From: a virus
Reading direction: 5' to 3' (one strand)
Length of the DNA stretch: 37,581 bases
Virus record (IMG/VR): IMGVR_UViG_3300030106_006605
Span: 1 to 37,581 of that record
Shown here: in pieces, positions 1 through 37,581 of the stretch
How positions within the stretch are numbered: the first letter of the stretch is position 1
Layout of the letters: every line of letters begins with the position of its first letter
Made by a program: the position numbers and the translations under genes
Notes under the pieces: generated by a model
The model's database searches: none
What the model was told of the DNA's origin: nothing
The model's input: the letters and a program-made list of their open reading frames with translations, nothing else

Positions 1-4
1 TCTT

Positions 5-406
5 TTAAAAGCCTTCCCCGCCTCTTCTCGGGTCGTCCGTAAACGCTGCCCGCTCCTCTCGTGACATCTCAAACCAGCCCTTCGAAACTTTAAACGGTCC
101 CTGGTTTGGGCCTGCTGTGCCACGCCTCTGGTACGGGCTTTTCATCATTGCTTTTATGATAGCCCCGTTAAGCACTTCCTTGAAGGCGGCCTCAAGCTTA
201 TCTGGGTCAACGTTGTACGATTTAAGAGCGAAATGCGTGTCGCGCATTTCTGGGAAGATGCGATCCACGGGGGGAAATTCAATGTACTTTGCTATTTCTT
301 CTGCAAGAGCACTCGCAGGATGCATTTTGCCTGGGACTTTGGAGATCTCATTCAAATCTTCATCCACGGCTTTTTCAAAATTTTCTTTGATAGTTCTATA
401 ATCCAT
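5..406 (-). CDS. Hypothetical protein, 133 aa
   Basis: I do not recognise this protein. The frame is open from 442, but the ATG at 406 is the better start: it gives a chain beginning MDYRTIKENFEKAV and has a GGGAGA Shine-Dalgarno six bases upstream. A promoter candidate at 441-468 would start transcription near 434, downstream of the longer start. The protein is charged and mostly helical in appearance, with no membrane segment or cysteines. Its C-terminus is basic and glycine-rich. The N-terminal helix contains an L-N-E-I tetrapeptide (about residues 18-21), loosely like the tag of nearby virion proteins, but the similarity is too weak to assign it to that group. It follows the SbcD-SbcC fusion gene after a gap of about 48 bases. 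The stop codon is inside the window, so the gene is complete. Confidence 0.75.
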   Translation of the reverse strand: MDYRTIKENFEKAVDEDLNEISKVPGKMHPASALAEEIAKYIEFPPVDRIFPEMRDTHFALKSYNVDPDKLEAAFKEVLNGAIIKAMMKSPYQRRGTAGPNQGPFKVSKGWFEMSREERAAFTDDPRRGGEGF

Positions 407-412
407 TTTAAA

Positions 413-418
413 TCTCCC
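413..418 (-). promoter_or_regulatory. Shine-Dalgarno that fixes the start at 406
   Basis: The minus strand reads GGGAGA six bases before the ATG at 406. The alternative upstream ATG at 442 has no comparable site, so the shorter 133-residue product is preferred. Confidence 0.6.
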
Positions 419-440
419 AATACTGACGGTCATACCGTTC

Positions 441-468
441 ACTATATAAATAGTCTAGCAATTTACAA
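441..468 (-). promoter_or_regulatory. Candidate sigma70-type promoter for the 133-aa gene
   Basis: On the minus strand TTGTAA (463-468, 4 of 6 to TTGACA) is followed after 16 bases by TATAGT (441-446, 5 of 6 to TATAAT). Transcription would begin near 434, leaving a leader of about 28 bases that includes the Shine-Dalgarno. The spacing is acceptable but the -35 is weak, and the region is AT-rich, so chance is possible. Confidence 0.4.
446..456. repeat. ATAAATAGTCT element, second copy
   Basis: This is the other copy of the 11-mer found at 35505-35515. With the preceding T it gives TATAAATA, the T4 late-promoter core, on the plus strand; it lies within the spacer of the sigma70-like candidate at 441-468. 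Confidence 0.3.
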
Positions 469-3400
469 AAGCATAGTCACCTTTTTGCTCTATGCTTATC
501 TGTGTATCCACACAATCTTTAAGAGCCTCAAGATGTGATATGAGCAAAACAGTCTTAAAATGTGACTTAATCATATTTAACATTCTTGCAAAACCCTCCA
601 TGTTTTCCTCGTCCAGGGCTGTGCCCGGTTCATCCAAGATAAAAATATCCCCCTTGGGCAAATTCGATACAGAGAGCATAGCCAATCGAATAGCCATCGC
701 TGCGATCGTTTTTTCTGCGCCGGAGCCCATCTCAAGAGGTCTTGGATCTTGGTGGGGATGCTGTATATGTATATTAAGCCTCTTTCCGTCGTCCTCGAAA
801 AACACACCAAATTCTACAATGTTAACAAGAAACTTGGCGATTTCCTCGTTAATGACAGGCAACTTTTTCTTAATAATATCATATGCAATTCCGTTACTAT
901 GCATGCATTTAAGGTATAGATCGTAAGCTGAGTATTCCCTTCTCAGGTCTTCAAGTTCTTCTTGTTGCTCCTCAAGGTTTTCAACTCTCTGCTCCAAAGA
1001 ACCAATCTTTTTAATACTCATCTTTATTTTATTATCTAGATCATTGTCTAATCGCTCCGCGTTCTGAAGGTCGGAGTTCCGCAAGTCGGACATTTCTGTC
1101 AGCAGCCTTTCCAAATTTTCAATCGCTTCTTTGTTCTCTTCATACTTTCTCTTTTGCAACTCCAACTCACTCTTTGTAATATTCGCTGTGGAAATAGCAT
1201 TCTTAGCTCGTTCTATGGAAAGTTCAACCCTGCTCTTCTCGGCTACCGAAGAATCCCTTTTCTTTACAAGTGCTTCATGTTTTTCAATATTGCTCACAAC
1301 GACTTCGGGATCCAAAGACAAGCGCTCATTTTTTAGTCCTTGTATATCATCTTCAACCGTTGGTTTATTTGCCAACGCCTGTTCAGCCTCTCGCAAGCAC
1401 TTGCAGCCCCTGAGGAACTCTGGGTCTTCAAGTGAGGACACCTTCCTCTCTATCCGTGCCAGTTCCCTGTTATGATCGTCAATCTTGCCCTGTAGGTCAT
1501 CCATTTGTTGCTTCTTCTGCTCAAGTAAGGGCATATCCAGCACGGCCAAGAACCGACCTATCTCCTCTATCAAGCGCTCCAGCGCAATCAATTTATCAGA
1601 CCAGTCAGACAAAGATTCTCCGTACTCGGATATTGTTTCCTCAGCAGTTTTTATACCACTGACAACGGAAGCGATATCAATGGGTTCGGCAGGTACATTA
1701 TCAATTTTCTGTTGAAGATTCAATATTTTACCAGTGATCTCCGAAACGGCCTGTTTTGATTTTTTCTTGTCCTCGATTAGATCCTCGTGCTCTACTGTTG
1801 CATCTGCAAGGTCTGAGGTTGTGTCGTCTATCTCAGATGAAAAGTCCTTGCCCTCTAATCTTTTAAGGGCACCCTTGATATCGGAAGCGTCTTGTTTGGC
1901 GTACTTAAACTTCTTATCAAAAAGCTCAAGATCAAGAAATTTAGCAAAAATCTCCTTCCTTTTAGTGGAGCCTTCGCGAATGAAAGAAAGAGAATCCAAC
2001 TGTGAAGACATAGACGTTAAAAGAAAATCGTCCACTGTTCCAAACTTACTTCTAATGATTTTATCCGTCTCGGCCCTGGTCATCCCGTTATGGTTTTCGA
2101 CTACGTCGTCATAATGTGAATTAAACTCTACGCTTGTTTTAGCCTCTATTAGTTCCTCTCCTTTAGATTTTTTAGTATATTTGTCTAAATGCCTGTCAAT
2201 AATCCACTGTGTCCCATCGGAGGTTTCAAGCGCTACCCTCCCAAACGCAGTGTCTCTGTTATAGTTGATTACATTGACACTTTTTCTTTCATTTTTAGAC
2301 GTGGTGTTGAACATCGTATACAACAAACTGTCGATGACGCTGGACTTGCCTGAGAAATTTTTACCGAAAACACCAACAATGCCATCCATATTACTGAAGT
2401 TTATAACATTATCTTCTCCGTAGTTAAATAAATTGTTGAAAGTCAGCGATTGTAATTTCCAGTTAACATTCCTTTGAACCTCCTCGTTCTCTTCCGCCAT
2501 TCGATTGTATTTGTCGTTAAGGTCTAGAACCTTTTTCAGGGTTGCCTCTTCTAGTTCATACCCTTCAACAAAATCCTTTATCAATTTTCTCTGGACTACG
2601 ATATTGCGCAGATCGTCGTGACGAATATTATCAACAACCTGCTCTATGTCACCGCGAGAATGTATGTTTCTATTCAAGAATGTTAGGCTCTCGGGAGAAT
2701 ATTTATGCTTTGCTATATCAACGGCTCTCTTCATGCTCTCTAGGGTAATGTTTTCAGCAGAGGCAAGTCTCAGCCTAGAGCCTTCCGGAACATCGACTTC
2801 GGGCAGTTTGCCGCTTTCTAGCTCTATTGTTATGAATGGCTTAGGGTTAGAAAAAACCACCTGTTTAACTGTAAAATTATTCGCATCTTGTATATCCCAA
2901 ACCAAGATCCCCTTATCAACTTCCTCACCGAAATTCTGCTGAATGGTTGACCCTGCGTATCTCACACGGCCCGCTCTATCGAGTTTTTGGGCCTTATGGA
3001 TGTCCCCCAGGAATGCGTAATCAAACTCCTCAAATATTTCTATCTCGTTTTCACCACTATCCATAACCCAGCCGCTATCGGTCTGGCAATTGGATATCGA
3101 GCCGTGGTAAAGTGCTATATTAACATTATCATAATTGGTGGGATCCTGCCAATTCTCTTCATCAAACACCGAAAGGACATTCAAAGCGAACCCGTCACGC
3201 AGATACACCTCACAAGAGTTTTTAAGCAAGTGTAAGTCGGGGTGCTCTAGCGCTTCCACAATTGGCGAGATGGCATCTAGCCTGCCCGAATTCTTTAGAT
3301 TACCATCATGATTTCCGAGGATGACATACGTCGGGGCTATATCCGCCAATGAAGACAGAAACTCGGAGCACATGTCCACAAACTCGGGTGATATTTGAGT

Positions 3401-3547
3401 CTTTGTGTGGGCTATATCACCACAATGAATTATATAATCAACATTCTCTTCTTTAATTGATTCATACAACTGCTTGAATACAGACCTGTACTCAGTGTGG
3501 TAGCGCAGATTTCTAATATGTGTGTCGGCTATATGAGCAAACTTCAT
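455..3547 (-). CDS. SbcD-SbcC (gp47-gp46) fusion, recombination nuclease/ATPase
   Basis: This is a single 1030-residue chain joining the nuclease and ATPase halves of an Mre11-Rad50-type complex, which processes DNA ends for recombination-dependent replication and repair. Residues 1 to about 330 are a metallophosphoesterase with D8-x-H10, G43-D44, GNHD at 78-81, H148 and GDIH at 181-184, the family metal ligands. Residues from about 364 are an SMC-type ATPase: Walker A GKNFSGKSS at 395-403, two long coiled-coil arms, a short C715-K-C717 at the expected hook apex, signature GSGAEK at 941-946, Walker B with LDEP at 971-974, and H1005 as H-loop. In T4 and most bacteria the two halves are separate genes. 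The internal ATG near residue 350 has no Shine-Dalgarno, so I see no sign that the ATPase is also made alone. The hook is CxC rather than the usual CxxC. A promoter at 3563-3591 precedes the gene. Confidence 0.95.
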   Translation of the reverse strand: MKFAHIADTHIRNLRYHTEYRSVFKQLYESIKEENVDYIIHCGDIAHTKTQISPEFVDMCSEFLSSLADIAPTYVILGNHDGNLKNSGRLDAISPIVEALEHPDLHLLKNSCEVYLRDGFALNVLSVFDEENWQDPTNYDNVNIALYHGSISNCQTDSGWVMDSGENEIEIFEEFDYAFLGDIHKAQKLDRAGRVRYAGSTIQQNFGEEVDKGILVWDIQDANNFTVKQVVFSNPKPFITIELESGKLPEVDVPEGSRLRLASAENITLESMKRAVDIAKHKYSPESLTFLNRNIHSRGDIEQVVDNIRHDDLRNIVVQRKLIKDFVEGYELEEATLKKVLDLNDKYNRMAEENEEVQRNVNWKLQSLTFNNLFNYGEDNVINFSNMDGIVGVFGKNFSGKSSVIDSLLYTMFNTTSKNERKSVNVINYNRDTAFGRVALETSDGTQWIIDRHLDKYTKKSKGEELIEAKTSVEFNSHYDDVVENHNGMTRAETDKIIRSKFGTVDDFLLTSMSSQLDSLSFIREGSTKRKEIFAKFLDLELFDKKFKYAKQDASDIKGALKRLEGKDFSSEIDDTTSDLADATVEHEDLIEDKKKSKQAVSEITGKILNLQQKIDNVPAEPIDIASVVSGIKTAEETISEYGESLSDWSDKLIALERLIEEIGRFLAVLDMPLLEQKKQQMDDLQGKIDDHNRELARIERKVSSLEDPEFLRGCKCLREAEQALANKPTVEDDIQGLKNERLSLDPEVVVSNIEKHEALVKKRDSSVAEKSRVELSIERAKNAISTANITKSELELQKRKYEENKEAIENLERLLTEMSDLRNSDLQNAERLDNDLDNKIKMSIKKIGSLEQRVENLEEQQEELEDLRREYSAYDLYLKCMHSNGIAYDIIKKKLPVINEEIAKFLVNIVEFGVFFEDDGKRLNIHIQHPHQDPRPLEMGSGAEKTIAAMAIRLAMLSVSNLPKGDIFILDEPGTALDEENMEGFARMLNMIKSHFKTVLLISHLEALKDCVDTQISIEQKGDYAFVNC

Positions 3548-3562
3548 TCAAGCCCTCAAACA

Positions 3563-3591
3563 AATATAGCCCTTTAGTTACAGTATGTCAA
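3563..3591 (-). promoter_or_regulatory. Strong sigma70-type promoter before the SbcD-SbcC gene
   Basis: On the minus strand a perfect TTGACA (3586-3591) is followed by exactly 17 bases and TATATT (3563-3568, 5 of 6). The -35 lies in the last codons of the upstream 656-residue gene. The expected start of transcription, about 3556, falls at the GAGGG Shine-Dalgarno (3553-3557) only about ten bases before the ATG at 3547, so the message would be nearly leaderless. A host-type promoter here suggests early or middle expression independent of the virion genes. Confidence 0.6.
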
Positions 3592-5548
3592 GAGAAAGAT
3601 CTATCTCTTTTTCGATCATAGAAGACAGCTCTTTTAAACTAAGGGGGTTGGTCCATGGCCGGTGTTCCCCGCTGACGCTGGCCCCGGTGGCGGGGCCCGT
3701 TAGGCCCATCCTAGCGCGGTAGTTTCTAACCGCTTTGTCCGGATAAAGTTTCCTGAAGGAGAGGTTCGGTACAACGTGCAATTCAGCCTCTCCGCCTTTT
3801 TCTTTGGAGGGCCTTAAAAGCTCTGCGGCATAGTATTCTCCAGGGTGGTTGATTTGGAACGCAACAATTTTAGTCCAAAAATCCCAAAGTCGCTGCGAGT
3901 CATAGCCAATATCTGCCAGTTCATTCAAGACATCCATATATTCTTTCGCAAATGCCCGCAAATCTTTAGGCTTCGATCGAGACAAAACCTTGGGTATGTC
4001 GTCGCCATAAAACATTCTAGAATTAATTGAGTCCACACACCCTAGCTTTCCAGTAACCATTTGCGTTGCGAACCCGGCCTTTGCAAGGCCCAAACCTTTT
4101 ATGGATAAAAATATAGCCATAACGTCCAAAGGGTTAGTTTCTGACGATTTAAGCGGGCCTATCATGTTATCATATATTTTTTGTCTTTGTGACCACAACT
4201 CAAAGTAAGTTTTTGTAGAGGGGACGGCAGACACTTTACTAATCCCATTTGATATGTTCACCAACTCTTCCGTTGGCATCTCTCTATAATGCTCGTGTTT
4301 CAATAAGTCCCGAGATATCAAATAAGCTTTGGGGCTGCCAAAGCCCGTCCCGGAACCGACCAGGCCTGAGCTTTTATGCATAGGATACGCCTCTCTCATC
4401 TTTCTGTTACGCGGCGCGGACCACCCGGAAGGATTTGCGGCCTCCGCATTAGAATCCTCTAGATTTATCCACTCCATTAAATGCGGGAAAAACTGCATCA
4501 CCGTGGGCCAGTCGGTTCTTTGTGTCGCATACACAAACAAAATTGTCTCCGCTAAGTTCTCCGGGCTCTCTTTGACCCATTCGTTAATTTGAGGGTTATA
4601 CTTACAAAAGCCACTTTTTCCTAAAGCGCCTGGCGTTAAGCTCACTAGTGGAACCTCTCTACCGGCGTCTTTAACTTTTGCCGGCACCTTCTCTGGGCCT
4701 CCCTCCTCCGGTTCTGGAACTTTGTACGTCCCAAGGGACGACAATGGCAGAGTCTCCTCAGGGTCCTCATCCTCCTCTGGGTCTGTGAGGGGAAGAGAAA
4801 GTTGAGTGGCTTCCGCTAGTTCAGCGACATCTTCTGGGGGGATGGGTTTAAACCCCATGTCCAAGAGTGTCTTTTGCCAAAGCGATTTCATATCTTCCAT
4901 ATCGTCGGTCAACATCCCTTCTTCGGCCATAACCTCACTTACCATGGTCATCAAATCGTCTTTTGATAACTCTTGGGCTGGATCCTCCTCGGGCACAACG
5001 CTTGACGCGAGTACTGCTCCCCTGACCATGAGTTTCCAGTCACCTGCTTCGGAGGCGTGAAAATATATTTCCTCTCCAGATAAAACTTCCTCTTGTTCTG
5101 AGTCCGTAACCCTGAAGAAATGCCCCACTGCGGGGTGAAAGCTGACCTCTTCGAACTCAGAAAGGGTGGCCGGATCCACTTCATTTGTATTAGTTGCCAC
5201 CCCCGATACACCAGCAACTAAAGTTCTTTTTCCCGTTTTCACAATCTGCTTCGCGCCCGTTTCAGATGACTGGAACCTGATCGGGGGTTCCAGTCTGATA
5301 ACATTAGTATAGGCTATGGGAGAACCGACCCTAGTGCCGCGAGGGCTTGACTTGTAGATTCCCACCATTCCATTGCGGCCTTCGTTACGGTTTGTTCTGT
5401 TGGTATGAACCCACACACGTTGCCCGATGAGTTCGTCGCCCTCTACATACGCCGCTTCAGGGGCCGTAGGAACAACGCGTGGAGGCTTAAGTGATTCATA
5501 GTACGCCTCCCTGATAATCTGTAGCAGGTCGCTTTTGCTGATTTTCAT
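3578..5548 (-). CDS. Unknown protein with N-terminal packaging-like tag and HhH/glycosylase-like core, 656 aa
   Basis: I do not recognise this as a named family. It begins with MKISKSDLLQIIREA, the short amphipathic tag also found at the starts of the 235- and 745-residue proteins. Similar sequences recur at residues 194-210 and at the C-terminus (636-650). Residues 180-300 are acidic and proline-rich, probably a linker. Residues 470-515 look like a helix-hairpin-helix followed by a conserved aspartate, as in the endonuclease III/MutY superfamily: IKGLGLAKAGF at 483-493, then CVDS at 504-507, with D506 in the place of the catalytic Asp. No Cys cluster for an iron-sulphur centre is visible. 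It could act on DNA in the virion or in the newly infected cell. The function is inferred and the glycosylase relationship needs a profile search. The Shine-Dalgarno GAGG overlaps the primase stop; the gene lies between primase and SbcD-SbcC. Confidence 0.85.
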   Translation of the reverse strand: MKISKSDLLQIIREAYYESLKPPRVVPTAPEAAYVEGDELIGQRVWVHTNRTNRNEGRNGMVGIYKSSPRGTRVGSPIAYTNVIRLEPPIRFQSSETGAKQIVKTGKRTLVAGVSGVATNTNEVDPATLSEFEEVSFHPAVGHFFRVTDSEQEEVLSGEEIYFHASEAGDWKLMVRGAVLASSVVPEEDPAQELSKDDLMTMVSEVMAEEGMLTDDMEDMKSLWQKTLLDMGFKPIPPEDVAELAEATQLSLPLTDPEEDEDPEETLPLSSLGTYKVPEPEEGGPEKVPAKVKDAGREVPLVSLTPGALGKSGFCKYNPQINEWVKESPENLAETILFVYATQRTDWPTVMQFFPHLMEWINLEDSNAEAANPSGWSAPRNRKMREAYPMHKSSGLVGSGTGFGSPKAYLISRDLLKHEHYREMPTEELVNISNGISKVSAVPSTKTYFELWSQRQKIYDNMIGPLKSSETNPLDVMAIFLSIKGLGLAKAGFATQMVTGKLGCVDSINSRMFYGDDIPKVLSRSKPKDLRAFAKEYMDVLNELADIGYDSQRLWDFWTKIVAFQINHPGEYYAAELLRPSKEKGGEAELHVVPNLSFRKLYPDKAVRNYRARMGLTGPATGASVSGEHRPWTNPLSLKELSSMIEKEIDLSLDIL

Positions 5549-5557
5549 AAAAATACC

Positions 5558-6481
5558 TCATGCTTCGATGATTTTCTTTAGTAAGTAGTTGTCAGAATTC
5601 ATAATTTCTGAACTGTTTTTCTTATCTTTAAAAATCTCTCGCGGCATGACAGCAACATCCTCGTATCCGCTGGTGTTGACCTTGTGGACCTCGACCCCAT
5701 ATCTATTGAGTTTGTTGACAATACTCATAGCCTTCTTTTCAGCGTCAGCGTCAAGAGCAACATACACAGCGGGACTCTCTATAATTATTTTTTGGAACAA
5801 GCGTGACTCTTCACGCAGTGTTGAACCCAACAATGGAATAGCGTTTCCCGCCCGTATGGCATCAAATACACCCTCGACCAAAACAATATCCGAATCCCAA
5901 TCAATATATAAGTCATTGAAGATTATATTTCTGCTGACTTTGGGATTCGTATACTTCTTCCAATCCTTTGTGTACGTCCTAGCTACAAAATAATTTACGT
6001 CTCCGTTATAGTCAAACGATGGTACTATGACTCTCCCCGCATATTCGCCCCGGATACAATGACCTATCTTCCACTTGAGAATATCTTTCTTGGTTATACC
6101 ACGGTTGGCAAGATAAAATATTGCCTTTTGTGATGTGAGAGACACACAGTCACCTGTCAACGTAACAAATTCTTTCGGAAGTGAAACACTTTGCCTCTCC
6201 TCCGGCTTATCGTCGAAGAACAGATCAAACTTGGTCAGGTCAACCTGGCCTGTGAGATTCTTCCACTCCCTGACCTGGTCGTATGTGCCGGACTTTCGCA
6301 CAAGGCGAAGTATGTTCCTGCCGCTAGTATCGCACACCCAGCATTTGTACGCGTTTTTCTCGATGTTGACAGACAGCTTCTTTTTATGGTGGTCGCAAAA
6401 CGGACAATAAAAAAGAAGCTCGTCGCCTGAATGGTAGCAGGCCCCGAGTGCATCTTTTAAAATTTTTAACTTCTTAGACAA
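5558..6481 (-). CDS. DnaG-type DNA primase (gp61-like), 307 aa
   Basis: This primase would make RNA primers for lagging-strand replication together with a helicase encoded elsewhere. The N-terminus has a zinc-binding finger of the CHC2 type with cysteines C26, C29, C47 and C50. A Toprim domain follows, with the glutamate motif VEGVFDA at 202-208 (E203) and the D-x-D motif at D244 and D246, the metal-binding residues of the active site. The length is close to T4 gp61 (about 340 residues), and there is no fused helicase domain. The start is TTG at 6479-6481, preceded by AAGGGG; no ATG gives an intact zinc finger with a good ribosome site. It lies downstream of the putative lipoprotein gene with a 12-base gap, so both probably share the promoter at 7152-7180. 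Confidence 0.92.
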   Translation of the reverse strand: MSKKLKILKDALGACYHSGDELLFYCPFCDHHKKKLSVNIEKNAYKCWVCDTSGRNILRLVRKSGTYDQVREWKNLTGQVDLTKFDLFFDDKPEERQSVSLPKEFVTLTGDCVSLTSQKAIFYLANRGITKKDILKWKIGHCIRGEYAGRVIVPSFDYNGDVNYFVARTYTKDWKKYTNPKVSRNIIFNDLYIDWDSDIVLVEGVFDAIRAGNAIPLLGSTLREESRLFQKIIIESPAVYVALDADAEKKAMSIVNKLNRYGVEVHKVNTSGYEDVAVMPREIFKDKKNSSEIMNSDNYLLKKIIEA

Positions 6482-6493
6482 TACAACCCCTTT

Positions 6494-7126
6494 TTATTCA
6501 TACCAGACAGCATAAGCAGTAAAGGGTTTACAGTTGCCCACTACATACACTAAACTGTCAGACATCTTAAAACTAAATTTACCAAGCCAAAATGTAGTCC
6601 TAACAGGGCTATGCGGGTTGGGTTTAGCAAAAACCATTCTCTGATAAATCTTAACCTTCTTGAGGTCGCCTTCTCCGGTGACCTTCAAGCTAAACGGATT
6701 GTAGACATACGATAATCTCTTATCTTCTGTTTGTCGAAAAGAAAACGGGCCGTTTACCCCATAAGAGCTTCTACGAAGTGACTGTCGGACAACCGGGCTC
6801 TTTTTTAAATAGCGATTTGGCAATTTTAGATCACTTCCGTCGCCGTAAAGATAGTGCGCTAAATTCATTGAAGATTCCGGGTATACGAATGCGGTACTCG
6901 CAATCATAGAACCATAAACAACATTTAATACAAATTTATCAACCATATTATTGGCACCACGCTGTTGCCTCTTCTCCATGTCCAAAAAAACTTTATTAAT
7001 AGCTAAACTTGTCTCGTGCCTGAGAGTATCAGACACGGGGTCAGGCGACACAAAAAAGCAGCTAGTAAAAAATATTGTCGTCATACAACCGACAATAGTG
7101 CCATATTTTATCAATTCAAAAACCAT
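6494..7126 (-). CDS. Putative lipoprotein or membrane-anchored protein, 210 aa
   Basis: I do not recognise this protein. It begins with a hydrophobic segment at residues 8-27, typical of a signal peptide or membrane anchor. Two cysteines could serve as a lipobox: IVGC ending at C14, which fits the pattern but has a short hydrophobic core before it, and FTSC ending at C23, which has a better core but an unusual Phe at -3. The remaining roughly 180 residues are rich in basic and aromatic residues with a beta-rich look. The first gene behind the promoter at 7152-7180, it has a strong GGGGAGG site at 7133-7139. An exported phage protein expressed from a host-type promoter could alter the host envelope, for example in superinfection exclusion; that is speculation from position and signal only. 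Confidence 0.8.
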   Translation of the reverse strand: MVFELIKYGTIVGCMTTIFFTSCFFVSPDPVSDTLRHETSLAINKVFLDMEKRQQRGANNMVDKFVLNVVYGSMIASTAFVYPESSMNLAHYLYGDGSDLKLPNRYLKKSPVVRQSLRRSSYGVNGPFSFRQTEDKRLSYVYNPFSLKVTGEGDLKKVKIYQRMVFAKPNPHSPVRTTFWLGKFSFKMSDSLVYVVGNCKPFTAYAVWYE

Positions 7127-7151
7127 AAGTAACCTCCCCAGTCATGCATAC

Positions 7152-7180
7152 ATCTTAGCACACCAAGAGGGTCTGGTCAA
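7152..7180 (-). promoter_or_regulatory. Sigma70-type promoter upstream of the lipoprotein-primase genes
   Basis: On the minus strand TTGACC (7175-7180, 5 of 6) is followed by exactly 17 bases and TAAGAT (7152-7157, 4 of 6). The predicted start near 7145 gives a leader of about 19 bases that contains the GGGGAGG site (7133-7139) of the gene starting at 7126. This sits in the largest intergenic gap of the window (7127-7228), marking the boundary between the virion-type genes and the replication genes. Confidence 0.6.
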
Positions 7181-7228
7181 AATAAATTTCATCTGCCGCC
7201 CAAAACACACCAGATCAGGATTTCGTTA

Positions 7229-7936
7229 TCAGCCCTTTGCTTCTGCTTCTTTTCGGGTAAACGAGTTAAGGGAAATCGGATAACCTTTATACCCGAGAGT
7301 CAACTCATACCAAACACATAACTCTTCCACGGCTGCGAAGATTCTGCCTTGCCCAAGAAGACTAAATGCCTTTTTAAAGCCCTTCCAATAATTAGCTAAA
7401 GATATAACATAATCTTGCACTCTCTCCCCGCCGCCCCGAAGAATGTTAAAGTCATAACGGTCTTTTATCAAAATTGAACCATCTTTATTGAAGGTTACTC
7501 CGGCTTTTCCGAAGCCGATAGACATATGCACATAGGGGTTAGTGCTTGTTTTAGACCAGTTCATCGTGTAGGTAGGCTCAGGGTTATTTTTGTATTTTGG
7601 GTCTAATTTCTGCGCGTTGTAATAAACTTTGTAGGAATAAATACTTCTGCCCCCAGTTTGCCTTAAATATTGTCCGATATAATAGGCCGCTCTTCTATAG
7701 GCGGCAGGTGTGACAACCAAGGGGCTTTTTTTCAATGATAAAAATAAACCGAAGTTCGCAACCCAAAGTGGAAGTGTGTTCACTGCTATGCCTGCGACAA
7801 GACTATTCTTCGGTAAAAGTGAAGCCACAACCTTAGCCGTTTTCTGCACAAGCTCGGGGGCAGTGGGTGCCTCTTCTAGGTAGTTGTTTAACTCCTCTTC
7901 AATAATGGACTCAATATCGGATTTAGTTACTATCAT
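7229..7936 (-). CDS. Unknown virion-associated candidate with N-terminal tag, 235 aa
   Basis: The function is not recognised. The N-terminus MIVTKSDIESIIEEELNNYL is the shared amphipathic tag, followed at once by L20-E21-E22-A23, which fits an [LI]-x-E cleavage site of a T4 gp21-type prohead protease. Residues about 46-69 are hydrophobic and could form one membrane segment. The rest contains several Tyr/Lys-rich beta-like stretches. The ATG at 7936 has an AAGGA site nine bases upstream, which overlaps the stop codon of the 745-residue gene, so the two are probably translated together. If the tag is a packaging signal, the mature protein would be ejected with the DNA and the hydrophobic segment might act in the host membrane. 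Confidence 0.82.
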   Translation of the reverse strand: MIVTKSDIESIIEEELNNYLEEAPTAPELVQKTAKVVASLLPKNSLVAGIAVNTLPLWVANFGLFLSLKKSPLVVTPAAYRRAAYYIGQYLRQTGGRSIYSYKVYYNAQKLDPKYKNNPEPTYTMNWSKTSTNPYVHMSIGFGKAGVTFNKDGSILIKDRYDFNILRGGGERVQDYVISLANYWKGFKKAFSLLGQGRIFAAVEELCVWYELTLGYKGYPISLNSFTRKEAEAKG

Positions 7937-7948
7937 CTAGAGAGTTCC

Positions 7949-10186
7949 TTATGCTACGCCAGTGTCACCACCGCCAATGCGACCAGCCCTCTTTGCAAGT
8001 CTGCCTGCGGCTTTCTCACGACCTGCGCCAGAGGCAAGCTGTGACAATTTATCTGCCCTAGCGACTCTAACTTGTTTTGCAACTGTTTTAAGCTGGGGGT
8101 TTCCGACGCCATATCTTTCCTCCGCTTGTGCGAGAATCCTATCTGTTGCTTTTCTTACTTCAGCGGGCGTCTTGGCTTTAGCAATCGCGGCTCGCCACCC
8201 TCGATCGGACTTGTCAGCGGTCTGTGTCTGCGCGGCGCGGGTAGCGAAGCGAAGCTCGGGGTCACCGGATTGATCGGTTGCCTTTTTGGTGCGTGGCACC
8301 GGAACATCTGAGGTCATGGCCACATGACCACGCGGTGTGGTCGCTCTCACATAGTCATCACGGTCAAGCTTGACGCCCTGACCTGTTCTTTGGGCCACGG
8401 AGGCAGGGGGTTTTGGTGAAGGCCTGTCTGCAACCGTCCCGATGTCACCGTAGGTCTTCACCGGGAGAACCAGCTTCTGGCCGACACGAATTAAATCAGG
8501 GTTCTTCTCCAACTCTGGGTTGGCCATGATCATGTCCTGCGTAGTAATGCCGAGTCTCTGTGCGATCTTAGAAACAGAATCACCTGGTTTGACGGTGTAT
8601 TCCTCATTAAGATTAATCTTTTTTCTATGAGTCTTCATCACCTCTATGGTCTCTTCTCTAACCATTGACTCTATAAGGTCTTTTGTAACTTTCATGGTTG
8701 CGGCTCCTTCTTTTATCCCTTTGTCGGCTGCATATGCTTGTGCAACTTGGCCTCGGCGTGGGGCTGTGGCCTGGGGTGTCGCCCTTCTAAACCTTTGCTT
8801 GCGAGCCTTATCGGCGCGTTGGCCAGCTTTTCGGTCAGCCGATGGTCTAGTTTCTTGTCTCGTGAGTCTGGCCTTCTTTCTTTCGAATTCTGTAATCTTC
8901 TTGTCTGCTATCCTAGCAATATCTATTGGCAAATAATCAGTTTTAAGGCTGATATATCTTTTCATGATAGGTGGCAAGTTACGGGCTTTCTCCGGTATCG
9001 CTTTTCTTTTAGGATCTTTCGCCATGGCCCTATACTTTTTCTCTATCCCTTGAAGTTCTGCGATTGCTCGGTCGTATTCCTGCATAGCCTTAGAGCCTGT
9101 GAATGTAGGTGTGGGGACTGCCTCTTTTTTCTCTTTCTCTACCTTATCCTGTTTCGGCTCAACTTTTGGTTCGGGTTTTGGTTCGGGCTTGGGGGTGGGG
9201 TCGCCCTTGAGAGACGCCTTGTATTCCTCCCCATACTGTGCCCATGCTTTTCTTATATATGAATTGTTGTATGGTCCGCTTGGGTCAAGATCAATTTGTC
9301 TAGCGTAGTCCGGGTGAGTCTTATTTACCCATGCTCTGAATTTATCACCAGTGGTTCGGTCTACAATGACACCGCCAGTAAGAACTGCCATAGCGACTCC
9401 GCCGCCGCCATTTTCTTTATCGTCCTTCTCTTCCTCTTCGGGCTCTTCCTCTTCACGACCAAGAATTTTGTTTACATTCAGTGTTCCTGTTGCAGGATCC
9501 CATTCATCTATTTTATAACTAGCGAGCAAGCCAATGGCGATCGTCTGGAGGTTCTTGCCGAATAATTTGCCAAGTCCAGCGCCGATCGCAGTACCGGCAG
9601 CAACAGAGCCAGGGTTGAGCATCGTCGCGCCCGCCAGAGCGCCGGCACCGGCACCACTAGCAGCAGCATCAGCAAGCTCGTTCTTTATGTGTCTCACTAA
9701 ATTGCCGTAATCCTCATCGTACAGTGCTTTTATCGCTTGGTTGGTTGCCGGGTCGTTTGCGATGTTACCAAGAAGTTGAGATTCGTTGGTGCCAATGCCA
9801 GTAAACCCGCCTTTCATAGATTGATGGAGGGAGTGTGCTCTTGCTGCTACTTCGCCTTTGCCAACTGCGTTTTCGTTATAATAATCCATAGACGACTTGC
9901 CACCAGCAATGCCTCTCGAAGTCATCTTCCAAGCAGCCAACAGATGTTTCCATTTAATGCCACCCTTCTTGGGGGGGAGCCACCACATTTCGCGTGCTTT
10001 CTCTTCGCCCGCAACATCCATGCCCTCTTCCTCTTCGGCCTCCGGCTCATCTTTATCTCCAGCAGGACGACGCGCACCGCCGACATAGGAGCCAGGATCT
10101 ACCGCATCGATCTCGTTTAAATAACTTTTAAGTTCCTCTTTAACAATTTTGTTGAGATCCACTGAATTCATTTTCAACTTGCGCAT
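7949..10186 (-). CDS. Multidomain protein with tag, annexin-like repeat, glycine zipper and LysM, 745 aa
   Basis: Parts in order: the N-terminal tag MNSVDLNKIVKEELKSYLNE (residues 6-25) ending in an L-N-E site; an acidic stretch (44-66); an annexin-like repeat (about 118-171) with MKGG, then GIGTNES, then helices around AIKALYDEDYG; a Gly/Ala-rich zipper-like hydrophobic segment (175-222); an acidic stretch with run-like Glu (244-258); a Pro/Glu/Lys linker (329-348); a basic coiled region (385-480); a second copy of the tag at 498-513; and a LysM peptidoglycan-binding domain (about 529-576) with YTVKPGD and GQKLVLP. A basic, low-complexity C-terminus follows. No catalytic wall-degrading domain is visible. 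The design suggests a head- or tail-packaged protein that meets membrane and cell wall at entry. The start at 10186 overlaps the resolvase gene by 13 bases; a strong internal start at 8695 is listed separately. Confidence 0.87.
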   Translation of the reverse strand: MRKLKMNSVDLNKIVKEELKSYLNEIDAVDPGSYVGGARRPAGDKDEPEAEEEEGMDVAGEEKAREMWWLPPKKGGIKWKHLLAAWKMTSRGIAGGKSSMDYYNENAVGKGEVAARAHSLHQSMKGGFTGIGTNESQLLGNIANDPATNQAIKALYDEDYGNLVRHIKNELADAAASGAGAGALAGATMLNPGSVAAGTAIGAGLGKLFGKNLQTIAIGLLASYKIDEWDPATGTLNVNKILGREEEEPEEEEKDDKENGGGGVAMAVLTGGVIVDRTTGDKFRAWVNKTHPDYARQIDLDPSGPYNNSYIRKAWAQYGEEYKASLKGDPTPKPEPKPEPKVEPKQDKVEKEKKEAVPTPTFTGSKAMQEYDRAIAELQGIEKKYRAMAKDPKRKAIPEKARNLPPIMKRYISLKTDYLPIDIARIADKKITEFERKKARLTRQETRPSADRKAGQRADKARKQRFRRATPQATAPRRGQVAQAYAADKGIKEGAATMKVTKDLIESMVREETIEVMKTHRKKINLNEEYTVKPGDSVSKIAQRLGITTQDMIMANPELEKNPDLIRVGQKLVLPVKTYGDIGTVADRPSPKPPASVAQRTGQGVKLDRDDYVRATTPRGHVAMTSDVPVPRTKKATDQSGDPELRFATRAAQTQTADKSDRGWRAAIAKAKTPAEVRKATDRILAQAEERYGVGNPQLKTVAKQVRVARADKLSQLASGAGREKAAGRLAKRAGRIGGGDTGVA
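8693..8709 (-). promoter_or_regulatory. Internal in-frame translation start (ATG 8695 with AAGGAG)
   Basis: Inside the 745-residue gene the minus strand reads AAGGAG (8704-8709), eight bases, then ATG (8693-8695), in frame. Initiation here would yield a 248-residue LysM protein beginning MKVTKDLIESMVREE, which is itself the shared N-terminal tag. The site is stronger than the one used for the full-length start. It may be a true second start or the relic of a fusion between two once separate tagged genes. Confidence 0.6.
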
Positions 10187-10713
10187 TGGTTATTATTCCT
10201 TATTTCCTGTAGGCCTGCTCTGGCTATCACCAAACTATCTGCTCTATCATAATATTCAGGCTTTGGATTTCCAAATTTAGTATATTCGATTGCAAAGTTA
10301 GGTTCGTTCTCAATTAAATAGTTCATTACAAACTGTTTTGCCTTAATTCCCTTAGGAACTTTTATCCCACATAATTTCCTCGCACTAGTCGCTGCGATGT
10401 ACTGTGGCTCAATACCGAACTCTTTATAAGTCATCCACGAAACCACGCCGTTAAATCTTGACAAAGTAGATAAAGTTTTAGCAGATGAAAAGCCGCTTCT
10501 AAAGGATTGTAACGACTGTTCTATAAAAATATTTCTTATATCAAAACGATGCTCTTTTGCGAGCTTCATAATCTGTTCATTAACAAAATTAGCTTTATCA
10601 AAAAAATTCTTATACTTTCTGAGGTCCCATGCCTCGTTCAACAATATCTCGTCGTCTTCTGAGACGATCGTAACCCCCGTTATACTTGTAGAGATGTCTA
10701 ATCCTAAAATCAT
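10174..10713 (-). CDS. RuvC-like Holliday junction resolvase, 179 aa
   Basis: This is an RNase H-fold endonuclease of the RuvC superfamily, expected to cut branched DNA so that replication and recombination intermediates can be packaged. The start MILGLDISTSITG holds the first acidic ligand, D6. E65 in IFIEQSLQSF is the second. The pair D156 and D159 in YYDRADSLVIA completes the site. The length is typical. The ATG at 10713 shares its A with the stop codon of the preceding virion gene (TAATG), so translation is coupled to the structural gene. The 3' end overlaps the 745-residue gene by 13 bases. The role matches clearing of branched DNA before or during packaging, late in infection, which would explain its place among virion genes. 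Confidence 0.9.
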   Translation of the reverse strand: MILGLDISTSITGVTIVSEDDEILLNEAWDLRKYKNFFDKANFVNEQIMKLAKEHRFDIRNIFIEQSLQSFRSGFSSAKTLSTLSRFNGVVSWMTYKEFGIEPQYIAATSARKLCGIKVPKGIKAKQFVMNYLIENEPNFAIEYTKFGNPKPEYYDRADSLVIARAGLQEIRNNNQCAS

Positions 10714-12194
10714 TATATATCCAATTTCAATTTAAATGTGTAATCTTGTTCCTCTGTTTTCTTTACTGGTGTGTTTACTGTGGCTATGCCGATCAGGTTT
10801 TTATCGTCGTCGTAAATGGCAACCTTCGAAATAAACGTTTGTTTGACATAGCTTCCGGTCGGGTCGTCAAAAGACGAACTGAACGTGTTGATCAAATCCA
10901 GTTCAGGCTCTTTATACATATAGGATGCTGTGCGGGCCGTATATGCCTCAGCAGAGGAGGTATACTGAATGGCCGTGGGGTTGGTTGTATAGTTTAAGTG
11001 CCCCTTTCTTGCGTGAGCCAGCATTGTCACCACGGGTACATAATTGGTCCCCTGGAAGGATAGATCAAAACTAGACGAGTTTCTTTGGTTCAAATTACCT
11101 GCGGCACCCACAGTTGCGGAACCAGATATTCCATCATTAGCTCCGAGGCCCCAATAGATCCATTTTGAAAAATCCACGTCATCTGGATCGAGGGAGCTTG
11201 TTCGGACCTTTGACTCGTTGTTGGGATCCAGCTTCCAGCTTCCAGTCAACAGTATCACGCCTTCATTATATAATACGACGCCGGCCACACTCGCTGACCC
11301 ATAGGTATCCCCAAGATCGTTAGCCGCCCCGCTGACTTGGATAAGCTCTCCATTATAATTGCTATCTTGTAGTTCTCCAGCGAGCGTTCCAGTTATATAA
11401 TACTTAAGACTGACTGAGCCTTTCTTTATGGATGAGCCGTAAAATATTGATGGGATATTAATTAAGTTTATAGCCTGCTGATCCTTATCTCCAAGGGTCG
11501 ACGAATAGGCATAATGCGGGCTAAGTGTTCTATAATGATTAAGGACATTCTCCAGTGCTTGTACACGGGACGCGGTAAGTAAAGTTTTTAATCTTCTATA
11601 CCTATCGTAGCTTGTTCTTGAGGTGCCGTCTGTGCCTTCGAATAATGTGTCCCTATCAAATTCAACACCATCGGGCCCTACCATGCCCACTGATAATATT
11701 AGTCCGCCGCCAGAATCACCATCCGGAGTGCCCGTTACAAGACCAAGACCCATGTTTCTCCTTTCTTGATCTATAGCCGCCGCGTTAGCTGCCGCTATAC
11801 TGGCGGAATGCCCTTCCGGGTAGAATTCCCTGACAATAGAGGCCGAGTAGGGGTACATCGTCCCGCTTATCTCATCTCCGTAATCAAGCGCCATATAGTC
11901 TTCCGTGGAGATAGTCTTAAATGAGTCCAAGGTTCCATCCTTGGTCATAAAAGTATAAATCATATTGGGAGCCTCAAAAGACGGACTAACACCGGAACCG
12001 CTCCGGTCAACGTTTATCCCGTATAAACTTACATGACCAGGCGGCATGCAACCCACACTTGAGGTAAAGACGCCAGAATGGTGAGGTTGTAAGTTATGAT
12101 ATATAACGGAATCATAAATAAAAAATTCATGTTGCGGATGCGTTTTTATTGTATTCCGAAATATATCATTGCGGCCAAACTTATAAAGAGACAT
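10713..12194 (-). CDS. Virion structural protein, tail region, 493 aa (paralogue of the 369-aa protein)
   Basis: This is a Ser/Thr/Gly/Tyr-rich beta-type protein of phage tail or fibre appearance; no named family is recognised. The C-terminal half matches the neighbouring 369-residue protein: both have a KK-x-S-x-SL strand, a VVLYNEGVILLTGS or LIFYQAGVAVLTAS strand, NYTTNPT or NYSSNPT, and an ending of the form IYDDDKNLIGIA then VKKTEEQDYTFKLKLDI. The N-terminus begins MSLYKFGRNDIFRN and differs from the paralogue. No signal peptide or membrane segment is present. The upstream gap (12195-12228) carries an ACTAATTA element and AAGGAG. The gene lies at the end of the run of large virion genes and overlaps the resolvase start by one base. 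Confidence 0.85.
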   Translation of the reverse strand: MSLYKFGRNDIFRNTIKTHPQHEFFIYDSVIYHNLQPHHSGVFTSSVGCMPPGHVSLYGINVDRSGSGVSPSFEAPNMIYTFMTKDGTLDSFKTISTEDYMALDYGDEISGTMYPYSASIVREFYPEGHSASIAAANAAAIDQERRNMGLGLVTGTPDGDSGGGLILSVGMVGPDGVEFDRDTLFEGTDGTSRTSYDRYRRLKTLLTASRVQALENVLNHYRTLSPHYAYSSTLGDKDQQAINLINIPSIFYGSSIKKGSVSLKYYITGTLAGELQDSNYNGELIQVSGAANDLGDTYGSASVAGVVLYNEGVILLTGSWKLDPNNESKVRTSSLDPDDVDFSKWIYWGLGANDGISGSATVGAAGNLNQRNSSSFDLSFQGTNYVPVVTMLAHARKGHLNYTTNPTAIQYTSSAEAYTARTASYMYKEPELDLINTFSSSFDDPTGSYVKQTFISKVAIYDDDKNLIGIATVNTPVKKTEEQDYTFKLKLDI

Positions 12195-12211
12195 TGCGTT
12201 CGCTCCTTAAA

Positions 12212-12219
12212 TAATTAGT
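12212..12219 (-). repeat. ACTAATTA element before the 493-aa gene
   Basis: The minus strand reads ACTAATTATT followed by TAAGGAG and the ATG at 12194. The same 8-mer occurs in two other gaps of this gene run. It may be part of a late promoter or a translation enhancer; the role is unknown. Confidence 0.4.
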
Positions 12220-12228
12220 TGGCCGATA

Positions 12229-13338
12229 TTAATAGTCTAATCTGACTCTAAATGTTAGCTCATTGGCTGGAGTCTTTTTGAGTGGCTCAGACAACTTAGC
12301 AACCGCAAGTAATTCATTGTCTGGCGAGTAAAGGCCAATGGTCGTAACATAAGAGACAGGAAGTGCTCTAGGGTCTCCGTTCTTTACAACGATCTCACTA
12401 GCACCATTGGTGCCCGAAAGATACGTCGGGTTCGAACTATAATTGAATTCGTTATGGTTACCTCTACAGAAATAAACTGTTGAGTTTAATTCTGTGGTAT
12501 TATTGAACTCTAGATTATAAATCCTATTCCGAAAAGCGTCACACGAAGAAGAAATGTTAGACCCCGTGAACATCCTGTTAATAGAACCAGTATCAAAATG
12601 ATTGGCAACCAAATTCGGCCCAAATTGTGTGTCACCACCATGCGCTGTGAACAGAGAAGCTGTCAATACGGCGACTCCTGCTTGATAGAATATTAATCCG
12701 ACTGGTAAATGACCGGCTGGGGCCGCTGCTGATGAAGTATAGAGCAGGCCATACTCCCCTGCGGGAGAATTTGTCCTATACGCGGTAGCACCGCTATGAT
12801 CAGAGCAGGTTATCATAGTATCAGTCGTAAACTCAGGAATAGCTCCCGTGCCACCATCGACAGACCCAGTATCTATAATAAGAGAGAAACTTTCCTTCTT
12901 GATCTCATCCTTCACAAGAAGCCTGGAGAAGGTGATAAAGATAGCTTCATTAATTTTAGTCCCGCCTGCGATAATATTTCCGTCCTGATCAAAATTTCTG
13001 ATAGAGCCTGTCTCATCGTAGCCAACCAAAAGTTGAGCCATCTGTGTGTAGATGTTAATCTTTTTACTCTGCTGATTGGGCGCAGCCGCCGCAGACAACG
13101 CAGAGTCGTTGGAAAAGCCAACTGACAGATCATATATATGATTCGCAGAGGAACTTAGAAATGGGTAATCGTACACACTTTGAAATATTCCATGAGAATA
13201 GTTTTTAATATTTGTTTCGGTTGTCCCCTGCACGTAGGTGCCCGAGGAAATAGTTCCCGTTAAGGGAATAGCCTCATGCAACAACGTTTTTGTTGTTGTC
13301 GCGTCTGCTGCTCCCATTTCTTTAAAAGTAGATGCCAT
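12229..13338 (-). CDS. Virion structural protein, tail region, 369 aa (paralogue of the 493-aa protein)
   Basis: This is a Thr/Ser/Ala-rich protein with alternating beta strands and no recognised family. It shares its C-terminal roughly 200 residues with the protein encoded next downstream, including the terminal pattern hydrophobic strand, LAVAKLSEPLKKTP, then ELTFRVRLDY. The paralogy implies tandem duplication followed by divergence of the N-terminal part, as is common for fibre or tail-decoration proteins that share an attachment domain. There is a GGAG site six bases before the ATG at 13338, with a 25-base gap to the upstream 300-residue gene. No catalytic motif is visible. The assignment as structural rests on composition, paralogy and position. 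Confidence 0.84.
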   Translation of the reverse strand: MASTFKEMGAADATTTKTLLHEAIPLTGTISSGTYVQGTTETNIKNYSHGIFQSVYDYPFLSSSANHIYDLSVGFSNDSALSAAAAPNQQSKKINIYTQMAQLLVGYDETGSIRNFDQDGNIIAGGTKINEAIFITFSRLLVKDEIKKESFSLIIDTGSVDGGTGAIPEFTTDTMITCSDHSGATAYRTNSPAGEYGLLYTSSAAAPAGHLPVGLIFYQAGVAVLTASLFTAHGGDTQFGPNLVANHFDTGSINRMFTGSNISSSCDAFRNRIYNLEFNNTTELNSTVYFCRGNHNEFNYSSNPTYLSGTNGASEIVVKNGDPRALPVSYVTTIGLYSPDNELLAVAKLSEPLKKTPANELTFRVRLDY

Positions 13339-13363
13339 TTTTTACTCCATTGCTCCTTTTATA

Positions 13364-14266
13364 TTATTTCTTAATAAACCTAACGGGGATATCTGCGCTG
13401 TAGCCAGTTGTAATACCCGTCACTCTTACATATGTATCGATATACTTAACTGTAGTAGATACTCCATCTTTATTATTTATGCTAGTTGTTCCGCCAAGCC
13501 TAGTGAACAAAGTATCGCTTGAATTCAACTCCACAGAAATATTAATCTTGAATTGTAATCTAGTGCCTCTCGGCCCATTAAACGCGCCATCGGTCGGATC
13601 CGTCAGGCTCGATATGTTTGTGACATATCCGCCGCCTCCGCCGCCCATAGTCAAATAGTAGGTGGCCTTCTGATCATCATCTATAAATGAAACAGACGTA
13701 GTTCTTCCCGAAATATTGGATATCCCTGCGAGCCTATTGTCGATTTCGACCGAGAACTGAGTTTCGATCAAGTCACTCGATATACCCATTGTAGCCGGTG
13801 GGCTTCCATTCGTATCAAGTCCCTGGTCGAGTCTAACATAGCCTTCCCCAACACTTGGTCTCTCTCCGAAAAGAACACCAGTAACAGTGTCAAAATCTTC
13901 CTCGGTAGTGCGGTTAGCACACACCAAAAATGTTCCACTAGAATGTTTCTGACTTGCGCCGTTTTCATATAATTGGATCACGGGGAGGTACAAATGATCA
14001 GTCCTAGCCAAACTAACGCACCTGCTTTTCATAGTAGATCTATTATCAGTAAAGGCCTCAAGAATAGGCGTTTGTAATATCTCAAGATCATAATAAGCTG
14101 AGCCGCTAGGGTGGTCACCGTTAAAGGTTCTATAGTTAATCTCTTCGTCCCCAAAAGCAAACTTTGTCACGTTAAAGCTGCCGTCGCCTCTGGCCAGCCT
14201 TTGCCTGCCGGCGTCAGTTAGGACGGCGTCCAATATAATGTCGCCACTGTTGTCTAAGAAACCCAT
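13364..14266 (-). CDS. Virion structural protein, 300 aa
   Basis: The N-terminus begins MGFLDNSGDIILDAVLTDAG and continues with a short module (residues 1-80) that includes FAFGDEEINY and an HPSGSAYYDLEILQTP stretch. I associate this kind of start with structural proteins of marine myovirus-like phages, from memory and not from a search. The remainder is beta-rich, with a Gly run (about residues 209-213), and ends in PVRFIKK. No enzymatic motif or membrane segment is visible. A GGAGAGGAG site precedes the ATG at 14266. The upstream 52-base gap has two ACTAATTA copies. A tail or baseplate-periphery role is likely from context. Confidence 0.83.
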   Translation of the reverse strand: MGFLDNSGDIILDAVLTDAGRQRLARGDGSFNVTKFAFGDEEINYRTFNGDHPSGSAYYDLEILQTPILEAFTDNRSTMKSRCVSLARTDHLYLPVIQLYENGASQKHSSGTFLVCANRTTEEDFDTVTGVLFGERPSVGEGYVRLDQGLDTNGSPPATMGISSDLIETQFSVEIDNRLAGISNISGRTTSVSFIDDDQKATYYLTMGGGGGGYVTNISSLTDPTDGAFNGPRGTRLQFKINISVELNSSDTLFTRLGGTTSINNKDGVSTTVKYIDTYVRVTGITTGYSADIPVRFIKK

Positions 14267-14283
14267 GTTATACTCCTCTCCAA

Positions 14284-14307
14284 TAATTAGTATTTTATAT
14301 AATTAGT
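14284..14307 (-). repeat. Two ACTAATTA copies before the 300-aa gene
   Basis: The gap 14267-14318 carries ACTAATTA twice (14284-14291 and 14300-14307, minus strand), separated by an eight-base AT-rich spacer, directly upstream of GGAGAGGAG and the ATG at 14266. The gap holds no gene and no clear hairpin terminator. Confidence 0.45.
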
Positions 14308-14318
14308 TCTGTTTTTTA

Positions 14319-17300
14319 TTATTCGTCTTCTGTTTTAGTCTTAAAGTTGACATTTAAATCTATTTTCTTGCCAGTCTCTGTCGATCTTATTCTAAATTTG
14401 AATTTTTTACCCCATAATGTATTCTCGTCATATAGGCCCCCTCCTAGCTTCGCCGTGTTTAATGTATCGGGAGTAGCGGTGGTACCGTCCAAGGCCAAGC
14501 CCCATTCATTTTTAATTCCCTCTTCTTCGGTAGTTAACATACTTTGCTGCATGTTCGGCCTTATTAATAATAATTTTTTAAAATTCTTTGTTCCATCTAC
14601 TGTTGCTACGTCTTCTGGGTGGTAAGAGTTTATCAGGGGATAGACACTGCCGCCGTCGTCGACCATCTCTACTTCATAAATAGATGTTGGATTCGAGAAA
14701 ACCCCATGAAAGTCCACACATCTAAATGTGTAATAATATTTAGTATTTGGCTGCAAATTATCCTCAATAGAGGGAGATAAATTACGAATGACATTTGGCT
14801 TATCCGAGAAATAAGTGCTTACTTTCATTCGAAGTTTACCTGCGAAATCTTTATAGGAGGTCGGTTTTGTGGTCGTGCGATACACCTCTATGTGATCCGG
14901 GTAGTCATCATAACCTATCGTATGCCCATCAACCACCCTTTCGCCACTAGTGTAAGTAACGAGTGACTCGTTCGCTGGATCCCTGGGCATGAAGTCTATG
15001 ACCTCCTGGTCTCCGGGCTCTATGGCTATTGGGAATTCGATGTTGGTGCCGAAGGCACAAGTAAAACTTAATAATATCTTATCACTCACCGACCTGTAAG
15101 GAATAATATTCACTTCGGGTTTTCTTGGGGGCATATCCGATATCTTGGAGTCTACACTTCCATATGGCACTGCCACAATACTAGATTTTGGATAAATTTG
15201 TAAATCGACTGAGCCTAAATAACTTAGAGCAGGCCCCGCCCCTGCCACAGATTCATCCTCAGAGTAAACCGCTTCTATACCAAAAGGAACCACAGATTCG
15301 GGCACGAACAGTGCCGTACCGACGTAGTAGCCATCGCCATCCACAAAAAGGTCAGGGAACTGAGAAAGATAATCGGTAAAGTCTCCCCTCAGTTCGGTTA
15401 TACTAGTATAAACCTTGTCGGGATCCAAAGCGGGAACATGATCTTCCATCATATCACCCCCCGCAAGCTTATGTGCTTGGAGCCATTTTACCGGTATTCT
15501 GTATCTATAAATGTTTACATCACCGCAATAGCCTGGGTCTTCGCATTCGAATCCCGATAATTCTAGCTCTTTCTCATCTCCAACATATGGATAATCTCGA
15601 ATGGTCAAATCATCACTAACGTTTAAATATGATATATTTGGTGGCTCATCGTAGACATCGGTGGGCCATTCGCCTATTATAAGATCTCCAACCGGATTCA
15701 CCAGGCTTTCTGGGTCGATAATGGGCCCCGGTCTTGCAATAACAACGCGGTCAATACACACATCCCCAAAACCCGCGCAGGTCCAACTATTGAAGGGCGC
15801 AATTCTTCCACCCGTGCCGTCTCCCAGGGTAAGCATTTTAGGGAAATAGTTTCCCCAGTTAGAGTCCGCATTGGCGTCATATTGGTATGTGATCGAGGAG
15901 GCGTGTGCCCACCTGGGTGTGGGGGCTCGATCAATGGCGATCCCGTCGTTCATAAAAGGATCCGCGAAGTGACTGATGGGCGAAGCAAATGTAAATTCTA
16001 TATGAGTTATGACAGGTGCGCTGTCCCTATTTTCTGTCACAGATTCAACTGAAAACTTATATTCTTGGCCCATCACATATTTTATTTCATGTACCTCGTA
16101 ATAATATCGCTTGTCGAATTTGACCTGTGTGTCCAGATACCGAATTGTATCATCAGGTACACTATGTAATGAATTAGGAATATATATTTGTTGTATTACC
16201 TCTCCATCTTCGTTTTCGGCTTTTTTGGTTACCCTGTAGCCCAGTGTTTCCGTGTAAGCCAGTTCGCCGTCTTGGAATAATTCCTTAAACCCTCTTGCCT
16301 TGTCATGTTCTATAGTGTAAAGATCATCCAGAAAACTGTCACCAGAGACCTCTCTAAAGCCTCCGTTTTCCACATTTTGCATAAACAGGTCTTCCGACTC
16401 TGGACATACGGAATAGAAATTTAACAACGGTTTGGTCGAATCCGGAGGGTTATACGGGAAATAACACTGTTTGTCCACCGAAGAAAAGAAGCTTGGCACG
16501 GTGACCCCCGAAGCTGGGTCGCTGTACTGGTCCGGATCGTCAGCCCATAAAGCAGCGTGTTTGTGGCCAAGAGAGATGGTCTCGCTGCTAGCATCAGATT
16601 CTCTATAGACTTCAAATAAATCGGTATACTGATTAAAGTGCTCGGAGGGGTTGGAAAGATTATAACCCGGAGGACTTTCGGACGCCTCCGATAAAGTCCA
16701 TGATGCGAAACAAAAATCTAAACTCCTACCAGTAACTGAAGCGGCGTAACTACCGCCAACCACAACCGAGTCTGTATCACCGAAATAATCTTCCGGCAGG
16801 GCTCTATTAAATTCTAAGCCGCCATAAAACGGATGGCGGAAGAGTTCAAGATTCACAATTTCACTATTGTAAGTGAAGTCATCTTTGTACATTTTAAAAG
16901 GAAAAAGTATTTTTTCGTTTTTCTTATTAATTTTATTAATATTGTCAACATTTACATCGTCGAAGGCATTAGCAAAATCACGATAATAATTCGTTAACGT
17001 TGTGTCTAACATGGGATCCGCCGCGAGACTCTCCAAGCTCACGTATTGTAGGGACAATGAGGTATCTATATTATTAAATAATGATACATGCTCGTACAAA
17101 TCTGGATAGTCCCTTCTATCTTCTTCGATTGTTTGCGAGACATTCCCAAGATAGTATAAATGATTAAAATAAGCATTAGGAAGAGATCTCTCACTGACAT
17201 CGGGGTTCATCGCAAAAGCTTCATATTCTTCTTGGAAAAAATTATAGTTTGAAATACCCTTTATATAGGTTGGCTCATGACAAGCAAAAGTTCCGTCATA

Positions 17301-17720
17301 GTGTGCCACTCCTTCTTGAAAAAATGCTTTTATATCGTCTTCGAATTCTCTTGGAGTTGCATATGTCTCCGCTGTCGTGCCCGCGTTGCCAAATACCTCA
17401 AACTTATATGATTTTAAAGGGTGCGTAACACCGCCCGCATCAGTAATAGAACCTTCGTATTCTGTTGTGTCGAACATTGTAATAAACATCTCTCCCGAAG
17501 AAACATATCCGTCCGAGCCCTCCCAATTAACAGGCACGGTAGTGCCCCACAGGTTGGAGTCTCCGTTGAAGTCCATAAAATCTCCAAGAGCTTCCGTTCT
17601 ATACAACGAGGTTAAAGAATCCCACAGGTAACCCATATATTTTCTAAAATTAGAAAAAGTTGAAAAGCCCTCGGGTTCCGATATTGATTCTTTATGAAAA
17701 TAATATTTTGCGTTTGACAT
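14319..17720 (-). CDS. Large virion structural protein with fibronectin-III-like C-terminal part, 1133 aa
   Basis: I do not recognise the family as a whole. The first about 360 residues are rich in Tyr, Phe, Asp and Glu. Residues about 865-1020 have the look of fibronectin type III or related Ig-like beta sandwiches: a KILLSF strand, then DHIEVYRTTTKP, and later LQPNTKYYYTFRCVDFHG. A short Cys-containing loop (FECEDPGYCGD) lies around residue 725. The C-terminus is basic then acidic (KTKTEDE). No signal peptide, transmembrane segment or catalytic motif is seen. AAGGTGAT precedes the ATG at 17720, and the upstream gap of 15 bases contains an ACTAATTA copy overlapping the previous stop codon. 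It is probably a tail or fibre component; partners are likely the adjacent large proteins. Confidence 0.85.
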   Translation of the reverse strand: MSNAKYYFHKESISEPEGFSTFSNFRKYMGYLWDSLTSLYRTEALGDFMDFNGDSNLWGTTVPVNWEGSDGYVSSGEMFITMFDTTEYEGSITDAGGVTHPLKSYKFEVFGNAGTTAETYATPREFEDDIKAFFQEGVAHYDGTFACHEPTYIKGISNYNFFQEEYEAFAMNPDVSERSLPNAYFNHLYYLGNVSQTIEEDRRDYPDLYEHVSLFNNIDTSLSLQYVSLESLAADPMLDTTLTNYYRDFANAFDDVNVDNINKINKKNEKILFPFKMYKDDFTYNSEIVNLELFRHPFYGGLEFNRALPEDYFGDTDSVVVGGSYAASVTGRSLDFCFASWTLSEASESPPGYNLSNPSEHFNQYTDLFEVYRESDASSETISLGHKHAALWADDPDQYSDPASGVTVPSFFSSVDKQCYFPYNPPDSTKPLLNFYSVCPESEDLFMQNVENGGFREVSGDSFLDDLYTIEHDKARGFKELFQDGELAYTETLGYRVTKKAENEDGEVIQQIYIPNSLHSVPDDTIRYLDTQVKFDKRYYYEVHEIKYVMGQEYKFSVESVTENRDSAPVITHIEFTFASPISHFADPFMNDGIAIDRAPTPRWAHASSITYQYDANADSNWGNYFPKMLTLGDGTGGRIAPFNSWTCAGFGDVCIDRVVIARPGPIIDPESLVNPVGDLIIGEWPTDVYDEPPNISYLNVSDDLTIRDYPYVGDEKELELSGFECEDPGYCGDVNIYRYRIPVKWLQAHKLAGGDMMEDHVPALDPDKVYTSITELRGDFTDYLSQFPDLFVDGDGYYVGTALFVPESVVPFGIEAVYSEDESVAGAGPALSYLGSVDLQIYPKSSIVAVPYGSVDSKISDMPPRKPEVNIIPYRSVSDKILLSFTCAFGTNIEFPIAIEPGDQEVIDFMPRDPANESLVTYTSGERVVDGHTIGYDDYPDHIEVYRTTTKPTSYKDFAGKLRMKVSTYFSDKPNVIRNLSPSIEDNLQPNTKYYYTFRCVDFHGVFSNPTSIYEVEMVDDGGSVYPLINSYHPEDVATVDGTKNFKKLLLIRPNMQQSMLTTEEEGIKNEWGLALDGTTATPDTLNTAKLGGGLYDENTLWGKKFKFRIRSTETGKKIDLNVNFKTKTEDE

Positions 17721-17732
17721 TTATCACCTTAT

Positions 17733-17740
17733 TAATTAGT
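17733..17740 (-). repeat. ACTAATTA element before the 1133-aa gene
   Basis: The 8-mer ACTAATTA spans the stop codon of the 1065-residue gene, 12 bases before the ATG at 17720. It is the fourth copy seen in gaps between these structural genes. Confidence 0.35.
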
Positions 17741-20700
17741 ATCCGCCGCCAGAACTTCCGCCCCTAGACCCCCCGGATGTTCTGCTCGTCGCGCTTCTCG
17801 AAGTTGTGCCCCGGCGCACCTGCGTCTCAAGGCCCCTTGCTGTCCTGGCCGACGCAACAAGATCATATGGCGAAAATGTAATTGTCATGCCTCGGGGTCC
17901 CGTATTAATAATACCCGGAGTGTCCGAGTAAGAATAAGACGGGGCTCCTGGTGAGCCTGCTGTTCCCGCAGTCGCCTCGGTGCGAATCAAATATGCAGCA
18001 GTGGGGTCGGACTGAAACCTGGCCGCCGTGCGCGTCTCTTGTACCACAACTTGTTCCTGTGTCTGCGCTACGGTTACGCGTGAAGGCAACACATAAACCC
18101 CGTCTAGTGCAATCACATCTTCCAAATATATTTCTTCCGGAGCAAAAATGGTGGCCGGGGCCAGTCCCAGGACATCTGGGTCGGGGGCGGCCTCTTCGGC
18201 TTCGTCATAAGTAATTTCATCGCCGCCATAATCGACTGATTGCAACTCGTCCGGCTCTCCTGTCTCTGAGGGCATGTCTTCGGGAAGCAGAAGTACAACT
18301 TCATCAAACGCACCTAGTTCCGCTGACTCTAGATTTTCTGTGTCGAGCCCAACACCGGTACCTGACAACCGTATCAGGATGGCCTCTCGTCGTTCATCAG
18401 AAGATAAGAGACCACCATTGAAAATCTCCCACGAATCATCTAATGCACCGCCACGTCCCGTACCACGAAAATACTCAATCCCCATTCCAAGATCACTTCG
18501 ACTTAGATAGTCTCCATCAGCATCTATAGACAAAGACGAGGCCATTTCACGCCTGGCTCGTCTTTCTTCGTCTGTCCCACCCCTGCGACTGCCAACAGAG
18601 GCATCAAACGACATATCAAGGTCACCTTTACTTAAAAACTTATCCCCATCGGATAAAACTTCCTCTGCCGGCACTTGGTCGTCAGCTTCCATCTCTTCCT
18701 CTTCCTCGTAGATATCAACTTGGGCGTCCAACGAAGATACCTCAAAATCTATCGGTTCAGACAATAATGGTTCACTGGGGATCATGCCGCCCACACCCCA
18801 CTCAACATCCTCACTAGCGCCCACAGGTGGAACCGAGTGCGACATAGACCCCGCCTGCGTGTCGATGCTGGCGAGCACCGCATTGGCAGTTACAGCGCTA
18901 TCTCCTAATCCTTTGCCGCTCAATAAATCAATCTTTCCAATAGAATACCTTAGTTCCGAAGGCGTCAGAGAGTTGTACGTTCTTCTCCCGCTTTGTTGAA
19001 ATCTTTGCCGCAAAGAAGACTTTGTCACATATGTTAAGCCCGACCTAGAACTTTGCGCGGAACCTCCCCAATAATCATAACCTAAGTTGCTTATTATACG
19101 TGAATTAAAAATTTCTCCAAACGTATGATTTATTGTTATCATTCCCCTGGTTAAGGACCCGTGAGCTTTTTTGAGATCTGAGCGGTTATGGGAGGAAAAC
19201 TCAGCGCCAGGTTCATTGCCTCCAAGTGCTTTTATTAAATAATCTTCTGCTTGCTCTATTAATTTTATAAACTCTCCGATCCCATAAGTGGTTCCAGTAG
19301 ATGGCCTAATCATGTGGCTTAGTTTTTTATAGTAGTCATGAAAACGCTTATTAGTTAGTGTGCTAAGGATACTCAAAAAATCGTAAATAGATTTATTCCA
19401 CACGGACGCCCGTACCATAGAGGCGTCTTGGGAGTTATTAAACTCGGACGCCGATGGTATCCCCTGTTGTTCTCTGGCGGCTTTCACGAAGGAGGGGGAA
19501 AAGCGATTCGACTCATGTATAAACTTGCCTGGCATGCTCGCCAAAGCATAGTAAGAAAGCATATCGCTTTTTATTCTCCTGATACTTCTGAGCTTTTTTA
19601 AAAGAAGCTTATCGGTTGGGTCTTCCAACAATATCTCAACAGTATACTGGTGGTTGCCGGACTCTGCGGATGTCATGGAGTTGTCGAAAACCATGAAGCT
19701 CCTTAATTTCCCAGAGTCTCTTAAATTTATTTCTGAAATTGAACCTATGTAGGTCTCGTTTACGCCGTCTTTGTCTAAATCAACTTCGTTATAGGACTTC
19801 CTTAAAACTCCCGTCGCTAAATCAGACGAGTCACAAATCAGTTCTTTCGGAACAACAGAGCCTTTGGTCGCAGAATAATCTTCTTTTGCAACCCTTTGTC
19901 TAAAAACTTGTATTGATTTTATTCGAGCGGATTTATAACCTTCAGGCATAGACAGAGTCAAGCCTGGGTATTTGGTATTGGCTTTGATGGCGGTCAAATA
20001 ATCAAAATTAAAAATAAACCGGCAAGCATTATTTTTATCTCTACTCATATAAGCTTTAGAAAAATATGACTTTTTGTCCAGAACTGTACTCGGGAATTCA
20101 ATCGATTTTTTAAGTGATTCGAATAATGTATAATCATGTATCTTGCTGTTCCCCACTCCGACTCTCTGTAGGCTGTTTAAATCTGCTTCGTCGTCTGCCG
20201 ATGGTCCAAGACCAAAATTAATCGGGCCTTGCCAAATAAAACCGCTTTGGTCTAAGAAAACAGCCCTGGTGTTCACTCTGTTGCCTCTAATAACTAGGGG
20301 CTCCGACGCCACGGAACCACGATACCGGCCCAACTTTCTGGGGGTTCTTGTCAGGGAGCCGTCCGTCACCATTGCATCTACATCCATGTAACATGCAGCA
20401 AAATAATATACATGATCACTTTGATCAAATTCAAAAGAAGCTTCATACGGAATTTTATAAATAATCCCATCCCCGGAACTATAGTGATAGTAATCACCTA
20501 GTTCACCACTCTTAGAAACAGATAACAAAATTTCTGTCACTCCATCGACCTGGCTGAGGTTTTTCGAGTAAATATTTAAGGTGCCATTGATTATTTGCTG
20601 CGTGGTTTGAGGGTTGGTGCTCTGTAAGACCCGTATCTTAAGATACCTATTTTTCTCTTCGTCGTTAAACCAAGTGCCCTTGTCTACGTCTCTAATAGAA

Positions 20701-20933
20701 AGGTTAAGTTTGGCAAGAACAGGTTTCTCCGTTGGGAACTCGCTGGGCTGCACGTTCAACTCATACGTCACGGAGCCATACTTATTCCTGGCCATTGTTG
20801 CTTCGACATTTTCCTTTTTTATACCCAACCCAGAAGAGTAAAATACGTTTATTTTATCTATAGTCACATCCGGAACATACCTGCGTGAGCCGCCGGGGCT
20901 TATAATATTGTTGGCCTCTTTCCTGGTAAACAT
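17736..20933 (-). CDS. Large virion structural protein with EF-hand-like loops, 1065 aa
   Basis: This is an unrecognised large structural protein. Residues 1-430 look beta-rich, 430-690 are more helical, and 700-960 are acidic and disorder-prone. In the acidic part two related segments occur: SDGDKFLSKGDLDMS at 761-775 and DADGDYLSRSDLGM at 804-817. Their D-x-D-x-x-L-S-x-x-D pattern resembles the calcium-binding loops of EF-hand or dockerin repeats. A third Asp-rich loop, DLDKDGVNE, is at 385-393. The C-terminal tail is Arg/Ser/Gly-rich and ends SSGGGY. No membrane segment is present. The ATG at 20933 is only two bases from the upstream stop and has GGAGGG before it. The role is inferred from neighbours and size; metal binding is a hypothesis. 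Confidence 0.85.
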   Translation of the reverse strand: MFTRKEANNIISPGGSRRYVPDVTIDKINVFYSSGLGIKKENVEATMARNKYGSVTYELNVQPSEFPTEKPVLAKLNLSIRDVDKGTWFNDEEKNRYLKIRVLQSTNPQTTQQIINGTLNIYSKNLSQVDGVTEILLSVSKSGELGDYYHYSSGDGIIYKIPYEASFEFDQSDHVYYFAACYMDVDAMVTDGSLTRTPRKLGRYRGSVASEPLVIRGNRVNTRAVFLDQSGFIWQGPINFGLGPSADDEADLNSLQRVGVGNSKIHDYTLFESLKKSIEFPSTVLDKKSYFSKAYMSRDKNNACRFIFNFDYLTAIKANTKYPGLTLSMPEGYKSARIKSIQVFRQRVAKEDYSATKGSVVPKELICDSSDLATGVLRKSYNEVDLDKDGVNETYIGSISEINLRDSGKLRSFMVFDNSMTSAESGNHQYTVEILLEDPTDKLLLKKLRSIRRIKSDMLSYYALASMPGKFIHESNRFSPSFVKAAREQQGIPSASEFNNSQDASMVRASVWNKSIYDFLSILSTLTNKRFHDYYKKLSHMIRPSTGTTYGIGEFIKLIEQAEDYLIKALGGNEPGAEFSSHNRSDLKKAHGSLTRGMITINHTFGEIFNSRIISNLGYDYWGGSAQSSRSGLTYVTKSSLRQRFQQSGRRTYNSLTPSELRYSIGKIDLLSGKGLGDSAVTANAVLASIDTQAGSMSHSVPPVGASEDVEWGVGGMIPSEPLLSEPIDFEVSSLDAQVDIYEEEEEMEADDQVPAEEVLSDGDKFLSKGDLDMSFDASVGSRRGGTDEERRARREMASSLSIDADGDYLSRSDLGMGIEYFRGTGRGGALDDSWEIFNGGLLSSDERREAILIRLSGTGVGLDTENLESAELGAFDEVVLLLPEDMPSETGEPDELQSVDYGGDEITYDEAEEAAPDPDVLGLAPATIFAPEEIYLEDVIALDGVYVLPSRVTVAQTQEQVVVQETRTAARFQSDPTAAYLIRTEATAGTAGSPGAPSYSYSDTPGIINTGPRGMTITFSPYDLVASARTARGLETQVRRGTTSRSATSRTSGGSRGGSSGGGY

Positions 20934-20935
20934 TA

Positions 20936-22117
20936 CTAACCCTCCTCCTCAGGACAATCGTCATCCAATTCGGGGCAGACCTCTCTATATGCAGAGTCTG
21001 TTTCGTAAATATCCACTAACGCTATGCCCGTTGTTTCAGCGCCTGTTAAGCCCACGTCTACGTAGAAGCCCTTAGATTTCATAAAATCTAGTGAATTTCT
21101 TAAAACGCTTTCCTCTATTTCATTATCAGCAAGAATATCAAAATATGTGCTGGCCAGTGAGTCAGAAGGGTATTGCCCTTCTGCCTGTCTGGTTCTGGCG
21201 TTGATCTCGCTGTCCTCTAACAATAGATTGTTTTCTACGACCTCTACCTTTTTAGTAAAATATATCTTCCTAAGGCGCTCCTCGGACCTGCTGTTCGTTG
21301 TTGGGCTTGTCTCGCCCGGCGCAAACGTCTGATAGTCACCGAGGCTTAAATCTTCAACCTCAAATACCTCTAGTTCAAATTTGTCATTTACATATCTGCT
21401 ACTATCTTCCTCAAAGCTTAAAAGCATATAATCAGGCCTTATATCCAGAGTTTTTCCGTCCGGGAATTGTACCGCCAACTCAAAGTCGCTTTTAAACTTA
21501 GGGTCGTCTATCAACGAGATTGTATATTCCACACTAGAACTTAATTGTGGTATAAGTGTCGTTGGCTCTGCCTGTGTTGTGGTTGCCGCAGTCGAACCCG
21601 TAAGCTCTCCGTTTAAATAATAAACCTTCCAAGCGGCTCTTTCTTTAGTTAACTTATCTGTTTTGCCTAAAACATCCGACATACAATAGTATGGAACTTT
21701 TTGTGGGGTAGCAGAAAAAGTCGACTCATCGATAAAAGTGGCGCGAGGGGCGTAATCTGTAAGGTACATATCGGGATCTAATCCAATCATCTCAGCAAAT
21801 GCCACCTCCTCGGGGGTGGGTTCCATGAGATGTTCGGGTATTCGGACGGTCGTGGTGTAGGTCTCAGAACTTCTAAACACAGTTTGAGTTCTGGGCTGGG
21901 GCGTTTCGTCTTGAACCCTCTTTTGTATGTCCCTCGTAGCTGTTGCCCACCCTGTTCCGCCGACTGCGTTGACCCCGAAACGACGTGAATCATATAGCAC
22001 ATTATTATCGTGAAAAGAATAATATGCAGGCTTAAACTTACCAAGAGACAGCAAATACTCTCCCCACGGGGTGAGTTGTAAATCTAAAACTTCCTCTTTT
22101 TTATCCATAAATCTCAT
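20936..22117 (-). CDS. Virion structural protein, 393 aa
   Basis: No family is named with confidence. The N-terminus MRFMDKKEEVLDLQLTPWGE contains a helix followed by YLLSLGKFKPAYYSFHDNN, a compact module. An internal part (residues about 70-125) contains the strand-turn VFRSSETYTTTVRIPE, and the C-terminal third is acidic, ending DDDCPEEEG with two cysteines in the last 15 residues. There is no transmembrane segment. The ATG at 22117 follows directly on the stop of the giant LamG gene (TAA then ATG), with GGTGG as ribosome site, so translation is coupled. A second ATG nine bases in is a possible alternative start. The gene is probably an accessory or connector protein for the adjacent giant protein. 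Confidence 0.83.
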   Translation of the reverse strand: MRFMDKKEEVLDLQLTPWGEYLLSLGKFKPAYYSFHDNNVLYDSRRFGVNAVGGTGWATATRDIQKRVQDETPQPRTQTVFRSSETYTTTVRIPEHLMEPTPEEVAFAEMIGLDPDMYLTDYAPRATFIDESTFSATPQKVPYYCMSDVLGKTDKLTKERAAWKVYYLNGELTGSTAATTTQAEPTTLIPQLSSSVEYTISLIDDPKFKSDFELAVQFPDGKTLDIRPDYMLLSFEEDSSRYVNDKFELEVFEVEDLSLGDYQTFAPGETSPTTNSRSEERLRKIYFTKKVEVVENNLLLEDSEINARTRQAEGQYPSDSLASTYFDILADNEIEESVLRNSLDFMKSKGFYVDVGLTGAETTGIALVDIYETDSAYREVCPELDDDCPEEEG

Positions 22118-25100
22118 TTATTGGCCCACCTTTCTCATAGCCTCATCATGAGCATCACTAAAGTTCATTCCGGCCTCCATAGATTTGGTCATCTCTTTTA
22201 TGTGTCCTGAGGAGTGGTGCTCAGAGTGTGCTCTCAAATCAGACTGCTGTTGTTGAGTAAGGCGCGATACATCTATACCTTTGATTGTAGACAAAGAACT
22301 TGCCGCTACGCGCCCATTAATAGAATTGCCCGACTCAAAAGTAATTTCTGTATCCAATTTAACAAACTCCACCAAAGAAAAGAAATCATATGGCCAGTTA
22401 TAGCTGTACTTTTCTTTCTGACTCCTGCCTATGGATACTCCAAAATCGTATTCGTCGGCTTTTGCCTTTGTATTAATTACCTTGCTATAGTAATTTGTTT
22501 CCGCTTTTTGTTTAACTTTAAAAACCATAAATTTCATTTTGTTCATATTGCTCGGCTTGAGCATTTCGCCAGCCAAAAGAGGATGCGTTACTGTTGCCTC
22601 TGCCTCCTGGAAGTCGGAACCAATATCGGGAGGCAGATTCTGCCATATGTAAGAGAGATCGTCTTTTGATAACACCTGTGTAAACTCAAACACATACATT
22701 GCTATGGGCTTTACAGAGCTAGGGAAGTTTATAAAATCCATATATGGTGGGAACACATATTCCCCCATCGCAGAAATTAATTTACCCACAGGAGAATCGG
22801 GGGCCGCATTGTTAAGAGTATTTTTGGGAAGATTAAAGAATTTTTTACCTGTTCCTGTTTCCACAAAAGGCACAACCACCACAGCCTCTTTGATAACTTT
22901 GTTGTCAGCAATTTCTCCCAGTCTGGTGGAGGTTTTTTCAAACGGGACCACGTCCAACAAAGACTCAATCCTGCCGCTATCATACAGACCCTGCGTCGCT
23001 GCGGAAGCATATGGCAATCTGTTGTCCAACCACGTTTTTGGAACGTCTTCGATTTCCAAGAAAACACCCTTATCGGGAGCGTCTGGCATAAGGCCGAACT
23101 GGTGCCACATCCCCCTCGGGACAGATTCGGAGCCGTTTTGTGGGATAGTTAGAACACCCTTGTTTATATCAGTCTGGAACCTGCCGTCAGAAGCGGTTAT
23201 GGGGCGGACACTATTATCGGAGAAGTTAAGCATTGGTGTCTCAAACTTGGGCTCCAGCACCCACACTCCCCTGTTATCAAGGTCACTGTCGGCCACAGTC
23301 ATCACATTTCCAAATTCGTCGTACTCAACACTCTTCTCCGTGGCACGAGCAAAAAGGTTAAACGAAGAGGTAACATGCATTGAATTATTATTTATGTTGC
23401 CCCTAGAATACATAGTCGCGTTTGCTGTGGTTGCATCGCCTTGAATCCCGGTCATCGTATTTTCATCGAACCTGTGCGGAATTTGGCTAGAGCTAGCGAA
23501 AATATCTCTTAGTGTATGGGTGGTCGAAGAAGCCGAGAATATTATGTCATACCATGCTTCACCGTCGTAATATGGAGGAGTAAAGGCCGGGTTGAAACCG
23601 CCAAGCGAGTCCATGCCCCTGGCCGCCCCAGCGACATCCCTCCGCCCAGATATCGCCGGACCAAAAGCACTGGGCCTGCTGTACATAGTAAAGGTTTCTC
23701 GCATCTTTTTCGTGCGAACCTCACCAACCGTAAGGTTAGGGACTGGGTATGGGCTAATAACGGAACCATCAGTACCAACGTTCCCGGAAACGTTAGTTCT
23801 AGGTTGATTATAACTTCTTCGTACCTTGACCCTGGCGGCATAGTATTGGCCGGGAACAAATTGTTTAAATTCGTTTTCTGGTTTGGATCTTAGGGTAGTG
23901 AACTTGCCCTCTGGGAGGAAAAACGAGGGGACCTCAGCCAAGAAGTTGCTCACCATCATACTATAAAGATTGTCGCCTTGTCCGGTCCAAGATGCCGTTA
24001 CATTTAACCGACAATCAATATGCGGCTCCATATCTACCATGGGAGTATTTGTTAAATATTTGCCCGGATTGATTAGTGCCTCAAAGGGAACTCTATAATC
24101 AAAACTAGCCGTTCCTCGGGCCGGATCTGTGTCATACTTGCTTGACGCCGAAGTGATAATATAATATGCCGTGTCAGTGGGAGTCTGAACATAGTAAGAG
24201 CCAGTGAATATAGGATAGTCTACCGCGATGCCTGCTTTAATAGAATTATACATAATACCAGGAGCATATGACCAATTCATAAATGGCCTCCATGCTGCTT
24301 TAGGATACAATGTGGCATCCTGCACGGTCTGGCTCGAAGTGGCGTTTACGTGACTGCCGTATGACTTCGAGAATTGTGAGGCCAACTGCAACGTTCTTTC
24401 GGCAGGATAAAACCCATCATATGGAAGGAATTTTTTAAGCGCCTTCATTCTTAAAGTTATTGATGATGGTTTGGCAAAAAGCTTGTGATCATCTTTCATT
24501 ATTTCAAAATATTTCATAAAATCGCTGAAAGAGAAGATGGAGTAGAAGTTGTCGCGACCACTGTTGTTGGGCACATGTGAACTACTTGGTATACCAAATA
24601 TGCTAAACGAGCTTGTATTGTCAGCCAAGAAATTATTGCTAGATGAAAGAACATATCTCTCCATGTGTTCACTGATTCTAAATTCTGGGACAAGCGTGTA
24701 GTCTTTATTCAGAAGTCTAAGCTTGTCTGCGTAATCCCTGTATGAGTCATACCAGGGGTTTCTTGACGAGGACACGAAGACACCATCCACGACTTTACCC
24801 GCAGTCCTGCCGGCATCCCAAGCGGCGTTACCACCAGATATTTGCATAACGCCCAAGGGAAATGTACTCGGAGACGCAGGTACAGCGAGCGAGCGAGTTT
24901 CAGGTATGTTTATAATACCACCGTAAACTCCGTAGCCAACCACAGAGCCCGTCGCAGACATCATATGTTTTCTCGCGTACAGAGCGGAAGCGGTTATATG
25001 CGTCTTATCCGTCCTGTGAACTTGAACATAATTATTTTGTAGTTGTCCCGCTTTTTTGTTAGAGGCGCTATAATTTATCGCGGCTATAACAAGACCAGTT

Positions 25101-28100
25101 TCAAAATCTTCGTTAGGGTCAAGAGACCAAGCGCTCTGGCCGATGCCGTCCATACCAAATACTGTTCTTTTGTCCACGCCGAGTGTTGACCTGTCTGTTC
25201 GTACATCTCTCCAGAAGCTATTCGCAAACGAGGTCCTCTCTCTAATTTTATTTGAGTAAACGTTCTTCTCAGCGGGGTAGACAGTTTCTGAGCAAACAAA
25301 TTTAACAAAGTTGCTGCTGTCGTATCTTTCCCTTACAAGATTATAAGTTAATTTTTCACTAGGCACCGGGGAGTACATTTGCGCTAGCTCATCATTGCTG
25401 TATAGAGAAACAACATTAGTATATGAACTTTTTATAGAAATAGGAACAGAATTGTGCATAATAACCTGCTGTACAGGCTTATATTTAGACACAACGGGTG
25501 ACTCCCTGTATTGTTTCACTGTGCCGTATCTGGTCGGTTCCTGGACTTCGTAGGCGGACCCAGTATCGGAGCTTCTTATATATCTTGTAGTTGAATCATC
25601 TTGTAGAATAGAAACCGTATGATTGGTTACAAGAGCCCTAGCAACGGGGTGCTGCCCTGCTCTAACTTGTTTCCACGTAGGCCATCCGTAAGGACCATTT
25701 CTTTGTAACATTAAACCGTTAAAAGCATACGGCGTATTGTCTCTCACTCTATTGACGAAAGCGTCGGTCTGTTCTGTGTCGAGTCCAACTAAGGATCCCT
25801 CATCGCCAATATTAATATAATAGCTCAGTTCGTAGCTGGTGGGATACCCGAGGTGGTTATCAGACGCCGACACTGGATCTCTCAGCCCCAGGTTAAGTTT
25901 TGTAAACACGGACACGGGAGCCAATTCTCCAAAAGCAATTGGCGTTGCTTCTTTAGAATCTCCACCAACAAAGGCCCCATCGTCTCTCTTGGTTAATTTA
26001 GCAGAACTCGCACTTGCAAAAACAATGGCTGGGCTATAGCCTGAGGACGCTGAGTATTCTCCATCGGGGTGGGCGTAGCCGAGAATCTCCACTGATTTAG
26101 ACCCGTGAAGATAGTCAGAGCCCTTGTTTGCCAAAGCCCCCGTCACCCAGGAGTACTGAAGTTCACTTTGAGGGATTGGTGTGCTGAAGAAGCCATTATT
26201 AAACACTGTCCCCGTTATATAATTGGCGGGCTTAAAATCTTTCCGGGAGCTATCGCCTGCGTGGGTGTCCGTCTCTTTGTATATAATTTTTCGATGTGTG
26301 TTTCTGTGTGTATTGTGAAAACTTGCGACGGTTGCAGAACCAGATTTATACCCCGAACTTTCAGCATGATCTTTAAGAAGCGTTCTATTCAACACTTTCC
26401 TAACAGACATATTCCTAGTATTAAGATCGTTGTAGGGTGAATATTGGCCAGATTCAAAATCTAAACCAGCTCCGCCAAGTGAATCACCTGCTGTTTCCGG
26501 GCCGCCAGGAGCAGAAAATCTCTCCACAATAACATGCTCTGACTTATCTCGAACAACTTTTTCGTAATCATTGACGCCGGAAACAAAAGTTGATGTAAGA
26601 GCACCAGTAATAAAGTTTCCAGATTTTATTAAAGTTCTGTTATTAAGGGACCTGTCAGAAGACATGACTAACTCATAATGGTTTCTAAAATTGCCTATAC
26701 TACTAACCATGGTGCCAGAAATATGCCTAGTAACAGAACCCGACACCTGCTTAATGTTTTTAATGTTGACAGGTCTTTTTGCCGCCTCTTCTCTTAAGAA
26801 CATGGCTCGGGGCCTATCGGTAGTGGGGTGAGCAAAACTTACGCCGGCGCTTTCCACTTTAAGATCCCACGCCTCGGGGCGCTCTGTGTGGTCAGTGAGC
26901 GTTCGGTGTCCTGCTGAATCGACGGATCCTGTATTATCTATGTGTCTATACTGGTGGCCTCCCACGAATTTTTCTGTAAACGGTCCCTGCATACCATGCT
27001 CGCTAGAGTCTGCGCCATCAATATGCAGATTATCAATCGACGTAGCATCATCGTTTAAAAGCTGGTGGTAGCCAGTTTGTATAGACTGATTAGACGCTGA
27101 CCCCAATGCTGTTGGTGTAAACGGCAATATACTAGAGGCTTTTGGAAGGTTCTCTGACGTGCCCCTAATTCTCATTTCCTCTATCTTATACTTCTGTTTT
27201 AAGTTGGGGTTAACTACATCGTTCGTGCGAACATTATACAATGAGTCGGAATCCTCAGAGAATTTATCGGTGTCGAATTCAAGCTTTGTATTATGTCCAA
27301 AATCCAAAGCCTCTTTAAAGGAAAAGGGGCGCTTACCTTCTGGGAAATTAACTCCGCCATGAACATAGTTTTTCCTCGTATAATTCCCAGGATTTGCGGT
27401 ATTGTAGCCATGACTATCTGACCTTCCGGATATTTTAAGGGGGACACTATTATTTCTTTTTTGGGCCTGCCTTGATATATTCAACAAATTCTTCTTAACG
27501 GAAGTGACCTCATCGCTGACCCCGGTGTTTAAGCTGGCGTTGTCTCTCTCGGCCCTGTTTTTCCACCAATAAGCGTTATCTTTCTCGCTTGCGCGTTGGC
27601 CGCCGGTAAAACCAGCAACTGTAGTTTGACTTATGTCGTCAGTGATGGTTGTATTAGCAGAGTCTCCTATATTGGCCTGTGTGAGGGTTATAGTTTGAGC
27701 CCCGTCTGCCTCATCCGGCACAGCAGAGACGGTGATTTTACCATTGTGCCCATTCGCGTGCTCTATCGCAGCCTTAAGTTGAACAAGAAAATCGTTTTGT
27801 GTTGAAACAGTGCCAGTTGTATTGATGGCGACAGCGATTCCCCCCGCTAATGCTGAACCTGCTGTGCTCGCACCTGTATCTGTTCCAGACTCTAAAACAG
27901 CTCCGGTTGCGACAGTCGTCGCGTTATCATCAACAATAACATAAGTTAATTCTTGACTATCGGCAGAAGTTATAACTATACTTTCTTTTTCGCTCATACC
28001 GCAATCAGCGTCTCCATCTGCAACAGTGATGGTCGCTGTTGCAAAAGCCGGGCTAACAGTCGGAGCGTGCGCGAACCTCCAGTTTATTGTGTTGGGGTCT

Positions 28101-31100
28101 GGATAAAAATAGTTAACGCCCTTGATACCGGCTTCGATGGTGCCCTTCTTAAGTTCAAGCCCTGGGAACTTGTTATAGTATTTGTTCCTTTCCAGAATAT
28201 GATTTTCAATAACAGTCCTTATCTCACCAGAAGAATTGGCGGATAGCGGCACCAATTGATTTAAAAACTCTGACAACGAGGAGTCTATCCATTTATAGAA
28301 CTCAACGTATTTATCCAAATTCGGGGTGTTCTGGATTCTCTCGAAGAAGAGTTGCCGCAACTTGCCCATTTCCTTATAGTCTTGCCTATATCTGTTAACG
28401 GGATCGCCAATCAAATTGTTAAAATCTACTATGGTAGAAAACATATTAATCATTTCTTCCGAAATTGTTTGATACATGCTTTTCTCAATAGCGAGATAAT
28501 GATTTATTGGCCTGCTCGTTCTATCGAACTGCTCGTCATCGAACGTAAGAATGTTAACTGTGTCGGAGCTATCCAAGACTTCCGGCAACCGTTGTTTCGA
28601 AGAATAAATAAGCCGCTCATTAATAGACCCAGTGTCAAGCGCCTCAAAACTATATCCCCTCCCACCAAATTGGCTTTCTAGATTAAATTTGGTCTGTGCG
28701 GTGACATCCATGTACCTCTCGCCCCTCTCCGACGAGCCCGAAGAGAAGTCGCTAACAACAAACTGTCCGTCACTGTCGGACCCAGATATATCTGCGAAAT
28801 TCCAATGTACTACAAGAGAGTCCATTTGCGGTATATAAGAACTACTGATGCCGTCCGGGCTGTTTACCAGGTGTCCATTTTTACGGAAAAGTTTAGTATT
28901 TCTGTAGGGGTGTTTGGTCCCATAAGAATGTGGATCTTTTGCGTGTGATACAATAGTATCGTTGTCTATATAATCAAACCATATCCTAAAGGAGGAAACC
29001 TCTGCGTCGGAAAACTGTGCAACGGTTCCAGTAAAGTTTTGACGACGAGCACCAACATAATACCGATGGTTTTTAGTAAGATAGTTTAAAGAATTAGCAT
29101 TAATAGAAGATGTAGTTAAAAGAAACTCGTTCTGGATGGTTCCTAGTTCGGTATTGACCCCGTAGAATTCTACGGTGAGTATTTCGTTGTCTTCTGCAAG
29201 CCCAGGAGCCGCAGCCGCTCCCGATACAAGACCTTGAAGGGGAAATTTTCTTGGTTTAAGCCTGACCGCAAAATTCCATTTCGTATCGTCGTATACATCT
29301 TTAAAAAGACTTGTGGTGAGATGGATTGGAACAGTAGTAACATGACTACTCGTCAAAATAAAATAAGCATCTTTAGATTCAATTTCGGGACGAATCGCCA
29401 TTATTTGTAAGCCATATTCATCGCTGTTTCCAATTCCTAACCAAGTAAAGGCTGTTGGGCTTTTGGCGTCTGCTGTTCCATGAGAACCGTATATAGAAGA
29501 AGTAATGAAAGGAGTTCTAAAAAAGTTTTTAGAGCTTACAGGCGGTTTTTTTGGGAAAACAGCCTCGACCTCTTCAGTTCTGGCAAAGTAGGCTACGCCA
29601 TCTTGTGTTCCTGAAAGATTTGTTATCGACGTTGTGTTGGAGTTATCACTAGAGGACTGCTGCACAACCGTAGCAGCAAATCTACTGGGGTCATTGAAGC
29701 TGACGAAGTGTTTTTTAACAGCCGTATCTTTGCGGCTGTCTTCTAATTTATAAGTAACATTATCTCCATACATGTTAATCTTAATCAATTCATCGTCAAC
29801 ACCATAGCACCTAATCAAGTTTCTAAAAGATTTTTCTGTGCCCTTTGACTTGTAGATGTAAGTCAGGTTGTTATAGATGTTTTGATAGATAAGATTTTTT
29901 ATATCGCTTAACTCTTCTTCATAAATTCTGTCCTTATCTTTCGACATTATTTTAGAAACTATATCCGAATCAACAAAAATCTCTGGGGTGTTCATCCCGG
30001 CATTTTCCAACAATTTATTTGAGAACGGATATGGTTTTAGGCTGGAGCTTGTATAGTTTGTGTCCTTTATGTCCGGTATTTCTCGAATCTGCAAATGAAG
30101 CTGGTCTAGGTAGCTAGATATTATCTGGGTGAGGTTTAACACTTCGCCCCTTTTATCGTCATGACTATCTTCATCGATAATCCACGATGGTAAAGTGTAA
30201 TAAATCGAAGAGTTATTTCTGTGATCGTGGGCACTGCCAGATGACTGTAACTCTGCGTAAAGATTCGCTACGTCTGCGTGCTCTTTATAGATAATCGGAT
30301 CTCTAAATTCTTCAATCGCCGCGCTTGCAGACACAATAGCAGACCCCGTGTTTCTAGAGTTGGCGGCACTACCACCATACCCAGATCCACTAACCCAGAC
30401 GCCATTAGAAATTCGACCGGAATAATCTAGAACCGTAGCATCGACTGAACTTGTGCCAGTTATCCCCTCGTTGAATTTATAGTAAACGCCCAGTTCTGCG
30501 TTGGCTATATCTTCGTTCGTTCCGCCGCCAACTTGTGTAAACCAATTGAAACCAACGTCTTTGCTGGACCTTTTGGACTTCCAGTACCGGAACTCGTCCA
30601 TAGACGCCGACAACTTTCCGTATCCTTCCATGTCGGCAGATGCAGTAACGTCAGTAACCGTATAAGGGGAAACCTGTAGGGCCCCGAGATAAGCCTTCAT
30701 AGAACCTGTTATATCTCCCCATTCACTAACGGAAGAGGTGGCAGCAGTCTCTTTCAAAACGCCGTTAACATAAAACTTTGCTTCAAACGTCGCGTCCTCA
30801 GAACTAGAGTGGAAACTAAACGCGTAATGAGTCCACCCAGCAGTAGACATAGAACCGGTGGTTACAGATGAACTATGCCCGAAAGATAAATCCCACACGT
30901 TTGCGTTCGAGTCCGAACCCGAAGCCAATTGAATTCTGAACGGGTCTGCGTTAAACCCGGTCCTGGAGGCGTCGTTGGCCGTTCCAGAAAGAAATATGTT
31001 TAAGCGCCCGTACTCTTCACTGCCAGAGGGCTTGCCGTTCCATAAATCGAATACAGATTCTTTATATGTTTTAGATACGTCCCATCCTTCTTTGTTTAAC

Positions 31101-31720
31101 CAGAACTCAACCGTAACACCCTTGGAGACATCAAACTTTAAGTTAGACTCTCTGGTTCCCTTCCTGTCGCCCGCGAGCACCCCCTCAGTTTCATATATGT
31201 CGGTGTCATATATATTCGAAGAGGAAAAGGAGGAATGAATAGTTTTACCCAGCATTCCGTTAGAGGCAGTGTGGGGGCCGCCAGTTACAACAATATATTC
31301 ATAATCAGCAGATGCGGGAGCGCCCCATTGTTCATCATTGGCCAATGTGTTAGCGAGAGAACCCCAAGTGTCGTCACTAAACTTTACATAACCAGTAGTC
31401 CTTGGGTAGCGTTCATTAAAGACATATAGGTCCAAGTAAGACGAACTGTTCATAAACTGGGTTCTTTCGAGATTTGAACCATCATACGGATACGTTTTAT
31501 ATATTCTGTCTATCGCGTCTGTATAATATTTTTCAGCGGAGCCGTAAATAGCAAAATTTGAAGCGGATGAAAAATCTATGTTGGGTATGAAACGAGATTT
31601 TTCTTCAATCTTTGCCTCTATATTTTTACGTGACTCCGCCTCAAGCCCCAAAGTCTGTAAATCAGTGGACTCTAAAACCTTAAACGAACCCGCTTTGTCA
31701 AATAAGTTCTTCGTGCTCAT
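22118..31720 (-). CDS. Giant LamG/concanavalin-like virion protein, 3200 aa
   Basis: This is the largest gene of the window (9.6 kb) and probably a tail-fibre, baseplate-periphery or adhesin protein. Residues about 195-385 form a LamG/concanavalin-A-like jelly roll: VTVEFWLNKEGW, GWTHYAFSF, AKFYVNGVLKET, AYLGALQ and MDEFRYWK appear in the usual order. A second, more divergent jelly roll lies at about 740-920 (KWNFAVRLKP, EFYGVN, SSFRIWFDY). Residues about 1225-1375 are a Thr/Ala/Val-rich domain resembling one in the adjacent 655-residue protein, sitting between INWRFAHAP and NAYWWKNRAERDN. The remaining roughly 1800 residues are Ser/Tyr/Asn-rich. The C-terminus is helical and His/Gln-rich. 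No protease or glycosidase motif is recognised. The ATG at 31720 overlaps the upstream stop (TAATG). Carbohydrate binding is inferred from the fold type. Confidence 0.9.
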   Translation of the reverse strand: MSTKNLFDKAGSFKVLESTDLQTLGLEAESRKNIEAKIEEKSRFIPNIDFSSASNFAIYGSAEKYYTDAIDRIYKTYPYDGSNLERTQFMNSSSYLDLYVFNERYPRTTGYVKFSDDTWGSLANTLANDEQWGAPASADYEYIVVTGGPHTASNGMLGKTIHSSFSSSNIYDTDIYETEGVLAGDRKGTRESNLKFDVSKGVTVEFWLNKEGWDVSKTYKESVFDLWNGKPSGSEEYGRLNIFLSGTANDASRTGFNADPFRIQLASGSDSNANVWDLSFGHSSSVTTGSMSTAGWTHYAFSFHSSSEDATFEAKFYVNGVLKETAATSSVSEWGDITGSMKAYLGALQVSPYTVTDVTASADMEGYGKLSASMDEFRYWKSKRSSKDVGFNWFTQVGGGTNEDIANAELGVYYKFNEGITGTSSVDATVLDYSGRISNGVWVSGSGYGGSAANSRNTGSAIVSASAAIEEFRDPIIYKEHADVANLYAELQSSGSAHDHRNNSSIYYTLPSWIIDEDSHDDKRGEVLNLTQIISSYLDQLHLQIREIPDIKDTNYTSSSLKPYPFSNKLLENAGMNTPEIFVDSDIVSKIMSKDKDRIYEEELSDIKNLIYQNIYNNLTYIYKSKGTEKSFRNLIRCYGVDDELIKINMYGDNVTYKLEDSRKDTAVKKHFVSFNDPSRFAATVVQQSSSDNSNTTSITNLSGTQDGVAYFARTEEVEAVFPKKPPVSSKNFFRTPFITSSIYGSHGTADAKSPTAFTWLGIGNSDEYGLQIMAIRPEIESKDAYFILTSSHVTTVPIHLTTSLFKDVYDDTKWNFAVRLKPRKFPLQGLVSGAAAAPGLAEDNEILTVEFYGVNTELGTIQNEFLLTTSSINANSLNYLTKNHRYYVGARRQNFTGTVAQFSDAEVSSFRIWFDYIDNDTIVSHAKDPHSYGTKHPYRNTKLFRKNGHLVNSPDGISSSYIPQMDSLVVHWNFADISGSDSDGQFVVSDFSSGSSERGERYMDVTAQTKFNLESQFGGRGYSFEALDTGSINERLIYSSKQRLPEVLDSSDTVNILTFDDEQFDRTSRPINHYLAIEKSMYQTISEEMINMFSTIVDFNNLIGDPVNRYRQDYKEMGKLRQLFFERIQNTPNLDKYVEFYKWIDSSLSEFLNQLVPLSANSSGEIRTVIENHILERNKYYNKFPGLELKKGTIEAGIKGVNYFYPDPNTINWRFAHAPTVSPAFATATITVADGDADCGMSEKESIVITSADSQELTYVIVDDNATTVATGAVLESGTDTGASTAGSALAGGIAVAINTTGTVSTQNDFLVQLKAAIEHANGHNGKITVSAVPDEADGAQTITLTQANIGDSANTTITDDISQTTVAGFTGGQRASEKDNAYWWKNRAERDNASLNTGVSDEVTSVKKNLLNISRQAQKRNNSVPLKISGRSDSHGYNTANPGNYTRKNYVHGGVNFPEGKRPFSFKEALDFGHNTKLEFDTDKFSEDSDSLYNVRTNDVVNPNLKQKYKIEEMRIRGTSENLPKASSILPFTPTALGSASNQSIQTGYHQLLNDDATSIDNLHIDGADSSEHGMQGPFTEKFVGGHQYRHIDNTGSVDSAGHRTLTDHTERPEAWDLKVESAGVSFAHPTTDRPRAMFLREEAAKRPVNIKNIKQVSGSVTRHISGTMVSSIGNFRNHYELVMSSDRSLNNRTLIKSGNFITGALTSTFVSGVNDYEKVVRDKSEHVIVERFSAPGGPETAGDSLGGAGLDFESGQYSPYNDLNTRNMSVRKVLNRTLLKDHAESSGYKSGSATVASFHNTHRNTHRKIIYKETDTHAGDSSRKDFKPANYITGTVFNNGFFSTPIPQSELQYSWVTGALANKGSDYLHGSKSVEILGYAHPDGEYSASSGYSPAIVFASASSAKLTKRDDGAFVGGDSKEATPIAFGELAPVSVFTKLNLGLRDPVSASDNHLGYPTSYELSYYINIGDEGSLVGLDTEQTDAFVNRVRDNTPYAFNGLMLQRNGPYGWPTWKQVRAGQHPVARALVTNHTVSILQDDSTTRYIRSSDTGSAYEVQEPTRYGTVKQYRESPVVSKYKPVQQVIMHNSVPISIKSSYTNVVSLYSNDELAQMYSPVPSEKLTYNLVRERYDSSNFVKFVCSETVYPAEKNVYSNKIRERTSFANSFWRDVRTDRSTLGVDKRTVFGMDGIGQSAWSLDPNEDFETGLVIAAINYSASNKKAGQLQNNYVQVHRTDKTHITASALYARKHMMSATGSVVGYGVYGGIINIPETRSLAVPASPSTFPLGVMQISGGNAAWDAGRTAGKVVDGVFVSSSRNPWYDSYRDYADKLRLLNKDYTLVPEFRISEHMERYVLSSSNNFLADNTSSFSIFGIPSSSHVPNNSGRDNFYSIFSFSDFMKYFEIMKDDHKLFAKPSSITLRMKALKKFLPYDGFYPAERTLQLASQFSKSYGSHVNATSSQTVQDATLYPKAAWRPFMNWSYAPGIMYNSIKAGIAVDYPIFTGSYYVQTPTDTAYYIITSASSKYDTDPARGTASFDYRVPFEALINPGKYLTNTPMVDMEPHIDCRLNVTASWTGQGDNLYSMMVSNFLAEVPSFFLPEGKFTTLRSKPENEFKQFVPGQYYAARVKVRRSYNQPRTNVSGNVGTDGSVISPYPVPNLTVGEVRTKKMRETFTMYSRPSAFGPAISGRRDVAGAARGMDSLGGFNPAFTPPYYDGEAWYDIIFSASSTTHTLRDIFASSSQIPHRFDENTMTGIQGDATTANATMYSRGNINNNSMHVTSSFNLFARATEKSVEYDEFGNVMTVADSDLDNRGVWVLEPKFETPMLNFSDNSVRPITASDGRFQTDINKGVLTIPQNGSESVPRGMWHQFGLMPDAPDKGVFLEIEDVPKTWLDNRLPYASAATQGLYDSGRIESLLDVVPFEKTSTRLGEIADNKVIKEAVVVVPFVETGTGKKFFNLPKNTLNNAAPDSPVGKLISAMGEYVFPPYMDFINFPSSVKPIAMYVFEFTQVLSKDDLSYIWQNLPPDIGSDFQEAEATVTHPLLAGEMLKPSNMNKMKFMVFKVKQKAETNYYSKVINTKAKADEYDFGVSIGRSQKEKYSYNWPYDFFSLVEFVKLDTEITFESGNSINGRVAASSLSTIKGIDVSRLTQQQQSDLRAHSEHHSSGHIKEMTKSMEAGMNFSDAHDEAMRKVGQ

Positions 31721-33687
31721 TATTCAACCCTAAATTTGAATCTTTCCGGCTGCTCAACCCAACTGCCCAATCCGCCGTTGTAGTATGAAAATTTTATACC
31801 GTAGGCATACCCAGGCTCCAACATATCCATATTGATATCAAAATAGCTGCCCGACACATCAAAAGACATGACAGTTTCATTATCGTCGGCGTATACGCCT
31901 TTGTTGCCCCTAAGATCGTCTCTTTTTCTGCTTCCTGTGCCATGGGATATGACTTCCAAATCGTCTATTATTCTATACACAGAGAACGATGCGCTGTCCG
32001 GAATGGTCATTTCAACGTCTGTAGTTGCCTTGTTGTAGATTGTAGGGCTCCAGTCCTTCGTCCTGGTGAACGTCCTGAACCTTGCCTTCTCGTTTCGTGA
32101 GTATGCTGGTTTTAAGTTAACTATAGAAGTAACGTATTCTGTGGACGGATGAATATTAAATGAATCAAATGTCTTTGGATTAACAGAGCCAGTGCGGTAA
32201 ACAGTTGCGCTATGCAGGCCAGCAGCCGCCAAAGGATTTGTAGTAGAGCCGGTCCACCACACATCAAATAAATTTGTTAAAGTTGCGCTGCCGGAGGTTC
32301 CTGTTAAAGCAAGGGAAGCCGTATATATACCTGTGTCTATCCTCGTTCCTGTCGCAACTGATGTCAAAGCTGTGGTATTATTACTAACCCCTCCGCCAAC
32401 CGAAAGAAGAAGCGCTGTTCCCGACAGTGCAGTGTTTTCGGCATTACCGGAAAAAACACTAACAAATATTTGATGTCCATTATTTGTTATGGTTGGTATA
32501 TCTCTTAGTTGTCCTCTTACATAATTATATAAAAACAACGTATTCAAGTTTTCCTCAGCAGGAACTACAGAAGAACTTAAATAGAAGTTGTTCCGATCAT
32601 CACGGTAAGAAGAATCCCATCGTGCCTCAAGCGCCGGCCTCTTGAAGAAAAACTCCGACCCTCTGCCAAAAAACTTCTTAGTGTAAAAAGACCTACTGTC
32701 CGACTCGTGACTAGATGACATAGCTATAGCGAACCCATGATTTGGCTTGCCAGTACTGCCGGTTACGTCTTGCATCCACTGCTCCACAAGAGAGGTAACA
32801 TCAAGCTCAAGATCCTCATTCCCCACGGGGAACGATGCACTAAAAGACGAAGAAACATCGTCAGTGCCCCAATAATCACCCCCTTCCGAGGCCCATGCGC
32901 CATCGCCGCCACTCCATGAGCTACCCTGCATATCAAGACATCCGTCCGTAATGGCGGTTCCTGATGGGTCAGCTATGCTATTTCCGGATCTTCCAGATAC
33001 ATCAGACTCCAATGTGACCAACGAGCCTGCGGCGGTGGCTGTAATTCTAAGAGCTGATGCGTTAATGGCGGCAGCCGTATTAATGCCGAATTGTGTTCTA
33101 TTACTATTTGCATTCGAGAATGCTATTATTGTTGCAGTAGATGTATCTGTGCTATTATCAATGGTAAAAGTCACCGAGGTTCCATCAGCGTCGACAACTG
33201 TTAGCTGACGCGTGTTTGCTTGGCCAGCCGTTCTGCTGTTCGCCGTGAGAACAACAGTTGCCTTAGAATCATTTCCGTTTGCATTAACCCAGTTAGATCC
33301 CGTACTGTTGTTTGTTTCATCGGTGTATCCGTCCATATCCAAGCCGAAGCCTTCCTCCCAGCTTCCACTTATCGCCTTAATTTCTAAAGTATAGTCTCTG
33401 GGTAAGGTCTGAGCGTGTTCGGCGTTATACATTCTTAAATAAAAACTAACACTTCCACTTTCGGGTAACGACCCACTGACTCTGCTCGAAGATATGGGTG
33501 TCATCGGAAAATTTATTAATATTCTTGACTTCTCCGCAGAAGAAGAATTGGCCTGTCCGTAAATGCTGAACGTCTCCAGAATGTCAGACAAGCCCATACT
33601 GGAGCCAGTGCCCCTGGTTGTGAGGTCGCTTTTGAAAGCGTTTGTAATCGTATTGTCAGCACTTGCTGTGAACCTTGCAATACCCAT
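31720..33687 (-). CDS. DNRLRE/CBM96-like virion protein with an inserted domain, 655 aa
   Basis: The N-terminal part resembles DNRLRE-type carbohydrate-binding jelly rolls: an early ARFTASADNTI strand, RILINFPMTPI, VSFYLRMYNAEH, YTLEIKAISGSWEEG, then LELDVTSLVEQW, NHGFAIAMSSS, SFYTKKFFGRG and RPALEARW. Between GSNWVNANG (about residue 135) and the Trp/Gly-rich WASEGGDYWG (about 264) lies an extra roughly 120-residue Thr/Ala/Asn-rich domain resembling one in the 3200-residue protein. The C-terminal half is beta-rich with an SFNIHPSTEYVTSIVNLKPAYSR-like region split across strands. No catalytic motif is apparent. The ATG at 33687 overlaps the stop of the gp6-like gene by one base, with AAAGGGG upstream. 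It probably attaches to the baseplate or to the giant protein encoded next. Confidence 0.87.
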   Translation of the reverse strand: MGIARFTASADNTITNAFKSDLTTRGTGSSMGLSDILETFSIYGQANSSSAEKSRILINFPMTPISSSRVSGSLPESGSVSFYLRMYNAEHAQTLPRDYTLEIKAISGSWEEGFGLDMDGYTDETNNSTGSNWVNANGNDSKATVVLTANSRTAGQANTRQLTVVDADGTSVTFTIDNSTDTSTATIIAFSNANSNRTQFGINTAAAINASALRITATAAGSLVTLESDVSGRSGNSIADPSGTAITDGCLDMQGSSWSGGDGAWASEGGDYWGTDDVSSSFSASFPVGNEDLELDVTSLVEQWMQDVTGSTGKPNHGFAIAMSSSHESDSRSFYTKKFFGRGSEFFFKRPALEARWDSSYRDDRNNFYLSSSVVPAEENLNTLFLYNYVRGQLRDIPTITNNGHQIFVSVFSGNAENTALSGTALLLSVGGGVSNNTTALTSVATGTRIDTGIYTASLALTGTSGSATLTNLFDVWWTGSTTNPLAAAGLHSATVYRTGSVNPKTFDSFNIHPSTEYVTSIVNLKPAYSRNEKARFRTFTRTKDWSPTIYNKATTDVEMTIPDSASFSVYRIIDDLEVISHGTGSRKRDDLRGNKGVYADDNETVMSFDVSGSYFDINMDMLEPGYAYGIKFSYYNGGLGSWVEQPERFKFRVE

Positions 33688-35480
33688 TAGCTTATGGCCC
33701 CTTTAATATCATTGTCAGGGAATTTAATTTCCAACACAACGTTTTCTGGTACATTAATGTATCTGCCGTCAGCAGATGCAAGTGAATCAACATCCAGAGC
33801 TATGCTAGCATAACTACTGCCTGTTTTTTGCACCACTTTCACATTTTTTGTATCTATTACTCCTCTAACCTTGTTCAGTATGCTATAAATTTCCGATATA
33901 TACAGAGGCTCACCAATGTATAATGGCTCTCTAAAATGATCCCTCAAAGAAGCAACGCAATCTGACAAAACATCAAAGCGGTTCTCCTGGTCGGCTACGA
34001 CGACTTCAAACTCAATTCCAATATTTGCTATTTTAGCATCTAAAATATCAATTGTATCATTGATCATCTTATACCTGCTTAACCAGGTTTTTAAGTTTTC
34101 TTTTATTGTGGTGTTGGTAACAGTAAGTTTTCTAAAAGAATTTTCAGACATAACATACAAATTCAAATTTCTTTTCAATGAATCGGGATCACGAACAATT
34201 CTACACCTCTTTATTGAACCAAATTTCTCTGGCATGGAGTAAACGGCTGCTTCGTAGTCTTGTTGCGTCACTGCCCTGTTTTGCATAGCAAAGTGGTCAA
34301 TGGTTCTTCTTCTTAGTTCTTCGGCTGACGGCAGCGAGATATCTCCGACGATAGGGTCTTCATTAAAACACTCTAAAGAAGAGCGGACCTCACTCATTCT
34401 TGCGGGAGCTAAATTTGTGGTATCTTTAAAAGATAAAACGGGATTGGAAACCTGCGTGACACTTCCAGCAGCAGCATTAACGTTGCCAGGGTCGTTGGCC
34501 CTGTATGTGATTGTAAGGGTCGTATTTGAGGGGCTTATACCAAATTTATCGGTCTGAAGAAGCTTCGACGGATCAAAAGAGGTGTCATTTATGTAATCTC
34601 TCCCGTGCATTTTTAAAACTACATCAGTGGGATCAGCAACAGAAGGCGACTGTAGTTCACTCGTAGAGCCATAACCAAATTGTAAATTTACCGAATCGAG
34701 GACTCTTTCAACAACAAACCTTCTTGGAACAACAAATGGTTTCAAAATAGAGGGAACGGTTGTACTGTCAGCACCCCTATTGGCAACCTCTTTATAGACT
34801 ACATTTTGCGACAAATAATCCACTTCGTAATATTGATTCCCATCTGAGTCAGTGACGGATATGATATCTGCCACGTTTGGATCATCGAGAGTCACTCTTC
34901 TAAACTTTCTAAAGGAGCCAACAGAAACCTCTTTAACTCGCATTCGGCCAGAAGCTATCTTGCCATAACCCCTAACAGCATATGAAGTGGGCACACCAGT
35001 CGAATCATCGACTCTAGCTACGACGGTCTCATTCGAGGGATTATCAAAATTAACATCCTCCTCTAGAATGAACCCATTCCCCGAAGTTGACGTGAGCCTG
35101 GTGCCCTTATGGAGAACGGGTATATAGCTGGTGTCTGGGCCCAGCCCTGTAGAATTAGCCGGAACTATAACATAAAAAGCCGCCAAACCAAACGAGGAGG
35201 GGCTAGATTTAAACTTATAGCCCATCTGCCTGCTGAGTCTGACGATGTTCTCATACTCGGTTGCGGAATCTAAAAACGTTTCGTTTATATTGTAATCTAA
35301 ATAAAATGACATTATGTCTCCGACATATGCCACAGTATCGAGCATTAGTGATCCAAAAGACGCATCATTAAAGTCTCTGAACGTATCTGGGTAGTATCTC
35401 TTGGCGTACTCTACAAGCTCCTGTTTGATAGAATCAAAGTCTCTACTTGTATATTTTATCGGCCTAATCTTCTTAGACAT
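33687..35480 (-). CDS. Baseplate wedge protein, gp6/baseplate-J-like, 597 aa
   Basis: This is the wedge subunit that forms the inner ring of a contractile-tail baseplate. The N-terminal region (residues 5-75) shows the typical pattern YTSRDFDSIKQELVEYA, then FNDASFGSLMLDTVAYVGD and FYLDYNINETFLDSA. Around residues 395-435 the family stretch MQNRAVTQQDYEAAVYSMP precedes KFGSIKRCRIV. The length is close to T4 gp6 (about 660). It sits directly after the gp25-like gene, the conserved order of T4-type baseplates, with a 45-base gap that contains an ATAAATAGTCT element (plus strand). GGAG lies upstream of the ATG at 35480. The gp25-gp6 pair is the best evidence that the virion is a myovirus. Confidence 0.93.
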   Translation of the reverse strand: MSKKIRPIKYTSRDFDSIKQELVEYAKRYYPDTFRDFNDASFGSLMLDTVAYVGDIMSFYLDYNINETFLDSATEYENIVRLSRQMGYKFKSSPSSFGLAAFYVIVPANSTGLGPDTSYIPVLHKGTRLTSTSGNGFILEEDVNFDNPSNETVVARVDDSTGVPTSYAVRGYGKIASGRMRVKEVSVGSFRKFRRVTLDDPNVADIISVTDSDGNQYYEVDYLSQNVVYKEVANRGADSTTVPSILKPFVVPRRFVVERVLDSVNLQFGYGSTSELQSPSVADPTDVVLKMHGRDYINDTSFDPSKLLQTDKFGISPSNTTLTITYRANDPGNVNAAAGSVTQVSNPVLSFKDTTNLAPARMSEVRSSLECFNEDPIVGDISLPSAEELRRRTIDHFAMQNRAVTQQDYEAAVYSMPEKFGSIKRCRIVRDPDSLKRNLNLYVMSENSFRKLTVTNTTIKENLKTWLSRYKMINDTIDILDAKIANIGIEFEVVVADQENRFDVLSDCVASLRDHFREPLYIGEPLYISEIYSILNKVRGVIDTKNVKVVQKTGSSYASIALDVDSLASADGRYINVPENVVLEIKFPDNDIKGAIS

Positions 35481-35504
35481 GTAAACACAATCTCCGCTTC
35501 TTGA

Positions 35505-35515
35505 ATAAATAGTCT
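35505..35515. repeat. ATAAATAGTCT element in the gap before the gp6-like gene
   Basis: The plus strand reads ATAAATAGTCT at 35505-35515; the same 11-mer occurs at 446-456 in the gap before the 133-residue gene. The ATAAATA core resembles the T4 late promoter, but on the plus strand it would point away from the downstream gene. The gap 35481-35525 holds no gene. Confidence 0.35.
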
Positions 35516-35525
35516 TACATATGAA

Positions 35526-35912
35526 TTAATTGCCAATAGGCAGTTCTAATATTTCAGTGGTCATCAATGGTTTAATAAAATAAACAATTCTAAGGACAAT
35601 TGAATCTGACGGGTCAGTGTTGACAATATTAGAACTTGAAAATGTTATGTCACGTATCTGAATGTAGGGCAGATACCTACTCGTCTGTTCTTCAATCTTT
35701 GATCTTATTTGATCATATGTTTGCTGGTTGTTGTTCTCAAACAGATACCCCAAGATGCCGACACCAAAGTTGACATCCATAATTCGCTCCCCAGGGTTTG
35801 TTAAAATCAGCATTTTAAAATTTTGTGCTGCTACCTGTTTTAAATTTTTAGTAAGGGCATACCCATCGTTGGGATCCCTTACTAAAGGTAATTTTGGTGA
35901 TAAGCCTGCCAT
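35526..35912 (-). CDS. Baseplate wedge protein, gp25/GPW-like, 128 aa
   Basis: This is a small baseplate wedge protein of the gp25/GPW family (historically called lysozyme-like, but acting as a structural nucleator of the sheath-baseplate junction). The core runs from about residue 20: NLKQVAAQNFKMLILTNPGE, RIMDVNFGVGILGYLFENN, and a helix before LPYIQIRDITF. The length matches T4 gp25 (132). The ATG at 35912 has AAGGAG five bases upstream, overlapping the stop of the preceding gene, which indicates coupled translation. It is followed by the gp6-like gene, as in T4-type phages. Confidence 0.93.
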   Translation of the reverse strand: MAGLSPKLPLVRDPNDGYALTKNLKQVAAQNFKMLILTNPGERIMDVNFGVGILGYLFENNNQQTYDQIRSKIEEQTSRYLPYIQIRDITFSSSNIVNTDPSDSIVLRIVYFIKPLMTTEILELPIGN

Positions 35913-35914
35913 TT

Positions 35915-37581
35915 TTACTCCTTACATGGTGGCGGTCTCAACGACCTCCACATCCACCATTTAATTTTCATTCCCTCATTATTCCTCGGTCTTGAATTTC
36001 TTGCGAAATCTTCCCCCGGAGAGTCAAGGTCTTCATCTGTAAAATCAAAGTTGCCAACATTAAGCGCTATCTTAAATATCTGCTTCGCAGAATATTTACT
36101 CTCATAAAATGTATTAAGTCTCTCCCAGTCCCTAAAACCCTTTTTAAAACCTATCCTTTTGCCGCCTTCCTTATACCACCCATCACCGTGCCTATCATCG
36201 TAGGAGTATTTACCAGTATACTCAAGCTCCCCGGCGTTCACCATTTCTCTTGTGGGGCCACCGCGCCCAATTGATGGCAAGAAAGCACGCATGCAATAAA
36301 TTGTAACGACTGACAAGAGCCTTTCTAGTGGGAAGCAGTACCTAAACACCATCTTATACTCAGGCTCCTCTATTATTTGACATATTAGATCAGGCAGGTG
36401 CTTGGTCTTATACGAGTTTATTTCGGCTTTTATCTGTGACAACGTGAGTGACATATCTAGTGGCTTCTCTGTCGAAACCAATGGGGTTAAATACTTGGTG
36501 CTTGCCGAAAATGCTTTGTTATCATTGGCGTGAGAATCATTAACAGAGATAGAACGAATATTTGTTTTATTTAAATCATTGTCACTGGGGACATAAGAGA
36601 TTCTTAGCCCCACACTTAAATTAGCAAAAACAGCAGAAGCATCATCATCTGGTAGCCCGTCTATATAATCTTTAAATTCTTCGAGATTCACAATATTATT
36701 TAAATGACCCTCTCGGCGAGAGCGTTCGAAATCCTCAATAAGAATGTATTTTTCCAAAACAAAAGGCCAATCTTCAAAGTCCCCATCATCTAAATAAGAG
36801 TTAGGCTGGTTTGTATTCCTGGCAACATGTACTGGGCCTCCCGAGGGGACGCTCTTATAGATCCAATCATCATTTCCGAAAAATACATCAACCATATTGG
36901 ACAATGGAGGGGCCGTCCTATCAATAAACATTTCAGAAGCTCTCTCCAATTCCTCAGATACGTATCTTCTCAGAAGAATTTTTGCATTTTCTATTATATC
37001 GTCATCGTCAAGAAAATCATATAAATTATCATCCTTGGCATTGAGCAGCGCGGAGGGGTTGAGAGGGTCAGGCACTAACGAGCCCCAGTCAACCGGTGCG
37101 TAGTCTGACGCCACTTTACCAAATAAAAACAGTCGAGCCTCTTTTTCAAGAGGGGTTTCATCTTTTATCTCTCCGATGTCTATCCTCTTCTGGAAAATTT
37201 GAACTGCCATTTCCAAAAAGGAAAGCATATACCTTCTATGGTAGGGTCTGCCGACGTTGTACTTCTTGCCTCTCCCAATTTCTATCATGGATTCAATCAT
37301 GTTTTCTACAACATAAGAAGCAAATATATCAGAGTACATGTCACCAAACTTAGGCCTAAACAATGAGAAAGTAGGAAGGCCTTTCAACATGGCTTCTAAC
37401 AAGTAAACTCGTATGGTCGCATTCATACTACCCTCTAGGGCAGCCAGTTGTGACCCCCTCAGTATTCTGTCAAAAGGTTCTACGGCGATTTTATGCACTG
37501 GGGAGTCAAGTTGGAACCTGTCGTCGTCTTTAACTTTTTTAAACAACTCATCGCATCTATTTTTAATTTGTATGAAATTTC
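35915..37581 (-). CDS. Virion/baseplate-region protein, 5'-truncated by the window edge
   Basis: The frame is open without a stop from 35915 to the edge at 37581. The TTG at 37544-37546 is probably not the start, because upstream codons continue as NFIQIKNRCDEL with no stop. At least 554 residues are present. The protein has helical stretches (for example AYVVENMIESMIEIGRGKK-like segments around residues 80-100), an acidic DDDD-containing loop, and a C-terminus rich in Trp, Arg and Pro ending RSLRPPPCKE. I do not recognise a family. Its place immediately before the gp25-like gene, with a two-base gap, implies a structural role in the tail or baseplate. The true start and total length lie outside the window. 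Confidence 0.8.
   Translation of the reverse strand, partial: NFIQIKNRCDELFKKVKDDDRFQLDSPVHKIAVEPFDRILRGSQLAALEGSMNATIRVYLLEAMLKGLPTFSLFRPKFGDMYSDIFASYVVENMIESMIEIGRGKKYNVGRPYHRRYMLSFLEMAVQIFQKRIDIGEIKDETPLEKEARLFLFGKVASDYAPVDWGSLVPDPLNPSALLNAKDDNLYDFLDDDDIIENAKILLRRYVSEELERASEMFIDRTAPPLSNMVDVFFGNDDWIYKSVPSGGPVHVARNTNQPNSYLDDGDFEDWPFVLEKYILIEDFERSRREGHLNNIVNLEEFKDYIDGLPDDDASAVFANLSVGLRISYVPSDNDLNKTNIRSISVNDSHANDNKAFSASTKYLTPLVSTEKPLDMSLTLSQIKAEINSYKTKHLPDLICQIIEEPEYKMVFRYCFPLERLLSVVTIYCMRAFLPSIGRGGPTREMVNAGELEYTGKYSYDDRHGDGWYKEGGKRIGFKKGFRDWERLNTFYESKYSAKQIFKIALNVGNFDFTDEDLDSPGEDFARNSRPRNNEGMKIKWWMWRSLRPPPCKE

Follow-up and report, generated by a model that had tools for sequence, protein, structure and literature searches.

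Why should neighbouring but otherwise unrelated phage genes begin with the same short peptide? The question is raised by a 37,581-nt (37.6-kb) IMG/VR fragment, IMGVR_UViG_3300030106_006605, referred to here as the window, which comes from a T4-like contractile-tailed phage and had no match in a near-identity search of the phages collection. On its minus strand, gp25-like baseplate wedge and tail genes and a RuvC-like resolvase gene are followed by genes for 745-aa, 235-aa and 210-aa proteins, a primase, a 656-aa protein and an SbcCD-like protein (Table 1). A first-pass annotation had noticed one N-terminal peptide on the 656-, 235- and 745-aa proteins and a fourth copy inside the last of these, and both the positions and an independent profile bear this out. 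Scored against 311 non-redundant IMG/VR tags, with the window left out of training, the four copies took ranks 1–4 among the 11,984 positions of the window's proteins (scores in Table 1), the fifth position reaching −3.1 bits; shuffled window proteins reached 10 bits in 0 of 20 trials. The gap between these scores and the rest, together with the shuffle control, places the four copies far beyond chance. The 745-aa protein does carry the tag, although it had been read as starting at its second Met and in fact opens MRKLK-MNSVDLNKIVKEELKSYLNE. Two further stretches of the 656-aa protein (residues 194–210 and 636–650), which had been taken as related, scored −9.2 and −7.3 bits; these are noise-level values, on which extra tag repeats in this protein were rejected. 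The C-terminal stretch (636–650) is kept in relatives, though not as a tag.

Table 1. Positions of tags, tagged proteins and anchor genes in the window.
Feature	Position	Strand	Details
656-aa tag	5489..5548	-	MKISKSDLLQIIREAYYESL; candidate cut I12-R-E/A15; 29.5 bits, best in window
656-aa tagged protein	3578..5548 (starts 5548)	-	ORF; start MKISKSDLLQIIREA
235-aa tag	7868..7936	-	MIVTKSDIESIIEEELNNYLEEA; candidate cut L20-E-E/A23; 14.4 bits
235-aa tagged protein	7229..7936 (starts 7936)	-	ORF; start MIVTKSDIESIIEEEL
210-aa protein adjoining the 235-aa gene	6494..7126	-	Gene pair kept in L002; neither body at the L303 site
745-aa tag	10109..10186	-	(MRKLK)MNSVDLNKIVKEELKSYLNEI; candidate cut L23-N-E/I26; 10.8 bits
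745-aa tagged protein	7949..10186 (starts 10186)	-	Pfam LysM 9e-12, located after the internal tag
Internal tag	8603..8695	-	MKVTKDLIESMVREE...INLNE/E, residue 498 of the 745-aa protein; 6.0 bits
DnaG-like primase	5558..6481	-	Syntenic anchor common to tag-bearing relatives
SbcCD-like phosphoesterase/ATPase fusion	455..3547	-	Syntenic anchor; 84% identical in L303
gp25-like baseplate wedge gene	35526..35912	-	Pfam GPW_gp25; marks the contractile-tail module, which precedes the tagged genes

The tag, of 15–20 residues with the consensus MKITKxxLKxIIKEE...[LI]xE, extends well beyond this locus. A degenerate DNA pattern, ATG+KITKxxLxxIIxE[ED], gave at least 182 matches in at least 120 stretches of IMG/VR, with up to six per stretch among the matches listed. 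Applied to bacterial and archaeal genomes (257 Gb), the same pattern hit 11 stretches, all in metagenome-assembled genomes (MAGs) and many on short or multi-tag contigs; a gp21-type protease was present in 2 of 7 tag-bearing MAGs tested. A profile ignoring residue 1 recovered 163 more copies outside the pattern, 137 of which open with Met and 21 with Val or Leu. The wider profile scan that the first-pass annotation had proposed found the tag across IMG/VR contigs and overwhelmingly at N-termini, 338 of 343 profile matches listed on tag-bearing contigs starting at M, V or L. Random IMG/VR DNA (1.12 Mb, drawn by an arbitrary 14-mer) gave zero profile matches, and the reversed pattern gave 0 in 26 tag-holding genomes. 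The motif is short and rich in K, E and I, as chance or low-complexity helix bias might produce, but these controls, and the exact coincidence of the window's top four positions with the four copies, refute that explanation, to which we assign next to no probability. The tag is real, N-terminal and present beyond the window's phage, and it heads hundreds of proteins that have nothing else in common, in uncultured marine T4 relatives; by the exact pattern, a single genome has as many as 14 tagged genes. In the largest phages, G005, G007, G022, G025 and G029 (240–293 kb), tags number up to 14 in a genome, are mostly of the MKITKRQLRRIIKEE type, and form several clusters tens of kb from gp21. Searches of the phages collection by tblastn with short tag peptides had little sensitivity, and no description of the motif was found in searches of open-access full text.

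What follows the tag is highly variable. Among the matches listed, 300 tagged bodies were of sufficient length for comparison, and these fell into 241 unrelated clusters, 220 of them singletons. The closest relative, a 183-kb record (G089/L303) whose primase, SbcCD-like and tail genes are 82–90% identical to those of the window, illustrates an exchange. Its gene at the site of the 235-aa gene starts MIVTKSDIESIIEEELKAYLKEA, identical at 20 of 23 residues, and then continues into an unrelated 599-aa body; the DNA is nearly identical upstream too, and the alignment ends directly after L-x-E-A. The 210-aa gene has no counterpart at that site, and it occurs together with the 235-aa body in a third phage, L002, where a 500-aa protein matches it with its C-terminal part (43% identity over residues 17–222). 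With both the 235-aa body and the neighbouring 210-aa gene unmatched at this site in the closest relative, a two-gene cassette appears to have been swapped behind a fixed tag. A third protein with an MIVTKSDIE start, of 404 aa, is encoded elsewhere in the same relative. The 656-aa protein has an 82%-identical homologue there with its tag conserved as MKINKSDLLQMIREA, and the tag of the 745-aa protein is kept in its 739-aa counterpart, the residues directly after it having diverged. A scan for relatives of the 745-aa protein confirmed none; one adjoins the 656-aa homologue in the closest relative.

The bodies themselves are largely unannotated. Pfam gave few matches to 120 tagged proteins, including Sigma70_r2, pentapeptide repeats, GNAT acetyltransferase and peptidoglycan binding, and none of the matches listed was to a replication enzyme or a standard capsid or tail family. 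One tagged protein with a sigma-70 region 2 domain (L111:2124–3272) is a candidate head-packaged sigma factor. For the 656-aa protein, Pfam returned just a sub-threshold match (Phage_L5_gp82), and a sequence search of the PDB with its family returned no match; residues ~485–512, GLGLAKAGFATQMVTGKLGCVDSINSRMF, resemble the helix-hairpin-helix core of DNA glycosylases, without a Pfam call. In T4, the internal proteins are diverse host-defence inhibitors in which the capsid-targeting sequence (CTS) alone is conserved (PMC3012670), and GNAT-bearing injected polyvalent proteins are known in other phages (PMC7824862).

Fixed starts on exchangeable bodies could also reflect a DNA or mRNA element, such as a translation leader or a recombination site, the peptide being incidental. 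Such an element would fit the swap breakpoint at the tag, the lean of codons near the start to AAA and ACA, and the recurrence of one ~22-nt junction sequence upstream of some tagged genes. However, the residues are fixed and the codons vary almost like background (entropy at I12, 1.35 versus 1.52 bits), and conservation reaches residue 15 and then the [LI]xE. Codon variation near background at conserved residues indicates that selection acts mainly on the peptide, and we regard a nucleic-acid element as highly unlikely. The junction sequence, TACTAAGYATGAATGGATTAGC, recurs right ahead of different tagged genes (L101:1742, L108:2603, L061:102, L114:4949 and others) and forms the 3′ end of a conserved gene lying upstream (...KNVPGLIADTK[YH]EWIS[ND]), as though it were a remnant at cassette junctions. 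The codon variation argues against a translation leader or a promoter-like DNA element, and the upstream 22-mer belongs to the 3′ end of another gene; this reading was rejected on both grounds.

The internal copy in the 745-aa protein may be the true N-terminus of a second product. Its ATG (8695) has AAGGAG 8 nt ahead, at 8704–8709, and of the window's 222 internal ATGs, 3 have a Shine–Dalgarno-like site. The closest relative keeps the internal copy (12.9 bits, MKITKQLIESMVKEE), with AAGGAA ahead of the ATG. Annotated internal starts also exist in T4 gp21 and gp17. Given these precedents and the presence of both the internal copy and the Shine–Dalgarno-like site in the two phages, the LysM part could plausibly also be made as a separate product that carries a tag at its own N-terminus.

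The tag may end in a processing site. In T4, gp21 cleaves after L/I-x-E and the CTS propeptides span 10–19 residues; for CTS position 10, a change from E to D is reported to leave the protein packaged but uncut (PMC9026906). In the window, the [LI]-x-E tripeptides picked out by the first-pass annotation are all present as given, those of the three N-terminal tags as listed in Table 1 and that of the internal copy as L526-N-E/E529. Across the larger set, an [LI]xE ending at residues 19–28 was found in 150 of 311 tagged proteins, compared with 46±6 after shuffling and 8–11% in downstream windows; the L/I-x-E of T4-type CTSs is thus present as a sequence signature in about half of the tagged proteins, and about half lack one at residues 19–28. 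L or I occupied P3 in 43% of cases given E at P1 versus 15% otherwise (p=1e-35), V, M and F were not enriched at P3, D at P1 behaved unlike E (11%), and A, G or S stood at P1′ more often behind [LI]xE than behind other xxE (p=0.006). The preference for L/I over V/M/F and for E over D indicates more than amphipathic helix periodicity alone. The gp23 major capsid proteins (MCPs) of these phages have L-[RK]-E/[AST] at the equivalent place near the N-terminus. Although E14 of the tag scarcely varies, the search pattern demanded it, and I12-x-E14 was dropped as cleavage evidence for this circularity.

Being lysine-rich and amphipathic, the tag might instead be a membrane-targeting helix, and the AlphaFold models of the 235-aa and 656-aa proteins (mean pLDDT 37, too poor for use) both place a low-confidence helix at residues 5–20. 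The near-invariance of the acidic E14/E15 in the sample speaks against membrane targeting, which would also leave the cleavage-like sites and the N-terminus-only reuse beside head genes unexplained, making it a quite improbable role for the peptide.

The tag is associated with a gp21-type protease. A PF03420 gp21-family protease was found in 40 of 57 tag-bearing records, many of them fragments, versus 7 of 30 random records (pooled Fisher p=4e-5); by size, the tag-bearing counts were 26 of 32 at ≥70 kb and 14 of 25 at 30–65 kb, and those in random records, above the curated cut-off, were 4 of 13 and 3 of 17. This association is partly shared ancestry, all belonging to one T4-like lineage. A protease of this kind, which the first-pass annotation had suggested looking for, is encoded by the closest relative and is absent from the window, because the fragment does not reach the head module. 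In the closest relative the tagged genes (96–104 kb) are followed, after the SbcCD-like gene, by TerL, portal, gp21, scaffold and MCP genes, with gp21 at 85 kb and hence at least 11 kb downstream; from this order, the window most likely stops just short of the same five genes. Many tag-bearing contigs have genes ~50% identical to the window's primase, SbcCD-like and tail genes, and the head genes of tag-bearing phages are T4-type by Pfam (TerL, Portal_T4 and Gp23). Tagged genes share the strand of gp21 in 26 of 26 genomes. In records <200 kb, 39 of 67 tagged genes lie ≤18 kb upstream of gp21 (expected, 9.4); in genomes >240 kb they are mostly distant from it.

Two further features tie the tag to the head module. 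A small gene directly 3′ of gp21 opens in a tag-like manner (MKKSELKxxIKPLVKECIxEVLxEEG), and the scaffold (gp22-like) proteins of the clade end in a C-terminal motif, R[WFM]xxLAG[IL], that recurs in eight non-scaffold ORFs of tag loci. Five of the eight are tagged (p=0.003, three of the five coming from one contig, L002); the motif is C-terminal in the three L002 proteins and one from L089, and internal in one from L031. Ribosomal protein S21-like genes lie between gp21 and scaffold at L155:8355–8570 and equivalents (weak Pfam match); phages encoding bS21 have been described (PMC9723584). The tag could alternatively dock to a structure other than the head core, such as the tail or baseplate, a phage compartment inside the cell, or a partner of host or phage origin. 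Tagged genes come directly after tail genes in the window and its relatives, and bodies with LysM or peptidoglycan-binding domains would fit proteins acting in the tail or in lysis. Docking elsewhere, which we rate as unlikely, leaves unexplained the [LI]xE/[AGS] signature, the gp21 association and the scaffold C-terminal motif.

Together, these observations suggest that the tag is probably a propeptide for head targeting, working in the manner of the T4 CTS, new in sequence and far more widely used. This reading draws on the N-terminal position of the tag, its unrelated bodies and the cargo swap in the closest relative; on gp21 enrichment, strand agreement and upstream proximity to gp21; on the [LI]xE/[AGS] signature at residues 19–28 and its L-[RK]-E/[AST] counterpart in gp23; on the scaffold motif in tagged proteins and the tag-like start after gp21; and on the lack of replication and standard capsid or tail families among the matches listed for 120 tagged proteins. 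Against it stand the roughly half of tagged proteins without [LI]xE at 19–28, the ancestry component of the gp21 link, the distance from gp21 in genomes >240 kb, the peptidoglycan-binding and LysM bodies, which are unusual head cargo, and the scores of T4 CTS and core proteins on the tag profile (−8 to −27 bits). From sequence we infer packaging, docking, cleavage and injection of the tagged proteins, as follows. While the prohead is still growing, the short amphipathic N-terminal helix (about residues 5–20) would dock each new protein onto the prohead's helical scaffold core; a gp21-type prohead protease would then cut after [LI]-x-E, just behind or at the helix end; and the cut would free the cargo within the head, from which delivery with the DNA would follow. 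Because the tag alone would be needed, cargo bodies could be freely exchanged behind it.

The CTS-like function proposed by the first-pass annotation is partly supported, by the N-terminal, modular, gp21-enriched character of the tag, its gp21-specificity sites and its scaffold-motif link, and not by detectable homology. Like the CTS of T4 IPI, IPII, IPIII and Alt, which are processed by gp21, the tag is a short N-terminal peptide with an MK start and an I/L-x-E at its end or after it (PMC9026906, PMC5694885), and tag-bearing phages have T4-type gp20, gp21 and gp23. The tag profile detected no similarity in T4 ipI, ipII, ipIII, gp67, gp68 and gp21–24 (−8 to −27 bits; internal proteins, −20 to −26 bits), and homology to the T4 CTS was set aside on these scores; the likeness would be one of working, common descent of the peptide being unproven. 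Unlike T4, with its handful of CTS proteins, this lineage has up to 14 tagged genes in a genome and 241 body clusters.

Other systems offer partial parallels. The N-terminal 30 residues of P1 DarB send a reporter protein to the capsid (PMC9024508), a resemblance by description only, and phage P1 lies outside this lineage. In the giant phage SPN3US, the propeptides of the diverged head proteins gp53 and gp54 agree in all of their first 15 residues, and a gp21-family protease is inferred to cut them after x-x-E (PMC5694885); unlike the tag, this involves only two paralogous proteins, A-x-E specificity, propeptides mostly >100 residues and no confirmed scaffold. In the cultured Flavobacterium phage vB_FspM_immuto_2-6A, which like the tag-bearing phages has annotated T4-like gp20, gp21 and gp23, syntenic genes begin MKKSELVKLIKEEL, MKKSQLREIIRKEL and MKKSQLRQIIKEAL; these starts lack the I-T of MKITK, and the phage also has two other repeated N-terminal motifs. 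In this phage (L170/L302; 103806, 117631, 118632) a motif F[DN]L[KR][KS]FL[VT]ENKLTxN starts three proteins near head genes, and the scaffold motif R[WFM]xxLAG[IL] occurs at the scaffold end and near the N-terminus of another protein.

Injected proteins are hard to identify, and little is known of them outside a few model phages. We hold the chances evenly balanced that a major uncultured marine T4-like lineage uses an N-terminal address, sometimes with a C-terminal mimic of the scaffold R-W-x-x-L-A-G-I tail, to load a large, fast-swapping injected repertoire that includes transcription and host-takeover factors, so that the injected proteins could be listed from the genome. Should the tag prove to be a head address, unannotated proteins of marine phages would by the hundred become candidate injected effectors, the tag could be used as a handle for packaging in this new lineage of T4-like phages, and what ocean phages deliver early in infection would become directly testable. 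The T4 internal-protein strategy would then have a separately recognisable and much larger counterpart.
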